Below, in pieces: positions 1 through 63,684 of a stretch of 63,684 nt of DNA. The position numbers were made by a program, and so were the translations under genes. The notes under the pieces are model-generated. The model did no database searches and was not told the DNA's origin. It saw only the letters and a list, made by a program, of their open reading frames with translations. The stretch covers positions 1 to 63,684 of the forward strand of contig JAGWUF010000007.1 of NCBI GenBank assembly GCA_028868545.1, in the 5' to 3' direction. The stretch comes from Lysobacteraceae bacterium (GTDB lineage: Bacteria > Pseudomonadota > Gammaproteobacteria > Xanthomonadales > Xanthomonadaceae). How positions within the stretch are numbered: position 1 is the first letter of the stretch; each line of letters starts with the position of its first letter.

Positions 1-131
1 GGCAGCTTGCGGCCAAGGTCGATCAGGTACTGGTAGCGCTCCGACCAGTCACCGAACAGCGCGAACTCCTCGACGATCGCGGCCTGTGCGTCGGCGGCGC
101 TGGGTTCGAGGGGGAATGGCGAGTCGGTCAT
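1..131 (-). CDS. sufE: SufE-family sulfur acceptor (N-terminal part, runs off window)
   Basis: The first 43 codons of a minus-strand gene are present; the rest lies left of the window. The translated start ([16 protein letters not shown], then a [17 protein letters not shown]-type stretch) matches the SufE/CsdE signature of a Phe/Asp-Trp followed by RY-YLIDLG-KLP. SufE proteins take persulfide sulfur from a cysteine desulfurase and pass it on for Fe-S cluster assembly; the sulfur-carrying cysteine would lie outside the window. The ATG overlaps the cysS stop codon (ATGA), so the gene is probably translated together with cysS. The motif is strong, but the gene is incomplete, so SufE and its paralogue CsdE cannot be separated. 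Confidence 0.82.
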
Positions 132-1504
132 GCGCGTTTCCAGCGCACGCCCTGCGGCGTGTCTTCCAGGAGAATGCCTTCGTCGGCGAGTTGCTTGCGG
201 ATGGTGTCGGCGCGAGCGAAATCGCGGGACTGCTTGGCGGCGTTGCGCTCATTCACCAGTGACTGGATGCGGGCATCGTCGTCACCCGAGGCGCCGCGCG
301 CGAACCATGCGGCCGGATCCTGTTGCAGCAATCCCAAAGCCAGGCCGGCACCGAGCAATTCCGACTTCAAGCGGGCACGGTCGTCGCCGCTGGCCTTGCG
401 GGCGTCGGCGGCGATGCGCGCGATCTCGGCCAGCGCGATCGGCGTGTTGAGATCGTCGTCGAGTGCATCTTCGATCGACTGCGGAATTTCTACGTCCACA
501 TCGCCCAGATCAGCGAGATCGCGCAACGTCCCGTACAGGCGATCCAGCGTGCGCACGCTCTGGTCAACCAACGCGTCGCTCCATTCGAGCGGCTGGCGAT
601 AGTGCGCGGAGAGCAGGGCATGGCGCAGCGCTTCCGGCGGGTGGGCGCGCACCAGGTCGTGCACTTTCTCGATGTTGCCCAGCGACTTGCTCATCTTCGC
701 GCCACCAAAATTGAGCATGCCGTTGTGCATCCACCAGCGCGCGAACGGCTTGCCGCCGTGGGCGCACTCGCTCTGCGCGACTTCGTTCTCGTGGTGCGGG
801 AACGCAAGGTCGACGCCGCCGGCGTGGATGTCGATGGTCTCGCCCAGATGGGCTTCGGCCATCGCCGAGCATTCGATGTGCCAGCCCGGGCGGCCGCGCC
901 CCCACGGCGATTCCCAGCCGGGCAGGTCGTCGGTGCTCGGCTTCCACAGCACGAAGTCGCCGGGATCGCGCTTGTACGGCGCCACGTCCACCCGCGCGCC
1001 GGCCAGCATCTCGTCGGTGTCGCGGCGCGACAGCTTGCCGTAGCCCTCGAAGCTTCCCACCGCGAACAGCACGTGGCCGTCGGCGGCGTAAGCGTGGCCG
1101 TCGGCGATCAGGCGCTCGATCATCGCGATCATCTGCGGCATGTGCTCGGTGGCCGCCGGCTCGATGTCGGGGGCGAACTCGCCGGCCACGCCCAGCGCCG
1201 CCATGTCCTCGCGGTAGGCGGCGGCGTACCTGTCGGTGATCGCGGAAATGGGCGCGCCCAGCTCCTTCGCCGCGGCGTTGATCTTGTCGTCCACGTCGGT
1301 GATGTTGCGGGCGTAGCGCAGGCCGCCATGGCGGCGCCGCAACAGCGCGGCCAGCACCCCGAACACCACCGGCCCGCGGGCGTTGCCGATGTGCACGTAG
1401 TTGTAGACGGTGGGCCCGCACACGTACATGGTCGGGCAGCCGGCGACGAGCGGCGTGAAGAGTTCGGTGCGGCGGGTCAGGGTGTTGTAGAGGGAGAGGC
1501 TCAT
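128..1504 (-). CDS. cysS: Cysteinyl-tRNA synthetase
   Basis: A 458-residue class I aminoacyl-tRNA synthetase that charges tRNA-Cys with cysteine in the cytoplasm. The HIGH-type signature HIGN is at residues 38-41 and the first zinc ligand is Cys29 (VCGPTVYN). The zinc site continues with GWHIECSAM and HHENE, and the KMSKSLGN loop is present near residue 266. The length is normal for the family. The open frame extends far upstream, but only the ATG at 1504 gives the expected [11 protein letters not shown] start, so longer readings are read-through without meaning. Its stop overlaps the start of sufE. The start faces the small exported-protein gene across a 105-bp divergent gap that should hold both promoters. 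Confidence 0.97.
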
Positions 1505-1609
1505 GGTGGTGGCTGCGTGGGATGACGCATTGTAACGGTGCAACCCATGCGCGCTGGCGTGACAGCGGCGATTCAGGCGGATGATCGCCGGCGCCGATAC
1601 ACTTTCAGC

Positions 1610-2071
1610 ATGAAGCCGAGTCGTGTGCTTGCCGTGCTTTGCTTGCCTGCGGGGCTGCTCGTGGGCAACCTTGTGCGTGCGCAGGACGTGCCGCGCGAGG
1701 TGACTTTGCCCTACGAGAACGTGCGTTTCGACTATGCCCAGGTGTTGTCGGTACGTCCGGTGTATCAAGTGTTGCGGACTGCCAGTGTCGAACGGGTCTG
1801 CGATGTCAAGGATGCCGAAAAAAGCAACCCCTTGTCGCGCATCGTCAATTCCGTGAAGGATCGGTTGAGCAGTACCGGCGCCAATGCCGAGGAGCGCGCC
1901 GCCGGCCTGCAGAATTGCCGCATGGAGTCGGTGGACAAGGAGTTTCGCCGCACGATTGCCTACGATGTCGATTACATGTATCGCGGCAGCAAGTTCCGCA
2001 CCCGCATGGATCGCGACCCCGGCAACCGCCTGCGGATCCGCATTTCGATCACCCCGCACCCCTTTGATTGA
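1610..2071 (+). CDS. Small exported protein of unknown function
   Basis: A 153-residue protein with an N-terminal signal peptide (basic MKPSR, then a Leu/Val-rich stretch, probable cleavage near VRAQD). The mature part contains a [16 protein letters not shown] segment, two cysteines (in ERVCDV and QNCRME) and a C-terminal [22 protein letters not shown] segment. The 'DYA-V--V-PVY--VR' pattern recalls the N-terminal part of glycine-zipper 2TM surface-antigen-like proteins of xanthomonads, but no glycine zipper is present. It is probably periplasmic or envelope-bound, with one disulfide. The ATG at 1610 was chosen because it begins the signal peptide; an in-frame upstream extension to 1538 lacks signal character. 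Confidence 0.7.
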
Positions 2072-2167
2072 ATGCTTGCGCTGCACTGCACAACGTGCGA
2101 GCATTCGCGGCTCATGCATCTGCATCTCGCCACGCGCCACGCTGACTCCGCCCGGATGGCCTCCGGC

Positions 2168-2215
2168 ATGACTTCGCGTGCGCGCCGACCGGAACCCTAC
2201 TCTTTCGCTGGGTAA
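2168..2215 (+). CDS. Candidate arginine leader peptide
   Basis: A 15-codon ORF reading [15 protein letters not shown]. Three arginine codons (CGT, CGC, CGA) lie within four codons at positions 4-7. It ends 29 bases before a perfect rho-independent terminator that stands in front of argF'. The second half of the ORF lies inside a hairpin that can be exchanged for an antiterminator (next entry). A purine-rich GGATGG about 8 bases before the ATG could act as a weak ribosome site. The arrangement follows the classical amino-acid attenuation plan. The ORF is short and three arginines are fewer than in the best-known leaders, so this is a candidate only. Confidence 0.5.
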
Positions 2216-2254
2216 ACCGGAGCGCGTTCCTGCGTCAAATTCCGAAAACCCGGC
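2189..2254 (+). promoter_or_regulatory. Candidate arginine attenuator: mutually exclusive hairpins
   Basis: Three pairings compete by eye. Strand 1:2 pairs CCGG (2189-2192) with CCGG (2217-2220) and ACCC (2194-2197) with GGGT (2210-2213). Strand 2:3 pairs GCTGGGT (2207-2213) with ACCCGGC (2248-2254), seven pairs including one G-U. Strand 3:4 is the terminator at 2245-2273. A ribosome stalled on the Arg codons (2177-2188) would cover strand 1, free strand 2 to pair with strand 3 and so block the terminator. This is the expected logic for raising arginine-gene expression when charged tRNA-Arg is scarce. Seen: the complementarity and the order. Inferred: the function. Confidence 0.5.
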
Positions 2255-2273
2255 CCCGCAGGCCGGGTTTTTT
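2245..2273 (+). terminator. Rho-independent terminator before argF'
   Basis: Perfect 11-bp stem (AAAACCCGGCC with GGCCGGGTTTT), 5-base loop CCGCA, then a T run. It lies between the small exported-protein gene and argF', with its end 32 bases before the argF' ATG. It may simply end upstream transcripts, but its position after an Arg-containing leader ORF suggests a conditional role. Confidence 0.85.
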
Positions 2274-2305
2274 CGTTTCCAGACCATCACTTTGCGAGCC
2301 CACCG

Positions 2306-3310
2306 ATGAAGCATTTCCTCAACACCCAGGACTGCAGCCGCGCCGAACTCGACGCCCTGTTGGCGCAGGCCGCCGCGTTCAAGCGCGACAAGCTGGGCGA
2401 CGCGCTGAAAGGGCGCTCGATCGCGCTGGTGTTCTTCAACCCGTCGATGCGCACCCGCACCAGCTTCGAGCTGGGCGCGTTCCAGCTGGGCGGCCACGCC
2501 ATCGTGCTGCAGCCCGGCAAGGACGCGTGGCCGATCGAGTTCGAGCTCGGCACGGTGATGGACGGCGATACCGAGGAGCACATCGCCGAGGTGGCGCGGG
2601 TGCTGGCGCGCTATGTCGACCTGATCGGCGTGCGCGCGTTCCCGAAGTTCGTCGATTGGGCGCAGGATCGAGAAGACCGCGTACTCAAGGCGTTCGCGAA
2701 GTACTCGACGGTGCCGGTCATCAACATGGAGACCATCACCCATCCCTGCCAGGAGCTGGCGCATGCGCTGGCATTGCAGGAGCACTTCGGCACGTCCGAT
2801 TTGCGCGGCAAGAAATACGTGCTGACCTGGACCTATCACCCCAAGCCGCTCAACACCGCGGTGGCCAATTCCGCGCTGACGATTGCCACGCGCATGGGCA
2901 TGGACGTGACCCTGCTGTGCCCGACCGAGCAATACGTGCTGGACGAGCGTTACATGGGCTGGGCGCGTGACAACGTGGCCGAAAGCGGCGGTTCGCTGAC
3001 GGTCAGCCACGACATCGAAAGCGCCTATGCCGGTGCCGACGTGGTGTACGCCAAAAGCTGGGGCGCGCTGCCGTTCTTCGGCAACTGGGGCCCGGAAAAA
3101 CCCATCCGCGACCAGTACCAGCATTTCATCGTGGATGAAGCCAAGATGGCGCTGACCAACAACGGCGTGTTCTCGCACTGCCTGCCGCTGCGCCGCAACG
3201 TGAAAGCCACCGACGCAGTAATGGATTCGCCGCGCTGCATCGCCATCGACGAAGCCGAAAACCGCCTGCACGTGCAGAAAGCCATCATGGCCGCGCTGCT
3301 TGCCCGCTGA
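2306..3310 (+). CDS. argF': N-acetylornithine carbamoyltransferase
   Basis: A 334-residue transcarbamylase that makes N-acetylcitrulline from carbamoyl phosphate and N-acetylornithine, a variant of the arginine pathway known from Xanthomonas. The carbamoyl-phosphate signature [11 protein letters not shown] is at residues 47-57, followed by the family-typical [15 protein letters not shown] and [12 protein letters not shown] segments. [17 protein letters not shown] and [15 protein letters not shown] complete the second-substrate site. These inserts, and the adjacent deacetylase, separate it from ordinary ornithine carbamoyltransferase. It is the first structural gene of the arginine operon and stands directly behind the candidate attenuator. 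A GAG about 10 bases before the ATG is a weak ribosome site. Confidence 0.95.
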
Positions 3311-3329
3311 CCCTTTCCCCCCACCCCAG

Positions 3330-3350
3330 CCCTCCCCCGCAAGGGGAGGG
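3330..3350 (+). repeat. C/G palindrome between argF' and argG
   Basis: Perfect 8-bp stem CCCTCCCC/GGGGAGGG with loop CGCAA, within a C-rich stretch starting at 3311. The right arm together with the following GAGAGAG supplies the purine-rich ribosome-binding region of argG (ATG at 3363), so the hairpin could partly hide that site. The same 8-bp stem recurs at 8192-8212 before argH. Confidence 0.7.
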
Positions 3351-3362
3351 AGAGAGCATGCA

Positions 3363-4568
3363 ATGACCACTTCCAATGATTCCCGCGACATCGTGCTGGC
3401 CTTTTCCGGCGGCCTCGACACCAGCTTCTGCGTTCCTTATCTGAAAGAGCAGGGCTGGAACGTGCACACCGTGTTCGCCGATACCGGCGGCGTCAGCGCA
3501 GAAGAGCGCGCCACCATCGAGGCACGTGCGGCCGAGCTGGGGGTGGCCTCGCACGTCACCATCGACGGCGGCGCGGCGCTGTGGAACGACTTCGTCAAGC
3601 CCTTCGTCTGGGCCGGCGAGGGCTACCAGGGCCAGTATCCGCTGCTGGTGTCTGACCGCTATCTGATCGTCGATGCTTCGCTGGCGCGCGCCGCCGAGCT
3701 GGGCACCAATGCGATCGCCCACGGCTGCACCGGCATGGGCAATGACCAGGTGCGTTTCGACCTGGCAGTGAAGTCGCAGGGCAGTTACCGCATCGTTGCG
3801 CCGATCCGCGAGATCCAGAAAGAACACACCCAGACGCGTGCCTATGAGCAGGCTTATCTGGAAGCGCGCGGCTTCGGCGTGCGCGCCAAGCAGAAGGCCT
3901 ACACGATCAACGAGAACCTGCTGGGCGTCACCATGTCCGGTGGCGAAATCGACAGCTGGGAAGCGCCGGGCGAGGGTGCGCGCGGCTGGTGTGCGCGCCG
4001 CGAGCAATGGCCGGCCGAGGCGCTGGAAGTGACTCTGCGTTTTGCAGGTGGCGTTGCGGTGGCGCTGGACGGCACCGACATGCCGGGTGAAAAAATCCTG
4101 GCCAAACTCAACACCATGTTCGCTCAATACGGCGTGGGCCGTGGCATGTATACCGGTGACACCACCATTGGTTTGAAGGGCCGCATCGTGTTCGAAGCAC
4201 CGGGCTTGAGCGCCTTGCTCACCGCCCATCGCGCGCTGGAAGAAGCGGTGCTGTCCAAACAACAAAACCGCTTCAAACCGAATGTCGCGCGGCAGTGGGT
4301 GGAGCTGGTGTACGAGGGCTTCTACCACGACCCGCTGAAGGCGGACCTGGAGGCGTTCCTTGCGTCCTCGCAGGCACAGGTCAATGGCGAAGTGACCCTG
4401 CGCAGCAACGGCGGTCGCGTGGACGCGGTGGCGATCCACTCACCGCACATCCTCAATGCCAAGGGTGCCACCTATGCACAGTCGGCCGACTGGGGCGTGG
4501 AGGAGGCCGAAGGCTTCATCAAGCTGTTCGGCATGAGCAGCACGCTGTGGGCGGAAGTGAACCGCTGA
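3363..4568 (+). CDS. argG: Argininosuccinate synthase
   Basis: A 401-residue ATP-dependent ligase. In most bacteria it joins citrulline and aspartate; here citrulline is made by deacetylation of acetylcitrulline by the next gene product. The PP-loop ATP motif AFSGGLDTS is near residues 13-21. Further landmarks are [31 protein letters not shown] and, near the C-terminus, [17 protein letters not shown]. The frame is open upstream through the C-rich palindrome, but the ATG at 3363, about 11 bases behind GGAG, is the start that fits the family. The argininosuccinate product is cleaved by ArgH later in the operon. Confidence 0.95.
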
Positions 4569-4574
4569 CGATGC

Positions 4575-4706
4575 TTTTCCTTCTCCCTCCGGGAGAAGGT
4601 GGCGCAAAGCGCCGGATGAGGGTTCGGCCCGACTTCATTCACTGCGCTTCGCACGAACCCTCACCCCAATCCCTCACCCCAACCCCTCACCCCGACGGGA
4701 GAGGGG
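4575..4706. repeat. Composite palindromic repeat between argG and argE'
   Basis: This stretch holds nested inverted repeats: CCTTCTCCC with GGGAGAAGG (about 4579-4600), GGCGC-AAA-GCGCC (about 4602-4613), and TGAGGGTTCG pairing with CGAACCCTCA across about 35 bases. It ends with tandem CCCTCACCCCAA-type units and a final CCCCTC/GAGGGG hairpin (4683-4706). This pattern is typical of dispersed REP-like intergenic elements of proteobacteria (family knowledge). No ORF is credible here. It may affect mRNA stability or partial termination between argG and argE'. Confidence 0.7.
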
Positions 4707-4720
4707 CATGAAAACCGGCC

Positions 4721-5806
4721 ATGCTCACCGACGTCCTTCATCACCTCGAAAGATTGGTGTCCTTCGATACCCGCAACCCGCCGCGTCGGATCGGCACCGG
4801 CGGGATCTTCGACTACATTCGCGCGCAGCTTCCGGGCTTCCGTTGCGAGGTCAGCGACCACGGCGACGGCGCGGTCTCGCTGCTGGCGGTGCGCGGCACG
4901 CCTGGCCGCGTGTTCAATGTGCATCTGGATACCGTGCCGTCGTCGGAGGCGTGGAGCGCCGACCCGCTCAAGTTGCGGGTGACGCACGACCGCGCCATCG
5001 GTCTGGGTGCGTGTGACATCAAAGGTGCCGCAGCGGGGTTGATTGCCGCTGCCAACGTCACCCGCGGCGATGCCGCCTTCCTGTTTTCCACCGATGAAGA
5101 GGCCAACGACCCGCGTTGCATTGCAGAGTTTTTGGGGCGCGAGCATGGCTTTTCCGAGGCTATCATCGCCGAGCCCACGCGCTGCGAAGCGGTGCTGGCG
5201 CATCGCGGGATCAGCTCGGTCTTCCTGAAGTTCAAGGGCGAGGCCGGGCATGCATCGAGCGCGAATGCGCTGCAGGCCAGCGCCCTGCATCAGGCGATGC
5301 GCTGGGGCAGCCGCGCACTGGATCTGGTGGAGGCCGAAGCGGCCAACGCATTCGGCGGGCTGCAAGGGCTGCGCTTCAACATCGGCAAGGTGGAAGGTGG
5401 CATCAAGGCGAACGTGATCGCACCCAGCGCCGAGGTACGCTTCAACTTCCGCCCGCTGCCTTCGCACGACATCGATGCTCTGCATGCGCGGTTTGCAGCG
5501 TGCGCGGCAGTGGGCGTGCTGGAGCGTTTCGAGGAAACCTTCCGCGGGCCGTCGTTGCCGGCCGGCGACGTGGTCTATGCCGAACAGCGCCGGCAGGCCG
5601 CGCAGGCGCTGGCGGAAAGCCTGCAACTGCCGATCGGCAACGCCGTCGATTTCTGGACCGAAGCCTCGCTGTTCTCGCAGGCCGGTCTCACCGCCTTCGT
5701 GTACGGCCCCGGCGACATTGCACAGGCCCACACCGCCGACGAATGGGTGGCGCTGGAGCAGTTGCAGCGCTACGCCGAGTCCATCACCCGCATCCTTGGG
5801 AACTGA
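4721..5806 (+). CDS. argE': N-acetylcitrulline deacetylase (M20 family)
   Basis: A 361-residue M20-family metallohydrolase. In Xanthomonas the equivalent enzyme removes acetate from N-acetylcitrulline, the product of ArgF', giving citrulline for ArgG. Metal-site residues are visible: His68 and Asp70 in NVHLDTVP, Asp99 in GACDIKGA, Glu126-Glu127 in STDEEAND, Glu about 153 in AEPTRCE and a C-terminal His in AQAHTADEW. The ATG at 4721 follows the palindromic repeat; an ATG at 4708 is in another frame. The gene is followed six bases later by argB. Sequence alone does not exclude activity on acetylornithine, but the argF' context favours acetylcitrulline. Confidence 0.88.
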   Translation: MLTDVLHHLERLVSFDTRNPPRRIGTGGIFDYIRAQLPGFRCEVSDHGDGAVSLLAVRGTPGRVFNVHLDTVPSSEAWSADPLKLRVTHDRAIGLGACDIKGAAAGLIAAANVTRGDAAFLFSTDEEANDPRCIAEFLGREHGFSEAIIAEPTRCEAVLAHRGISSVFLKFKGEAGHASSANALQASALHQAMRWGSRALDLVEAEAANAFGGLQGLRFNIGKVEGGIKANVIAPSAEVRFNFRPLPSHDIDALHARFAACAAVGVLERFEETFRGPSLPAGDVVYAEQRRQAAQALAESLQLPIGNAVDFWTEASLFSQAGLTAFVYGPGDIAQAHTADEWVALEQLQRYAESITRILGN

Positions 5807-5812
5807 TCCAAC

Positions 5813-7159
5813 GTGACCCCGATCCTCTCCCCGCAGGCCGTCCACGACCCGCAAACCCGCCAGACCATCGTGCGGCTGTTGTCCAGCATGGGCAGCGCGA
5901 AGGAAATCTCGCAGTACCTGAAGCGTTTCTCCCAGCTCGACGCGGCGCGCTTCGCCGTGGTCAAGGTGGGTGGCGCGGTGCTGCGCGACGACCTCGACGC
6001 GCTGGTGTCCTCGCTGGCCTTCCTGCAGGACGTGGGCCTGACCCCCATCGTCATCCACGGCGCCGGCCCGCAGCTGGACGCGGAACTGGCCGCCGCCGGC
6101 ATCGAGAAGAAAACCATCGACGGCCTGCGCGTCACCTCGCCGGAAGCGCTGGCGATCGTGCGCCGCGTCTTCCATGCGCAGAACCTGAAGCTGGTCGAGG
6201 CGCTGCAGGCGGCGGATGCGCGCGCGACCAGTATTGTCTCCGGCGTGTTCGAAGCCGATTACATGGACCGCGAGCGCTACGGGCTGGTGGGCGAAGTGAA
6301 GCGCGTCGACCTGGCGCCGATCCAGGCCAGCCTGCAGTCCGGCTCGATCCCGGTCATTGCCTCGCTGGGCGAAACCGTGGGCGGGCAGATCCTCAACGTC
6401 AACGCGGATTTCGCCGCCAACGAGCTGGTGCAGGTGCTGCAGCCGTACAAGATCGTGTTCCTGACCGGCACCGGCGGGTTGCTGGACGCCGATGGCCAGG
6501 TCATCGATTCGATCAACCTGTCCACCGAGTACGAGCACCTGATGCAGCAGCCGTGGATCGAAGGCGGCATGCGGGTGAAGATCGCGCAGATCAAGGATCT
6601 GCTGGACGGGCTGCCGCAGGCCTCGTCGGTGTCGATCACCCGGCCCGACGAGCTGGCGAAAGAATTGTTCACGCACAAAGGGTCAGGCACCTTGGTGCGG
6701 CGCGGTGAGCGCGTGCTGGAAGGCGCATCGTGGGACGATTTCGATTTGCTGCGCCTGCGCGGGCTGATCGACTCGGCGTTCGGGCGCAAGCTGCTGCCGG
6801 ATTACTTCGAGACGACCAAGCTGCATCGCGCCTACGTCAGCGAGAACTACCGCGCCGCGGTCATCCTCACGCAGGAGGATGCCGGCGTGTATCTGGACAA
6901 GTTCGCGGTGCTGGACGATGCGCAGGGCGAAGGCCTGGGCCGCGCGGTGTGGCTGGTGATGCGCGAGCAGAATCCGGCGCTGTTCTGGCGCTCGCGCCAC
7001 GGCAACCCGGTCAACGCGTTCTACGACGCCGAATCCGATGGCTGCATCAAGCAGGAGAAGTGGAAGGTGTACTGGTATGGCGAAGCGGGCTTCCCGCTGA
7101 TCGAGCGCTACGTGCAACTGTGCGCGCAGCGGCGGGCGACGCTGGAGGAACCGAAGTGA
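5813..7159 (+). CDS. argB: Bifunctional N-acetylglutamate kinase-synthase
   Basis: A 448-residue two-domain protein. Residues about 1-290 form an amino-acid kinase domain ([30 protein letters not shown]), which phosphorylates N-acetylglutamate. Residues about 300-448 form a GNAT acetyltransferase-type domain ([38 protein letters not shown]), which supplies the acetylglutamate synthase activity. Such NAGS-K fusions are known from Xanthomonas and carry the first two steps of arginine synthesis in one chain, usually with arginine feedback inhibition. The start is GTG at 5813; no better ATG exists. The stop overlaps the GTG start of argC, so translation is probably coupled. Confidence 0.93.
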
Positions 7160-8103
7160 GCAGGATTCGGGTGGGTTTGGTCGGCGCGCGCGGCTACACC
7201 GGCGCGGAGCTGATCCGCCTGTTCGCCGCGCATCCGCGCTTCGAGCTGGCGTTCGTGACCTCGCGCGAGCTGGATGGCCAGCGCGTGGCCGACCACAACC
7301 CCGGTTTCGCCGGTGCGCTGCGCTACAGCTCGCCCGACTACCGCGACCTGCCGGGCTTCGGCGCCGACGCGGTGGTGCTGGCGCTGCCCAACGGCAAGGC
7401 CGCGCACATCGTCCAGCAGTTCGACGAGGCTGGCGCCGATCCGGTCATCGTGGATCTGTCCGCCGACTATCGCTTCGACCCGTCGTGGTACTACGGCCTG
7501 CCGGAGCTGACCCGCACGCGCTATGCCGGACAGCGGCGCATCAGCAATCCCGGCTGCTACGCCACCGCGATGCAGCTGGCGATCGCGCCGATGGCGAACG
7601 TGCTGGACGGGCCGGTGCAGTGCTTCGGCGTCAGCGGTTATTCCGGTGCCGGCACCACGCCTTCCGACAAGAACAACGTGGAACTGCTGCGCGACAACCT
7701 GATGCCGTACGCGCTGACCGGCCACGTGCATGAGCGCGAGGTGTCGAAGCAGCTGGGCCATCCGGTGGAGTTCATGCCGCACGTCGCGCCGCATTTTCGC
7801 GGCATCACGATGACCGCCAACCTGCACTTGTCGATCGCGTTCGAGCGCGAGGAAGTGCTGGCGCGTTATCGCGGCCGCTATGCGGACGAGCCGCTGGTGC
7901 GGGTGCAGGACGATGCGCCATGGGTGTCGAACATCGCCGGCAGGCATCACGTCGAGATCGGCGGTTTCACCTTGTCCGGCGACGGCAGACGGCTGGTGGT
8001 GGTGGCCACCGAGGACAACCTGCTGAAAGGTGCGGCGACGCAGGCGCTGCAGAATCTCAACCTTGCGTTCGGGCTGGAGGAACTGGGCGGGATTCCGCTT
8101 TGA
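7156..8103 (+). CDS. argC: N-acetyl-gamma-glutamyl-phosphate reductase
   Basis: A 315-residue NADPH-dependent dehydrogenase making N-acetylglutamate semialdehyde. The N-terminal dinucleotide-binding loop is [15 protein letters not shown]. The catalytic cysteine is Cys134 in SNPGCYAT, and [10 protein letters not shown] and HVAPHFRG are the further family blocks. The GTG start at 7156 overlaps the argB stop (GTGA); the frame is open well upstream, but that part is a shadow of argB. The semialdehyde must then be transaminated by an ArgD-type enzyme, which is not in this window. Confidence 0.94.
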
Positions 8104-8116
8104 TGCACTTTCACTC

Positions 8117-8212
8117 CTTCCCCTTCAAGGGGAAGGCCGGGATGGGGATGGGTTTTCTGCGAACGCGATATTGAAACCCATCCCCACCCAACCCTCCCCT
8201 TGAAGGGGAGGG
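8117..8212. repeat. Large palindromic element between argC and argH
   Basis: A nested inverted repeat occupies most of the 130-base gap. The outer parts are TTCCCCTTCAAGGGGAA (8117-8133) on the left and the 8-bp stem CCCTCCCC/GGGGAGGG (8192-8212) on the right. The inner arms GGGATGGGGATGGGTTT and AAACCCATCCCCACCC flank a loop of about 20 bases. The whole could fold into one long hairpin. The right arm shares its stem with the palindrome before argG, so these are probably copies of one dispersed element. Confidence 0.75.
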
Positions 8213-8233
8213 CTCAGAAATCTGGAGCGTCTG

Positions 8234-9529
8234 ATGTCCGATTTGTTATGGCAAAAACCCGGCGTGGCGGTGGACGCAAGCATCCAGGCTTTTCTTGCCG
8301 GCGATGATGTGCTGCTGGACCGCGAATTCTTCCTGCATGACATCCAGGCCAGCGCAGCGCATGCCGAGGGCTTGCAGCATATCGGCATCCTGTCGGCTGA
8401 CGAGTTGACTGGCCTGAAGCGCGAGCTGGCAGTGCTGGCCGAGGATTTCCGCAGCGGCGTTTTCGTCCTCGACGAGCGCTTCGAGGACGGCCACTCCGCC
8501 ATCGAGGCACGGCTGACAGAACGACTGGGCGATGCCGGTCGCAAGATCCACACCGGCCGCAGCCGCAACGACCAGGTGCTGGTGGCCACCCGGCTGTGGC
8601 TGAAGGAAAAACTGGCGCGGGTGGCGCAGCTCTCGCGCGACATTGCAAAGATTGCACTCGACCGTGCCGAAGCGGAGAAGCGCCTGCCGCTTCCCGGCTA
8701 CACCCACATCCAGCGTGCGGTGGTGTCTTCCGCCGGCATGTGGTGGGCGGGCTGGGCCGAGGCCTTCATCGACAACGCCGTGCGCGCCATCGACACGCTC
8801 AAGCTGGTGGACTGCAACCCGCTGGGCACGGCCGCCGGGTATGGCGTGAATTTGAAGCTCGATCGCGAACACACCACCGCCGCACTGGGCTTCGCGCGCA
8901 TACAGGTCAGCCCGATCTACGCCCAGCTGTCGCGCGGCAAGTTCGAGCTGGCGGCGCTGGAAGCATTGGGAGGTGCGACGCTGGACCTGCGCCGCATCGC
9001 CTGGGATCTGTCGCTGTTCACCAGCGCCGAGTTCGGCTTCGTCGCGCTGCCGGCGCAGTACACCACCGGCAGTTCAATCATGCCGAACAAGCGCAACCCC
9101 GACGTGATCGAGCTGATGCGCGCCACCCACGCCAGCGTGGCGGCGGCACGCACCGAGATCGAGCAATTGCTGTCGCTGCCGTCCGGCTACCACCGCGACC
9201 TGCAGAGCAGCAAGGGCGCGATCTTCCACGGCTTCGGCCGCGGCCTGGCCGCGCTGGAACTGCTGCCGGCGCTGCTGGCCAACCTCGACTGGCGCGAGGA
9301 TCGCCTGCGCGCGGCGATCGACTCCGGCATGTACGCCACCGACGTGGCGGTGGAGGCGGCGATCGCCGGGGTGCCGTTCCGCGAGGCTTACAAGGCCGCC
9401 GCCGCTGCCGCCGACAGCGCCGGGCAGGGCCGCACGCCGGAAGGCTCGCTGGCCGCACGCACATCACCGGGTGCGGCAGCGGATCTGCGGTTGGATGTGC
9501 TGCGCGCGCGTTGGGAGGCGTTGGCCTGA
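8234..9529 (+). CDS. argH: Argininosuccinate lyase
   Basis: A 431-residue member of the fumarase/aspartase superfamily that splits argininosuccinate into arginine and fumarate, the last step of the pathway. Blocks seen are [29 protein letters not shown] and the signature [15 protein letters not shown] with the catalytic serine loop. It is shorter than the E. coli enzyme (about 457 residues) but contains all signature regions. GGAG about 9 bases before the ATG serves as ribosome site. The proB start follows three bases after the stop. Confidence 0.95.
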
Positions 9530-9532
9530 GCC

Positions 9533-10663
9533 ATGAGCGCTTTCGCACCGCAACCCCTTCCCGATTGGAAACGCGCGGTGCTGAAAGTGGGCAGCAGCCT
9601 GCTGGCCGCCGACGGTGGCGGACTGAGCCCGCGTTTCGCGCTGCAGCTGGCGCAGTTCGTGCTGGCCAGCCGGCAGGCCGGACGCGAGATGGTGATCGTC
9701 TCTTCCGGGGCGGTGGCCGCTGGCCGCGCCTTGCTGGCCAACGACAGGGACGCCGCCCCGGCGATCGCCGCCAAGCAGGCACTGGCGGCACTGGGGCAGG
9801 CGCAACTGATCGCGCTGTGGCAGCGGTTTTTCGAAGCGCCGGTGGCGCAGGTGCTGTTGACCCACGATGACCTGCGCAACCGCCGCCGCTATCTCAATGC
9901 CCGCGCCGCCTTGCTGGAATTGCTGCGGGTGGGCGCAGTGCCGGTGGTGAACGAAAACGACACCGTGGCAGTGGATGAATTGAAGCTGGGCGACAACGAC
10001 AACCTGGCCGCCGCCGTGGCCTCGCTGGTGGACGCCGACCTGCTGCTGATCGCCACCGACATCGATGGCCTCTACAGCGGCCATCCCGGGCATGACCCGG
10101 AGGCTCGCCCCATCACCAAGGTGGAGGCCATCACCCCGGAAGTGCTGGCGATGGCCGGCGATGCCGGCGCGCTGGGCACCGGCGGCATGCGTACCAAATT
10201 GGAAGCCGCCGCGAAAGCGGCCGCAGCCGGCATCCACACGGCGCTGTTCTGTGGCCGCGATGCCGCCACCGTGGCGGCGCTGGGGCAGGGCGTCTTGCAC
10301 GGCACGCTGGTCACTGCGCAGGGCAGCCGCCTGAGCGCCCGCAAGCAATGGCTGCGGCATGCGCCGGCCTCCGGCACGGTGGTGATTGATGCGGGTGCCG
10401 AAGCGGCGCTGCGGCGTGGTGCCTCGCTGTTGCCGGGCGGTGTGCAAACGGTGGCGGGGGAGTTTCGGCGCGGTGATGTCGTGGCCGTGCACACGGCGCA
10501 AGGCGCGCTATTGGCACGCGGTTTGATGCAATACAACGCTCGGGATGCTGCGCGTATCGCTGGCCATCACAGCCGCGAGATCGACGTTCTCCTGGGCTTT
10601 CATTACGACGAAGCGATGATCCATCGCGACGATTTGGTCTTGTTGCAACGGGAGGGTGCATGA
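9533..10663 (+). CDS. proB: Glutamate 5-kinase
   Basis: A 376-residue enzyme that phosphorylates glutamate in the first step of proline synthesis. The amino-acid kinase domain fills residues about 10-260 ([50 protein letters not shown]). A C-terminal PUA domain follows from about residue 285. It starts three bases after argH and its stop overlaps the proA start, so the proline genes are part of the same transcription unit as the arginine genes. The coupling is sensible because both pathways start from glutamate. Confidence 0.95.
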
Positions 10664-11928
10664 GCGGATACGTGCGGGCCTTGGCGCAGGCGGCGCGTGC
10701 GGCGCAGTTGCAGATTGCCGCCCTCAGCGGCGCCCAGCGGCAGGCGTTGCTGGAGGCGATGGCCACGCAATTGCTGGCCGGGCAAGAGGCCATCCTTGCC
10801 GCCAATGCGCAGGATGTGGCGCGTGCGGCGACTGCGGGTGCCAACAAGGCCACTCTGGATCGGTTGTTGCTGGATGCCGGTCGTGTGCAGGGCATGGCCG
10901 CTGCACTGCGCGAGGTGGCGGCGCAAACCGACCCGCTGGGCGAAGTCACCCGCCGCGACACCCGCCCCAATGGCGTGGTGGTGGAGCGCCAACGCATCCC
11001 GCTGGGCTTGGTGGCGATGATCTTCGAGGCCCGCCCGAACGTCACCGCCGAAGCGGCCGCCTTGTGCCTGAAGGCCGGCAATGCCGTGCTGCTGCGCGGC
11101 GGCACCGAGGCGGCGGCCAGCAATGCCGCGATCGCCGTCTGCCTGCACGCCGCGCTGCGCGATGCCGGGTTGCCGGAAGCGGCAGTGTCACTGGTCGCGG
11201 ACACCGCGCGCGAACATGTGCTGGAACTGCTGCAACTCAGCGACTTGATCGACTTAGCCATCCCGCGCGGCGGCGAAAGCCTGATCCGCTTCGTCGCCGA
11301 GCACGCACGGGTGCCGGTCATCAAGCACTACAAGGGCGTCTGCCATTTGTACGTGGATCGCGCTGCCGATATCGAAAAAGCAGTCGCACTGTTGCTGGAC
11401 GGCAAGGCCTCGCGCCCCGGGGTCTGCAACGCGCTGGAAACCCTGCTGGTGCATCGCGACATCGCCTCGGCGTTCCTGCCGCGTGCGCTGGCGGCGCTGA
11501 AAAATCGCGGTGTGGAGGTGCGCGGCGATGCCGCCGTGCGTGCGTTCGATGCCGGTTTGGCCGAGGCAAGTGCAGCGGACTTCGATGCCGAATTCCTCGA
11601 CCTCATCATCGCCGTGCGCGTGGTCGACTCGATCGAGGACGCCATCGCCCACATCCGCCGCCACACCTCCGACCATACCGAAGTGATCGTCACCGAAGAT
11701 GCGCTGGCGGCGGACACCTTCGTGCGTGCCATCCGCAGTTCGGCGGTGATGGTCAACGCCAGCTCGCGCTTCAACGACGGCGGCCAGCTCGGGCTGGGCG
11801 CGGAAATCGGCATTTCCACCACCCGCCTGCACGCCTACGGCCCGATGGGGGTGGAAGCGCTGACCATCGAACGCTTCGTGGTGCGCGGCGCGGGGCAGGT
11901 GCGGCACCCCGAGTTGTTGCGACCTTGA
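10660..11928 (+). CDS. proA: Gamma-glutamyl phosphate reductase
   Basis: A 422-residue aldehyde-dehydrogenase-fold enzyme that reduces glutamyl 5-phosphate, the product of ProB, to glutamate semialdehyde. Landmarks are [17 protein letters not shown], the nucleotide-binding GNAVLLRGG, the catalytic Cys256 in [11 protein letters not shown] and the C-terminal [15 protein letters not shown]. The ATG overlaps the proB stop codon (ATGA). It is the last gene of the operon; no convincing T-tailed terminator is seen in the 152 bases that follow. Confidence 0.96.
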
Positions 11929-11982
11929 TCAAGTGGAAACGACTTTCGATGGCCTGACAGGACAGGGCGGCATCGGCTATTC

Positions 11983-12036
11983 GCGGTATGTCTTACCGCA
12001 AATAGGATAGGCCGCTGCGCGGCTTCTAGACTCCCG
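11983..12036 (+). promoter_or_regulatory. Candidate promoter region of the CHAT-TPS operon
   Basis: The dyad GCGGTA-TGTCT-TACCGC (11983-11999) lies upstream of GCTTCTAGACTCCCG (12022-12036). The latter is almost identical to GCTTCCTAGACTCCTG at 45176-45191 before tssB, with one base inserted or deleted and one changed. TAGACT could serve as a -10 element, but no good -35 hexamer is seen at normal spacing. It lies about 50 bases before the CHAT-gene ATG. The match between the two sites is seen; the promoter role is inferred. Confidence 0.4.
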
Positions 12037-12080
12037 TAATTCGCAGGCTGCGCCTGCATTGTCTGTCGGGAGCACATCGC

Positions 12081-14324
12081 ATGGTACGCGCAGCGAATAT
12101 CGCGTCGGGTCTGGTCATCAGTCTGTTGGGATTGGCCCTGTGCAGCCCCGCGGTGCGGGCCGGATGTGCACCGGAGGCCGGCAGCCCGGTGATGGCCGCC
12201 AGTGCGCGCACAGAGGGCACAGCTGCCCCGCCGCAGGCACGCGCCGCGCCGGCCGCAGCCCCCGCGATACCGGTGGCACAGGCGACGGATGCCGCGGAGA
12301 ACGATACCCGCCAGGCCCTGTTGGCGATGGGGAAACTGGACGATGCCGATACCGCGTTGTCGATGGCAGCCGATGGCGCGGCGCTGTACGAGCGCGAAAC
12401 GGTCAAGCTGGACGGTTACGCCTATTGCAGCCAGGCGGTGGAATTGGCCGAGAAGGGCGAGTTCCGCGAGAGCGCGCAGGCGGCCAGCAAGGCCTTGCAT
12501 GTGGCGTTGCAGAGCGGCAACAAGGACTTGCTGGGCAAGGCCTATCGCGATCTGGCCATTGCGTTCAGCTACGGTGGCCAGCTGGAGCGTGCCGAGCAGT
12601 TTGCCAATCTGGCGCTGAAATATCCTGGCCAGGATCCCACCCAGATCAATGGCCCGGCGCGCAAGATCCTGGGGGATGTACGCACCCGCCAGGGCAATTT
12701 TGCAGAGGCGATCGCCCTGTACGATCAGGCGTTGACGGAAAGCTCCGATCGCTACCGTCCGTTGGTGGAGGCCTCGTTGGCCAATGCCTTGATCCAGTCG
12801 GGGGATCTGGTGCGTGCCCGCACCACCCTGGATGCCATCAAGACGCCGGCGGATCCGCGCCAGGCCGCCCAGTTGCAACGGACTCGCGGTCGCCTGCTGC
12901 TGGCCGAGCAAAAACCGACCGAGGCGCTGGCCCTGTACCAGAAACTGGCCAATGCGCCAGCCGATGGTGACGAGGATTTCTATCGTGCCTGGGCGCTGGA
13001 TGGCATGTCCAGGAGCCAGGCCGCATTGGGCAACGACGGCGAAGCTGCACAGGCGCTGGATCAGGCCATTGCAGTCTTCGACAAGGCACGTTCGCAGTTC
13101 CGCAGCGACGAATTCAAGATGGGGTTGTTCTCGGATCTGCAGGCCGTGTTCGAGCGTGCCATCGCCCTGCACGGCAAGCTGGGCCAGCCGGATCAGGCCT
13201 TCGACATCAGCGAACGCAGCCGTTCGCGTGCCTTGCTGGATGCGGTTGCCGGGCGTGCAGACATCGACCGGGGCGAGGCTGCCGCGCTGGACGCCAAAAC
13301 CCTGCAGGCGATGCTCAAGCCCGATGAGGCGGTGGTGGCCTACCACACCCTGCCGGATCGGCTGGTGGCGTGGGTATTGACCCGCGACGGGGTGCGCGAA
13401 GTCAAGTTCCCGGTGGCCTTGCCGCGCGCCGATCTGGTGCGGCTGGTGGATGCCTACCGCGATGCCCTGATCCGGCTCAGCCCGAATGCGCAGGCGGTGA
13501 GCGACAAGATCGGGCAGCTGCTGCTGGCGCCGCTGGATGTACCGGCCGGCAAGCGCATCATTCTGGTGCCGCACGGGCCGCTGCACTACCTGCCGTTCCA
13601 GGCCTTGCGTCTGGAAGGCAAGTACCTGATCCAGCGCAACCCGATGTCGATCGCGCCGTCGATCAGCGTGGCGGCGCGGCTTGCCCAGCGCACTCCCACC
13701 ACGCAACCGCAGCTGCTCGCTTTCGGCAACCCCGCGGTCAATCCGGATGTGGCCAATCCACTGCCGGGCGCGGAAAAGGAAGTGCATGAGCTGGCGCAGG
13801 AATTCCCGGGTGCCAAGTTGTTCTTCCGCGAGCAGGCCAACAAGGACAATTTCGAAGCCAACGCGCCGCAGGCCAGGCTGGTGCATGTGGCAGCCCATGC
13901 GATGGCCGACACCCTGGATCCCCTTCACTCCAAGGTGTTGCTGGCCGATGAAAACGGCAAGCCCAATTATCTCGAAGCCAAGGACGTGCTGGGCATGAAG
14001 CTGGGCAATGTGGCGATGGTGGCGTTGTCGGCCTGCGAATCCGGATTGGGCAGGGTGGAGAACGGTGACGAAGTGTTGGGGTTCACCCGCTCGTTCCTGT
14101 CTGCGGGCACATCCACGTTGTTGGTCTCGTTGTGGCCGGTGTCGGATGCCGCCACCGAAAAACTGATGACCACGCTTTATACCGATCTGGCCAAAGGCAT
14201 CGAGGTGCAGGACGCGATGCGCGAAGCGCAGTTGGCGGTGATGGCCAACCCGGAAACGGCGCATCCGTATTTCTGGGCGCCGTTCAATCTGATCGGCAAC
14301 TGGCGTTTGCAGGTGGTCAAGTGA
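12081..14324 (+). CDS. Exported TPR-CHAT domain protein (caspase-like)
   Basis: A 747-residue protein. It begins with a signal peptide (MVRAANIASGLVISLLGLAL, cleavage near VRA-GC), followed by an Ala/Pro-rich linker. A helical TPR region covers about residues 60-390 (LAIAFSYGGQLERAEQFANL, RQGNFAEAIALYDQAL, LYQKLANAP). A C-terminal CHAT domain follows, with the expected catalytic pair His606 (VHVAAHAM) and Cys652 (LSACESG). CHAT proteins are caspase-clan cysteine peptidases. The signal peptide places it in the periplasm or at the surface. It directly precedes tpsB and tpsA, so it may process or control the secreted TpsA. That link is inferred; its substrate is unknown. An Ala-Gly-Cys near the cleavage point leaves lipidation possible. 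Confidence 0.85.
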   Translation: MVRAANIASGLVISLLGLALCSPAVRAGCAPEAGSPVMAASARTEGTAAPPQARAAPAAAPAIPVAQATDAAENDTRQALLAMGKLDDADTALSMAADGAALYERETVKLDGYAYCSQAVELAEKGEFRESAQAASKALHVALQSGNKDLLGKAYRDLAIAFSYGGQLERAEQFANLALKYPGQDPTQINGPARKILGDVRTRQGNFAEAIALYDQALTESSDRYRPLVEASLANALIQSGDLVRARTTLDAIKTPADPRQAAQLQRTRGRLLLAEQKPTEALALYQKLANAPADGDEDFYRAWALDGMSRSQAALGNDGEAAQALDQAIAVFDKARSQFRSDEFKMGLFSDLQAVFERAIALHGKLGQPDQAFDISERSRSRALLDAVAGRADIDRGEAAALDAKTLQAMLKPDEAVVAYHTLPDRLVAWVLTRDGVREVKFPVALPRADLVRLVDAYRDALIRLSPNAQAVSDKIGQLLLAPLDVPAGKRIILVPHGPLHYLPFQALRLEGKYLIQRNPMSIAPSISVAARLAQRTPTTQPQLLAFGNPAVNPDVANPLPGAEKEVHELAQEFPGAKLFFREQANKDNFEANAPQARLVHVAAHAMADTLDPLHSKVLLADENGKPNYLEAKDVLGMKLGNVAMVALSACESGLGRVENGDEVLGFTRSFLSAGTSTLLVSLWPVSDAATEKLMTTLYTDLAKGIEVQDAMREAQLAVMANPETAHPYFWAPFNLIGNWRLQVVK

Positions 14325-14356
14325 AGCGGGCAGGGCGTGACAACGGGGCAAGCGCA

Positions 14357-16012
14357 ATGGATATCCAGATGAAGCACAGGAATTTGCTGACGGCAGCGTT
14401 GCTGCTGGCATTGGCACCGATGGCGCAGGCGGCAGCGGCGGAGGATTCGGGACAGCCCGCACAAGCTGCCACTCCGCAGCAGGCGCAAGCATTGCCGGAG
14501 CCGCAAATGGCCGCGCAGACCCAGGCCAGTTTCGTGCTGCAGGGCGTGGAGTTCGCCGGCGCCACGGGGGTGCCGGAAGGCGAGCTGCAAGCCGCAGTGG
14601 CAGACATGATCGGCAAGAGCGTCACCTTCCAGGATCTGGAAAAGCTGGCCGCGAAGGCCGCCGCGGTCTACCAGAAGCACGGCTTCGCGCTGACCCAGGT
14701 GTTCGTCCCCGTGCAGGAGGTCAAGGAGGGGCGGGTCAAGTTGCAGGTGGTGGAAGGGCAGCTGGGCGATGTCGCCATCGACCTTGCCCCGGGCACCCCG
14801 CTGCAGAAGGAACGCGTGGCCGGAACCCTGGCCATTCTCGAGCCGGGAAAGCCGCTGAACAGCCGCAACTACGAGCGCGCGATGTTGCTGCTCTCGGATT
14901 TGCCGGGAATCAAGCCGCAATCGGCCATTTCGGCGGGAAGCGTGTCCGGTACCACCGACTTGCGGGTGCAGGTGAGCGAGCGTGACCGGCTCAAATTCGG
15001 TCTGGAGCTGGACGATTACGGCACCCGCGATTCCGGGCGGTACCGTTTGACCGGCAGCATGCGTTGGGCCAGCCCGTTCGATCGCGGCGACAATCTCGAC
15101 CTGCGGGTCATGGCGGCGCAGGGCATGCACACGGCCTTCGGGCGCATTTCCTACGAATCTCCGGTGGGTTACACCGGCCTGCGATTGGGCGGCGGTCTTG
15201 CCCGTGTGCAGTACGAGCTGGGCGGGCCCTTCGCGCCACTCAAGCCCACCGGGCTTGGCAATGTGGCGGATCTCTCGTTCAGCTACCCGTTGATCCGCCA
15301 ACGCAGCACCAACGTGTTCCTGCGCGGCGTGTTCGACCACAAATCCCTGACCGACCGTTTCGAAGCGGTGGGGTTCGAGACACGCAAGCGCATTCAGGGT
15401 GTCGGGCTCGGGCTGTCGCTGGAAAAGCGCGACCGGTTTGGCGGCGGGGGCTACACCAGCATGAATGCCCAGGCCTATCACGGCACGCTGGATCTGCGGG
15501 ATGCGATGAGCCAGTCGTTCGACAAACCGCCGTTCGGCTATGACACGGCCGGCGGTTTCAGCAAGTTCACCTTGCAGGTCGCCCGGTTGCAGTACCTCGC
15601 CCCGAAGTTCAGCCTGTTCTTCGGCAGCGGCATGCAGTGGGCCAGCAAGAATCTGGATACCTACGAGAAGTTGTCGCTCGGTGGCCCCAAGGCCGTACGC
15701 GCGTACGCCACCGGCGAAGTGCTGGTGGATGACGGCTGGCTGGCCACGCTGGAGCTGCGCTACGCACTGAAACCGGAGGCCACGGTGTTCGTCTTCTATG
15801 ACGCGGCGCATGGCGACCAGTTCCACACGCCAAGGCCGTTCGATGGCGACATGTCGCGCAGCCTGCGCGGCTATGGTCTGGGCTTCAACTGGAGCAAGCC
15901 GGGGAACGTCGCCATCAATCTCAGTGTGGCCTGGCGTGGCACCGGGCCAGGCCTGACCGATGGCGGTGGCCGCAACCCGCGGGTGTTTTGGTCGATCCAG
16001 AAGGCATTTTGA
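14357..16012 (+). CDS. TpsB outer-membrane transporter (ShlB/FhaC/HecB family)
   Basis: A 551-residue outer-membrane protein of the two-partner secretion type. It has a signal peptide (LLTAALLLALAPMAQAAAA), a Gln/Ala-rich linker and two POTRA domains at about residues 55-215. POTRA1 includes FVLQGVEFAGAT...GKSVTFQDLEKL and QKHGFALTQVFVPVQ; POTRA2 includes GRVKLQVVEGQ...LPGIKP. A 16-strand-type barrel follows and ends in aromatic Phe (WSIQKAF). The family recognises the TPS domain of its partner in the periplasm and exports it; the partner is the next gene. The ATG at 14357 was chosen; MKHRN four codons later is an alternative. The tpsA start is 12 bases after its stop. Confidence 0.9.
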   Translation: MDIQMKHRNLLTAALLLALAPMAQAAAAEDSGQPAQAATPQQAQALPEPQMAAQTQASFVLQGVEFAGATGVPEGELQAAVADMIGKSVTFQDLEKLAAKAAAVYQKHGFALTQVFVPVQEVKEGRVKLQVVEGQLGDVAIDLAPGTPLQKERVAGTLAILEPGKPLNSRNYERAMLLLSDLPGIKPQSAISAGSVSGTTDLRVQVSERDRLKFGLELDDYGTRDSGRYRLTGSMRWASPFDRGDNLDLRVMAAQGMHTAFGRISYESPVGYTGLRLGGGLARVQYELGGPFAPLKPTGLGNVADLSFSYPLIRQRSTNVFLRGVFDHKSLTDRFEAVGFETRKRIQGVGLGLSLEKRDRFGGGGYTSMNAQAYHGTLDLRDAMSQSFDKPPFGYDTAGGFSKFTLQVARLQYLAPKFSLFFGSGMQWASKNLDTYEKLSLGGPKAVRAYATGEVLVDDGWLATLELRYALKPEATVFVFYDAAHGDQFHTPRPFDGDMSRSLRGYGLGFNWSKPGNVAINLSVAWRGTGPGLTDGGGRNPRVFWSIQKAF

Positions 16013-16024
16013 GGAGAGCTGGCA

Positions 16025-19000
16025 ATGTCCACGAACATGACGAATCGCAAGCAGCTGAACGGGTTGCGCCGCCGCCGTCTGGCTTCCGCCCTGGTGGCTG
16101 CGCTGGCGGTACCTGCCATGCCGGCGCTTGCACAAAGCTTGCCCGATGCCGGCACCGTGGTCTCCGGCAATGCCTCCATCGAGAATGCCGGAACGACCAT
16201 GTTGATCACGCAGACCACCAAGGGCGCGATCATCAACTGGGGCGACTTCAGCATCGGCTATGGCTACGGGGTCACCTTCGACCAGCAGTTCGGTGCCGGC
16301 AGCGTCACCTTGAATCGCGTCATCGGGGGTGGCTATGGCATCAGCCCGTCGTTCATCGAAGGCAACATCACCGCGAACGGCAGCGTGTTCCTGATCAATC
16401 CTGCAGGGGTCTCCTTCACATCGAGTGCCGTTGTCAACGTGGGCAGCCTGGTGGCCTCCACCATCGATCTCAGTGACGACAATTTCAATTATGGCGTGGC
16501 CACGGGGCATTACCAGTTCGATCCGATGACTGCGACGGGTGACCAGAGCATCACGGTGAACATGGGCGCGCAAATCAACACCACGGCGGCGGGCACCGTG
16601 GCCTTGCTTGGGCGGCAGGTCTTGAATCAAGGCGACATCACCACGCCTGGCGGCAGTGTGTTGTTTGGTTCGGCGGAAAGCGTGACCCTGGATTTCCAGG
16701 GTGACGGCTTGACCATGCTCACCATCCAGGGGCCCGGGATCGCCAAGCCCGGCTCGTTTGGTTGCCCAATGATGCCCTGCCCGGGGCCGGTGAATCCGGC
16801 ACTGATCAACACCGGCACGATCACCGCCGATGGCGGACAGATCCTGATGCGCACCGCAATGACCGCCGGCGGGGCCGGCGGCATGATCATTGCGGGCGGT
16901 ACCCTGCGGGCGCGCAGCCTCGCAACCCGCAGTGGGCGCGTGGAATTGACCACGGACAGCGTCGCAATACTGGGTGCTCCGGGCGTGCTCACCGACACGG
17001 GAACCGATTTCACCGCCGGGGTCATCGATATCGACGGTGGTGCATACAAAGGGGGGTCGGTGCTGATCCAGGGCAACCAGATCACGCTGGTCAACAACGC
17101 AGATACCACCAACGGCATTCCTGCCACGGTCGGCAGCTCCATTCGTGCCGACGGCGCCGCCGGTGGCGGCAGCATCCAGCTGCAATCCGCCACCACGGTC
17201 ACCTTGAATCCATTGTCGTGGCTGAGTGCCAATGGGGTCTCCGGGGCGGGTGGGGACATTCAAATCACGGCAGCAGGCGGGATCTCCCTTTACGGCGAGC
17301 TCAGCGCCAGCTCCAAGGGGGCCAGCGGCGGCAACATCCTGCTCGATGCCGGCACTGGCACGCTGAGTCTCGATGGCAATGTCACTGCCGTCGGTTCCGT
17401 CAACGGCGGGCGGATCACGGCGACCGGCTACGACCTGCTGCTGGCACCCGGTTACAGCATCAATGCAAGTGGTGGTGCGGGTGCGGGCGGCAGCATTGCC
17501 CTGACGGCCGCGAATTATTTGGCTGCCTACGGGCAATTGCGCGCGCGTGGCGGCAGTGCCGGCGGTGCAATCGTGACCCGTAGTGGCGGGCTGTTTGACC
17601 TGCGCGGCTTGCAAGTGGATGCAGGTGCCACCGGCACGGCCGGTAGCTGGACACTGGATGCCCCCAGCCTGACCGTGGTTCACGGCAGCGCCATCGGCAA
17701 CCCGGATGCCCCGGTATACGGCACCAACCTGCAAGACGCGGAAATCAATAACGCGTTCTACAACGGCACCAGCGTGATCCTCAACTCCAATGCCGATGTC
17801 CAGCTCAGCAATGCGCAGATTCTTTCCAGCAATGCAGCGAACCTTGCATTCACGGTGAATGCGGCGGGTGGTATTTCCGGCACGGGGTTCTCCATCGCCG
17901 GTTCCAACGGCGCATTGGGCATGGTGTTCAACGCAAACTCTGCGGGCGGTTCACCCAATGCCGGCGGCATCGATTTTTCCAGTGGCAGCCTCGTCAGCAT
18001 GGGCGGCAATATTTCGATGTATGGCCAGTCCGATCCAGCCAACGGGTTTGCCAGCAGCGCGGGCAACGGCATTGCCTTGGCCGGGATGACCGTCAATAGT
18101 GGTGGCGGCAATATGCTGTTGCGCGGCAGCAGCACCGGCTCCAGAGGCAGCAGTGCGGGGGTGCTCGTGGCCAACAGCACTTTGAATGCCGGCAGTGGTG
18201 GAATGTCGATCTACGGCAACGGCGGCGGTCCCGCCTCCGGGGTACGCATCAACGGCAGCAATCTCGCTGTGGGGCTGCAAGGAATCCGCATCGAAGGGCA
18301 CAGCACCAACGCCGACGGCCTGATTGCACAGGCCAGTGGCGTGATGGTGGCGGGCGGCAATATCGACCTGATCGGCACCGGGGCGGGCATCGGCGTGTTT
18401 TTTGACGGTGGTCTGAGCAGCGGCGGTGGTGCCATCCGGGTGCATGGCGAAGGCGGTAGCGGTGGAGGAACGACGGTCACCGGTGCCATTGCCAGTGCCG
18501 GCGGCTTGATTGACGTGTTCGGTTCCAGTCTCGGCGCGAGCGGCCTCGTGCTTGGTGGTTCGGGCTATGGCGGCGTCACCAGCGGCGGCGGCAACATCCT
18601 CCTGCAAGGTCAAGGCGCAACCGGCGGTGTGATACTGAATCGCGGGAAGATTTCCGGGAATACGGTGGATAGTGCCGGTGGCTCCCTCACCGTTCTCGGC
18701 ACTGCCAGTGGTGCGGGCGCGGTCGGCACGGCCATCGACGGTCTCACCCTGCAATCCGCTTCGGGTGCACTGTCGGTGACGGGCAACGCGGCGCAGGGGG
18801 TGGGAATCACCTTCGCCAACGGTGCTGGCGTCAGCACCACCACCGGTGCAATCGGGCTGCATGGCACCGGCGCCACCTTTGGCCTGGATGTGGCCAACGG
18901 CGCGATCCAGACCAACAGCGGCAACATCACGCTGGATGGCACCGCCACGGCGGTCAATGCCGTGGCGGGTGTGCGCGTGACTGGCAATGGCCTGACCACC

Positions 19001-21274
19001 AACGGCGGCACGATTCGCGTGACCGGCACCAGCGCCGGTGGTGTGGGTGTGCAGCTGGGCGATGGCAGCAATCCCTTCGTGATTGGCAGTGGTGGCGGTG
19101 CCATCACCCTCAGTGGCACCGGCGTGAATGCCGGTGTGCTGATGCAGAACAACCAAGTCACCACTGGCGGTGGCGCATTGGCCATCACCGGCAGCGGCGG
19201 CGCACTGGGCGTGTCGATGATGGGCGGCAGCGTGAACAGTGGCGGCGGCAACCTTGACGTGAACGGCACGGCCTCGGCCAGTGGTGGTGTGGGGGTCGAC
19301 CTCGATGCAAGTCTGGCCGCTGCGGCAGGTGCCGTGCGGGTGCAGGGGATTGCCGCCTCCGGCAGCGGCCTTCGGTTCGGGCCGGCTTCGGGGATTTCCA
19401 CCACCACGGGTGGGATCAGCTTGACGGGTGTGGGTGCCGACAGTGGCATGACCATCGCGGGTGGCACCTTTACCACCAGCAGCGGCCATATCGATCTGCG
19501 CGGGCGCAGCACGGCCGCCAATTCCGATGGCCTGGTCATCGGCAATGGCGTGTCCATCAGCAGCAACGGCGGCGGGATCGCGTTGAGCGGGGAGGGCAGC
19601 AATGCCGGCCTGCGGCTGGGCAGTGGTGCCGTGGTCGATGCCGGCAACAGCCTGATCATCCTTCGCGCTGCCAACACCGGCGCCGGCGATGCACTGGTGC
19701 TGGATGGCAACCTGCGCAGTGGGCTGGGCGTGAACCTGCGCCCGGGCGGTGTGGATGCCAATGGCAGTCTGTATGACCGCGTGGATGACCAGATCCTGCT
19801 GGGCAGCGGCAATGGCTTTGCTCTCAGCAACGCTGAACTGGCACGGATCAGCGCGCCCGAGATCGTGGTGGGCAGCAATCAGCATGCCGGCACGATCCTG
19901 GTGCAGGAGGCCATTACCCGCAATGGCAACCTGACCTTGCAAAACGGCGGCGGCAGCGGCGGCATCAACCTGCAATCGGGGATCGATGTCGGCAATTACA
20001 CCCTGGCATTGAGCAGTGGCGGCAGCATCATCCAGAGTGCCAGTGCCGCTTTGCATGCGCACAGCCTGCTGGCGAGTGCGGGGGGGGATGTCTTGCTGGG
20101 TACCGCCCAGAATGATGTGGCCAGCACCACCCTGGCAGGTTCCGCAGGCGGCAATTTCCAGTTCACCGATGTCAATGCACTGGCCGTCGGTACGGTCTCG
20201 GCCACCGGCTTCAACGCCGGCACCGGGCAGCTGTCCAGCATGGGCGCCTCCGGCGTCACGGCCGGCGGGGATGTGTTGATCCGCAATCTGGCCGGCGACC
20301 TCACGCTCAACGCCGACGTGCGCGGCGTGAACATCGATCTGGTCACCGCCGGTCGCCTGCAGAATCCGGCAGGCGCGCAATTGTTTGCCAGTGGAGACTG
20401 GCGCGTCTGGGCCAGCTCCTGGAACGGCGAGACCCGCGGCGGTCTGGCGGGGGATGGTGCCCTGCCCAACCTGTATGGGTGCGCCTATCTGGGCGCATGC
20501 GGCGTCAGTGTCGGCACCGGCGACAACCACTTCATCTATGTGCAGCAGCCGGTCGCCACCATTACCTTCGGCAATGCCACGCGCGAATACGGGCTGGACA
20601 ATCCCGCGTTCACCTACCTGGTGACGGGCGCCATCCTGGGCGATACCGCCGGCGGTATCGTCAGCGGCACCGCCAGCTCGGTGGGAACCAAGGGCAGCGA
20701 TGTGGGGAACTACGCCATCGCCGGCAATTTCACATCGCCCGCCGGCTACATCCTCCAGTTGGTGCCGGGTGTCCTGAGCATCACGCCCGCCACGCTGGTA
20801 TTCACCGCCGATCCCTTCGTGCGTTACCTGGGCAGCGCCAATCCCCTGTTCAGCGGGACGGTGACCGGGTTCCGCAACGGGGATACGCAGCAGAGTGTCT
20901 TCGGCACCGGCGCGGTGTGGTCGTCACCTGCAGGAGCGCTCTCGCCGGTGGGCTACTACCCCATCGTGGGCGGCACCAGTGCGAAGAACTATGTCTTCGT
21001 GCAGGCACCGGGGAATGCCACCGCCTTGCAGGTCATTCCTCTGCCGCAGCTGTCCTCGACGCCGGTGGACTTCATTCGGGAAACGGTGGATACCTACGTG
21101 TACGACCGCAATTTCGGGTCGGCGCCGGTTTGCGCGGTCAATGCCAGCATGGCTGACCAGCAGTTGGCATCGGCAGGCGACGGGTTGGCCAACGAGTGGT
21201 CGAAGGTGCGGTCGCGGCCCAACCTGACCAATTGCTTCGACAGTGAAAGGCGCACCAGTTGCGGGGATTTCTGA
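16025..21274 (+). CDS. TpsA exoprotein (filamentous-haemagglutinin-like, MBG C-terminus)
   Basis: A 1749-residue secreted protein. An extended signal region with RRRR precedes a hydrophobic stretch and cleavage near residue 37. The TPS domain follows, with NWGDFSIG at residues 71-78 and the INPAG motif at 124-128, both signatures for TpsB recognition. Residues about 200-1500 are Gly/Ser/Asn/Thr-rich, of the type 'sGGGnI-l-G-a', which should fold as a long right-handed beta-helix. From about 1505 two MBG/YDG-like domains follow (FGNATREYGLDNPAF and FTADPFVRYLGSANPLF). The last 60 residues carry three cysteines (VCAV, NCFD, SCGD). It is probably an adhesin or surface fibre. No toxin domain is visible. 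Large antisense frames inside this gene are compositional artefacts. Confidence 0.88.
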   Translation: MSTNMTNRKQLNGLRRRRLASALVAALAVPAMPALAQSLPDAGTVVSGNASIENAGTTMLITQTTKGAIINWGDFSIGYGYGVTFDQQFGAGSVTLNRVIGGGYGISPSFIEGNITANGSVFLINPAGVSFTSSAVVNVGSLVASTIDLSDDNFNYGVATGHYQFDPMTATGDQSITVNMGAQINTTAAGTVALLGRQVLNQGDITTPGGSVLFGSAESVTLDFQGDGLTMLTIQGPGIAKPGSFGCPMMPCPGPVNPALINTGTITADGGQILMRTAMTAGGAGGMIIAGGTLRARSLATRSGRVELTTDSVAILGAPGVLTDTGTDFTAGVIDIDGGAYKGGSVLIQGNQITLVNNADTTNGIPATVGSSIRADGAAGGGSIQLQSATTVTLNPLSWLSANGVSGAGGDIQITAAGGISLYGELSASSKGASGGNILLDAGTGTLSLDGNVTAVGSVNGGRITATGYDLLLAPGYSINASGGAGAGGSIALTAANYLAAYGQLRARGGSAGGAIVTRSGGLFDLRGLQVDAGATGTAGSWTLDAPSLTVVHGSAIGNPDAPVYGTNLQDAEINNAFYNGTSVILNSNADVQLSNAQILSSNAANLAFTVNAAGGISGTGFSIAGSNGALGMVFNANSAGGSPNAGGIDFSSGSLVSMGGNISMYGQSDPANGFASSAGNGIALAGMTVNSGGGNMLLRGSSTGSRGSSAGVLVANSTLNAGSGGMSIYGNGGGPASGVRINGSNLAVGLQGIRIEGHSTNADGLIAQASGVMVAGGNIDLIGTGAGIGVFFDGGLSSGGGAIRVHGEGGSGGGTTVTGAIASAGGLIDVFGSSLGASGLVLGGSGYGGVTSGGGNILLQGQGATGGVILNRGKISGNTVDSAGGSLTVLGTASGAGAVGTAIDGLTLQSASGALSVTGNAAQGVGITFANGAGVSTTTGAIGLHGTGATFGLDVANGAIQTNSGNITLDGTATAVNAVAGVRVTGNGLTTNGGTIRVTGTSAGGVGVQLGDGSNPFVIGSGGGAITLSGTGVNAGVLMQNNQVTTGGGALAITGSGGALGVSMMGGSVNSGGGNLDVNGTASASGGVGVDLDASLAAAAGAVRVQGIAASGSGLRFGPASGISTTTGGISLTGVGADSGMTIAGGTFTTSSGHIDLRGRSTAANSDGLVIGNGVSISSNGGGIALSGEGSNAGLRLGSGAVVDAGNSLIILRAANTGAGDALVLDGNLRSGLGVNLRPGGVDANGSLYDRVDDQILLGSGNGFALSNAELARISAPEIVVGSNQHAGTILVQEAITRNGNLTLQNGGGSGGINLQSGIDVGNYTLALSSGGSIIQSASAALHAHSLLASAGGDVLLGTAQNDVASTTLAGSAGGNFQFTDVNALAVGTVSATGFNAGTGQLSSMGASGVTAGGDVLIRNLAGDLTLNADVRGVNIDLVTAGRLQNPAGAQLFASGDWRVWASSWNGETRGGLAGDGALPNLYGCAYLGACGVSVGTGDNHFIYVQQPVATITFGNATREYGLDNPAFTYLVTGAILGDTAGGIVSGTASSVGTKGSDVGNYAIAGNFTSPAGYILQLVPGVLSITPATLVFTADPFVRYLGSANPLFSGTVTGFRNGDTQQSVFGTGAVWSSPAGALSPVGYYPIVGGTSAKNYVFVQAPGNATALQVIPLPQLSSTPVDFIRETVDTYVYDRNFGSAPVCAVNASMADQQLASAGDGLANEWSKVRSRPNLTNCFDSERRTSCGDF

Positions 21275-21327
21275 GCCGGCAGGAAACTTGTACAAGCGCT
21301 GTCATGCAAGGCCTGGTCTAGGCCGAA

Positions 21328-21347
21328 CGGGGTATCGAAATGCCCCG
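21328..21347. other. Hairpin between tpsA and the ompA-like gene
   Basis: CGGGGTAT-CGAA-ATGCCCCG can form an 8-pair stem with one G-U pair and a CGAA loop. No T run follows, so it is a weak terminator at best. It may instead be an operator or an mRNA-stability structure. GGTCTAGGCCG lies just upstream at 21315-21325; similar GGTCTA-type sequences occur near other T6SS genes. Confidence 0.4.
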
Positions 21348-21448
21348 ATGCATGACGCACACTGGCGTAGTGCAGGCTGCGGCCTGACGTGCGCCCAACG
21401 CATGGACACCATCCGGCCACATGGCCGCAATTTGATGAGGAAGCGACG

Positions 21449-22045
21449 ATGAACATGAAGACGATTTTGCATGGCGCCTTGCTGGTCGCCCTGGTGGCCG
21501 GGTTCGGAAACGTGCTGGCGCAGGACGCCCAGAAAGCACCGCAGCAGGCACAGGACGCACCATCGGTGGATTCCATCATCGGCAGCCTCAAGACCGACAA
21601 TGCCGAGCAGTCGGCCGGCCAGACCCGTGCCCTGCGCCCGGGTGCTGCCTCGATGGCCACCACTGCGCCGGCACCTGCGCCGGTGGCCACCAAGCCGGCC
21701 AAGCCGGCGTCGATCAACATGCAGATCAATTTCGACTTCAATTCCGACGCGATCTCGGGCAGTTCCGAGCGCACCATGGCCAACCTGGCGGCGGCGCTGG
21801 CATCCCCCCAGCTGCAGGATCGCAAGTTCACCGTGATCGGCCACACCGATGGCAAGGGCTCCGCCGAATACAACAAGGCACTGTCCGATCGTCGCGCCAA
21901 TTCGGTGCGCCGTTATCTGATCGATCATGGCGTAGCCGCCTCGCGGCTGCATTCCATCGGCAAGGGCAAGAGCGCGCTGCTGAACAAGGACGACCCGTTT
22001 GCAGCTGAAAACCGTCGGGTCGAGATTCTCGCAACGGGCGGCTGA
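21449..22045 (+). CDS. OmpA-like peptidoglycan-associated protein
   Basis: A 198-residue exported protein. A signal peptide (MKTILHGALLVALVAGFGNVLAQ) is followed by a low-complexity linker with Ala/Pro/Lys repeats. The OmpA C-terminal domain spans residues about 90-195: INFDFNSDAISGSS, VIGHTDGKGSAEYNKALSDRRANSVRRYL and ENRRVEI. The TDG-G--EYN--LS-RRA pattern and the conserved Asp/Arg pair bind meso-diaminopimelate of peptidoglycan. Because TssL of this cluster lacks such a domain, this protein could supply the cell-wall anchor; that is an inference. It is followed 31 bases later by the DUF4280 gene, probably in one transcript. Confidence 0.88.
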   Translation: MNMKTILHGALLVALVAGFGNVLAQDAQKAPQQAQDAPSVDSIIGSLKTDNAEQSAGQTRALRPGAASMATTAPAPAPVATKPAKPASINMQINFDFNSDAISGSSERTMANLAAALASPQLQDRKFTVIGHTDGKGSAEYNKALSDRRANSVRRYLIDHGVAASRLHSIGKGKSALLNKDDPFAAENRRVEILATGG

Positions 22046-22076
22046 TCGATTTCGTTGCATTCAGGGGCTGCCGGAC

Positions 22077-22466
22077 GTGCCGATTCAAGTTGTCAACCTG
22101 GCGACCTTGGCCTGCATCTTCGGGGCAGCCCCTTCCACCTTGATGGTCACGCCTGAAAAGCGCGTGCTGTCGGGCACGCAACCAGCGGCGAACATCATGG
22201 ACTTCATTCCGATGAAGAACATCATGCCGTTTGGCATGTGCATGACACCCAGCAATCCGATGGTGGCTGCGGCCACCTCTGCGGCGATGGGCGTGCTGAC
22301 GCCGCAGCCCTGCCTGCCGGTCGTGACCACCCCGTGGAAAGCAGGGGCACCCACGGTGTTGATCAGTGGCATGCCCGCATTGGACAACATCAGCACCAAT
22401 CAGTGCATGTGGGGTGGTGTGATCACGATCGTTAATCCCGGGCAAATGACGGAGATGGTTCCCTGA
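22077..22466 (+). CDS. DUF4280-type PAAR-like protein
   Basis: A 129-residue protein starting at GTG (22077); the frame is open upstream inside ompA, but the homologous part begins at VPIQVVNLATLACIFG. Repeated features are typical of DUF4280: Cys-containing FGMCMTPSNPMV, a Pro/Cys stretch TPQPCLP, LISGMPALDNIS, and the C-terminal CMWGGVITIVNPGQ. DUF4280 proteins are PAAR-like and are expected to sharpen the VgrG spike tip of a T6SS. No classical PAAR gene is seen in the window, so this is the best candidate tip. It has no toxin extension. Confidence 0.75.
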   Translation: MPIQVVNLATLACIFGAAPSTLMVTPEKRVLSGTQPAANIMDFIPMKNIMPFGMCMTPSNPMVAAATSAAMGVLTPQPCLPVVTTPWKAGAPTVLISGMPALDNISTNQCMWGGVITIVNPGQMTEMVP

Positions 22467-22585
22467 TGTCACGCGGATGCAAGACGGCGTGGCTGCGTCC
22501 CCGGGATGTGCGCAGAACACGCGGGGGGAGGCTCTTGTCGTGCAGGCCGGCAGGTTCACCCGGCGGGCGTCAGCTCGGAGCGATG

Positions 22586-22612
22586 AAAAAGGCGGCCTTG
22601 AGCCGCCTTTTT
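22586..22612. terminator. Bidirectional terminator between convergent genes
   Basis: Stem AAAAAGGCGGC/GCCGCCTTTTT, 11 pairs, loop CTTGA. It has a T run on both strands and lies between the DUF4280 gene (plus) and the Ala-rich protein gene (minus), so it should end both transcripts. The remaining bases of the 171-base gap show nothing else. Confidence 0.88.
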
Positions 22613-22637
22613 CCTGCTTGCGTGGGTCGAGCCAGAC

Positions 22638-24194
22638 TCACCCGCGCAAGTTGCCCAGCGAGCTGGCCGCGTTGCCGATTGCCTGGCCTGCACCTGCGAT
22701 GGCCGACTGTGCGCCGGCAACTGCGTCGCTGGCGGCCTGGGCTGCAGCATTGCTGGCCTGGCCCACGGCCGCCTGGGCAGTAGCCACCGCCTGATGTGCC
22801 GTCTGGCCTGCCGTGTTCATCGCGTCCTGTGCGGCTGTTTGTGCGGTACTCAAAGCCCCTTGCGCAGCATTGTTCAATGCTTGTTGCGCCTGTTGTGCGG
22901 CCTGGTTGGCCTGTGTCAGTACCTGCTGGGCCATCTGATTGGCTTGCTGCTGGGCCTGCTCGGCCGCTTTCTCGGCGGTATCCAGCGCTTGCTGGGCTGC
23001 ATCGCCGGCTTTTTGCTGCACCGAGTCCACGGCGGCCATGGCCTTGTCCACGGTGCCATTGACGGTATCGTTGACTTGATCCTTGGCTTTGTTGACGGCG
23101 GATTTTGCTTGATCGATGGCTGTTTTCGCCGTGTCCCGCACCGCGTCCTGCGCCTGCTTGACGGCCCCTTTGGCGGTATCGATGGCGCCGTGTGCCGCCT
23201 GATTGGCGGTGGCTTGCGCATCATCCAGTGCAGTCATCGCCCGATCCATCTGCGACAACGCCTGATCGGCCAGGCCATCGGCCCTGTCCAGCATGTCGCT
23301 GGCTTGATCCAGCATCGGCCCGGCCACGTTCTGCAGGGCATTGACGGCATTCCCCAGTGCATTGTTGGCGGCGGCGGCGCGCCGTGCCAATGCGTCGCGC
23401 AGGGCATTGACATAGGGACAGCTGGACGCGGGCAGGTCGACGGGCAGGTTGGGGAACGAAGTGGGCAGTGCGTCCAATGCACCGGCAATGCCGCCAAGCG
23501 CGTCACGTGCACGATCGAGAACGGCCGAGCGCGCCTGCTCCAGCGCATGGGTGGCGGCATTGCGCAGCAGATCCTGGGCGCGGTCGATGGCACGATTGGC
23601 CGAATCAAGCGCATTGTTCACGCCGTTTTCGACCAGATCGGTGGCACGATCCACCATGCCCATCGCCCGGTTGATTTGTTCCTGGGCGGCCTGTTCTGCC
23701 GTCGCCATGGCATCTTCCAGCGCCTTGTTGGCGGTATCCAGCGCGCCCTTCACCATGTTTCTGGCTTGTTGCTGGGCAGAGTCAACGGCGGCATTGGCCT
23801 GATTGAGCGCGTTCTGGGCTGCGGCGCCGGCCTGCTGGCGGGCTTGATCCAGGGCCGTGTTGGCCTGCGCCAATGCCTTGTTCGCCATGTCGTTGGCGGC
23901 ATTGCGGGCGCTGTCCAGGGCGGTATTGGCCTGCTGCAACGCGCCCTGTGCCGCGGCACCGGCTTGCGCCATGGCCGACTGTGCCGCTTTCTGCGCTTCG
24001 GCAATCGCGTTGTTGGCGGCACCTGCCGCCGCCGTTGTGGCGTTGGAAACGGCGGTTTGTGCTTCGGTGATGGCACCCTGCGCGGTATTGGCGGCTTGCT
24101 TGGTGGCGGCAGAGGCCGCTTGCTGCGCCTGCTGCACGGCCCCTCCTGCGGCGGCACCGATGCTGGAAAGCCCTTCGGTCAAGGATTCGAACAT
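22638..24194 (-). CDS. Ala-rich coiled repeat protein in vgrG cargo position
   Basis: A 518-residue protein made almost wholly of Ala, Gln, Asn, Asp and Lys helical repeats of the type 'A-n-A-d-A-q-q-A', with a period near 11 residues. This resembles LEA-like or apolipophorin-like amphipathic helices. The only break is near residues 253-275 (LPTSFPNLPVDLPASSCPYV), which holds its only cysteine. There is no signal peptide or transmembrane segment. I do not recognise a family with a known function. Gene order is vgrG, DUF4123, 118-residue protein, then this gene, all close together; in many T6SS islands this position holds the adaptor-loaded effector. It may be a cargo, a scaffold, or a desiccation-type protein. 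The ATG at 24194 gives MFESLTEGL; the longer frame overlaps the upstream gene. Confidence 0.65.
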   Translation of the reverse strand: MFESLTEGLSSIGAAAGGAVQQAQQAASAATKQAANTAQGAITEAQTAVSNATTAAAGAANNAIAEAQKAAQSAMAQAGAAAQGALQQANTALDSARNAANDMANKALAQANTALDQARQQAGAAAQNALNQANAAVDSAQQQARNMVKGALDTANKALEDAMATAEQAAQEQINRAMGMVDRATDLVENGVNNALDSANRAIDRAQDLLRNAATHALEQARSAVLDRARDALGGIAGALDALPTSFPNLPVDLPASSCPYVNALRDALARRAAAANNALGNAVNALQNVAGPMLDQASDMLDRADGLADQALSQMDRAMTALDDAQATANQAAHGAIDTAKGAVKQAQDAVRDTAKTAIDQAKSAVNKAKDQVNDTVNGTVDKAMAAVDSVQQKAGDAAQQALDTAEKAAEQAQQQANQMAQQVLTQANQAAQQAQQALNNAAQGALSTAQTAAQDAMNTAGQTAHQAVATAQAAVGQASNAAAQAASDAVAGAQSAIAGAGQAIGNAASSLGNLRG

Positions 24195-24196
24195 GG

Positions 24197-24553
24197 TCAG
24201 CCCCCTTGTGCCCGACGAAAATCGCTGTAGGCGGCGGCGGTCCACATTTCGATCAGCAGGGCACGGTCGATCTGGGAGCTGCTGCGATCGGCCAGGATGC
24301 CGACGATGGAGGGGTCACCTGCGACCCGGTCGTTTCCGAACAGGGAACAGGCCAGTGCATAGGAGGCAATGGCGCGCTGGGTCTTGAGGCCTGCCTTCTG
24401 GCAATGGGCGATCACCGCGTCCAGTTCGGCATCGAGCTGGTCCAGCTGCAGCGGGGCCTTGCCACCGAGATGGCGATTGAGGAAGTCGGCCAGATTGTTG
24501 CGCAACTGGGTCTGGCCGATGACGGACAGTTGCTTGCGGTCGAGCTCGAGCAT
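24197..24553 (-). CDS. Small helical protein beside the DUF4123 adaptor
   Basis: A 118-residue soluble protein beginning MLELDRKQLSVIGQTQL. The pattern LRNNLADFLNRHLGG, then AVIAHCQKAGLKTQRAIASYALACSLFG, a Gly-Asp-Pro-IVGIL block and DRALLIEMWTAA resembles the small all-helical proteins often found between DUF4123 and effector genes in VgrG loci. The gene lies 13 bases after the DUF4123 stop and 2 bases before the start of the Ala-rich protein gene, so the three are almost surely co-translated. It may help to load cargo or protect against it; neither can be shown from sequence. Confidence 0.65.
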   Translation of the reverse strand: MLELDRKQLSVIGQTQLRNNLADFLNRHLGGKAPLQLDQLDAELDAVIAHCQKAGLKTQRAIASYALACSLFGNDRVAGDPSIVGILADRSSSQIDRALLIEMWTAAAYSDFRRAQGG

Positions 24554-24566
24554 GATCCTGCCGCTC

Positions 24567-25232
24567 CTAGGCTGCAGCCGAAAGCGGTAACGTTGCCAGG
24601 GACTGCTGGTTGTCGCGCGAAAAATACAACGCGTGGTCGGTCTCGCGGGATTCCACGTAGCAGCCGTGGATGGGGCCGAAGAATTGCTTGTGCTGCTGCG
24701 GGTCGAAGTGGGGCACCACGGTACGGAAGGCGCGTGGGTCATAGAACCTGAACAGCATGGATTCACCACCCGGGGCCGCAACGCGCAGGATCCTGCGCAG
24801 GTGCGAGCGCAATGCCAGCATGGATGTGTCGGCATCGGTGACCAGCACGATGCCCCAGTGGGCATTCCAGCCATCCCGCAAAGCCATCTGGGCGGCGGCA
24901 GAGCCGTGCTTCAGCTGCACCAGATAGGGCGCAACGGCGGCCAGCATGGGATCGAGGTCGCCGGAAAACAGGCACATGGCTTCGGCAGCATTCTTCTGCA
25001 GCAGCGCGGGCAGGCCGTCGATGCTGGCTCCGTCCAGCACGGCAAAGGCGGGGCGCCCCTGGCCGAAAATCGTGCGCTGCAATTGTTCGAACTGTCCCTG
25101 ACCAATCACGAAGACGCTTCCGTTGTATGACCTTGCATGAGAGTGGCCCGTGCCGGCTTCTCCCCTCCCCCAAGTGGTGAAGTTTCCCGGGTACATCTGC
25201 TCAATACGCAAGGCTGGGTTGAATCCGGACAT
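24567..25232 (-). CDS. DUF4123 T6SS adaptor/chaperone
   Basis: A 221-residue protein with a DUF4123-type core: NGSVFVIGQGQFEQLQ, FAVLDGASIDGLPALLQ, YLVQLKHGSAAA, HWGIVLVTDADTSMLALRSHLRRI and LFRFYDPRAFRTVVPHFDPQQHKQFFGPI. The FR-YDPR motif is the family hallmark. DUF4123 proteins (Tap/TEC) attach specific cargo to a cognate VgrG. The ATG at 25232 was chosen because the frame further upstream enters vgrG; the gap to the vgrG stop is 17 bases. Its cargo is probably one of the two genes downstream. Confidence 0.88.
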   Translation of the reverse strand: MSGFNPALRIEQMYPGNFTTWGRGEAGTGHSHARSYNGSVFVIGQGQFEQLQRTIFGQGRPAFAVLDGASIDGLPALLQKNAAEAMCLFSGDLDPMLAAVAPYLVQLKHGSAAAQMALRDGWNAHWGIVLVTDADTSMLALRSHLRRILRVAAPGGESMLFRFYDPRAFRTVVPHFDPQQHKQFFGPIHGCYVESRETDHALYFSRDNQQSLATLPLSAAA

Positions 25233-25249
25233 CGCTGCACCTGCCCTGT

Positions 25250-27502
25250 TCAGGACGGATCGGAGTAGCCGATGCCCTCGGACTCGAGGGCTTCCAGCTG
25301 GAGACGGGCGGCTTCGCATTCAGCACAGAACGGCTGGACTTCACGGCAGGCGTTCTTCAGGGCCTTTGCCTGCAATTGCTGAACCGGGTCGTTCACCTTG
25401 CCGGCCGTGTTCTTGATGGCCTCGACCGCTTTCTTCGCCTTGTCGGCTTTCTCCGCCTTCCTGGCCTTCATGGCCGACAGGCCGCTGCCGCCGGAATTGA
25501 TCATCACCATCGTGCCATTGATCATGATGCCGGCCGGGGAGAACACGATGAAATTGCCGCCGGCCTTCAGGCTCAGCATGGCACCGGCTTCCAGTACCAG
25601 ATTCATGCCGGCCTTGATGTCGATGTTCGCGCCGGCGGACAGAGCCGCATTGGCACCCGCACTTTGATCGATGTTGGCCCCGGCGGTGAGCGCCATGTTG
25701 GTACCGGCGTTGACATGGTGATTGGTGCCAACGGTCAGGTAACTCTCGGTTGCGATATCGACGGCGCGATTTTGACCCACCGTCACGGTCTGGCTCTTGC
25801 CAACCGTCAAATCGGCATTTTCCGCAATCGATTCGATGCGGTTCTTGCCGATGGTGAGGTTGGTATCCGCGCCGATGTTCTCGGTGCGGTTGTTGCCGGT
25901 GCGCAGTTGCAGGTCCTTCTCTGCGTGCAGGAAGATTTCCTCGTCGCCTTTCTTGTCTTCGAAGCGCAGTTCGTTGAAGCCGCCGCCCCCTTTCGAGGAC
26001 AGGGTCTTGATGGTGGAGCGGGTGGCGCCGGCCGGGAAGTCCAGTGGCGGGGCATTCGGCCCGTTGTAAACGCAGCCTGTCACCAGCGGGCGGTCGGGGT
26101 TGCCCTCCAGGAAATCCACCACCACTTCCATCCCCACGCGTGGCGTGAACATGGTGCCGTAGCCGTTGCCGGCCCAGAGCTGGGCGACGCGCACCCAGCA
26201 TGAGGCCTTGTCGTCCTGGGTATTGGTACGGCGACCGGTGACCTTGCGATCCCAGTGGAAGCGTACCTTGATGCGGCCGGTTTCATCGGTATAGACCTCG
26301 TTGCCCGAGGCACCGACCACGGTGGCCGTCTGCGGGCCGCGCACCAGGCCGTGGGGCGTGATTTGCGGCGGGCGATACACGAACTTCTGGCCGTTCGGGA
26401 GTGCCTTCGGGTGCAGGCTGAAGGTGTTGCGGTACTTGGCGCCGTCGAAATTTCCCAGCAGGTTGTTGTTGCCACGATGCTGCACCGACAACACCATGTA
26501 CTCGCTGTTGAAGGCATCCCGCGGGTGATCCTCGAGCTCGAAGACGTGCCCAGGCGTGAGGCCGCGGGCCTGGCTTTCGCCGGAATAGGTCAGGTGGCTG
26601 GCTTCATCCGACTCCATCTGGACCCGCGCCAGATCCTTGCCATCCGGCGAGTTGGACTGGGCATCGAACCCGCCGTAATAGCGGTAGCGTTCGGTATTCA
26701 GGTGGGTGCCGATGTCGAGCACGCTGGGCGTGTTCTCGTTCATGACCCGGCGGAACTGGTAGTCCCAGTCGGACAGCGTGGTCTTGCGCGTGCGAGTCTG
26801 GCGATCGCACAGCAGCTTGGTGATGGCATCCGATTTCTTGGCCTTCCCGGACTGATGGAAGGGAATGTGGAACGGGTCCAGCCTGGGGTTGTCGTGCAGA
26901 TTGTCGGTGAAGACCAGGATGTGGCGGGCCTCCGAGCTTTCATCGTGCCGGAAGTAGTAATAAATGCCTTCGCGCTCGATCAGTCGCGAAATGAAGTTGA
27001 ACGTGGTCTCGTTGTACTGGGTGCAATAATCGAGCAGTGGATACTGCGCGCTGAGTTCGAGCTTGTAGTCGTCGTAGCCGAACTCCTCGAACAGGGTCTC
27101 GATGATGTCCGGCACCGATTTGTTCTGGAAGATGCGGCAATCCTCGTTCTGGGTCATGAACCAGAACCACGGCACGATGTCGCATTCGTAGCAATACAGG
27201 GTGTCATCCTGCGGGCTGGAGGCCGGAAGCGTGCCGGTGATGGAGAACCGCGAGACAAACCCGTTCCAGAAGCGTTCGCCGCCGGAATGATGGGTGTCGA
27301 AGGTCTCGGTGCGCAGGATGGCGCGTTTGCCGATGATGTCTTCCGGCTCGATGTCCTCGCGCTCCGACAGCAATTTCAGGCGGAACTCGAACAGCCTGGA
27401 CACCCCTTCCTGCCCCGACATTTCCTCGATCAGCAGGTCATCCTCCCCATAGGACTCGGGGGTCAGGAAGAACATCCGATCTTTGGTTGAGATTTTTGGC
27501 AT
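25250..27502 (-). CDS. vgrG: T6SS spike protein VgrG (TssI)
   Basis: A 750-residue trimeric spike protein. The N-terminal gp27-like part (residues about 8-350) has GQEGVSRLFEFRLKLLS and TFNFISRLIEREGIYYYF. The gp5-like OB fold (about 390-490) has GNEVYTDETGRIKVRFHWD, CWVRVAQLWAG and the conserved RVGMEVVVDFLEGNPDRP. A repetitive beta-prism needle follows (GKNRIESIAENADLTVGK, SAGANAALSAGANIDIKAG). The last 80 residues are a Lys/Ala/Glu-rich tail (MKARKAEKADKAKKA) with three cysteines and no recognised toxin domain. It heads the vgrG-DUF4123-small-Ala-rich gene set. Confidence 0.96.
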   Translation of the reverse strand: MPKISTKDRMFFLTPESYGEDDLLIEEMSGQEGVSRLFEFRLKLLSEREDIEPEDIIGKRAILRTETFDTHHSGGERFWNGFVSRFSITGTLPASSPQDDTLYCYECDIVPWFWFMTQNEDCRIFQNKSVPDIIETLFEEFGYDDYKLELSAQYPLLDYCTQYNETTFNFISRLIEREGIYYYFRHDESSEARHILVFTDNLHDNPRLDPFHIPFHQSGKAKKSDAITKLLCDRQTRTRKTTLSDWDYQFRRVMNENTPSVLDIGTHLNTERYRYYGGFDAQSNSPDGKDLARVQMESDEASHLTYSGESQARGLTPGHVFELEDHPRDAFNSEYMVLSVQHRGNNNLLGNFDGAKYRNTFSLHPKALPNGQKFVYRPPQITPHGLVRGPQTATVVGASGNEVYTDETGRIKVRFHWDRKVTGRRTNTQDDKASCWVRVAQLWAGNGYGTMFTPRVGMEVVVDFLEGNPDRPLVTGCVYNGPNAPPLDFPAGATRSTIKTLSSKGGGGFNELRFEDKKGDEEIFLHAEKDLQLRTGNNRTENIGADTNLTIGKNRIESIAENADLTVGKSQTVTVGQNRAVDIATESYLTVGTNHHVNAGTNMALTAGANIDQSAGANAALSAGANIDIKAGMNLVLEAGAMLSLKAGGNFIVFSPAGIMINGTMVMINSGGSGLSAMKARKAEKADKAKKAVEAIKNTAGKVNDPVQQLQAKALKNACREVQPFCAECEAARLQLEALESEGIGYSDPS

Positions 27503-27534
27503 GGCGGGTTCGACCGTTGTCGTTGCCTATCCTC

Positions 27535-27556
27535 GTTGCATTTCACGCGATGCAAC
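27535..27556. promoter_or_regulatory. Inverted repeat upstream of vgrG
   Basis: GTTGCAT and ATGCAAC, 7 bases each, separated by 8 bases, 33 bases before the vgrG start. The gap to clpV is 189 bases and must hold the vgrG promoter. The dyad is placed like an operator; no known regulator site is recognised. Just beyond it, GGCATGGCATA is repeated in tandem at about 27594-27615. Confidence 0.35.
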
Positions 27557-27691
27557 ATTCGTCCGAAGTGCTATGCACGCGGGCGTGACAGGGGCATGGC
27601 ATAGGCATGGCATAGGGCGAAGGGCGTAGGCCCCGCACCGGGGTCCCGTCTGCCGTCCCTGGCAAGCGGCTTGCATGGAAGCAGCGGTGCA

Positions 27692-30355
27692 TCAATGCAC
27701 GGTATAGGTGAAGTGGCCGGATGCGTCCGTGCCGATGCGGATACCGTGGACGCCGCCGCCCTCGGCCATCCGCTCCAGCACGTAGCCGGAGACTTCCGGA
27801 AGCACGGTGCCGGTGAGGATGTTGTCGATGTTGCGGGCGCCGGAATCGACCTCGGTGCAGCGATCGGCAATGGCATCCACCACCGCGTCGTCGTACTCGA
27901 ACGCGGCGCCGTGGTTGGCGCGGATCCGCTTGCCGATCTTGTTGAGCTTCAGCCGAACGATCTTGCGCATGTTCTCGTCGCGCAGCGGGTAGTAGGGCAC
28001 CACCGCGGTGCGGCCGAGGAAGGCCGGCTTGAATACCCGGTTGAGTTCGGGCTTGAGCAGCTCGTTGAGGTATTCCACGGTGGGCAGCTCTTGGGACTCG
28101 CTGCAGGCCTGCATCACCAGCTCGGTGCCGGCATTGGATGTAAGGATGATGAGGGTGTTGCGGAAGTCGATCTCGCGGCCCTCGCCGTCCTCCATGCGGC
28201 CCTTGTCGAATACCTGGAAGAACAGTTCCAGTACGTCCGGGTGGGCCTTCTCGATTTCATCCAGCAGCACCACCGAATACGGCCGACGCCGCACCGCCTC
28301 GGTCAGCACGCCGCCCTCGCCATAGCCGACATAGCCGGGTGGGCTGCCCTTGAGGCTGGAGACGGTATGCGCTTCCTGGTATTCGGACATGGCAATCGTG
28401 ATCATGCTGCGCTCGCCGCCGTACAGCGCATCGGCAAGGGCAATGGCGGTTTCGGTCTTGCCGACGCCGGAGGTGCCGACCAGCAGGAACACGCCCTTGG
28501 GCTTGTCCGGGTCTTCCAGATTCGCGCGCGAGGTGCGCACGCGCTGGGCGATGGCGTCCAAGGCGTGGCTCTGGCCGATCACGCGTTCCTCCAGCGTCTC
28601 CTTGAGCTTGAGCACGGTCTGGATCTCGTCGGCGACCATCCGCCCGACCGGGATGCCGGTCCAGCCGGCGATGATCTGCGCCACCGCCGATGCGTCCACC
28701 ACCGGCAGGATCATCGGCTCGAAACCCTGCAGCGCCCTCAGTTCGGCACGCGCGGCGTTGAGCGTGGCCAGCGCGTCGGCGCGGGCCGGATCGCCTTCCG
28801 GCAGCGCTTCGATCCGGTCGAGTTCGGCGTGGATCTTCGCCACCAGCTCCTTTTCCTGCGCGAAGCGGGCCTCGTCCGCGGCCAGCGACTCGCCGAGCTT
28901 CGTCGACTCATCCGCGATCTCGCCCAGCCGCTTGCCATGGTCGGCGCCGCCGGCCTGCTCGTTCTCCAGCTGCGCGCGCTCGGTCGCAAGCACCTCCAGC
29001 CGCCGGCGCGCGTCCTCGATCCGCGCGGGCGTGGCGTTCTGGCCGATGGCGATCTTGGCGCAGGCGGTATCGAGCACGCTGACCGCCTTGTCCGGCAGCT
29101 GGCGGCCGGGAATGAAGCGCGAACTGAGTTTCACCGCTTCGGTGATCGCCTCGTCGAGGATGCGCACCTTGTGATGGGCGGCCATCGCCTGGCCCACGCC
29201 ACGCAGCATCGACACGGCCTTGTCATCGTCGGGTTCGTCCACCTTCACCACCTGGAAGCGGCGGGTCAGGGCGGGATCCTTCTCGAAGTATTTCTTGTAT
29301 TCGCTCCAGGTGGTGGCGGCAATGGTGCGCATCTCGCCGCGCGCAAGCGCCGGCTTGAGCAGATTGGCGGCATCGTTCTGGCCGGCCGCGCCACCGGCAC
29401 CGATCAGGGTATGGGCCTCGTCGATGAACATGATGATCGGAGTGGCACTGGATTTGACTTCGTCGATCACGCCCTTCAGGCGATTTTCGAATTCGCCCTT
29501 CACCGATGCGCCGGCCTGCAGCAGGCCCAGATCCAGCGACAGCAGCTCCACACCCTGCAGCTGCGGCGGCACGTCGCCGGCGACGATACGCAGGGCCAGG
29601 CCTTCGACCACCGCGGTCTTGCCGACGCCGGCTTCGCCGGTGAGGATCGGGTTGTTCTGGCGGCGCCGGGTCAGCACGTCGATCATCAGCCGGATTTCGG
29701 AATCGCGGCCCAGCACCGGATCCAGCTTGCCTTCGCGCGCACGCTGGGTGAGGTTGATGCAGTACTGATCCAGGTTCGGGGTCTTGCTGGGGCGGCCACC
29801 GCCCGCCGCTGCACCGGGCGCTGCGGCATCGCCGCCGGCAAGCGCACCGCCGGCATCGCCGAGCGCGCGCGCATCGCGGGCTTCGCTGGAGGCCTCGGTG
29901 AGGGCGTGGAAGTTCTTGGTCAATGTTTCAAGGTTGATTTTTTCCAGCGAGCGCGCGCTCACCGATACCAACCGGCGCAATTCGGCATCCGCCAGCAGGG
30001 CCACCAGGATATGGCCGCTGCGGATCTTCGCCTCGCCGAATTCGATGGACGCCCAGCCCCAGGCCGCTTCGAACAGCTTCGGGATCATCGCCGACAGCGC
30101 GGGGGTGCGCTGATTGCCGCTCTTGAAGTTGTCGAGCGCCTTGCCCAGCTCGCGCTCCAGTGCTTCCGGCGCGATTTCGAACTGGCGCAGGATGCGGCGG
30201 ATGTCGGTGTTTTCCACCTCCATCAGCTTCACCAGCACGTGTTCCACTTCCACTTCGTAATGCCCGCGCGACATGCACAGGCCTGCCGCACCCTCCATCG
30301 CGCCGCGAACGGTGGTGTTCAAACGCGCGATCAGCGCACGCAGGTTCAGTGCCAT
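27692..30355 (-). CDS. clpV: T6SS disassembly ATPase ClpV (TssH)
   Basis: An 887-residue AAA+ ATPase that recycles contracted TssB/TssC sheaths. The N-terminal Clp repeat domain fills residues about 10-150. The first ATPase domain has Walker A GEAGVGKT and Walker B MFIDEAHTL. A ClpB-like middle coiled region follows (RLEVLATERAQLENEQAGG). The second ATPase domain has GTSGVGKT and VVLLDEIEKAHPD. A Gly/Ala-rich linker separates the N-domain from the first ATPase domain. The start overlaps the tssG stop by 10 bases, so the two are co-translated. It is followed by an intergenic gap; no clear terminator is visible. Confidence 0.95.
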   Translation of the reverse strand: MALNLRALIARLNTTVRGAMEGAAGLCMSRGHYEVEVEHVLVKLMEVENTDIRRILRQFEIAPEALERELGKALDNFKSGNQRTPALSAMIPKLFEAAWGWASIEFGEAKIRSGHILVALLADAELRRLVSVSARSLEKINLETLTKNFHALTEASSEARDARALGDAGGALAGGDAAAPGAAAGGGRPSKTPNLDQYCINLTQRAREGKLDPVLGRDSEIRLMIDVLTRRRQNNPILTGEAGVGKTAVVEGLALRIVAGDVPPQLQGVELLSLDLGLLQAGASVKGEFENRLKGVIDEVKSSATPIIMFIDEAHTLIGAGGAAGQNDAANLLKPALARGEMRTIAATTWSEYKKYFEKDPALTRRFQVVKVDEPDDDKAVSMLRGVGQAMAAHHKVRILDEAITEAVKLSSRFIPGRQLPDKAVSVLDTACAKIAIGQNATPARIEDARRRLEVLATERAQLENEQAGGADHGKRLGEIADESTKLGESLAADEARFAQEKELVAKIHAELDRIEALPEGDPARADALATLNAARAELRALQGFEPMILPVVDASAVAQIIAGWTGIPVGRMVADEIQTVLKLKETLEERVIGQSHALDAIAQRVRTSRANLEDPDKPKGVFLLVGTSGVGKTETAIALADALYGGERSMITIAMSEYQEAHTVSSLKGSPPGYVGYGEGGVLTEAVRRRPYSVVLLDEIEKAHPDVLELFFQVFDKGRMEDGEGREIDFRNTLIILTSNAGTELVMQACSESQELPTVEYLNELLKPELNRVFKPAFLGRTAVVPYYPLRDENMRKIVRLKLNKIGKRIRANHGAAFEYDDAVVDAIADRCTEVDSGARNIDNILTGTVLPEVSGYVLERMAEGGGVHGIRIGTDASGHFTYTVH

Positions 30356-31428
30356 GATTGGCCTCCCATTGCAGAAAAGTGGAATTCGCAGTCGTTGGCT
30401 GGCTGCGGCGTGTTGCGCCCGCGCAGCCAGGTGTTCCAGCCCAGTTGCGGGCGGTCGTCACCGCGTGCGCCCAGCCGCAGCGGCGGCACCTGCTCTGCCG
30501 CCAGCGACAGCTGCACGCGCAGATCCAGTGCCAGTCCGGTCAGGAAACGGGTGAGCTCCATCACATCGGCAAGACGCGGGCCGCGCGGCAGCAGCGCATT
30601 GAATTTGCTGCGGCTCAGCGGGCCGATTCGCAGGCGCAAGGTGGTCTGCCGATCCCAGTAGCGTGCACCCAGCACGCAACCGTCACCCAGATGATGGGCG
30701 TTGCGTCCCAGCCGGGTGCGGGCATCGGCGGTGATCGTTTGCCAGGTGCCAAGACAGCCGGTGGTGTGCACGGGGGCACCGACCACGGCAGAGACCACCT
30801 GGGCGATGGCGCGCTCGCCGTGCGGACGCTGGGCGATCAGCCCGGAGAAGTACACCATCGCAGCCCCCGGCAGGGGCTTGCCGGTGGTGGTGCCGCGCCG
30901 GCCCGGATGCAACCTTGCCTGCAAGGCCGGGGTGCCCAGGCCGACGATGTGTTCGAGATAGCGCAGGACCGAATTCTGGAACCCGAATTGCCGGCCGATT
31001 TCGGGCCGATGCTTGGCCCAGGCCAGCCAGAACAAGGCCACCAGCCGGTGGTTGAACAGATCCAGGAACTCCTGCGCGCTGCGATCCCGTCCGATCCTGC
31101 GTGCAATCAGCAACTCGGTGTAATGCCGTGGCAGGACACCGGAGGGGCCGGTCAGGCCAAGAAAATTCACGCACAGGCGGAGGTTGCTTTCGCCGACCTC
31201 GATCGAATGCAATTCGGATGTCGGGAAGGCCAGAGAGGGGGGGACGGTGAATCGCAACGGGCCGGGCCGCGCACCACTGCCGCGGCCATCGAAACCGTTG
31301 GCCCCGTACAGCAGCCGCACTGCCTGGAAAAACCCGAACCGCCCCGGCTGTGCCAGCAGGCGTTCCATGGCAGGACGCATCGGGTCGATGTCGGTGTCGC
31401 TGGTGCTGGTTGCGATGGTGGTGCTCAT
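30346..31428 (-). CDS. tssG: T6SS baseplate protein TssG
   Basis: A 360-residue ImpH/VasB-family wedge protein of the T6SS baseplate. Typical blocks are FGFFQAVRLLYGA, PLRFTVPPSLAFP, VNFLGLTGPSGVLPRHYTELL, FLDLFNHRLVALFWLAWAKHRP and the C-terminal LDLRVQLSLAAEQVPPLRLG. TssG and TssF form the wedge with TssE and TssK. The ATG at 31428 overlaps the tssF stop (ATGA); its own stop overlaps clpV. tssF-tssG-clpV is therefore one tightly coupled unit. Confidence 0.94.
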   Translation of the reverse strand: MSTTIATSTSDTDIDPMRPAMERLLAQPGRFGFFQAVRLLYGANGFDGRGSGARPGPLRFTVPPSLAFPTSELHSIEVGESNLRLCVNFLGLTGPSGVLPRHYTELLIARRIGRDRSAQEFLDLFNHRLVALFWLAWAKHRPEIGRQFGFQNSVLRYLEHIVGLGTPALQARLHPGRRGTTTGKPLPGAAMVYFSGLIAQRPHGERAIAQVVSAVVGAPVHTTGCLGTWQTITADARTRLGRNAHHLGDGCVLGARYWDRQTTLRLRIGPLSRSKFNALLPRGPRLADVMELTRFLTGLALDLRVQLSLAAEQVPPLRLGARGDDRPQLGWNTWLRGRNTPQPANDCEFHFSAMGGQSWH

Positions 31429-33260
31429 GTAAGCGGCAAACTCCCGCTGCGTGGCGGGAAACGCACCAGCCACTCTTCGCGCTGTTCGGTGCGGACGCTC
31501 AGGCGGGTGTAGGAATTGGCCGTGCAGTACAGCGCGAAGAAATGATCCAGCACGCAGGCCATCAGGTAGACGCCGGTGCCCACGTACTGGTTTTCATCGA
31601 AGGTCAGTTCGATTTCGGTACCGCGCACGAACGCCTGGCGCGGTGCGCGCCCGATCCGGGTCACCGAGGGATAGCCGGAGACATTGACGATGCCGGCGAT
31701 CTGCTTGCGCAGGCTGCCGGAGTCGGCGAAATTGTAGAGATTCAGGATTTCCAGCAAGGCTTCGCGGCCGCCATCGACGATCGACAGGTGGTTCAGCGAC
31801 AAGTGCGAAATCAGCCGCCACTGGTTGGCCTGGCGCATGGGTGCACGCCAGGTGGCGCTGGGCTTCTTCAGCATCCGCGCACTGGCCACCAGCCCGCCCT
31901 GCTCGGGCTCGAGAATGCTGTCTTCCCCGCCGAACGGCAGTTGCGAGGGCAGGTCGCGATTGGTGCAGGTCAGACTGATCGACAGCGTGTCCACGGTCGG
32001 GGTATCGGGATTCATGTCGCGATCGACCAGACTCAGCATCACGTCCGAGCCATCGTCGTTGGACAACAGCGAGGGACGTCGCTGCAAGTACCAGTAGTGG
32101 CCTTCGCCATCGTCATGCAGCGCATGCTGAACCGAATACGCCGGATGGAACTCGATGGATTCGTTGCCGGTCGGGCTGCGGCTGAATTTGCGCACCCAGT
32201 CCACCGAATACACCTCCAACCCCAGCGGACGGCGCACGTCGGGGACGATCTGGTATTCGTGGCGTTCCTGCGACAGCCGGATCGGTTCGCCCTGTTGCTT
32301 GAACAGGTTGACGACCGGCGTGCAGAACAGCCGGAAGGTGTCGGCGGAGATGCTCTGCTCCAGGCGTTGCAGGCGTTCCGGACGGCCGAACGCGTGGAAC
32401 TCGATGACGATTTCCGCTTCGCGACCGAAGCGCGACAGATCCAGCCCGGCGAGATCGACGAACAGGAATTTTTCCGGCAACACGAAGTATTCCTGCAGCA
32501 GCCGGTAACCGAGGAACGAGCGCGGGTCGTAATCCAGCAGGGCGTCGTCTTCGGCAAACCCGACCGACTGCAGCGACGTCGTCGGCAGCCGCAGCGGTGC
32601 AACTTGCGGAGCGCCTTCCGGCGCGCGCAGGGTGAGGCTGGCCACCGAGTTCATCAGCAACTCGTGCAGGGCGTGCATCAGCGGGCTCTCGCCTTCCAGA
32701 TAGAAGCGCAAGCGCTGGATCGGAAGTTGCGACAAGGGCTGCTGGCCGGTGGCCTCCAGCCGCAGGCGCAAGGTGGCCACGGTGTCGTTGCGCGTCACCG
32801 CGAAAGCAGACCGTTCGGCGGCTTCCAGCCTGGCTTCGGTGATGCGGATGGGCCAGATTTCCACGTCATAGGCCGTGCGATAGCGAATGGGCAAGCCCTG
32901 GACCGGCCGGCTCAGCAGCTCGCTGTGGCGTGGAAGCACCTGCATTTCGCTGAAATCACTGCCGGCCTGCAGTTGCAGTTGCGCAATCGACATCGACGGC
33001 ACCGGGCGCAGGAAATGCGGATACAGCACCGACAGCATGGCTTCGGTGATCTGCGGGAATTCGTCGTCCAGCTTCTTGTGGATGCGTGCGGTGAGGAACG
33101 AGAACGATTCGATCATCCGCTCGACGTGCGGGTCTTCGCAGACCTCGCCTTCCAGTTGCAGGCGCGCGGCGATTTTCGGGTATTTGGCGGCGAACTCCTT
33201 CGACAGCCGCCGCAGGTAGGTCAGTTCGTTCTCGTAATACGGCAGCAGATCGTCGAGCAT
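31425..33260 (-). CDS. tssF: T6SS baseplate protein TssF
   Basis: A 611-residue ImpG/VasA-family protein. The start MLDDLLPYYENELTYLRRL is the classic TssF N-terminus, followed by GEVCEDPHVERMIESFSFL, LLSVLYPHFLRP-type and FVLPEKFLFVDLAGL blocks. It builds the baseplate wedge with TssG. The ATG at 33260 was chosen over an upstream in-frame ATG at 33314 because it matches the family N-terminus. The 143-base upstream gap contains GGTCTATGCCG (33354-33364) and, on the minus strand, a CTAGCCT that resembles the CTAGACT found before tssB. Confidence 0.95.
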   Translation of the reverse strand: MLDDLLPYYENELTYLRRLSKEFAAKYPKIAARLQLEGEVCEDPHVERMIESFSFLTARIHKKLDDEFPQITEAMLSVLYPHFLRPVPSMSIAQLQLQAGSDFSEMQVLPRHSELLSRPVQGLPIRYRTAYDVEIWPIRITEARLEAAERSAFAVTRNDTVATLRLRLEATGQQPLSQLPIQRLRFYLEGESPLMHALHELLMNSVASLTLRAPEGAPQVAPLRLPTTSLQSVGFAEDDALLDYDPRSFLGYRLLQEYFVLPEKFLFVDLAGLDLSRFGREAEIVIEFHAFGRPERLQRLEQSISADTFRLFCTPVVNLFKQQGEPIRLSQERHEYQIVPDVRRPLGLEVYSVDWVRKFSRSPTGNESIEFHPAYSVQHALHDDGEGHYWYLQRRPSLLSNDDGSDVMLSLVDRDMNPDTPTVDTLSISLTCTNRDLPSQLPFGGEDSILEPEQGGLVASARMLKKPSATWRAPMRQANQWRLISHLSLNHLSIVDGGREALLEILNLYNFADSGSLRKQIAGIVNVSGYPSVTRIGRAPRQAFVRGTEIELTFDENQYVGTGVYLMACVLDHFFALYCTANSYTRLSVRTEQREEWLVRFPPRSGSLPLT

Positions 33261-33403
33261 GGCGTTCCTGCAGCTGGGGCCGGGCCGGGCGACATGCGCG
33301 CCCGGAGCATGCACAGGCTAGATAGCCATCGTTCGCACGGCCATTTGCCGGAAGGTCTATGCCGTGTTGCAGTGACGGGTAACCGGGTGTACCGGTTGCG
33401 GCG

Positions 33404-35245
33404 CTATTCCTCGACACACAGCTCGTCGTCGGGCACGGCGCAGTCACGCAGCCCCACCGGCCCGCCGCGGGTCTTGATGCCGCTGTCCGCCGCACTGCCC
33501 GCCACCGATTTTGGCAACAGCAGCCACATCTGCACGCTCTGGTTGGTGGCCAGGGCCATCTTGCCGGCCTTGTCGCCGAAGCCCCAGAAGAAATCACCGC
33601 GCACGCTGCCGCGGATCGCCCCGCCGGTGTCCTGCGCAAACATCAGGCGGCGCATGGGGGCGGTGCTGCCGGGCTGGGTGCCGGCGATGAACACCGGCGC
33701 ACCCAGCGGGGTTGCACGCGGATCCACTGCCATCGAACGACCGGCACTGAGCGGCACCCCCAGCGCCCCGATCGGGCCTTCCGGGCCATCGCCGATGCGG
33801 CGGAAAAACACGTAGCTGGGATCCGGGATGCCGGTACTGGGCACAGCCATGCCATTGCCCACGGCCTGCCCGGCGGGGGCGTTGCCGGCAACGCCTTCGT
33901 ATTGGGACATGTCCATCTTCGGCGCAGGTTTGCCGCTGGCTGTCGAAGCCGGCTTGCTGGCCACGGGCCTGGGCGTGCTCACGGCATCGGCCACGGCCAA
34001 CGCATCGTCACTGCCCGGGTTGTAGGTTTCGTCGGCTACCGGGGCCTTCAGCAGCAGCTGGATCATCGCCTCGACCGCGCTGGAATCGACCTTGACGGGT
34101 TCTCTGGCCGCCAGCTGGGTGGCGGGTCTTGCACGCTTCGTCTTGTTTCCGGCATGCGGCCTGTCGTGGCTGGCCGTGGTGCCGGTGCTGGCCACGTTGC
34201 CCGAGCCGCCGCCTTGCAGTGCCGCCACGATGCGGGCCACTTCGGCATCCACGCCCGCATTTCCGCCGGGCTTCTTCATGCCGCGCGTGCCGCCGGGGAT
34301 ATCGACTTCAATCGGTGCATCCAACCCGCGTGCCTTGATTGCCAGCAGCATGGCATCGGTGTCGCCACGGGTGGCGTTGGGCATGAAGGGGTGGCCGTTT
34401 TGTTCTGCGTAGGCCAGCCGGATCAAGCCGCCATCCTTGAGCTGGATCTTGCCCGAGCCCTGGATCTGCATCGAGTAGAGCTTGTAGGGATCGGCCACCC
34501 AGGCCAGCACCGGGGCGTCGATGCCGGTTGCGTCGATTTGCTGGCGGGTGAAATAGGGACGAATGGTGTTGCCGTCGATCCGGACGCGATAGCGCTTGTC
34601 GCGTGGATTGGGTGCGCCACCGGCCAGATCCAGACGATATTCCCTGGCGCCGGCCTCGCCGGTCTCGGCACCCGTGAGGCTGCCATTGCCGGGTTTCAGC
34701 CAGCGCGTCTGCTGACCGGCAACGGTGCGCGAATCAACCATGTACATGTCCCCCGGGGTGCCGTACACGGGGTAGCGATAGGCCCCCTGGCGGGACAGGG
34801 AACCGGCGATCAGGGGTTCGAAATAGCCCGTCAGCTTGCCATTGGCGCTGCGGGTGGGCGTCAGCATCTGGTAGGCGTAGAACTCCTCGTGCAGGAACTG
34901 GCGCATGGCGGCATCCTCGCGCGGCAGCTTGACCAGTTTCGCGCACAGGGGTGCCCACGCACTGCGGCGCTTCATCGCCTTGCAATTGTTGCTGAAGTTG
35001 GCATACATCTCGCCCAAGCTTTCTTCCTCCCAGCCCGGGATTTCATCCAGCAAGATCGGCACATAGGCCGCATTGCGAGTGGCAAACGCCGGGCCGAGAT
35101 CGGGATTGACGGAGCCCCGGGCCGGCGTATCCGGCGCACTCTGGGCGGCGGCAATCGTGCTGATGGCGATGCCCAGCATCAGCAGCGGGCTGCGCATGCG
35201 GGCCAGCAGGCCGGCACGCGGATCTTGTGGACGATGACGGATCAT
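33404..35245 (-). CDS. MltA-type lytic transglycosylase inside the T6SS cluster
   Basis: A 613-residue exported protein. A signal peptide (SPLLMLGIAISTIAAAQ) is followed by an MltA domain: LTGYFEPLIAGSLSRQGAYRYPVYG, then MQIQGSGKIQLKDGGLIRLAYAEQNGHPF. About 170 residues rich in Gly, Ala, Pro and Lys follow, then the resumed family part PSYVFFRRIGDGPEGP and a 3D domain with the three aspartates (VDPRATPLG, AQDTGGAIRG, DFFWGFGDKAG). Such enzymes cut peptidoglycan glycan strands. E. coli MltA has about 365 residues, so this is much larger. Its place between tssF and the regulator gene suggests it opens the wall for the T6SS complex. The ATG at 35245 has GGAGA 8 bases upstream. Confidence 0.85.
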   Translation of the reverse strand: MIRHRPQDPRAGLLARMRSPLLMLGIAISTIAAAQSAPDTPARGSVNPDLGPAFATRNAAYVPILLDEIPGWEEESLGEMYANFSNNCKAMKRRSAWAPLCAKLVKLPREDAAMRQFLHEEFYAYQMLTPTRSANGKLTGYFEPLIAGSLSRQGAYRYPVYGTPGDMYMVDSRTVAGQQTRWLKPGNGSLTGAETGEAGAREYRLDLAGGAPNPRDKRYRVRIDGNTIRPYFTRQQIDATGIDAPVLAWVADPYKLYSMQIQGSGKIQLKDGGLIRLAYAEQNGHPFMPNATRGDTDAMLLAIKARGLDAPIEVDIPGGTRGMKKPGGNAGVDAEVARIVAALQGGGSGNVASTGTTASHDRPHAGNKTKRARPATQLAAREPVKVDSSAVEAMIQLLLKAPVADETYNPGSDDALAVADAVSTPRPVASKPASTASGKPAPKMDMSQYEGVAGNAPAGQAVGNGMAVPSTGIPDPSYVFFRRIGDGPEGPIGALGVPLSAGRSMAVDPRATPLGAPVFIAGTQPGSTAPMRRLMFAQDTGGAIRGSVRGDFFWGFGDKAGKMALATNQSVQMWLLLPKSVAGSAADSGIKTRGGPVGLRDCAVPDDELCVEE

Positions 35246-35361
35246 GGGCAGGTCTCCACGGCATGACAGGCCGTGCATACCCGCTCAGGCTGCGCCGCGG
35301 GATGACGGCGGACAATACGGCAGATGCACTATGGCCGCCGATGATCGGCCGGAAGGATCGA

Positions 35362-36051
35362 TCAGAGCCCCTGCAATTTGCGCGAGGCCACCACCGCTTC
35401 CACCCGGTTGCGGACGTTCAAGGCACGGAAAATGGCAGCCAGATGAATCTTCACCGTACCCTCGCTGATGCCGAGGTCACGGGCGATCAGTTTGTTCGGC
35501 TTGCCCTGCGAAAGCAGGCGCATGACGTCGATCTGGCGTTCGGTCAACAGCTTGCGCAAACCATCCAGCGGGTTCGAGATGCCGGCCTGCAAGGCGTTGG
35601 CAGCGCCCTGGGCAACCCGTGCGTCGCCGGGTTGCCAGCCCTGGGCCTGGGCGCTGGAAAGCAGCAGTGGCGGGATGTACACGCCGCCTGCAAGCACCAG
35701 CCGGATGGCCGACAACATCACGTCCGGCGAGTAGGCCTTGGGGATGAAGCCCAGCACGCCCAGATCCATCAGTGCCCGCATCTGCTCCACGTCTTCCGAG
35801 CCCGACAGCACGATCACCGGAAGTTTCGGCAGCACGCTGCGCAGCATCGCCACATGTTCGTGGCCGTGGGTGCCGGGCATGGCCAGATCGATCAGTGCCA
35901 GGTCGAGCGACGGCCCATGCTGCTGGACAAGTGCGTCCAGTTCTTCCAGGTTCATGGCAACCACGGTCTCGACGGCCGGATCCAGTTCAGCCAGTTTGAG
36001 CTTGACGCCTTCGATGATCAGGCGGTGGTCGTCTGCCAGCAGTACTTTCAC
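35362..36051 (-). CDS. NarL/FixJ-family response regulator
   Basis: A 229-residue two-component regulator. The receiver domain fills residues 1-120, with the acidic pair Asp7-Asp8 (LLADDHRLIIEG), phospho-acceptor Asp55 (ALIDLAMPG) and the Lys near residue 107 (FIPKAYS). The LuxR-type HTH is at about 165-229 (LTERQIDVMRLLSQGKPNKLIARDLG, then GTVKIHLAAIF). The GTG start at 36051 was chosen because AGGAA lies six bases upstream and the protein begins directly with the receiver strand VKVLLADD. No ATG fits. It lies in the T6SS cluster and opposite the TraB/GumN gene across a 238-base divergent region. The hybrid kinase at 49930 is a possible partner. Confidence 0.92.
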   Translation of the reverse strand: MKVLLADDHRLIIEGVKLKLAELDPAVETVVAMNLEELDALVQQHGPSLDLALIDLAMPGTHGHEHVAMLRSVLPKLPVIVLSGSEDVEQMRALMDLGVLGFIPKAYSPDVMLSAIRLVLAGGVYIPPLLLSSAQAQGWQPGDARVAQGAANALQAGISNPLDGLRKLLTERQIDVMRLLSQGKPNKLIARDLGISEGTVKIHLAAIFRALNVRNRVEAVVASRKLQGL

Positions 36052-36289
36052 GCGGTTTCCTGCATGTCTGCGCCCGGCGGGGCGCGTTCTCGCCATGGTG
36101 CGGAAGCCACATCGGCTTTTCATCCGGCGCTTGGCACGATAGTCGGCGCAGCCCTTGCTGGGCAAGCCATTGCAGCCGTTCCAATGGGCTAGGCCCAACG
36201 ACATATGGTTGCAAGGTGCACGCACACCGAAGAATGCAGCGGTGCGCACCCCCGTCGGGTGCCGCCAGCCGAGTTGCCTCCGCGTCCAG

Positions 36290-37471
36290 ATGACTGCCAC
36301 CTTCCACAAGCGTGATGCGCTGCCGTCTGCCCTCGTGGCGGGTGGGTGCGCGCTGGCCCTGTTGCTGGCCGGCGCGGCTGTTCCGGCGTGGTCGCAAACG
36401 GCTGCACCCATGCCGGACGTTGCACAGAAGCGGTCTGTTCCGGCTGCTGCGGCCAAAGAGCTGGTGGTTGAGCAGACGCAGCCGGCAAAAGCATCGGATC
36501 CGAACGGATCGGACGCGGTGGCCCCGTCTTTCGACAGCAGGCCGGATACCGCGATCATTCCCGCGCAATCGCTGCTGCAGGCAAGGCGTGACCGGGGCGT
36601 GCTGTTCAAGGTCACCCCGCCACCCGCCGTGCCGTTGCCCGCCGAGGTGGCAACCCAGCCAGCGGCGGCACCGCCAGCCGCCGCCGCTGCCAGCCCGCCG
36701 CCGGTGCGCCCAAGCTACCTGCTGGGAACGATCCATTTCGGCTCGCCGGAAGAACAGGGGATCGATTACGCGGTGCTGGAGAAAGTGCTGGGCGAGACAG
36801 ACAACTTCGTCAACGAGGTCGACGTGAACTCGGCATGGACGCCGGACTTCGACGCCTATCGCTGGCTGCCGGTGCAAACCCCGCTGGAGGGCATGATCGG
36901 CAAGGATGACATGCGGATGGCACAGGCCTTGCTGCCGACCGTGCGTCCGCAGGATCTGCAACGCATGAAACCGTGGGCGGTGCTGGCCCTGCTGGAGGCA
37001 CGCGGGGAGTCCGCCGGCGACACCAGCATGGATGCACGGCTGCAGGCAATGGCCGCAGCCAGGGGCAAGCACCTGATACATCTGGAAACGCTGCAGCAGC
37101 AACTGCAGGCCCTCGATTGCGTGCCTGCCGGCGAGCACGCACCGGTGCTGGATGAGCGCCTGCGCAAGTCCTGGATCCTGCGTATCGAGTCTGCCGAGGC
37201 GATGGCCTATTACCGCAGCCGCAACCTGGATGCCTGGCTGGCCAGCATCGACCGGATGGAGGGCCTGAGCGACAGCGCCCGCGCGGTCGAGCAGCGGTCC
37301 AGGATCTGCCTGCTGGAGGATCGCAATGCGCGCTGGATCGGGCCGCTTGAGACCGTGCTGCAGGACGGCCCCAGCCTGGTTGCGGTGGGCGCGATCCACT
37401 TGACCGGCAACGATGGCTTGATCGCGCGGCTGCGTCGCGATGGTTACACGGTGGAAGCGGTGCCGTTTTGA
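36290..37471 (+). CDS. TraB/GumN-family protein
   Basis: A 393-residue exported protein. It has a signal peptide (ALVAGGCALALLLAGAAVPAWSQ) and a 100-residue linker rich in Ala and Pro. The TraB/GumN domain follows: PSYLLGTIHFGSPEEQG near the start, an ETLQQQLQALD block, and VAVGAIHLTGNDGLIARLRRDGYTVE at the end. The GxxH...GxxH pattern with conserved Glu is characteristic; members are suspected metalloproteases related to the Tiki family (family knowledge). It is the first gene of the plus-strand T6SS operon, 56 bases before tssK. Its role in secretion is unknown. Another Cys in the signal region does not form a lipobox. Confidence 0.82.
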   Translation: MTATFHKRDALPSALVAGGCALALLLAGAAVPAWSQTAAPMPDVAQKRSVPAAAAKELVVEQTQPAKASDPNGSDAVAPSFDSRPDTAIIPAQSLLQARRDRGVLFKVTPPPAVPLPAEVATQPAAAPPAAAAASPPPVRPSYLLGTIHFGSPEEQGIDYAVLEKVLGETDNFVNEVDVNSAWTPDFDAYRWLPVQTPLEGMIGKDDMRMAQALLPTVRPQDLQRMKPWAVLALLEARGESAGDTSMDARLQAMAAARGKHLIHLETLQQQLQALDCVPAGEHAPVLDERLRKSWILRIESAEAMAYYRSRNLDAWLASIDRMEGLSDSARAVEQRSRICLLEDRNARWIGPLETVLQDGPSLVAVGAIHLTGNDGLIARLRRDGYTVEAVPF

Positions 37472-37527
37472 CGTGCGCTTGACGTTATGGATGTTGGATG
37501 CGGGACGTAGACGGGAGGATTTCAGGC

Positions 37528-38958
37528 ATGGCTTTCGGCATGAACGGTGACAGGCAGGTGCATTGGGGGCAGGGCGCATTCCTGAGCCCGCAGCACCTGC
37601 AGGCGCAGGACGCTTGGGCGCAGGCGTGCAGACATGCGCTGCATCTGCGGTTGACACCGTTCCCCTGGGGTTTCGAATCCTTGCGCATCCGCGAAGATGC
37701 CCTTGCCAGCGGGGTCATCGATGTCGATCAATTCTGCCTGGTAACCCGTGGCGGCGAGCGCCTGCGGGGGGGCAGCATGGATACCGCAGGCGGAAATACC
37801 CGCGTGCCCCAGCGCAACATTGCCGAGTTGCGGGTCAACAACAACGACCCGATCGCGCTGTACCTGGTATTCAATGCGGAGCGCACCCTGCAGGGCTTGT
37901 CGCAGCGCGAATCCGAGCGTCTTTCCGCCCGCCATGTGCTGGCCACCGACAATCTCGCCGATCCGCACGACCCGCAGGCACCGGAGGCAGCGGTCGATTT
38001 CCTGCTGTACCAGGCCAACCTGGTCACCGCCGTCGATGAAAACGCGGACGCCATCCTGCGCGGGTCGGACAGTTACAAGCTGGCCGAGCTGCTGCCGGCC
38101 GGACCGGGCAAGTTCAAGCTCTCGAACGATTACATTCCGCCCACCACGGCGATCCTCGCCTCCGCCAATCTCACCCGCTGGACCCGTGCGCTGCGCGACT
38201 TGCTGGTGTCGCGGGGGCAGGATTTTGCCGCCATCAAGCGGCAGCGCGGCATCCGTGCCGCATCCACGTCCGCGCAGGAAGTGATGCGGGTGCTGATGAT
38301 GCAGACGTTCGCCCGCTACATTCCGATGTTCCAGGAACACGCGCGGCTGAACGTGGTGTCCGCCTATGCCATGTATCTGGATTTGCGGCGGCTGGTGGCC
38401 GAATTCTCGGTGTTTTCCGAAGATATCGGCTACTTCGGCGAGCTGGCGGGCAACCCGCGCGAGACCGAGCTTCCCGACTACGACCACGAAGACCTGCGGC
38501 GCTGCTTCAGGATCGGCTTCGACCGTGCAGAGACGCTGATCAAGGCGTTGACGGTGGGGGCCGAGGTCGGCATCACGCTGGCCTACGACGGGCGCTTCTA
38601 CCGTGCCGACCTGCCGGTGAACCTGTTCGAAAGCGACAAGACCCGCTTCTATCTGGCCTTCGAGTCCGAACAGAAGGGGGCGGATCTGTTCGCCAGGCTC
38701 TCGCGCACCGGCAAGATCGCGTCGATGGACGAGATGCCGCGGCTGCTGTCGGCGGCACTGTTCGGCCTGAAGATCGACCTGTTGCCGGTACCACCGGAGG
38801 AGTTGCCGCAGAAGAGTCCCAACACCACGTACTTCCTGGTCGATACCACCCATCCGTTCTGGCAGATGATCAAGAACGGCCGCAACATCGCGGTGTTCTC
38901 GGATCTGCCGCCGGATTCGACCGTGATCAAGCTGTTCCCGGTCGCGGGCCAGGAGTAA
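37528..38958 (+). CDS. tssK: T6SS baseplate-membrane connector TssK
   Basis: A 476-residue ImpJ/VasE-family protein. It begins MAFGMNGDRQVHWGQGAFLSPQHLQAQD, which is the conserved TssK entry (HW-G-FL-PQHLQ). DYIPPTTAI, a long helical middle part and FFLVDTTHPFWQMIK-type C-terminal sequences follow. TssK trimers link the baseplate to TssL and TssM. The ATG at 37528 was preferred over 37498 because GGAGG lies nine bases upstream and the family N-terminus starts there. tssL follows three bases after the stop. Confidence 0.95.
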   Translation: MAFGMNGDRQVHWGQGAFLSPQHLQAQDAWAQACRHALHLRLTPFPWGFESLRIREDALASGVIDVDQFCLVTRGGERLRGGSMDTAGGNTRVPQRNIAELRVNNNDPIALYLVFNAERTLQGLSQRESERLSARHVLATDNLADPHDPQAPEAAVDFLLYQANLVTAVDENADAILRGSDSYKLAELLPAGPGKFKLSNDYIPPTTAILASANLTRWTRALRDLLVSRGQDFAAIKRQRGIRAASTSAQEVMRVLMMQTFARYIPMFQEHARLNVVSAYAMYLDLRRLVAEFSVFSEDIGYFGELAGNPRETELPDYDHEDLRRCFRIGFDRAETLIKALTVGAEVGITLAYDGRFYRADLPVNLFESDKTRFYLAFESEQKGADLFARLSRTGKIASMDEMPRLLSAALFGLKIDLLPVPPEELPQKSPNTTYFLVDTTHPFWQMIKNGRNIAVFSDLPPDSTVIKLFPVAGQE

Positions 38959-38961
38959 GCC

Positions 38962-40383
38962 ATGGCCAGACTGCTGCAGCATTTTGCGCCCCTGTTTTCG
39001 TTCGGCCTGGCGCTGGACGAAAAGGTCTCCAGCAACCAGGCCAGCGAAGCCGCTGCCGCCGTGCTTGCACGCGCGCGGGAATTGATCGAGCGCGCCAAGT
39101 CGTCGGCGCTGGCCGACGGCAAGCGCCCGGAACAGACCGACGATGCCGTGTTTGCGGTCGTGGCCTGGATCGACGAGATCATGGCCCGCAACCCGGTGTG
39201 GTTGACCAGCGGGACGTCGCCGCTGCAGGTGACCATGTTCACCACCAACAATGCGGGCAACGAATTCTTCACCCATCTTTCCGTGCTCAAGCAAGAGCAG
39301 GATGAAGTGCGCGAGGTTTATTACCACGCGCTGCTGTGCGGCTTCGTGGGACAGTACTACTACGAGAACGGCGACACCGGCGAACTGGGCAAGCTCAAGG
39401 AACTGCACGGTCGGCAATTGCCGCTGGCACCGGCTCCCATCCACACCTTGCGCGAAGAGAAAATCACCCAGCAGCCGTATTCGGTTGCGGATCCCTCCGG
39501 TCCGAAGCTGCCCCGGCAGTGGGATCGGGCATTGCTGGCGATCGGCGCCCTGATCGCGCTGCTGATCCCGGTGGCCTATCTGATCTACATCCTGCTGGCG
39601 GCACCGAAACCCACCATCACCGTGCCCGTGCAGCAGATCGTGGCCCGATTCAATGCCGATTGCGCCGACTTGAACGTCGTGGCGGACGAGGACAAGGGCC
39701 TGGTCAAGCTGACAGGCTTCGCCAAGAGCACCGACGACATGGCGGCCATCAAGCAGCAGGTCGCCGCGGTCGAGGGCGTGAAAGGCGTGGATGCGCAATT
39801 GCAGCTGCGGATCTGGCCGCATTGCGAAGTGGTGCGTGCGCTGGCGCCCTACAAGGCCCGCAACGACGACAGCGGCCAGCATCTGGCGATCACCCCCAGC
39901 GTCGGGCATTCCGATCGCTTCCTGGAAGGCGAAAAGGTGATCGTCAAGTTGCAGCAGCCCAATTACGACGGCTACCTGTACGTCGATTACTACACCGTCA
40001 ACGGCGGCGTTGCCCACATCTATCCCAATGCGGGCGAACCCGACAGCGGGCGGTTGTTGAAGGCGCTGGAGCAGTTCGAGGTGGGCGCCACGCCCTCCAA
40101 GACCTGGACGATCTGTGCCCCCTTCGGGCAAGAGCTCATCACCGTGATTGCATCGCCCAGACCGCTGTATCGGGAGACTTTGCCCGAGATCCAGACGGCG
40201 CAGGAATACCTGCCGAAACTCCGGCAATTGCTCGAGGCCAACCGGGCCAACGCGCAGTTGCTGGCGGCGCACCTGTTCATGCAGACGGAACCCGAGACCG
40301 ATCCGGGCAAGAAGCAGCTGGCGCTGACCGCCTGTTCCGAGCCCGCGCCTGCCGCCGCGCCGCAAGAGGAGGCCGCGCAATGA
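38962..40383 (+). CDS. tssL: TssL (DotU) with BON and DUF4384-like periplasmic part
   Basis: A 473-residue inner-membrane protein of the T6SS membrane complex. The cytoplasmic DotU domain fills residues about 1-175 (AVFAVVAWIDEIMARNPVW, NNAGNEFFTHLSVL, VYYHALLCGFVGQYY). One transmembrane helix follows at about 193-215 (LLAIGALIALLIPVAYLIYILL). The periplasmic part has a BON-like segment (about 245-290; LVKLTGFAKSTDDMAAIKQQV) and a DUF4384-like domain (about 315-400; DRFLEGEKVIVKLQ, YLYVDYYTVNGGVAHIYPN, APFGQELITVIAS). Extended TssL proteins usually carry OmpA-type peptidoglycan-binding domains, which are absent here. The stop overlaps the tssM start. Confidence 0.9.
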   Translation: MARLLQHFAPLFSFGLALDEKVSSNQASEAAAAVLARARELIERAKSSALADGKRPEQTDDAVFAVVAWIDEIMARNPVWLTSGTSPLQVTMFTTNNAGNEFFTHLSVLKQEQDEVREVYYHALLCGFVGQYYYENGDTGELGKLKELHGRQLPLAPAPIHTLREEKITQQPYSVADPSGPKLPRQWDRALLAIGALIALLIPVAYLIYILLAAPKPTITVPVQQIVARFNADCADLNVVADEDKGLVKLTGFAKSTDDMAAIKQQVAAVEGVKGVDAQLQLRIWPHCEVVRALAPYKARNDDSGQHLAITPSVGHSDRFLEGEKVIVKLQQPNYDGYLYVDYYTVNGGVAHIYPNAGEPDSGRLLKALEQFEVGATPSKTWTICAPFGQELITVIASPRPLYRETLPEIQTAQEYLPKLRQLLEANRANAQLLAAHLFMQTEPETDPGKKQLALTACSEPAPAAAPQEEAAQ

Positions 40384-43300
40384 GCCCGTTGAGCATGATT
40401 GAAAGCCTGTTTTCGGCCATCGGCAGCGTTTTTTCGCGAATCGGTTCCTTGTATTCCAGCGGGACCGACGCAGCAAAGAAGCCGTGGGTGCGCTGGATCG
40501 TGGTGAGCCTGGTGTTGCTGGTGGTGCTGGGCGGGCTGGTGTTCCTGGCCATGGCCATCCTGCCGCAGTTGCCGATGCGGTTCTGGCAGGTGCTTGGCCT
40601 GTGCGTGGTGGTGCTGGTGGTGCTGTGGTGGTTCATGGCCGGCCAGCGCAAGGCCTCCCTGAAGGGGCGCACGCGCAAGCGGATCGGCGACCTGGGGCCC
40701 GCCAATCCGGAAGAAGAGCGTGCTCCGGTGGAACGGATGACGGCGGCGATCACCGAGGCCAAGCGCACGATTGCCCGCGCGCCCGAGATGGCGCAAGGCC
40801 GCACCCCCCTGTATCGCATTCCATGGGTGCTGTTCATCGGCGACGGCAATGCCGATGTCGATGGCTTGTTGCGTGCGGCCAGCGAGGCATCGCCGTTCCC
40901 CGATTCCGACAAGCCGCCGATGGCCGCCGATGATGTCTGGCGCTGGTGGTTCCACAAATCGATGATTGCCATCGAGATGCACCCGCGTGTGGTTTGCGAT
41001 GCCAGCGCCCGGCTGGATCGCGGGCTGTGGTACCAGGGCCTGATGAAGCTGGCCGACGAGCGCGAGAAGCTGCCGCTCAACGGCATTGTGGTTGCGGTTT
41101 CGGTGCAGACCCTGCTGGGGCCGGCCGATGCCCTGAAGGACACTGCCACGCGCTTGCGGCGGCTGGTGGACGAGGCGATGGAACACCTGCAGGTGCAGAT
41201 GCCGGTGTATTTCGTGGTCAGCGGCCTGGAGCGCCTGCCAGGGTATGCGCAGGTACGTGCCACCTTGCCGGAAGAGGCCTTCGCGCAGGCCGTGGGGCAT
41301 CGTTTCGCTGAAAACGAGAACACCAATGCAGCGGCCAGCCGCCGCATCGACGAAGTGATCCAGCCCATCGAAGATCGCCTGCACGCGCTGCGGATGACGG
41401 CGTTGCGTGCGCAGCACGGTCCGCAGCAGCGTCGTGCGGTGTTCGACTTCATCGAAGCGCTGCGGCAGTCGCGGCAGGGCCTGGCGATGTTCGTGGGGTT
41501 GATGCTGGAGGACAACCCGTTCCAGCGGACGCCGCGCTGGCGCGGCTTGTACTTCGCGGGGGCGGCCGATGCGGCACATCGTGGCGGTGCATTCGTGGCC
41601 GACCTGTTCACCCGCTTCTTTCCCAGCGACCAGCCGCTGGCCGGCACCAGTTTCCGCGGCAATGCGGGACGGATGGCGATCGCCGGTGCCGGTGTGCTGG
41701 CCATGCTGGGCTTGTCCGCCTCGTTTGCCTATGGCCTGCGCACGGCCCATCGGGATGATGCGGCGTTGCTGGCACAAACCCACAGTGCCTGCTCGGAAGT
41801 GGCCAACCGCACGTCCACCGGGCGCATCGAATGGGTGGCCAGTTGCGGCCGCACCATCGAGGAGCTGGAGGCCGCGCAGGGCGATACCTGGTTGAGTTTC
41901 GGTATCCGGCGTGCGGACTCGGATATCGCCCGGCTGCGGCAGCGGGTGGTGGATGATTTCGCCAACCTGATCCTGGCGCCCGAAGACCAGATGCTGGCCA
42001 CCGACATCGACCAGCGACGCGCGGGAATCGAGCATGTCCTGGCCATCACCCAGCGCCTGCGCCTGCTCGACGAGTGCGACAGCAGCAATGCCGTTTGCCG
42101 CACGCGGGAGTTGAAGAACAACGTCAGTTTCGATGCCCGTTCGCGCCTGTTTGCGCCCTTTGTCAGTGCCGACAACGACACCCAGCGAGATCGCAACAAT
42201 GCCGATGCCTTGTTCGCCACCTATCTGGGATACCTGAGGTGGCAAAAAAAAAACATACGTGAAGCAGAGCGCACCCGCCTCGAAGGTTTGCTGACCCGGC
42301 TGCTGGCGAATTACACGCCACGTGCGGCCGATCTGAAAAAATGGGCGGATGCGCGCGGCACCGGCCTGGATCTGGGAAGTTTCTGGCTGCCGCAGGGGGC
42401 GGTGGTGGGAACCGAGACCGGGCAGCTGGCCTCGATTTCCAGCGCCTACACCCGTGAATCCTGGTCCGGGGCGGTGGAGCCGATGCTGCAGACCTTGCGC
42501 AAGCAGGCCCCCGATCGTGCGGCCCGGGTCGATGATCTGCGCGATGCGTATTTCCACGATTATTTCGGGCAATGGGAGAAATTCCAGGCACGCTTCGGGG
42601 ATGGCATCGGCCTGTGGCGCGGCCGCTATGACGAGCTGCAGTCGCGTGCGGCCGGGCCGGAGAATCCCTACCTCCGTTTTTTCGCGGCGGCCCAGCGCAA
42701 CCTGTATGAGCTGCCGTTCGATTGGCCGCTTGCGTCGCGCTGGGCAGCAACGTGGTCGCAGATGAAAGCCCGTTGGCAGTCCTCGTGGCGGCCGTTCGGG
42801 CGGTTCATCGCCGATTCGTTCCGGTTCGGCGGTGAAAAGATCACGCCGCCGGTCTGGCTGCTGGCCATGCACGACACCCAGGCGGTGGTGCTGGCGCGGC
42901 AGGAGGCCGACTTCGCCCGGGCCTACCTGCGGCTGCAGGCCGAAGGCTCGGGCGAGGATGTCTACCAGCTCGCCGCGGATCTGTTCGCAAGCAAGGGCAA
43001 GGCCGAGAAGGCACCGGCCAGCGACTATTCCAGGCTCATCGAGGCGGTGGACAAGCCGGCGGAAAAGTACGCCACCAGTTTCAAGGGCGATGACCTGGCG
43101 GCGTGGTCGATCGTGCAGGGGCCGGCCAAGCTGCTGTTGTTCCTGACCGTGCACAAGGCCGGTGCGTACGTGCAGGAACGCTGGCGCGAGAGCGTGGTCA
43201 AGCCGTTGTCGGCACTGCCGCCGGAGCAGCAGGTCGATGCCTTGTATGGCCCGCAGGGCAAGCTGTCTGCCTTCGTCAATGACTGGTTGAAACCCTTCAT

Positions 43301-43988
43301 CACCGAAAAGGAGCGGCTGCCGGTCAAGGTGGATGGGGTCGCGATTCCGTTGAGTGGCGCGTACCAGGGTATGGTGGCCGCGGAGCGCAAGTTCCAGCCG
43401 GTGCTGGGCGATGTGGCGCCGTTCCTGGCCGGCAGCTTCACCTTGACCCAGCCCAGCCAGTTGGGGGCATTGGATGAAGGGACTGGTGGCACGGTATTCG
43501 AGGTCGAATGCCGGGAACGGGTCTATCGTGCAAGCTCGGCCGGGGCCTCGCTGGCCGAGGCCACCGCACAGGTGTTCTGGTCACCTTCCAGCTGCATGCA
43601 GGCACGCATCCGGATCAACGTCGCAGCGCCGGCACCCAAGCAGGCCGATGCCAGCCCGGTGCAGGAGTTCGACCCGGCCACCAGCCAGATGCGCCCGGCA
43701 GAAGCCGTGCCCAGTGCGCCTGATCTGCTGCTGGTGCGGACCTATGCCGGTACCGAGGGCTTTGCCGAATTGATCAAGGACTTCGCCAGTGGCGCGCATG
43801 CGTTTTCGGCCGAGGATTTCCGTGCCAGCTACAGCCCGGCGCAATGGACGCAATTGCGGCCCCGGCTCGACGCCGCCGGGTTCCGTGGCGCGCGGGTCTT
43901 CCTGAAAGTCGATTTGTCCGACGAAATGAAACGCTACCTCGGCGCCAGCACGGCCCGTGCCGAGGTTCCCAGCCAGATTCTTGAATAA
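40380..43988 (+). CDS. tssM: T6SS membrane-complex protein TssM, degenerate Walker A
   Basis: A 1202-residue IcmF-family protein. Two transmembrane helices lie at about residues 38-61 and 67-87, and a third at about 431-451, followed by a large periplasmic part. The cytoplasmic segment IPWVLFIGDGNADVDGLL (154-161 for GDGNADVD) occupies the place where family members have a Walker A loop ending in GKT/S, but here no Lys-Thr/Ser is present. So nucleotide binding is probably lost. The usual DDVWRWWFHKSMIAIEM, PVYFVVSGLERLPG and C-terminal domains are intact. Ten consecutive A bases at 42244-42253 encode Gln-Lys-Lys and part of Asn; a slip into the -1 frame would stop translation three codons later. 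The ATG overlaps the tssL stop. Confidence 0.92.
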   Translation: MSPLSMIESLFSAIGSVFSRIGSLYSSGTDAAKKPWVRWIVVSLVLLVVLGGLVFLAMAILPQLPMRFWQVLGLCVVVLVVLWWFMAGQRKASLKGRTRKRIGDLGPANPEEERAPVERMTAAITEAKRTIARAPEMAQGRTPLYRIPWVLFIGDGNADVDGLLRAASEASPFPDSDKPPMAADDVWRWWFHKSMIAIEMHPRVVCDASARLDRGLWYQGLMKLADEREKLPLNGIVVAVSVQTLLGPADALKDTATRLRRLVDEAMEHLQVQMPVYFVVSGLERLPGYAQVRATLPEEAFAQAVGHRFAENENTNAAASRRIDEVIQPIEDRLHALRMTALRAQHGPQQRRAVFDFIEALRQSRQGLAMFVGLMLEDNPFQRTPRWRGLYFAGAADAAHRGGAFVADLFTRFFPSDQPLAGTSFRGNAGRMAIAGAGVLAMLGLSASFAYGLRTAHRDDAALLAQTHSACSEVANRTSTGRIEWVASCGRTIEELEAAQGDTWLSFGIRRADSDIARLRQRVVDDFANLILAPEDQMLATDIDQRRAGIEHVLAITQRLRLLDECDSSNAVCRTRELKNNVSFDARSRLFAPFVSADNDTQRDRNNADALFATYLGYLRWQKKNIREAERTRLEGLLTRLLANYTPRAADLKKWADARGTGLDLGSFWLPQGAVVGTETGQLASISSAYTRESWSGAVEPMLQTLRKQAPDRAARVDDLRDAYFHDYFGQWEKFQARFGDGIGLWRGRYDELQSRAAGPENPYLRFFAAAQRNLYELPFDWPLASRWAATWSQMKARWQSSWRPFGRFIADSFRFGGEKITPPVWLLAMHDTQAVVLARQEADFARAYLRLQAEGSGEDVYQLAADLFASKGKAEKAPASDYSRLIEAVDKPAEKYATSFKGDDLAAWSIVQGPAKLLLFLTVHKAGAYVQERWRESVVKPLSALPPEQQVDALYGPQGKLSAFVNDWLKPFITEKERLPVKVDGVAIPLSGAYQGMVAAERKFQPVLGDVAPFLAGSFTLTQPSQLGALDEGTGGTVFEVECRERVYRASSAGASLAEATAQVFWSPSSCMQARIRINVAAPAPKQADASPVQEFDPATSQMRPAEAVPSAPDLLLVRTYAGTEGFAELIKDFASGAHAFSAEDFRASYSPAQWTQLRPRLDAAGFRGARVFLKVDLSDEMKRYLGASTARAEVPSQILE

Positions 43989-44006
43989 GCCAGTCGCGGA
44001 GGTTCC

Positions 44007-45083
44007 ATGGCCATCGATCTCAATGAACTGCTTGCCCCGATTCCGGGCAGCGATCCTGCCGGCACGGATGCCAGCTTTTCCGATCAATTCGACCGGATCC
44101 GCGAAGCGCGCCGGGCCGACGATCCCAACCTGACCCAGGGGGATTGGCAGACCGAGTTGAAGGTGGCCGATTGGCGGGAGGCACAAAATCTTTCCGAGGA
44201 CATCCTGCGGCGTACCAGCAAGGATCTGCAGGCCGCGGTCTGGTTGAGCGAGGCGCTGGTGGCACGCTACGGGCTGGACGGTGCCAAGGATGGTTTCGAT
44301 CTGTTGACGGGCTTGCTGGACGGGTTCTGGGACGGGTTGTATCCGCGCGCAGACGATGGCGATCTGGAGGAGCGCGCCGGCAAACTGGCATGGTTCGCAA
44401 GCTGGGGCTCGCGCGCCCTGCAGGCCATGATGCTCAACGATGACCCGCAAGGCGCACTGACCCTGGCGAAATGGATCGATTCGCGCGAAGTGGACAACAT
44501 GGGTCGGCAGAATGCGGAGAACTATCAGGCTGCACTGGATGGCGGCCGGCTCAATGGCGAGACCTTCGACAATCGCATGCAGGCTACTCCGGACGCGGTG
44601 GTGCTGGAACGCATCGAGCAGACGCAGGCGGCGCGTGATGCCTTCGCGCGGTTCAGTGCGATGTCCGACTCCCGTCTCGGCCGGGAAGCCCCCAGTCTGG
44701 CGGCGATCGACGACGCCCTGAAGAAAATCCAGGCCATCTACACGCGCCTTGCGGCAGCCAAGGGGCTGGGCGGGGTGGCGGCAACGGATGCGGATGCCGG
44801 TGACATGGCAGCGTCGGCACAGGGCACGGTCGCAGCCGCTGGCGGCGGCGGGGCGCTGAATCTGGGGACGGCCAATCTGGCGTCGAAGGAAGCTGCCCTG
44901 CGCGCCCTGGGCGATATCGCAGGCTATTTCCGCCGCACCGAGCCGCACAGCCCGGTGGCCTATCTGCTGGAACGCGCCGTGACCTGGGCCAACATGCCGC
45001 TGGAACAGTGGCTGGCCGAAGTGGTGCGCGATGACGGCATGTTGTCGACGATCCGCGAACGGGTTGGCTTGCCGCCCAATTGA
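44007..45083 (+). CDS. tssA: T6SS assembly protein TssA
   Basis: A 358-residue ImpA-family protein that acts as cap or assembly platform for tail polymerisation. The ImpA N-terminal domain is clear: LAPIPGSDPAGTDASFSDQFDRIREARRADD, then DWREAQNLSEDIL and LTGLLDGFWDGLYP. A Gly/Ala-rich linker precedes a short C-terminal domain (EPHSPVAYLLERAVTWANMPLEQWL) that places it among the shorter TssA proteins. It lies 18 bases after tssM in the same direction, with a ribosome site GGAGG about eight bases before the ATG. Confidence 0.93.
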   Translation: MAIDLNELLAPIPGSDPAGTDASFSDQFDRIREARRADDPNLTQGDWQTELKVADWREAQNLSEDILRRTSKDLQAAVWLSEALVARYGLDGAKDGFDLLTGLLDGFWDGLYPRADDGDLEERAGKLAWFASWGSRALQAMMLNDDPQGALTLAKWIDSREVDNMGRQNAENYQAALDGGRLNGETFDNRMQATPDAVVLERIEQTQAARDAFARFSAMSDSRLGREAPSLAAIDDALKKIQAIYTRLAAAKGLGGVAATDADAGDMAASAQGTVAAAGGGGALNLGTANLASKEAALRALGDIAGYFRRTEPHSPVAYLLERAVTWANMPLEQWLAEVVRDDGMLSTIRERVGLPPN

Positions 45084-45120
45084 TCTGCGGCGAAGGCCCG
45101 GCTTGCCCGCCGCTGCGGCA

Positions 45121-45191
45121 GGTCTAACGGCATATGCCGAAGTCTGGCCGTCCGATGGATGTTTCGACAACGCCTGCTTCCTAGACTCCTG
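45121..45191 (+). promoter_or_regulatory. Candidate promoter region of the tssB operon
   Basis: The region has GGTCTA at 45121-45126, the perfect 12-bp palindrome CGGCATATGCCG at 45128-45139 and GCTTCCTAGACTCCTG at 45176-45191. The last almost repeats the sequence before the CHAT gene (12022-12036). TAGACT may be the -10 element; no standard -35 is evident, which would fit an activator-dependent promoter using the palindrome. The tssB ATG is 81 bases downstream. Confidence 0.45.
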
Positions 45192-45271
45192 AAATGTTCC
45201 GGTGCGCATCGCCTGCATGGGTGCGCAACCCGGTTTCGAACCTGCAACCCACAACGCGCACGGGGATTCCA

Positions 45272-45784
45272 ATGGCCAAGAAAGAGAGCACTCAACACAA
45301 GCTTGATCGCGTACGCGCCCCGCGCGTGCAGCTGACCTACGACGTGGAAGTGGGGGATGCGATCGAGAAGAAGGAACTTCCGTTCGTGGCCGGCGTGGTG
45401 GGCAATTTCAGCGGCCAGCCCGCCGAGCCGCTTGCAAAGCTGAAAGATCGCAAATTCGTGAATGTCGACAAGGACAATTTCGATGATGCGATGAAGGGCA
45501 TGAAGCCGCGCGTGCAGATGCAGGTCGAGAACAAGCTCGCGGGCGATGGCTCCAACCTCGGTGTCGAGCTGAATTTCCGCAGCCTCGAGGATTTCTCGCC
45601 GGAACGCGTGGTCAATCAGATCGAGCCGCTGCGCAAGTTGCTGGAAGCACGCCAGAAGCTGGCCGATCTGCGCAACAAGGCAGCAGGCAACGACAAGTTC
45701 GAGGATCTGCTGAACGAAGTCCTGACCAATACCGACAAGATCGCCCAGCTGAGCAAGGAAGTGGGCCCGAAATCCGACGAGTGA
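45272..45784 (+). CDS. tssB: T6SS sheath small subunit TssB (VipA)
   Basis: A 170-residue sheath protein. It starts MAKKESTQHKLDRVRAPRVQLTYDVEVGDA, with the characteristic R-PRV-L-YDVE block. LPFVAGVVGNFSGQP, KFVNVDKDNFDDAM and the C-terminal helix region LRKLLEARQKLADLRNKA follow. It forms the contractile sheath with TssC, encoded 66 bases downstream. The ATG at 45272 was chosen; the frame is open upstream but lacks homology. GGGGAT upstream serves as a modest ribosome site. Confidence 0.96.
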   Translation: MAKKESTQHKLDRVRAPRVQLTYDVEVGDAIEKKELPFVAGVVGNFSGQPAEPLAKLKDRKFVNVDKDNFDDAMKGMKPRVQMQVENKLAGDGSNLGVELNFRSLEDFSPERVVNQIEPLRKLLEARQKLADLRNKAAGNDKFEDLLNEVLTNTDKIAQLSKEVGPKSDE

Positions 45785-45850
45785 TGCATGCATCGGGGCC
45801 AGGCCCCGTCACCAACGTCCTGATCACGAACCGCAAAGCGAGCAAACCAC

Positions 45851-47335
45851 ATGGCCAATACCGAAACCCAGTCTGCATCCTCTGCCGCGGCCGAAGCCGT
45901 TGAAGGCGGCTTGCTGGATCAAATCCTGACCCAAAGCAAGATTGCGCGCTCCGACAGCGAGCGTACCCGCGCGCGTGACCTGATCGCCGAGCTGGTGGCG
46001 CAGGTCAGCGATGGCGCGATGGTCGTTTCGAAGGATGCCATCGGTGCGCTGGATGCACGCATTGCCGAAATCGACCGCGTGCTTTCCGAGCAGCTGTCCG
46101 CCGTCATGCACGCCGAGGAGTTCCAGCAGCTGGAAGGCAGCTGGCGGGGCCTGAAATATCTCGTGGACAATTCCGAGACCAGCACCAGCTTGAAGATCAA
46201 GGTATTCAATACCACCAAGAAGGAGCTGGTGAAGGACTTCAAGAACGCCTCGGACTTCGACCAGAGCAATCTTTTCAAGAAGCTGTACGAAGAAGAATAC
46301 GGCACCTTCGGTGGTGCGCCGTTCGCAACCTTGATTGGCGATTTCGAATTCAGCCGGCACCCGGAAGACATGTACCTGCTCGAGGAAATTTCGCACGTGT
46401 GCGCCGCCGCCCACGCGCCGTTCCTGAGTGCGGCATCGCCGGAGCTGCTGGGCTTCGACGATTTCACCGAGTTGTCCGGCCCGCGTGATCTGGCCAAGAT
46501 CTTCGATACCGTCGAATACGCCAAATGGAAGAGTTTCCGTGCATCGGAAGATTCCCGCTACGTCGGTCTTGCCATGCCGCACGTGCTGGGGCGCTTGCCG
46601 TATGGCCCTGACACCGACCCGGTGGAGGCATTCAATTTCGTCGAGCGCACCGACGGCAGCGAGCACAACAAGTATCTGTGGATGAACGCCGCGTACGCGC
46701 TGGGCACCAAGGTGACCGACGCCTTCGCCAAGTACGGCTGGTGCGCGGCGATCCGCGGCGTGGAGGGCGGTGGCCTGGTCGAGGGCCTGCCCACCCATAC
46801 CTTCGCCACCGACGACGGCGAGGTGGCCTTGAAGTGCCCCACCGAAATCGCGATCACCGATCGTCGTGAAAAGGAGCTGGCGGATCTGGGCATGATCCCG
46901 CTGGTGCACTGCAAGGGCACCGACTATGCCGCCTTCTTCTCCACCCAGTCGGCGCAGAAGGCCAAGGAATACAACACCGACGCGGCCAATGCCAATGCCC
47001 GCCTGTCGTCGCAGCTGCAATACATTTTCGCGGTGAGCCGCATCGCGCATTACCTGAAGTCGATGATGCGCGACAAGATCGGCAGCTTCGCCAGCAAGTC
47101 CAGCGTGGAGATGTTCCTGAACAACTGGATCGCGCAGTACGTGCTGCTGGACGACAACGCGTCGCAGGAAATGAAGGCGCAGTACCCGCTGCGCGAGGCT
47201 CGTGTCGAGGTGGTGGAAGTGCCCGGCAAGCCGGGTGCCTACAAGTCCGTCGCCTTCCTGCGCCCGCATTACCAGCTGGACGAGCTCAGCGTGTCCCTGC
47301 GCATGGTTGCGGAACTGCCGAAGTCCGCACGCTGA
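45851..47335 (+). CDS. tssC: T6SS sheath large subunit TssC (VipB)
   Basis: A 494-residue sheath protein that pairs with TssB. Recognised blocks are QLEGSWRGLKYLVDNSETS, FKKLYEEEYGTFGGAPFATLIGDFEF, FLSAASPELLGFDDFTEL, YVGLAMPHVLGRLPYG and the C-terminal region QYPLREARVEVVEVPGKPG. Length and order are normal. It is transcribed with tssB and followed 46 bases later by hcp. Confidence 0.97.
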   Translation: MANTETQSASSAAAEAVEGGLLDQILTQSKIARSDSERTRARDLIAELVAQVSDGAMVVSKDAIGALDARIAEIDRVLSEQLSAVMHAEEFQQLEGSWRGLKYLVDNSETSTSLKIKVFNTTKKELVKDFKNASDFDQSNLFKKLYEEEYGTFGGAPFATLIGDFEFSRHPEDMYLLEEISHVCAAAHAPFLSAASPELLGFDDFTELSGPRDLAKIFDTVEYAKWKSFRASEDSRYVGLAMPHVLGRLPYGPDTDPVEAFNFVERTDGSEHNKYLWMNAAYALGTKVTDAFAKYGWCAAIRGVEGGGLVEGLPTHTFATDDGEVALKCPTEIAITDRREKELADLGMIPLVHCKGTDYAAFFSTQSAQKAKEYNTDAANANARLSSQLQYIFAVSRIAHYLKSMMRDKIGSFASKSSVEMFLNNWIAQYVLLDDNASQEMKAQYPLREARVEVVEVPGKPGAYKSVAFLRPHYQLDELSVSLRMVAELPKSAR

Positions 47336-47381
47336 TCGAACAGGTTCATAGATTTTCAAATCCCACTCACGGAGAACCACA

Positions 47382-47861
47382 ATGGCAAGCGATATTTTCC
47401 TGAAGATCGAAGGCATCGACGGCGAGTCTGCCGATTCCAAGCACAAGGGCGAGCTCGACGTGTTGTCCTGGTCGGTCGGTGCAACCAACTCCGGCTCGAT
47501 GGCCTACGGCGGTGGTGGCGGCACCGGCAAGGTCGCGTTCCAGGATCTGCACATCACCAAGCGCATCGACAAGAGCAGCCCGAAATTGATGGAAAAGTGC
47601 GCGGACGGCACCCACATCAAGAAGGCGGTGCTGATTGCCCGCAAGCAGGGCGGGCAGCAGATGGATTACGTCAAGATCACGCTGACCGACCTGCTGGTGT
47701 CTGGCATCTCGATGGCGGGCTCGGGTGACGACTCTGAAACCGTTTCCTTCAATTACGGCCACATCGAGTACACCTACACTGCGCAGAAGCAGGACGGCTC
47801 GAAGGAAGGCGATACCGGCATGAAGTGGAACATCAAGAAGAACGACAAGAGCGGCGCTTGA
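47382..47861 (+). CDS. hcp: T6SS tube protein Hcp (TssD)
   Basis: A 159-residue Hcp1-type tube protein, the stacked inner tube that is expelled with VgrG. Motifs are DIFLKIEGIDGESADSKHKGELDVLSWS, the Gly-rich loop YGGGGGTGKVAF, and LHITKRIDKSSPKL. No extension or effector domain. A GGAG site lies nine bases before the ATG. Immediately downstream a strong hairpin lies inside the start of tssE, which could limit read-through from this highly expressed type of gene. Confidence 0.97.
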   Translation: MASDIFLKIEGIDGESADSKHKGELDVLSWSVGATNSGSMAYGGGGGTGKVAFQDLHITKRIDKSSPKLMEKCADGTHIKKAVLIARKQGGQQMDYVKITLTDLLVSGISMAGSGDDSETVSFNYGHIEYTYTAQKQDGSKEGDTGMKWNIKKNDKSGA

Positions 47862-47873
47862 CGCCGAGCCCGT

Positions 47874-48317
47874 ATGTCGCGCGGCTTGATGGATCGTTTG
47901 GTCGATGTGCCCCTGCCGGAAGATTCCGGCAGGGGTGTTTCGTTGATGGATATCCGCAAAGGAATCGCCTACGACCTGGAATGCCTGCTCAACACACGTT
48001 CCGAGGCCGCGCGCCTGATTCCCGAGACTTTCAAGGAGTGCCGTGCTTCGTCATTGACGTTCGGCATTCTCGATTTTTCCTCCTACAGCCTGCTCAGCCC
48101 GCAGGATCGCGACCGGATTCGCCGCTCGCTGGAGCAGGCCATCAGTCTGCATGAAGCACGTCTGACCCGGGTTCGGGTCACGCTGGAGCCCCAGCGTGAA
48201 TTGGATCGTGCCCTGCGGTTTCGTGTGGATGCCCTGATGGAGCTTGGGCCTGACAACGAAAAAGTGCAGTTCGATGCCGTGCTGCAACTCAATACGCAAA
48301 CCTATCTGGTGCGTTGA
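47874..48317 (+). CDS. tssE: T6SS baseplate protein TssE (gp25-like)
   Basis: A 147-residue gp25-like baseplate protein. It begins MSRGLMDRLVDVP, the common LxDRL entry, and continues with DIRKGIAYDLECLLNTRSEA, LTFGILDFSSYSLLSPQDR and AISLHEARLTRVRVTLEP. These are the gp25/lysozyme-like features of TssE. The start at 47874 is supported by the DRL segment; a second ATG at 47946 would avoid the hairpin at 47910-47935 but lose that segment. Its stop is 14 bases from the stop of the convergent methyltransferase gene. Confidence 0.93.
   Translation: MSRGLMDRLVDVPLPEDSGRGVSLMDIRKGIAYDLECLLNTRSEAARLIPETFKECRASSLTFGILDFSSYSLLSPQDRDRIRRSLEQAISLHEARLTRVRVTLEPQRELDRALRFRVDALMELGPDNEKVQFDAVLQLNTQTYLVR
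47910..47935 (+). terminator. Terminator-like hairpin inside the 5' end of tssE
   Basis: Perfect 11-bp stem CCCCTGCCGGA/TCCGGCAGGGG with loop AGAT, followed by TGTTTCGTTG. It covers tssE codons 13-21 and starts 48 bases after the hcp stop. It looks like a terminator with a weak T run. It may reduce transcription beyond hcp unless ribosomes translate tssE. Confidence 0.6.
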
Positions 48318-48331
48318 ACCCGCCGGCGGTC

Positions 48332-49933
48332 TCAGCCCTCGTTTTCAAGCAATGCCATCTGGGCGATCAGGCGCAGGCCGTCCTCCAGTTGGTCGTTCAA
48401 CTGCTGCGTCCACCAGTGCACGGGTTGCAGCCGTTGCTGGCCGCCCTCCGCGGAAACCGGAAATGCGGTCATGCGCTGCGCCAGCGCGGCCAGCAACGCC
48501 GCGCGGTCGCGCTGGCCGTCCAGCAAGCGCACCAGCTCCAATCCCAGCACGTTGTCCAGGCTGACCAGCGAAGGCCGCAGGCTGGCCAGCATGTCCTTGC
48601 CCTGTTCCAGCTGCAGGCGGGAGAGCGGGTTCAGACGCGGGTACGTGCCGGCTTGCGTGGCAAACGTTGGCGGATCGCAGTGCAGCTGCAACAGGCCGAA
48701 TTCGAAGGCCTTCAGCAAGGTGTGACGAATGGCCGCGTCCACTTCGTGCCGCGTCGATGCCGGTGGCGGATCTGTCGGCGCAGCGGCGGCGGACTCGGTT
48801 TCCAGCAATGCCTGTACCGCAACGGCTGCCGGAAACGCCCGCCCGATCCGCGCAAGTGCGTCGGCCACCGCCGCGCTGTCGGTGACCACCGCCGCGCCGC
48901 TGCTGTTGCAAAACCGCAGCAGGCCAGGCCGCGCCTGCCCGGCTTCGGAGTCGGGAAAATCGATGTCTTGATGCAGGTTCCCCACGGCTTGCAGCTGGGT
49001 CAGCACAGTGGCATCCATGGGCCGCCGGAGATTGGTCTCGGCGCGGCACAGCAGCGTTTGCCGGAAGCGCCGGCCCTTGAGGTAATCCAGATACTGTTCG
49101 CGGCGGATCACATCGCCCCGGGCCATCGCGGCAAGCGATGCGGCCGTGTCCTCGGACAGGGATGCGCCGCTGGAATCGTGGATGTCTGCCTCGGCAAGAA
49201 ATTGCAAGCCATGGCTACCGGCACGGCTGGCAAACTCGGTGATCGAACAAGGCAGGTTCAAATCCGCAAGATCATCGTGATAGAACACTGCCAGTTCGGT
49301 CTTGTTGAGCAAGTCGCGGGCTTCGTGGCGGATCACGTCGGCATAGGGCGCGCGCGAGGTGACCGTGCTGCTCAGCCATTCCAGGAACTCCCGAGCCTGC
49401 TTGATCTTCGCGGCCGGTTCGTCGATCCCGGCGGTGTGCTGGCGCAGCATGTCCCACAGAATGCTGCGCAAATGGCAGCCGGGGAATGCGTTGTAACTGA
49501 CATAGGCGATGCCGTCGGCTGCCAGCTGCTGTCGGCACAGCGCAAGCAAGGTGGTCTGTACCTGCGGGGGCACCCAGGAGTAGAACCCGTGGGCAAGGAT
49601 GTAATCGAAGGGCAGGCCGTTGTCTTGCCACTGGCAAATATCCACCGCGTGCAATTGCAGGTTGGCCAGCCCCAATTGCTGGCGCATGGCTTCGCCACGG
49701 GCGATGGCGGCGTGTGACAGATCCACCCCCACGAATTGCGCGTGCGGGTAGGCCTGCGCCAGGGTGAGCAGTTGCAGCGCGTCGCCGCAGCCCACTTCCA
49801 GCAGCCTGCAGCGTGTGGGGGCGGCGCTGGCCAGCCCGTGCAGGCGGCCAATCGCCGCCAGCCGCGACGGATGCATCTGCGGAAAAATCAACGCCGGATA
49901 TTGCAGGACGTCGTAGGCAAACGCTTGGGTCAC
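48332..49933 (-). CDS. Methyltransferase with regulatory domain
   Basis: A 533-residue protein. The N-terminal class I methyltransferase domain has the SAM motif LLEVGCGDALQLLTLA, then FVGVDLSHAAIARGEAM and FDYILAHGFYSWVP. A methyltransferase regulatory (MRD-type) domain follows from about residue 210 (FLAEADIHDS), and a C-terminal region of unknown type ends the protein. Such proteins are thought to methylate lysines of other proteins or act on polyketide-like substrates (family knowledge). The start is GTG at 49933, which overlaps the stop of the histidine kinase (GTGA) and has GGGAG upstream. It is convergent to tssE. It may modify a T6SS or surface protein, but no evidence in the sequence identifies the substrate. 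Confidence 0.8.
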   Translation of the reverse strand: MTQAFAYDVLQYPALIFPQMHPSRLAAIGRLHGLASAAPTRCRLLEVGCGDALQLLTLAQAYPHAQFVGVDLSHAAIARGEAMRQQLGLANLQLHAVDICQWQDNGLPFDYILAHGFYSWVPPQVQTTLLALCRQQLAADGIAYVSYNAFPGCHLRSILWDMLRQHTAGIDEPAAKIKQAREFLEWLSSTVTSRAPYADVIRHEARDLLNKTELAVFYHDDLADLNLPCSITEFASRAGSHGLQFLAEADIHDSSGASLSEDTAASLAAMARGDVIRREQYLDYLKGRRFRQTLLCRAETNLRRPMDATVLTQLQAVGNLHQDIDFPDSEAGQARPGLLRFCNSSGAAVVTDSAAVADALARIGRAFPAAVAVQALLETESAAAAPTDPPPASTRHEVDAAIRHTLLKAFEFGLLQLHCDPPTFATQAGTYPRLNPLSRLQLEQGKDMLASLRPSLVSLDNVLGLELVRLLDGQRDRAALLAALAQRMTAFPVSAEGGQQRLQPVHWWTQQLNDQLEDGLRLIAQMALLENEG

Positions 49934-51552
49934 GTGTCGATCTCCCTGGGCAGTGCCTTGGCCGCCATCACCGCCGCCAGCATCACCTCGCGCAGGCGTT
50001 GCGGCGCAACCGGTTTGAACAGCACCGGAATGCGCCTTGCGGTGATGGTCTCGATCTTGTCCGGGCGGGTTTCCCCGGTGACCAGCAAGCGCGCGAATGC
50101 GGGATGCTGCGGGTCGCAGCGATAGCGGCGGCTGACCGCATCGAGTACATCCAGACCGCTGAGATTCTCTCCCAGATGCAGATCGCTGAGAATCAGATCG
50201 GGGGGGACGATCCAGTCTTCCAGTTGCGCCAATGCGCTGTCGATGTCGTGCGCCGTGCGCACCTGGCAGCCCCATTCCTGCAGCAGCGTGCGCAAGCCTT
50301 CCAGGATGCTGGGCTCGTCATCGATGGCCAGGATGCGCAGGCCGCTGATGTCCAGCGGAAGTTCGAAGCCATCGCTGGCGGCGGCGGCCTGCGCATCGCT
50401 GCGATCCAGGACGATCGAGACCAGCGTGCCGCGCCCCGGGCGCGATTGCAGGGCCAGGTGGCAGCCGCACAATTCGGCCAGCCGGCGCACGGTGGCCAGC
50501 CCCAGGCCCATTCCGCGCTTGCGCTCGCCGGCAGCGGTCGTGTTTTGCTTGACCTGGTAGAACTCGTCGAAAACGCGCTGCAAATGTTCCGGTGCGATGC
50601 CGCACCCCGTATCCCAGACATCGATGCGCACCTGGCCGCTGTCAAGCTGGCGTACGCCCACCAGCACGCCGCCAGCATCGGTATAGCGCAGGGCATTGCT
50701 GACCAGATTGTTGAGAATGCGGGCCAGCATGGTGCGGTCGCTGTGCACCCAGGCATCGGTCTTGCGCACGACCAGGCGCAAGCCGCGGGATTCGGCCAGC
50801 ATGCGGAAATTGCGGCTGACTTCATCGAACACGTCATCCAGTCGCATCGCGGCATTGCTGGCCTGCATGCTGCCGGTTTCCAGCCGCGACAGATCCAGCA
50901 ACTCGGTGAACAGCTGGTCCAGCGATGCCACGCATTCCTGGATGTGCAGGATCCGCGTGAGCTTGTCGGGATCGGTCTCGCCGGCCCGCAAGGTCGAAGA
51001 AAACAGGGTCAGCGCATACAGCGGTTGGCGCAGATCGTGGCTGGCGGCCGCCAGCAGGCGCGCACGCGACAGGCTGGCCGACTCGAGTGTTGCATTCTTC
51101 TCCGCCAATTCAATGCTGGTGCGCCCGAGCGCGGTCTGCATGCGGTTCTGCATCTGCGACACCGCACGTGCCGCCTCGTGGATGGCGTGTTGCAGTTGCC
51201 ACAGCGGATTGCTGCGCTGGTCGAGCGCGAGCTGGACGGGCAGGCCCTTGCCCAGCCGTTCCACCGCCTGGGTCAAGCTGTCCAGGGACGCGTGGAAACG
51301 CCTGGCGATCCCCCAGCTTGCAACCAATACCACCGCCAACGCAGCGAACATCAGGCCGACCGGCAGCCATGCCGCGCCACTCTGCACCCCCGCCTGCAAC
51401 GAAGTGGCCAGCCGGTAGTGGGCCAGCCACAGCAGACCGGACGCCAGCAGGGTTGCCAGCGTCAGCGGAAGTACCACGGCCACGACCCACTGGCGCAGCA
51501 GCGAGGGCGGCGGTGACTGCGGGCCGGATGATGGCGGGGGCGAAGCCTGCAT
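49930..51552 (-). CDS. Hybrid sensor histidine kinase
   Basis: A 540-residue inner-membrane hybrid kinase. It has a Pro/Ser-rich N-terminus, two transmembrane helices (about residues 22-44 and 63-82) with a very short periplasmic loop, and a HAMP-like segment. The HisKA domain carries His172 (AAASHDLRQPLYAL). The ATPase domain has NNLVSNALRYT, VWDTGCGIAPE and GMGLGLATVRRL. The receiver domain at the C-terminus has the acceptor Asp457 (LILSDLHLGEN). With little outside the membrane it probably senses a membrane or cytoplasmic signal. The ATG at 51552 precedes the first helix; the longer frame is non-coding. It is coupled to the methyltransferase downstream. The regulator at 35362 is a possible output. 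Confidence 0.92.
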   Translation of the reverse strand: MQASPPPSSGPQSPPPSLLRQWVVAVVLPLTLATLLASGLLWLAHYRLATSLQAGVQSGAAWLPVGLMFAALAVVLVASWGIARRFHASLDSLTQAVERLGKGLPVQLALDQRSNPLWQLQHAIHEAARAVSQMQNRMQTALGRTSIELAEKNATLESASLSRARLLAAASHDLRQPLYALTLFSSTLRAGETDPDKLTRILHIQECVASLDQLFTELLDLSRLETGSMQASNAAMRLDDVFDEVSRNFRMLAESRGLRLVVRKTDAWVHSDRTMLARILNNLVSNALRYTDAGGVLVGVRQLDSGQVRIDVWDTGCGIAPEHLQRVFDEFYQVKQNTTAAGERKRGMGLGLATVRRLAELCGCHLALQSRPGRGTLVSIVLDRSDAQAAAASDGFELPLDISGLRILAIDDEPSILEGLRTLLQEWGCQVRTAHDIDSALAQLEDWIVPPDLILSDLHLGENLSGLDVLDAVSRRYRCDPQHPAFARLLVTGETRPDKIETITARRIPVLFKPVAPQRLREVMLAAVMAAKALPREIDT

Positions 51553-51768
51553 GGGCCTGTCGGGAGGGGCGTACAGCCATTGCTTACGGAAATTGCAGGA
51601 GCGCGGGGACAGATGCAAGTGCTTCCGGGTGCCGCGTGCATGGCGGTGCATGCGTGGGGATGTGTGCAAATGGAGGCACAGGCGGGAAATACCCGTCGCA
51701 GTCCGTGAGACCACCATGGTGGAAAATCGACATCGAAAACCCATCGGACACTTGCGGAGGAGACCACC

Positions 51769-52425
51769 ATGACCACCACAAAAACCACAACCCAAGCCGA
51801 AATCCGGCTGACCGGTCGCTACAGCGACGCGCTGGACTACGCCCGCATGCAGCACGCCGGCCAGCGCCGCAAGGGCACGCAGATTCCGTATCTCAGCCAT
51901 CTGATGGGCGTCAGTTCGTTGGTGCTGGATCACGGTGGCGATGAGGATCAAGCCATCGCCGGCCTGTTGCATGATGTGATCGAGGACTGCGGCGCGCAGC
52001 ACGAAACAGCGGTGCGCGAACGCTTCGGCGAGCGTGTGACGTGCATCGTGCTGGCCTGCACCGACGGCACGCAGGAAGACAAGGCTGCGTTCCAGACGCA
52101 GGAGGCGAAGTACGCCGATTGGCGCCGCCGCAAGCTCGCCTACCTTGAACACCTGCGGCATACCGATGCCGACGCCTTGCTGGTGTCCTGCTGCGACAAG
52201 CTGCACAACGCCCGCGCGATCGTGGGTGATCTTGAAGATCCTGCGGTGGGCGTGGCGGTGTTCAACCGCTTCACCGCCGGGCGTGACGGCACGCTGCGCT
52301 ACTACCACACGCTTGGCAGCATCTTCACGGCGCGCGGCGCACTGGCTGCGCGGGCGCTGGAAACCGAAGTGGCACGCATGCACGCGCTGACAGGTGCTGC
52401 TGCGCGGGTTGGGTTGGACGAATGA
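51769..52425 (+). CDS. HD-domain (RelA/SpoT-type) phosphohydrolase
   Basis: A 218-residue protein made of one HD domain like the hydrolase half of RelA/SpoT. The metal ligands are visible: His in PYLSHLMGV, His-Asp in AGLLHDVIEDCG and Asp in CCDKLHNARAI. YADWRRRKLAYLEHL lies between. There is no synthetase, TGS or ACT domain, so it resembles small alarmone hydrolases that may cleave (p)ppGpp; other nucleotide substrates are possible. GGAGG 9-13 bases before the ATG gives a strong ribosome site. It is divergent from the hybrid kinase across 216 bases. Confidence 0.83.
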   Translation: MTTTKTTTQAEIRLTGRYSDALDYARMQHAGQRRKGTQIPYLSHLMGVSSLVLDHGGDEDQAIAGLLHDVIEDCGAQHETAVRERFGERVTCIVLACTDGTQEDKAAFQTQEAKYADWRRRKLAYLEHLRHTDADALLVSCCDKLHNARAIVGDLEDPAVGVAVFNRFTAGRDGTLRYYHTLGSIFTARGALAARALETEVARMHALTGAAARVGLDE

Positions 52426-52468
52426 GCATCGCGTTGCGCGTCCCAATTGCACTTGCCCCGCACCTACG

Positions 52469-52491
52469 AAAAAACCGCCTTTCGGCGGTTT
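52469..52491 (-). terminator. Terminator of tRNA-Pro
   Basis: Stem AAACCGCC/GGCGGTTT with a 4-base loop; read on the minus strand it ends in six T, 23 bases beyond the tRNA-Pro 3' end. It could also stop transcripts from the HD-domain gene on the plus strand, though with a shorter T run. Confidence 0.8.
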
Positions 52492-52513
52492 CGACGTAAC
52501 AGCTTGATTTCAT

Positions 52514-52590
<77 letters not shown>

Positions 52591-52668
52591 ATGGTGAGCC
52601 GCGTATTTTATGGATATGCGCGGCAGCCTGCAAGTGGGGCGCAAACTCCGCCGCTTGACGGCATGGGG

Positions 52669-53754
52669 TCAGCGACCAAGCAGCGGGGCCAGCCGGGGCT
52701 CCAGCAGCTGTCGCCGCCAGCCGGCCAGCGCGCCGGTCCAGCCGTGGCCGTCCTGCAGGCTCTCCAGCCAGCGGCGCGAGGCGAGGACGGTTTCGGGAAT
52801 CTGCAATTCGGCAGCGAGTGCGCCCACGCTTTGCTGCAGGGCGCGCAGCTGGGCCTTGTCGCGGTCATCGCCGCGTTGCAGCGGTGCGTCTGCTTCATCC
52901 TCCAGCGGGGTGTCCAACGCTTGCCAAAGAGCATCACGCAGGCTGCGCGGTGATTTGGGGGCGGCGTCGAGCAGCGCGGAACACGCGCGTTTGTCGGGCG
53001 GGTTCTGGCGCGCCAGGGTCACGGCCAGCTCGTTGTCCAGGATCCAGCTGCGTGGCCGGTCGCTGCTGCGGGCTTGCGCCTCGCGCCAGCGCAGCAGGCG
53101 CAACAGGCGCCGCTGGCCGCTTGCATCCAGGAACTGCGCACTGCGCAAGCCCAGATGCGGCCAGCGTTCGCCATCGTCATTGGCGGCATTGTGCAATTGT
53201 CGTGCACAGTCTTCGGCCAGCCACGCACCGCGACCACTGTGCAGCAGCTGCGCGTCCAGTGCCTGATGCAGGGTGTGCAGGTGCCGAACATCGTCGGCCG
53301 CGTAATCCAGCTGCGCGGATGAGAGCGGACGTCGAAGCCAATCCGAGCGTGTCTCGCCCTTGCTCAGGTTGATGTCGGTGACGGTCTGCACGAGTTTCTG
53401 ATAGCCAAGCCCTGCCCCCAGCCCGCACAACGCGGCGGCGGCCTGGGTGTCGAACAGGGGGGCGGGCAATACCCCGCAGCTGTGCGAGAAGGCCACCAGA
53501 TCCTCGCTGGGGCTGTGCATCAGCTTGAGTACATCGGGGTTGGTCAGCAGCGGGGCCAGGGCCTCGCACATGCCGGGAGCCCGCGGATCCACCAGCAAGA
53601 TGGCCTCGTCGGTGTCTGCCAGTGCAATCTGCACCAGCGCCAGTTGCGGCCAATAGGTGCGTTCGCGGATGAATTCGGTGTCCAGGCCAATGCTGGGCGG
53701 CAGATCCTGCAGGTGCGCACGCAGTGCGTCGGGGGTGTCGATCCAGTGTGTCAT
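52669..53754 (-). CDS. rnd: Ribonuclease D
   Basis: A 361-residue 3'-5' exoribonuclease acting in tRNA 3' maturation. The DEDD catalytic residues are seen in GLDTEFIRERTYWPQLALVQ (Asp and Glu), KLMHSPSEDLVAF (Asp) and LDYAADDVRHLHTL (Asp, Tyr). HRDC-like helices follow from about residue 215. The ATG at 53754 gives MTHWIDTPDAL; nine extra upstream codons are not family-like. It is encoded close to a tRNA gene on the same strand. Confidence 0.94.
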   Translation of the reverse strand: MTHWIDTPDALRAHLQDLPPSIGLDTEFIRERTYWPQLALVQIALADTDEAILLVDPRAPGMCEALAPLLTNPDVLKLMHSPSEDLVAFSHSCGVLPAPLFDTQAAAALCGLGAGLGYQKLVQTVTDINLSKGETRSDWLRRPLSSAQLDYAADDVRHLHTLHQALDAQLLHSGRGAWLAEDCARQLHNAANDDGERWPHLGLRSAQFLDASGQRRLLRLLRWREAQARSSDRPRSWILDNELAVTLARQNPPDKRACSALLDAAPKSPRSLRDALWQALDTPLEDEADAPLQRGDDRDKAQLRALQQSVGALAAELQIPETVLASRRWLESLQDGHGWTGALAGWRRQLLEPRLAPLLGR

Positions 53755-53845
53755 GCGTGCATTATGCGGTTGCGGGGGCAACGGCGATCACCTAAGGTCA
53801 GCCGGCGCCTGCCCGCAGGGGTGGGCATGACGATGGAGCAGGTGA

Positions 53846-55705
53846 TTGCGCACAGGCGGTGTCCTCACGTTGGCGGTGCTGATGCTGTTGGCGGGTTGCA
53901 AGCCCGACGCCGATTCTGCTGCCGTTGCCGCCGGCAAGACGCATCGAAAACCCGCTTCCAGCGCACCGGTGCGACCGCTGCCACGGCAGGGCCAGGTCAA
54001 TGTGCAAGGTGACGATGCCCTGGCGGGTGTGTTGAGCTGGTCGCTGCCGCAGGTTGCCATCCCCCAGCCTGCGCGTGCCCGGCGGCAGGCCGGCAAGGCG
54101 TTGGCACGCGGGGATCTGTTCGAAACGGCAGAATCGGCCATTCCGTTGCTGCTGGCATTGCAACGCGTGCAGCCCGGGAATCCCGACGATGCGAAGTTGC
54201 TGGAGAAAGCCAGGGAGGCCCTGCTGGCACAGGCATGGGGGGCCCTGGCTGCCGGTGATGACCCCGCCGCGTTTCGCTATGCGCAACGGCAGGCCACGGT
54301 CTTGCGCAGCCTGTGGCCCGAGCTTGCCCAGGTGCAGGCGTATCTGGCGGCAGTGGATCGTTTCGAACAGGCCGCGGAGTTGTGTCAGGCGGCGGTTCTC
54401 GACGTACGCAATGGCCGGCTCGATGGTGCTGGCGAAGCGCTGGAAAAATTCCGCCGGGCGCAGGTGCTGCGGCCGGATGCCGACTGCGTTCGGCTCGGGC
54501 TGGGCACGGTGGAAGATGTGCTGGTGGCGCAGGTACAGGCGCTGGCGACAGAGGGGGCATTCGACCGCGCCTATGCGGTGCTTGCTCGTGCGGTCAAGGT
54601 GCGTGCCGGTACGGTGCTGGAGCCATTGCTGGCAGCCCGGATCGAAGCTGCGCGGAGCGAGCGCCTGCGGCGAATGCGTGATGCCGGGTTGATTGCGCTG
54701 GGTACCGGCAATGGCATGCAATTCGCGCGCGAGCAGCTGGTGGCCATGCTGGAGATTGCCCGGCCCGGGGATCTGGCCAGCCTGGAGTTGCGGCAGCGGA
54801 TCGATCTGGTCAGCCATTACGGGGTGTTCCGACCCGGTCAGGTGTTCACTGACCCCATGCCCGATGGCACGCGTGGCCCTTCGATGATGGTGGTGCCTTT
54901 TGGTTCTTTCATGATGGGAGCGCCTGCCAGCGAGCCGGGCGCCAGCGCCGAAGAACAGCCGCAACACCGCGTGAGCTTCGAGCGCGGGTTTGCGATGGGA
55001 CGTTTCGAAGTGACGGTGGCACAGTTCCGGATGTTCGTGCAGGCCACGGGTTATCAACCGCGCGCCACCCAGCGCGGGCACTCGGTGGCATACGACGTGC
55101 GCAGCGGGAATTTCCTGCGTGGCAGCGGGATTGACTGGCAATCCGGCTATGACGGCAGCCCCGCGGATGAGCAGATGCCGGTGATCCATGTGACCGCGCG
55201 GGATGCGGAAGCCTACGCGGAATGGCTGGGCGAACAGACCGGCGCGCATTATCGGCTGCCCAGCGAAGCGGAATTCGAATACGCCTTGCGGGCAGGGGGG
55301 CAGGGGCTTTACCCGTGGGGCAATGGCAGCCCTCCGAACGGGGTGGAGAATCTTGCCGGAGGCAAGGATGTCTCGCCGCGCGGCCGGCATTGGAGCAATG
55401 CCTTTGCCGGCTATGGCGATGGCTGGTGGGGGCCTGCGCCGGTGGGGAGTTTTGCCGCCAACCGGTTCGGCTTGCACGACATGGGCGGGAATGTCAGCGA
55501 ATGGGTGGCCGATTGCTGGCACAAGGGTTATCGCCGCGCGCCGGCCAATGGCGCCGCATGGGTCAACTCGGGTTGCCGGAATCGCCTGTACCGTGGCGGC
55601 TCCTGGTCAAGCGCCCCGCTGCAGACTCGCTCGGCGTGGCGGATATCCGGTGGCGTGGATGTCACCAATGCGCGCATCGGGTTTCGTTTGGTGAGGCAGT
55701 TGTGA
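53846..55705 (+). CDS. Lipoprotein with C-terminal SUMF1/FGE-like domain
   Basis: A 619-residue protein with TTG as the only fitting start (GGAG about 8 bases upstream). Its N-terminus MRTGGVLTLAVLMLLAGCK carries a lipobox (LAGC), so it is probably a lipoprotein. Residues about 70-330 form helical, TPR-like repeats. The C-terminal 290 residues are a formylglycine-generating-enzyme-like fold: VPFGSFMMGAP, MGRFEVTVAQFRMFV, YRLPSEAEFEYALRAGG, GLHDMGGNVSEWVADCW and YRGGSW. The cysteine pair that catalyses formylglycine formation is not seen after YRGGSW. So it is probably a binding or structural member. SUMF1-like proteins also occur in T6SS regulation modules; a link here is only positional. The M48 gene follows 16 bases later. 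Confidence 0.8.
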   Translation: MRTGGVLTLAVLMLLAGCKPDADSAAVAAGKTHRKPASSAPVRPLPRQGQVNVQGDDALAGVLSWSLPQVAIPQPARARRQAGKALARGDLFETAESAIPLLLALQRVQPGNPDDAKLLEKAREALLAQAWGALAAGDDPAAFRYAQRQATVLRSLWPELAQVQAYLAAVDRFEQAAELCQAAVLDVRNGRLDGAGEALEKFRRAQVLRPDADCVRLGLGTVEDVLVAQVQALATEGAFDRAYAVLARAVKVRAGTVLEPLLAARIEAARSERLRRMRDAGLIALGTGNGMQFAREQLVAMLEIARPGDLASLELRQRIDLVSHYGVFRPGQVFTDPMPDGTRGPSMMVVPFGSFMMGAPASEPGASAEEQPQHRVSFERGFAMGRFEVTVAQFRMFVQATGYQPRATQRGHSVAYDVRSGNFLRGSGIDWQSGYDGSPADEQMPVIHVTARDAEAYAEWLGEQTGAHYRLPSEAEFEYALRAGGQGLYPWGNGSPPNGVENLAGGKDVSPRGRHWSNAFAGYGDGWWGPAPVGSFAANRFGLHDMGGNVSEWVADCWHKGYRRAPANGAAWVNSGCRNRLYRGGSWSSAPLQTRSAWRISGGVDVTNARIGFRLVRQL

Positions 55706-55721
55706 TGAAGGAGCGGATCGC

Positions 55722-56612
55722 ATGAATCAATATTCCACAGGGCAGCGGCGTGGCGGCCTGCGCATCTGGGTACTGCTGCTGTTTGCAGGCTATGCGGCGT
55801 GGTACTGGTTTTCCAATCGCAGCATCGACCCCTTGACCGGGCAGGCCGTGGTGATCGACAAGAGCATCTCTCCGGAACAGGAAAAGGCGCTGGGGTTGCA
55901 GGCGTATCAACAGGTTCTGCAGCAGGAACACCCGTTGCCGGAAGATGCGCAGGCATCCCGGCAAGTGGCCGCGATTGCCGCGCGGCTGATCGAGAAAATC
56001 CCGCAGGTCACGGATGCCCTGGCGGCCGAGCATGGCCTGCAGGCCAGCCACATCGAAAAATCCTTCGACTGGAAAGTCAGCGTGCTTCAGTCGGAGCAGG
56101 CCAATGCATTCTGCCTGCCAGGCGGCAAGATGGCGGTCTATACCGGCCTGTTGCCGGTTGCGCAGAATGCCGACGCCATGGCGGTGGTGATGGGACACGA
56201 GATCGCCCACGCCCTGCTGCGGCACGGGGCGCAGCGCATGACCCGCGGCAAGCTGGAACAGCTGGGACAGATGGCGGGTGCGGCCAGCGGAATGGATGCG
56301 AACACGTTGCAATCGGTGATGTCGGCGTACGGCTATGGCAGTGCCTTGCCCTATGCGCGCAGCCAGGAAACGCAGGCCGACGAGTTGGGCTTGATGCTGG
56401 CGGCGGCGGCCTGTTTCGACCCGAAGGAGGCGATACCGCTGTGGCAGCGGATGTCGCAGGACACCGCCGGCAAGGCACCGCCCGAGTTTGCCTCCACCCA
56501 TCCCAGCGCAGGCACGCGCATCCAGCAACTGGAAGCGTTGATGCCGAAGGCAATCGGGTATCAAGGCAGGTTCTGTCGGCAGCAGGTGGCCATTCCAGCA
56601 ACGGCGCCCTGA
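55722..56612 (+). CDS. M48-family zinc metalloprotease
   Basis: A 296-residue membrane-anchored peptidase. One N-terminal transmembrane helix (LRIWVLLLFAGYAAWYWF) is followed by a periplasmic M48 domain with zinc motif HEIAH (MGHEIAHALLRHG) and the third ligand in SQETQADELGL. NAFCLPGGKMAVYTGLLPVA and FASTHPSAGTRIQQLEAL are further family blocks. It resembles YggG/LoiP-type envelope quality-control proteases. It is co-directional with the SUMF1-like lipoprotein, and the pair may act together in the envelope. Confidence 0.9.
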   Translation: MNQYSTGQRRGGLRIWVLLLFAGYAAWYWFSNRSIDPLTGQAVVIDKSISPEQEKALGLQAYQQVLQQEHPLPEDAQASRQVAAIAARLIEKIPQVTDALAAEHGLQASHIEKSFDWKVSVLQSEQANAFCLPGGKMAVYTGLLPVAQNADAMAVVMGHEIAHALLRHGAQRMTRGKLEQLGQMAGAASGMDANTLQSVMSAYGYGSALPYARSQETQADELGLMLAAAACFDPKEAIPLWQRMSQDTAGKAPPEFASTHPSAGTRIQQLEALMPKAIGYQGRFCRQQVAIPATAP

Positions 56613-56762
56613 GTGCAGGGCTGCCAGGGCAGCACTGCATGCGTCAGGGGCATCGCGGAACGCTCGACGACATGTTCGGGGTCGAAGGCGAAGTGGCCGG
56701 GAAGATCGCGAAGGAATTGCAGGCCAGGCTTTCGCCAGTCGCGGCCGTGGTACTTGCGAACG

Positions 56763-57251
56763 TCAGCGCGGCTTTCGCGTGTCCTTGTTGCGCACGCTGT
56801 CGGGGCCGGTACCCATGCTGCTGCCGAGGTTCTGCTGGAAGTCCTTCCACAGCGACATGTTGCGTTCGGTGAGCTGGTTCAGCATTGCCCACGGGGTTTG
56901 CCCCAGCATGCCGCCCATCTGCGAGCGGAACTGTTGCTGCTGTTCCAGGAACAGCTGCATCGAACGCTCCAGGTAGTTGCCCATGAAGCCCTGCAGTGAA
57001 TCGCCGTAGAAGCGGATCAGCTGGCTGAGCAATTGGGTGGACAGCATCGGCTGCCCATCCTGCTCGTGCTCGGTGATGATCTGCAGCAGCACTTGCCGGG
57101 TCAGGTCTTCCCCGGTCTTGGCATCGCGCACTTCGAATGTCTCGCCATCCACGATCAGCTGGCGAACGTCCTCGATGGTGATGTAGCTGGAGATCTCGGT
57201 GTCGTACAGACGACGATTCGGATATTTCTTGATGACGCGGATCGAGGACAT
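56763..57251 (-). CDS. phaR: Polyhydroxyalkanoate synthesis regulator PhaR
   Basis: A 162-residue DNA-binding regulator. The N-terminal PHB/PHA accumulation domain is clear: IRVIKKYPNRRLYDTEISSYI, then TIEDVRQLIVDGE and FEVRDAKTGEDLTR, ending in a Gln-rich helical tail (LFLEQQQQFRSQMGG). PhaR represses phasin and related genes and binds polyhydroxyalkanoate granules (family knowledge). No pha synthase is in the window. It is divergent from tcdA with a 104-base gap. Confidence 0.93.
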   Translation of the reverse strand: MSSIRVIKKYPNRRLYDTEISSYITIEDVRQLIVDGETFEVRDAKTGEDLTRQVLLQIITEHEQDGQPMLSTQLLSQLIRFYGDSLQGFMGNYLERSMQLFLEQQQQFRSQMGGMLGQTPWAMLNQLTERNMSLWKDFQQNLGSSMGTGPDSVRNKDTRKPR

Positions 57252-57355
57252 TGAGCAATGACTCTAGTGGCGCTGGGTGCAGCATGGCGCAGCGCAACAC
57301 TGCTTGCAACTGGCACCGGCGAATGCTGTCGCCGCAGCCCCGGTAAAATGCCGCC

Positions 57356-58150
57356 ATGAATACCGAGTTGAGCGCGCGTTTTGGCGGCATCGATCGCCTG
57401 TACGGCAGTGGCGCCCTGGCGCGTCTGGCGGCCAGCCACGTCACCGTGGTCGGCATTGGCGGCGTGGGCTCGTGGGCGGTGGAAGCGCTGGCGCGCAGCG
57501 GCATCGGCAAACTGACCTTGATTGATGCGGATGATCTGTGCGTGTCGAATACCAATCGCCAACTGCCGGCGCTGCAGGGGCAGTACGGCCGCGCCAAGAT
57601 CGAGGCAATGGCCGAGCGTTGTCGCGCGATCAACCCGGAGATTGCGCTGGATCTGCGGGCGCAGTTCCTCACATCGTCGAATCTGGAGGCGTTGCTGGGG
57701 ACGCCGGTGAACCTGGTGCTGGATGCTTGCGACAGTTTCCGCAGCAAGGTCGAGATGATTGCCTGGTGCCGGCGTCGCAAGCAGCCGATCATTGCCGTGG
57801 GCTCGGCTGGTGGACGCAGCGACGTGACCCAGATCCGGGTGCGCGATCTTTCCCGCACCGAGCACGACGCGATGCTGTCGCTGATCCGCAAGAAGTTGCG
57901 CGGCGAGTTCAATTTCCCGAAGAACCACGACCGCTATTTCGGCGTGCCAGCGGTGTACTCGCTGGAAAACGTGCGCTATCCGCAGGCCGACGGCAGCGTA
58001 TGCGGCATCCGTCCGCAGCTGGGCAGGGACGAGGCGCTGAAGCTCGACTGCGGCGCGGGCCTCGGCGCGGCGACGCACGTGACCGGCGCGTTCGCATTCG
58101 CGGCGGTGGGCAAGGTGATCGAGATGTTGCTGAAGCCGAAGCGGGGCTGA
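57356..58150 (+). CDS. tcdA: tRNA threonylcarbamoyladenosine dehydratase
   Basis: A 264-residue E1-like ATP-dependent enzyme (TcdA/CsdL) that cyclises t6A at position 37 of tRNAs. The nucleotide-binding motif VVGIGGVGSWAVEALARSGIG and the following LIDADDLCVSNTNRQLPA are clear. Catalytic-type CDSFRSK and GRSDVTQIRVRDLS blocks and a C-terminal GAATHVTGAFAFAA are present. Length is normal. The gene stands alone, convergent with the TatD-type gene. Confidence 0.94.
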   Translation: MNTELSARFGGIDRLYGSGALARLAASHVTVVGIGGVGSWAVEALARSGIGKLTLIDADDLCVSNTNRQLPALQGQYGRAKIEAMAERCRAINPEIALDLRAQFLTSSNLEALLGTPVNLVLDACDSFRSKVEMIAWCRRRKQPIIAVGSAGGRSDVTQIRVRDLSRTEHDAMLSLIRKKLRGEFNFPKNHDRYFGVPAVYSLENVRYPQADGSVCGIRPQLGRDEALKLDCGAGLGAATHVTGAFAFAAVGKVIEMLLKPKRG

Positions 58151-58196
58151 TACTGCTTCGTTGTCGCTCTGGACCGGCCGGCCCGCGCCCGGCTGC

Positions 58197-58967
58197 TCAT
58201 CGCGTGCCGAGGTTGAACAAGCGTTCGGCATTCGCCGTGGCGGCGGCGGCGATTTCTTCTTGCGGCACGTTGCGCAGCGTGGCAATGACGCCGAGGATTT
58301 CCGGAAGGTGCGCCGGTTCGTTGCGCTCGCCGCGATGCGCCGCACCGGGCTGATCGGGGCTGTCGGTTTCCAGCAGCAATTGTTCCAGCGGCAGGGTGGC
58401 CACGAGGCCGCGCAGCCGGTTCGCACGCTCGAATGTCACCGGGCCGCCGATGCCCAGCAGAAAGCCGAGCCGGTGCAGCTGTGCGGCTTGTTCGGCGCTG
58501 CCGGAAAAACTGTGCACCACTCCGCGCAAGCGGCCGATTCGGCGGATCGACGCAATCACCGCATCCACTGCGCGGCGGGCGTGGACGATGACGGGCAGGT
58601 CGAACGCACGGGCCAGCGCCAGCTGGCCATCGAAATACGACTGCTGCGCGCCGGCATCCAGGCCTTCGACGAAATGATCAAGCCCGCATTCGCCCACTGC
58701 CACCGGCCGTTCGCGTTCGATCCAGTCACCCAGTGCTTGCAGATGCTGCGGACGATGCTGTTCCAGATACATCGGATGCAGGCCATAGGCCGGATGCAGC
58801 CCGTCGTGGCTGGCGCAGACCTGCCGCAGCTTCGGCCAGCCAGCCGCATCCACGGCCGGCACGATTTGCGCCACCACGCCGGCGGCCAGTGCCCGCGCAA
58901 GTGCGGCGTTGCGGTCGGAATCGAATTCCGCCGCATCGAAATGGCTGTGGCTGTCGATCAGCTGCAT
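58197..58967 (-). CDS. TatD-family metal-dependent hydrolase
   Basis: A 256-residue amidohydrolase-fold protein of the TatD DNase family. Metal ligands are seen in DSHSHFDAAEFD, VGECGLDHF, PVIVHAR and VVHSFSGS, with the final Asp in LLLETDSPDQPG. It is probably a 3'-5' exonuclease or related phosphoesterase; the precise member (TatD, YcfH, YjjV) is not settled by eye. Its start lies 12 bases before the stop of the small membrane-protein gene's upstream neighbour, so it is likely co-transcribed with the DUF6116-type gene. Confidence 0.88.
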   Translation of the reverse strand: MQLIDSHSHFDAAEFDSDRNAALARALAAGVVAQIVPAVDAAGWPKLRQVCASHDGLHPAYGLHPMYLEQHRPQHLQALGDWIERERPVAVGECGLDHFVEGLDAGAQQSYFDGQLALARAFDLPVIVHARRAVDAVIASIRRIGRLRGVVHSFSGSAEQAAQLHRLGFLLGIGGPVTFERANRLRGLVATLPLEQLLLETDSPDQPGAAHRGERNEPAHLPEILGVIATLRNVPQEEIAAAATANAERLFNLGTR

Positions 58968-58979
58968 GCAGTGCCGCGC

Positions 58980-59204
58980 TCAATGTTTCCCGGCTCCGCC
59001 CTCGATCGGCGGCGGCGTGGCATCGGTTTTCTTCTTCCAGCGTGCCAGCAACAATGTGCCCAAGCCCAGCAGGATGTCATCCCATGGCACGAAATTGGGA
59101 ATTGCCAGATCCACCAGGAACAGTGCACCCACCACCAGGAACAGGCGCGGATGGCTGAGCCTTGCCAGCCAGCGCAGCAACGGGGCAACCAAGGGGTTGG
59201 GCAT
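58980..59204 (-). CDS. Small membrane protein (DUF6116-like)
   Basis: A 74-residue protein with a hydrophobic core (LFLVVGALFLVDLAIPNFVPWDDILLGLG) that should span the membrane once or twice. A basic, soluble tail with KKKTDATPPP follows. The pattern IPNFVPWDDILLGLGTLLLA matches small xanthomonad proteins annotated as DUF6116. No function is known. It lies 12 bases upstream of the TatD-type gene on the same strand. The upstream 145-base gap shows no other ORF. Confidence 0.75.
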   Translation of the reverse strand: MPNPLVAPLLRWLARLSHPRLFLVVGALFLVDLAIPNFVPWDDILLGLGTLLLARWKKKTDATPPPIEGGAGKH

Positions 59205-59349
59205 GCGGGGATCCTGTCAAGCCGCGGGTGTGAGCAACTTGGGCTTTGTCGGTACAGGTTTCAATAGGCGAAGGCGGCATTCTTGCCGTATTCAAGCTGT
59301 CCCCACGCAGACACCTGCAAAAGCGATTCTGCCGATGCGGTTACTGGCG

Positions 59350-60360
59350 TCACTGGTGGAATGCAGCCAGCTTCGAACCGCTGCCACTGTACGGACGCCT
59401 GACCGCGTCAGCGCAAAAATGAATCTCGATGGTCGAGTGAACGATTTCCTCATGCACGGACAGGCGTTCGCGCACAGTCTCTGGTGTCAGCGAGTCGTCG
59501 TGGGTCACCACGGTCATGGCGCAGGAGTAAACCTGCTTGCCCACGCGCCAGACATGCAGGTCCGTGATTCGGGTGTCGCCGGCGTGATCATCGGCTTCGA
59601 CCACTTCCCGAATCTCGTCGACCACCGGGTGATCCATTTCGCGGTCGAGCAGCACCTTGCCCGTGTCGGCGATCAGACCCTTGGCCCAGACGGCGATGAG
59701 CACGGCACCCACGATACCCATCAGGGGATCCAGCCACGACCAATTGAAGAGCCACCCCCCGAAGAGTGCGGCGATGGCAAGCACCGACGTCGCGGCATCG
59801 GCGATCACGTGGATGTAGGCCGATTTCAGATTGAGGTCGTGGTGTTGATCATGATCGTGGTGGTGGCCGTGATCATGTTCGTGTGAATGGCCATGATCGT
59901 GATGGTGTGCCTTGCCAAGAATCAGCGCGCAGACCACGTTGACCGCCAGCCCGAGGATGGCGATCACGATTGCTTCCTTGTACCGGATGGGCTGCGGCGA
60001 AACGATCCGCTCGAGCGAGCCGACCAACATCATCACGGCGACGCCAAGCAGGAAGATGGCGCTGGCAAAGCCGCCCAGAATCTCGATCTTCCAGGTGCCG
60101 AAGGCGAAGCGCGGATCCTTGGCATAGCGCCGGGCGGTGGCGTAGGCAAACGCGGACAGGCCGATCGCGACGGCGTGCGAGCTCATGTGCCAGCCGTCGG
60201 CCAGCAGGGCCATCGAGTTGTACCACCAACCCGCAGCGATCTCGATCACCATCATGGCGGCGGTGATCCACATCACGACGCGGGTGCTGCGTTCTGCGGC
60301 ATCGTTGCCCGTATCGAAGACGTGCTCGTGGGTCCAATCGGGCAGGTTTTCGGTGTGCAT
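59350..60360 (-). CDS. dmeF: Cation diffusion facilitator DmeF-like (Ni/Co efflux)
   Basis: A 336-residue CDF transporter with six transmembrane helices. Metal-site residues lie in helix 2 (LLADGWHMSSHAVAIG) and helix 5 (IHVIADAATSVLAIAA), giving the HD-HD/D pattern. A His/Asp-rich loop of about 25 residues lies between helices 4 and 5 (HHHDHGHSHEHDHGHHHD). The N-terminus WTHEHVFDTGN is typical of DmeF. It should export Co2+ and Ni2+ to the periplasm. The ATG at 60360 was preferred over a GTG at 60372 that overlaps the dmeR stop, since GAGAG lies about nine bases upstream. It is co-transcribed with the repressor gene. Confidence 0.9.
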   Translation of the reverse strand: MHTENLPDWTHEHVFDTGNDAAERSTRVVMWITAAMMVIEIAAGWWYNSMALLADGWHMSSHAVAIGLSAFAYATARRYAKDPRFAFGTWKIEILGGFASAIFLLGVAVMMLVGSLERIVSPQPIRYKEAIVIAILGLAVNVVCALILGKAHHHDHGHSHEHDHGHHHDHDQHHDLNLKSAYIHVIADAATSVLAIAALFGGWLFNWSWLDPLMGIVGAVLIAVWAKGLIADTGKVLLDREMDHPVVDEIREVVEADDHAGDTRITDLHVWRVGKQVYSCAMTVVTHDDSLTPETVRERLSVHEEIVHSTIEIHFCADAVRRPYSGSGSKLAAFHQ

Positions 60361-60368
60361 GCCGGCTC

Positions 60369-60647
60369 TCACTTGAGATAGGTGCGCAGAACGTCGATCA
60401 GCTCATTCGCACCCTGCGTTCGTTCGGTGTCGCTGCTGATCGTCGGATCGGCAATGTGCGTGCGGACGTGCTCTTCCAGCACTTCGGTCATCAGGCCGTT
60501 CATGGCTCCGCGCACTGCCGCAATCTGGTGCAGGACTACGGCGCAGCCTTTCTCGGCCTCCAGCGTTCGTTCCAAAGCCTCAACCTGGCCTCGGATACGG
60601 CGCACGCGACCCAACAACCTGGATTTTCCACGGATGGTGTGGCCCAT
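60369..60647 (-). CDS. dmeR: CsoR/RcnR-family metal-sensing repressor (DmeR-like)
   Basis: A 92-residue all-helical repressor. The ligand set His3-Cys35-His60-His64 is present (MGHTIRG, EKGCAVVLHQ, LEEHVRTHI), which is the Ni/Co-type (RcnR/DmeR) fingerprint rather than the copper type. KSRLLGRVRRIRGQVEALERTLE and AAVRGAMNGLM are family blocks. Metal binding should release DNA and allow dmeF expression. A GC-tract sequence 15-38 bases upstream could be its operator. Confidence 0.9.
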   Translation of the reverse strand: MGHTIRGKSRLLGRVRRIRGQVEALERTLEAEKGCAVVLHQIAAVRGAMNGLMTEVLEEHVRTHIADPTISSDTERTQGANELIDVLRTYLK

Positions 60648-60661
60648 GTCCGAATGATCAA

Positions 60662-60685
60662 GATAAGGTAGGTGGGTATGGTATC
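60662..60685 (-). promoter_or_regulatory. Candidate DmeR operator
   Basis: GATA at the left and TATC at the right flank a G-rich centre (AGGTGGGTATGG), 15-38 bases before the dmeR start. G tracts flanked by A/T inverted repeats are usual for RcnR/DmeR-type sites, but the match is loose. Confidence 0.3.
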
Positions 60686-60743
60686 AAGCTCAAAAGATGG
60701 GCGCCAGCGCGGCTGGTTGAACCCACCGAGAGCCCAGAAACAA

Positions 60744-60778
60744 AAAGCCCCGCATCGGCGGAAACCGTTGCAGGGCTT
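60744..60778 (-). terminator. Orphaned terminator behind the tRNA-Phe fragment
   Basis: On the minus strand AAGCCCTGCA pairs imperfectly with TGCGGGGCTT (one bulge) and is followed by a T run. It lies about 12 bases beyond the tRNA 3' end, where the native tRNA-Phe terminator would be. This marks the left flank as the original chromosomal 3' side. Confidence 0.7.
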
Positions 60779-60789
60779 GCGTTTCAACG

Positions 60790-60838
60790 TGGTGGCTCGG
60801 GACGGAATCGAACCGCCGACACGGGGATTTTCAATCCC
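60790..60838 (-). other. 3' fragment of tRNA-Phe (GAA): attachment site
   Basis: On the minus strand the sequence GGGATTGAAAATCCCC continues through GTGTC, a T arm with GGTTCGATTCC and the acceptor end CCGAGCC-A-CCA. This corresponds to tRNA-Phe from the anticodon arm to the end; the loop TTGAAAA carries anticodon GAA. The 5' half (acceptor, D arm) is missing, and the first anticodon-stem pair is already mismatched. It is the displaced 3' end left by integration of the adjacent element. The intact gene should be restored at the far end, outside the window. Confidence 0.85.
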
Positions 60839-60869
60839 TAAAACCCCGTTTTTTGCCGTCCGCAGCAGT

Positions 60870-60974
60870 GGGCACCGTAGGGGATAATTCGGCTCAAAGC
60901 CTTGTTTTACCGTCCATTGGCGTTTATGGTGGTTTTTGCCGATCCGGCGAGAAACGGGCACCATACGGGCACCA
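60870..60974. repeat. GGGCACC repeats before the integrase gene
   Basis: GGGCACCGTA (60870-60879), GGGCACCATA (60956-60965) and GGGCACCA (60967-60974) are direct repeats. TTTTGCCGTCC (about 60851-60861) and TTTTACCGTCC (about 60904-60914) form a second pair. Their place between the att fragment and the integrase start suggests integrase arm-binding sites. With dmeR's upstream region, the terminator and the tRNA fragment, they account for the 328-base stretch 60648-60975 without an intact gene. Confidence 0.55.
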
Positions 60975-60975
60975 G

Positions 60976-62307
60976 ATGAAAACGGGGATTCTGACCCAGC
61001 GCGCGCTAGACACCCTGAAACCGGGCGAGTGGGCATCTGAAGCGGGGGCGCGTGGTGACGGACGATTGCAGGCTCGCAAGTTGGGGTCAGGGAGTGTCGC
61101 GTTCTACTACCGCTACACCGGCAGTGACGGGTCACGGCATCGCATCCCGCTGGGAACCGGCACGCTGGCCGATGCACGGAAGGCGCGCGAAGCATACAAG
61201 GATCGTTATCAGTCTGGAGACCGCGATCTGCGCGAGGTGCTGGCCGCTGAGGCTGCGGACGTGGCGGCGGCTAAGGCAGTGGCAGCGGCTGAGGCCGAGG
61301 CGGCTACGGCCAGAGCGCGGGCAACACTCGGCGTGCTGCTGGAGGCTTACGTAGCGAACATGCGCAAGGCCGGGAAGTCCAGCGCGGAAGCCGTGCTGGG
61401 CTGCGTACATCGGCATGTAAGGGATGCACTGCCGCGCCTGTGGGCGAAGCCTGCCGCCGATGTGACTGCCGACGATCTGATGGACGCTGTTGCGCGACTG
61501 GCCGATGCCGACAAGTTGCGGGAGGCCGCCAAGCTGCGGAGCTACCTGCGCGCGGCCTATGCTGCTGGCGTCCGTGCAAAACACAACGCAAAGGCAATCA
61601 AGGCACTGCGAGAACTTCGCCTGAGCCACAACCCGGCAGCCGACCTTGCCAGCATTGAAGGCGGCACGCGGGCGCGGGAACGCGCGCTATCCGTTGCCGA
61701 GCTTCGCCACTACTGGCGGCGCATCGCGGCCATGCCGGGCGAGGATGGGGCGCTGCTGCGATTCCATCTGCTGACCGGCTGCCAGCGTGTCGAGCAGTTG
61801 GCCCGGCTGCAATTGTCCGACGTTGAAAACGGGCGTATCCGCATCCGCGACACCAAGGGACGCAGGGTGCAGGCGCGCATCCATGTCGTACCGCTGTTGC
61901 CCGAGGCAGCCGAGGCGTTGAAGGCGATGCAGGGCGGCGTGCATGGGCCGTATGCGTTCACCGTGACGCAGGGGCTACAGGGCGCGAGCTATGGCGTTGT
62001 GCAGAATCGCGTGCGCGACGTATGCGCAGCGATGCAGGAAGCCGGCGAGCTTTCGGCGGGCACGTTTACGCCGGGCGACCTGCGGCGCACCGTTGAAACG
62101 CGGCTCGCGGCTGCGGGTGTGAGCTTGGAAATCCGCGCGCAGTTGCAGAGCCACGGCCTAGGCGGCGTGCAGGCAAAACACTACGACCGGCACGACTACA
62201 TGAGCGAGAAACGCGAGGCGCTGGAAACATTGCACAGGCTGGCATCCGCCGACCCTGCCACCGTGACGCCGATCCGCAAGCGCGTTGCCGTCAAGTCCGC
62301 ACAATAA
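60976..62307 (+). CDS. P4-type tyrosine recombinase (integrase)
   Basis: A 443-residue site-specific recombinase. The N-terminal DUF4102-like arm-binding region is at residues 1-70 (YYRYTGSDGSRHRIPLG). A SAM-like core-binding domain follows at about 110-210. The catalytic domain has Arg in LLTGCQRVEQLARLQ, Arg in GDLRRTVETRL and the nucleophile Tyr in KHYDRHDYMSEKR. The usual His of the HxLRR box is replaced by Gly (TPGDLRRT); the later AQLQSHGLGG supplies the usual His. The ATG at 60976 directly follows the last GGGCACC repeat. It should insert the element at tRNA-Phe. Confidence 0.92.
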   Translation: MKTGILTQRALDTLKPGEWASEAGARGDGRLQARKLGSGSVAFYYRYTGSDGSRHRIPLGTGTLADARKAREAYKDRYQSGDRDLREVLAAEAADVAAAKAVAAAEAEAATARARATLGVLLEAYVANMRKAGKSSAEAVLGCVHRHVRDALPRLWAKPAADVTADDLMDAVARLADADKLREAAKLRSYLRAAYAAGVRAKHNAKAIKALRELRLSHNPAADLASIEGGTRARERALSVAELRHYWRRIAAMPGEDGALLRFHLLTGCQRVEQLARLQLSDVENGRIRIRDTKGRRVQARIHVVPLLPEAAEALKAMQGGVHGPYAFTVTQGLQGASYGVVQNRVRDVCAAMQEAGELSAGTFTPGDLRRTVETRLAAAGVSLEIRAQLQSHGLGGVQAKHYDRHDYMSEKREALETLHRLASADPATVTPIRKRVAVKSAQ

Positions 62308-62317
62308 CAAGGATGCT

Positions 62318-62647
62318 ATGATGTCGGCATGGCAATTCAGCTACTACAACGCCAAGGTAGCCGCGACGGTCGATGCGTGGCCTGTTGGCATTCTGGCCAG
62401 CTTCCAGCGCATCGCGCGCGCCATGCTGGAACACGGCCCGGACTTGGGCATGCCGCACACGCGCGCCATGGGTGGCGGCTTGTTCGAGATTCGCGCGAAG
62501 GGCAGGGAAGGTATCGGGCGTGCGTTCTACTGCACCGTGACCGGGCACCGCATCGTAATCCTGCATGCCTTCACCAAGAAAACCGAACAGACCCCGCAGC
62601 GTGAGCTTGAAACCGCACGCGCACGATTGAAGGACGTAACGCCATGA
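62318..62647 (+). CDS. HigB/RelE-type toxin (Gp49-like)
   Basis: A 109-residue protein of the phage-derived Gp49/HigB family. Landmarks are MLEHGPDLGMPHTRAMGGGLFEIRAKG, then GRAFYCTVTGHRIVILHAFTKKTEQTPQRELETAR. The 'LFE-R-KG--G--R-FY' and 'L--F-KK-T-P--E---A' patterns mark RelE-superfamily mRNA interferases. AAGGA six bases before the first ATG (62318) decides the start; a second ATG follows directly. Its stop overlaps the antitoxin start. It should help keep the element in the genome. Confidence 0.88.
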   Translation: MMSAWQFSYYNAKVAATVDAWPVGILASFQRIARAMLEHGPDLGMPHTRAMGGGLFEIRAKGREGIGRAFYCTVTGHRIVILHAFTKKTEQTPQRELETARARLKDVTP

Positions 62648-63003
62648 CCGCCGACCGCTATCAACCCGTTCCGCTTGATCTGGATGCCGCACACGCGCGC
62701 TGGGCGAAGCGTCCGGGCTATCAGGACGCCTACGACGCACTGGCTGACGAATACGCGGCGCTGGGCGAACTGCTGCACGCACGCAAGGCGGCGGGCATGA
62801 CGCAAGCCGACGTGGCCGCAAGCATGGGCATTGCACAGGCGAGCGTGGCACGACTGGAGGCCAGCGCGGGCAGTCGCAAGCACGCGCCATCCGTGGCCAC
62901 GCTGCGCCGCTACGCCGATGCCGTGGGCTGTGAGTTGCGCATCGTGCTGACTGCCAAGCAACCGATCCGCAACAAGTCCCGCAAGGCGCGCGCGACCGCC
63001 TGA
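62644..63003 (+). CDS. HigA-like XRE-family antitoxin
   Basis: A 119-residue protein with a Cro/C1-type helix-turn-helix at about residues 47-100 (LLHARKAAGMTQADVAASMGIAQASVARLEA, then SVATLRRYADAVGCELRI). A Lys/Arg-rich tail follows. The ATG overlaps the toxin stop (ATGA). It should neutralise the toxin and repress the pair's promoter. Confidence 0.88.
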   Translation: MTADRYQPVPLDLDAAHARWAKRPGYQDAYDALADEYAALGELLHARKAAGMTQADVAASMGIAQASVARLEASAGSRKHAPSVATLRRYADAVGCELRIVLTAKQPIRNKSRKARATA

Positions 63004-63096
63004 CCGAGCAGCCGCGCCTAGCCCGACGGGGCGAAAACGCCGGACACCCTACGGCGCTGGCGCGGCTTCCTTACAGGGGAGTGAGGGTGTGCACAC

Positions 63097-63684
63097 ATGG
63101 ATAATGAAGAAGGCGAGTCCAAGCCCAAGCCCTTTGTGCGTACTCACGGGCCGATAAGCAGTAATCGCCACAATCTGCCGCTCCGCACTCTGCCGCCTTC
63201 CGTTGATGTACCCCGCAGCGGGACGATAGAACACCTGTTGCGCCGCGAATTCGGAACGCTTGCGCCACCGCCCGCGCCTAGCGTGAGTGGTGGTTCAATA
63301 ATGCAGGATGCACTGGAGCGGCAAGCCAGAATCAAAGCCCGGCGCGATGAGTATCAGGCGATGGATGCGGATAGCCTGCAAAAGCTGGTGGAAGAGGCGC
63401 GCGACAAGGAGCGAAAAGAGCTAGAGGAGCGAATCGAAGCGTTACGAGCGAATCGGGAAGGGGCTTGGCCAGCATGGGCAGCGCAGGATCTATGGAGCGA
63501 AAACGAGTTCGCTTCAATTTGCTGCGGGCTGCTACCAAACGAAAGCCGCACTGATTCCCTTGCCAGCCAAGTTAGTCAGGCCAGTGAGTCTATTTCCCGC
63601 GGCGTCCTATCGAAAACCCTTCAATTCATACCCCGTTCCGACGCTGACACCGCCGCGTTCATGTACGGAACAGCGCGGCATTTC
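63097..63684 (+). CDS. Unknown protein of the integrative element (runs off window)
   Basis: An open frame of 196 codons from ATG 63097 without a stop before the window end. The protein starts MDNEEGESKPKPFVRTH, has a Pro/Arg-rich N-terminal part, then a charged coiled-coil-like segment at about 80-118 (DSLQKLVEEARDKERKELEE). A neutral region with two adjacent cysteines (ASICCGLLPNES) follows. I recognise no family. Codon use is unlike the chromosome, with many CGA, CTA, TTA, ATA and AGC codons and visibly lower G+C, which supports foreign origin. AGGGGAGTGAGG upstream is purine-rich but rather far from the ATG. Confidence 0.6.
   Translation, partial: MDNEEGESKPKPFVRTHGPISSNRHNLPLRTLPPSVDVPRSGTIEHLLRREFGTLAPPPAPSVSGGSIMQDALERQARIKARRDEYQAMDADSLQKLVEEARDKERKELEERIEALRANREGAWPAWAAQDLWSENEFASICCGLLPNESRTDSLASQVSQASESISRGVLSKTLQFIPRSDADTAAFMYGTARHF

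Follow-up and report, generated by a model that had tools for sequence, protein, structure and literature searches.

The arginine operon and its upstream region

The DNA analyzed here, a stretch of 63,684 nucleotides from a Lysobacteraceae bacterium that we refer to as the window, carries near its left end a row of arg and pro genes headed by argF', the gene for N-acetylornithine carbamoyltransferase. The region in front of argF' contains a probable promoter, a short open reading frame (ORF) with clustered Arg codons and several RNA segments that are predicted to pair with one another (Table 1). The ORF and the pairing segments had led the initial annotation to propose an arginine attenuator. 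The operon behind the leader makes the amino acid that the clustered leader codons specify, as is expected of an attenuator.

Table 1. Positions in the window of the leader elements and of the genes behind them
Feature	Position	Strand	Basis
-35 element TTGCGC	2076..2081	+	promoter pattern kept among relatives
-10 element GAGCAT, extended by preceding TGC	2099..2104	+	promoter pattern kept among relatives
Probable RNA 5' end	2112	+	homology with sRNA-Xoo5 of X. oryzae (alignment of RF02242 position 1)
Match to Rfam RF02242 (Xoo5)	2112..2237	+	83.7 bits, gathering score 50
Leader ORF, 33 codons, probably near-leaderless	2114..2215	+	frame open back to ATG 2114
Internal in-frame ORF of 15 codons (initial annotation)	2168..2215	+	window sequence
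Control codons CGT GCG CGC CGA (Arg Ala Arg Arg)	2177..2188	+	codon variation among relatives
1:2 (protector) hairpin, forming the inner portion of a longer hairpin (~2169-2237)	2189..2220	+	folds; arm permutations
Arm 2, 5' arm of antiterminator, extending over the final two sense codons into the first base of the stop codon	2207..2213	+	folds; arm permutations
Arm 3, 3' arm of antiterminator, also part of the terminator 5' arm	2248..2254	+	folds; arm permutations
Intrinsic terminator (arms 3 and 4) with T run	2244..2273	+	folds, terminator detection
argF', N-acetylornithine carbamoyltransferase, first gene of the operon	2306..3310	+	NF003384, 635 bits, cut-off 288
argG	3363-4568	+	NCBIfam
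argE	4721-5806	+	NCBIfam
Acetylglutamate kinase, kinase-synthase type	5834-7159	+	NCBIfam
argC	7156-8103	+	NCBIfam
argH	8234-9529	+	NCBIfam
proB	9533-10663	+	NCBIfam
proA	10660-11928	+	NCBIfam

The upstream regions of carA and argD in the source genome (L305 and L307) gave no Rfam match, and inspection by eye of the carA region revealed no similar leader. A similar leader was therefore rejected at both genes, at argD on the basis of the Rfam search alone.

The leader reading frame and its promoter

A 15-codon ORF with three Arg codons among codons 4 to 7 had been described initially. The sequence of positions 2168 to 2215 is ATG ACT TCG CGT GCG CGC CGA CCG GAA CCC TAC TCT TTC GCT GGG TAA, which places the Arg residues at codons 4, 6 and 7. 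This frame is thus present, but its true start probably lies at ATG 2114 rather than at 2168, giving 33 codons with five Arg residues; the ATGs at 2156 and 2168 are internal and in frame.

The probable promoter in front of this ORF consists of TTGCGC at 2076, a spacer of 17 nt and GAGCAT at 2099, followed after 9 nt by ATG 2114. A general promoter scan of the window leader retrieved no sigma-70 consensus site. The corresponding pattern, defined as TTG, 16 to 18 nt, xAxxxT, 5 to 10 nt and an ATG in frame with the Arg codons, was present in 76 of 80 loci from named genomes, where base shuffles gave an expectation of 0.6; these loci are the best 80 of a longer list and hence close relatives. The spacer measured 17 nt in 70 and 18 nt in 6 of the matching loci, and TGC preceded the -10 element in 70 of the 76.

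Position 1 of RF02242, which represents the 5' end determined by RACE for Xoo5 of Xanthomonas oryzae, aligns to 2112, two nucleotides before ATG 2114, so that the message would be leaderless or have an untranslated leader of 2 nt. We conclude that the leader message is probably near-leaderless, with its 5' end at about 2112. A transcription start downstream of 2273, which the initial annotation had named as counterevidence, does not apply to the Xanthomonas homologue.

Predicted RNA structures of the window leader

The fold of positions 2168 to 2273 had a z score of -4.2, and none of 200 shuffles was as good. The proposed 1:2 hairpin is present in the minimum-energy fold (z = -2.8; 1 of 200 shuffles as good), where it forms the inner part of the longer hairpin. 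The seven-pair antiterminator joins GCTGGGT (2207-2213) to ACCCGGC (2248-2254) with one G-U pair, and the terminator (2244-2272), which had been called perfect, possesses a stem of 12 pairs followed by the T run. The mutual exclusion proposed for these structures is reproduced by the folds of the window. The 1:2 hairpin prevailed in the naked leader that lacks the 3' arm of the terminator, whereas the antiterminator formed, at -20.9 kcal/mol and with 0 of 200 shuffles as good, when the RNA upstream of 2202 was removed and the 3' arm of the terminator was unmade. The terminator formed in static folds of the RNA that a ribosome on the stop codon would leave free downstream.

Folding better than shuffled sequences, together with the conservation of a stretch that precedes the Arg codons, would also be compatible with hairpins that bind a protein or a small molecule directly, as an unrecognized riboswitch or protein-binding leader in which the ORF is incidental. 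However, no other Rfam family, riboswitches and T-boxes included, exceeded its own cut-off in the leader region, and neither the sequence nor the fold upstream of the Arg codons is common to the families described below, which have in common the Arg ORF and the complementarity of the arms. We consider direct binding very improbable.

Conservation of the leader among relatives

Three clustered Arg codons followed by a terminator in a single GC-rich sequence are, by themselves, weak evidence. In fact, the Arg cluster of the window leader was equalled by approximately 23 of 60 shuffles (a fraction of 0.38), as would be the case for an ordinary terminator that happens to follow a spurious GC-rich ORF. 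What raises the observation above chance is not this one sequence but its conservation, since frame, codons, promoter and arms are kept in many genera, and a chance origin is consequently extremely unlikely.

An ORF encoding TSRARR was found upstream and in frame in all 80 of the loci from named genomes mentioned above. The 53 distinct blocks that these contain keep the T, S, R, A and R residues while third bases vary (ACC/ACG/ACT, CGT/CGC, GCG/GCC/GCT and CGC/CGT). In this comparison, the synonymous third-base changes within a kept frame are compatible with translation of the leader.

To cover the order, we sampled 150 distinct upstream regions of argF' from 12 families (f1 to f12). An intrinsic terminator was detected in 127 of them. 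At least three Arg within six codons preceded the terminator in 125 of these 127 regions, compared with 39.4 expected from 60 dinucleotide shuffles of each; at least four Arg within six codons were observed in 52, compared with 8.7 expected from dinucleotide shuffles. An Arg-rich ORF ending near the antiterminator arm was present in 124 of the 127 regions with a terminator, which corresponds to 124 of the 150 overall. Leader, terminator and antiterminator arm were called automatically in 10 of the 12 families, namely, in 54 of 61 regions of f1, 3 of 3 of f2, 7 of 8 of f3, 3 of 3 of f4, 2 of 2 of f6, 26 of 27 of f7, 14 of 14 of f8, 10 of 20 of f9, 1 of 1 of f10 and 4 of 4 of f12, with no call in the single region of f5 or the six of f11. 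The conserved short Arg ORF for which the initial annotation had suggested looking is therefore present both in the close relatives and across the families sampled.

The 23 regions that have no terminator by our rule comprise five in which TSRARR is visible by eye and the T run is interrupted or short, one in which the RF02242 match lies about 360 nt upstream, beyond the stretch used, two that are cut by the end of a contig, and regions from f5 (one), f9 (eight) and f11 (six). Three regions (L030, L237 and L239) possess a terminator but failed the leader test. Five loci were excluded before counting, one with a match that starts inside a gene and four (L102, L105, L106 and L109) with no argF' start. 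In some loci, among them L003, L015, L032 and L084, the automated procedure picked an incorrect ORF.

The leader peptides differ among families. The core peptide is strongly conserved in f1 and extends to f2, f3 and f12, whereas f4, f6, f7, f8, f9 and f10 have another peptide, of which only the Arg runs are retained; this is illustrated by the RRLRRP types of f7, the VVVRRRRP and VVVRRLRR types of f8 and PRRRR of f6. Within f1, the TSRARR core is more constant than expected if only the Arg codons matter, which may be due to RNA pairing, common descent or an effect of the peptide. The last of these would suit a nascent-peptide sensor, in which the binding of free arginine (or ornithine) arrests the ribosome on the leader peptide in the manner of TnaC or the fungal arginine attenuator peptide, since the conservation of the core goes beyond the needs of codon counting. 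However, a TnaC-type peptide would be expected to be conserved wherever the system is found, and here the families differ apart from the Arg runs. Furthermore, the C-terminal AG tracks the RNA arm; where the stop codon comes earlier (e.g., L085, L090 and L104), the peptide ending is lost and arm 2, or a substitute for it, stays. The over-use of the rare codon CGA, described below, is likewise a property of codons and not of the peptide. A peptide sensor is thus quite improbable.

Outside the order, a distant relative of argF' (39 to 43% identity) was detected in 5 of 369 genomes of the class, five further matches being located within the order. No leader was seen by eye upstream of these five genes, and in the one case tested (L301) the preceding gene is argD.

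As a separate observation, in loci of f8 (L225, L228, L232 and L240 to L252) the first leader codons (ACAACAAC-like) look by eye as if they could pair with the GTTGTTGT-like Val codons that directly precede the Arg run, and this complementarity perhaps provides an additional pause or protector hairpin.

Co-variation and geometry of the RNA arms

The commonest pairing of arm 2 with arm 3 is GCTGGGT:ACCCAGC, and GCCGGGT:ACCCGGC also occurs, as do pairs of unrelated sequence, namely, TGCCAGGTT:AACCTGGCA and TCTTTGGTT:GGCCAAAGA. Locus by locus, this pairing reached a p value of 0.05 in 70 of 126 cases and of 0.01 in 39 (base shuffles). We then exchanged partners among loci, with arm 2 defined by the stop codon alone and permutations that ignore relatedness. 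True partners paired at a mean of -15.1 kcal/mol, compared with -14.1 kcal/mol for permuted ones (0 of 5000 permutations as good), and the 37 loci that do not belong to the commonest class showed the difference as well (-14.6 versus -12.8; 0 of 5000). An analogous result was obtained for the 1:2 pairing in 132 of 134 distinct sequences, the other two having no arm 2 by the rule: -14.0 versus -13.0 for permuted partners (0 of 5000, again with relatedness ignored), with 40% of non-cognate partners, on average, pairing as well as the true one. Co-variation of this stem is exemplified by CCGGA:TCCGG versus CCGTT:AACGG. The covarying stems sought in relatives are hence present, as true partners of the arms surpass permuted ones.

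The geometry is in line with the proposed stalling at the Arg codons. Arm 2 starts at a median distance of 18 nt past the last clustered Arg codon and, in 122 of 124 loci, between -24 and +12 relative to the stop codon. Given the generally known size of the ribosome footprint, a ribosome at the stop codon is predicted to mask arm 2. Folds that simulate a stalled ribosome contained the pairing of arm 2 with arm 3 in 101 of 124 loci, and those with the ribosome at the stop codon contained the terminator in 122 of 124.

In static folds of the naked RNA without the 3' arm of the terminator, which included 60 nt upstream of arm 2, arm 2 paired with arm 3 in 88 of 124 loci and with upstream sequence in 35, and neither pairing was present in one. 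A shorter test, starting at the last Arg codon and thereby excluding most of arm 1, gave 114 for the arm 2:arm 3 pairing versus 8. The protector role assigned to the 1:2 hairpin is thus a tentative prediction. The hairpin co-varies and wins in the window, but it is favored statically in just 35 of 124 loci, so that kinetic help or the order of co-transcriptional folding would be needed in most of them. Of all elements of the model, the protector hairpin is the weakest, and it is less certain than the antiterminator.

Codon choice in the leader

The third Arg codon of the core is CGA in all 53 distinct blocks, whereas synonymous changes occur at the first two. CGA represents 3 of the 225 Arg codons in the arg and pro genes of the window. 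Among the clustered Arg codons of the leaders, 201 of 204 at TSRARR loci and 221 of 229 at other loci belong to the set CGU, CGC and CGA, whereas CGG, AGG and AGA are nearly absent. For the non-TSRARR loci with an argF' sequence, CGA accounts for 38 of 86 clustered leader Arg codons compared with 22 of 391 in argF', and the three codons together account for 82 of 86 compared with 240 of 391 (Fisher tests, which ignore relatedness).

ARAGORN was run on loci that together contain 42 of the genome's 46 tRNA matches; it identified tRNA-Arg with the anticodons ACG, CCG, CCT and TCT but no tRNA-Arg with TCG. Anticodon ACG, modified to ICG, reads CGU, CGC and, weakly, CGA. The use of CGU and CGC, the over-use of CGA and the near absence of CGG, AGG and AGA suggest that the sensor would be the charging of a single isoacceptor, tRNA-Arg(ACG). 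It has been argued that the sensitivity of an attenuator requires a particular choice among synonymous codons (PMC1183508, accessible part of the text), and the restricted set of leader Arg codons fits this argument.

Relationship to the Xoo5 RNA family

The leader corresponds to an RNA that has already been catalogued. Rfam RF02242, "Xanthomonadaceae sRNA Xoo5" (type "Gene; sRNA"), matches the window over model positions 1 to 124 with a score above its gathering threshold. Among 119 relatives, 65 had a match with an E value of 0.001 or better, and 38 had one above the cut-off; all 38 of the latter lie upstream of argF'. In three Xanthomonas loci (L127, L141 and L148), the match ends about 150 nt before argF'. 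Additional Xoo5 copies in front of other genes were considered and rejected, because the four candidates, the same four loci excluded above for having no argF' start, are sub-cut-off matches inside unrelated frames.

In the accessible part of the X. oryzae study, the 5' end of Xoo5 is defined by RACE and the cloned 3' end is at 124 nt; Northern blots are reported to show two species during early growth, of about 130 and 100 nt, and later the shorter one alone, and the RNA is interpreted as an sRNA (PMC3039613). The terms "argF" and "arginine" do not occur in the main text of that article (PMC3039613). Three Xanthomonas loci have 158 to 159 nt between the predicted 5' end and the T run. The published bands are shorter than this predicted terminated RNA, and the cloned 3' end falls short of the predicted terminator (PMC3039613, as far as the text is accessible), so that processing must be assumed if the leader is an attenuator.

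The bands, the RACE end, the change with growth phase and the Rfam type would agree with a trans-acting small RNA whose position before argF' is incidental. Against this stand the location of every match above the cut-off, the conserved Arg ORF that Xoo5 contains and the pairing of its end with the terminator before argF'. That Xoo5 is a trans-acting RNA placed there by coincidence is thus very unlikely, and a reading of the region as an sRNA gene alone was rejected on account of those 38 positions; a terminated leader could additionally act in trans. Xoo5 and the window leader are the same RNA, which differs in its description: it is catalogued as an sRNA gene, and the model ends before the terminator and omits both the ORF and the neighboring argF'. 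The RF02242 entry may be suited to re-annotation as a cis-regulatory leader.

Distribution of ArgR

Arginine synthesis is a textbook case of control by a repressor. ArgR control concerns the same pathway and presumably serves the same purpose as the leader, but it relies on a DNA-binding repressor, and a search for ArgR (PF01316) in the source genome (96% complete) found none. The same search was positive in 9 of 14 control genomes and in 6 of 119 relatives, all of family f11. None of the six argF' upstream regions of f11 has a leader; four of the corresponding genomes were among those searched for ArgR. The preceding gene is argD in the one region tested.

The 10 of 20 argF' regions of f9 that lack a leader provide another case. 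ArgR was not found in the three leaderless f9 genomes searched (G043, G096 and G109), so that some lineages seem to have neither regulator. The single region of f5 also lacks a leader, and ArgR was not found there where tested. In one leaderless f9 locus (L233), the gene before argF' encodes a GGDEF diguanylate cyclase.

A model for the control of the operon

Taken together, the conserved ORF, terminator and antiterminator support the interpretation given initially: the leader is very probably a ribosome-mediated transcription attenuator that senses charged Arg-tRNA and controls the operon led by argF', and a response to arginine is predicted. According to this model, transcription would start at about 2112, and the leader ORF would be read as a near-leaderless message. 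When Arg-tRNA is short, the ribosome would slow at the CGT, CGC and CGA codons around 2177 to 2188 and cover the 5' side of the 1:2 hairpin; with this hairpin blocked, arm 2 would pair with arm 3, the terminator would be prevented and the operon would be transcribed. When Arg-tRNA is plentiful, the ribosome would reach the stop codon that overlaps arm 2, mask this arm and allow the terminator to end transcription. An untranslated leader would terminate too, provided that the 1:2 hairpin forms first.

Leader-peptide attenuators are established for the trp, his, leu, ilv, thr and phe operons of Proteobacteria, and, to our knowledge, arginine is not among the amino acids usually listed for this mechanism. 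With these systems the argF' leader shares codons for the end product in the leader ORF, predicted mutually exclusive 1:2, 2:3 and 3:4 pairings, a terminator before the first structural gene and a stop codon placed such that a finishing ribosome could mask arm 2. It differs in the amino acid, in the probably near-leaderless message and in the restriction of the Arg codons to the set of one isoacceptor, and in most loci the static folds do not have the 1:2 hairpin as their minimum. A short upstream ORF with a response to arginine also exists in fungi, where it encodes the arginine attenuator peptide; this eukaryotic system acts by arginine-induced arrest, on translation or mRNA decay.

The exclusive pairings and the masking of arm 2 by a finishing ribosome are those of the published attenuator model (PMC1183508, accessible part). 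The closest arginine case found in the literature searched is the leader of Salmonella speF, in which consecutive Arg codons in the short ORF orf34 cause ribosome pausing that reports arginine supply (PMC6386406). Unlike the argF' leader, it operates through Rho-dependent termination and RNase G decay and controls an ornithine decarboxylase, and the two leaders are not homologous (accessible part of PMC6386406).

In the open-access literature, to which our search extended, we found no description of leader-peptide attenuation by arginine in front of an arg operon, in agreement with the initial statement that no such case was known for this operon family. The region itself is already in Rfam as an sRNA family. 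Attenuation is an established mechanism; what appears undescribed in the searchable literature is its use for arginine, the near-leaderless message and the connection with RF02242.

At the level of the order that includes Xanthomonas, Stenotrophomonas, Lysobacter and Thermomonas, we lean towards a scenario in which ArgR gave way to one ancient leaderless attenuator, which senses how far tRNA-Arg(ACG) is charged by way of its weakest codon, CGA, and of which the Xoo5 family is the terminated product. If the attenuator interpretation is right, it would identify how arginine synthesis is likely controlled in a large order that includes Xanthomonas, Stenotrophomonas and Lysobacter, an orphan sRNA family would become a cis-regulator with a testable signal, and the leaders would form a natural series in which one mechanism was kept while peptide, arms and codons changed.

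Two further features were recorded elsewhere in the window. A tRNA-Pro with the anticodon CGG is located at 52517-52590 on the minus strand, and a match to the int-alpA RNA (Rfam RF02996, 65.9 bits), which may be the sign of an integrative element, lies near the right end, at 63011-63079 on the plus strand.
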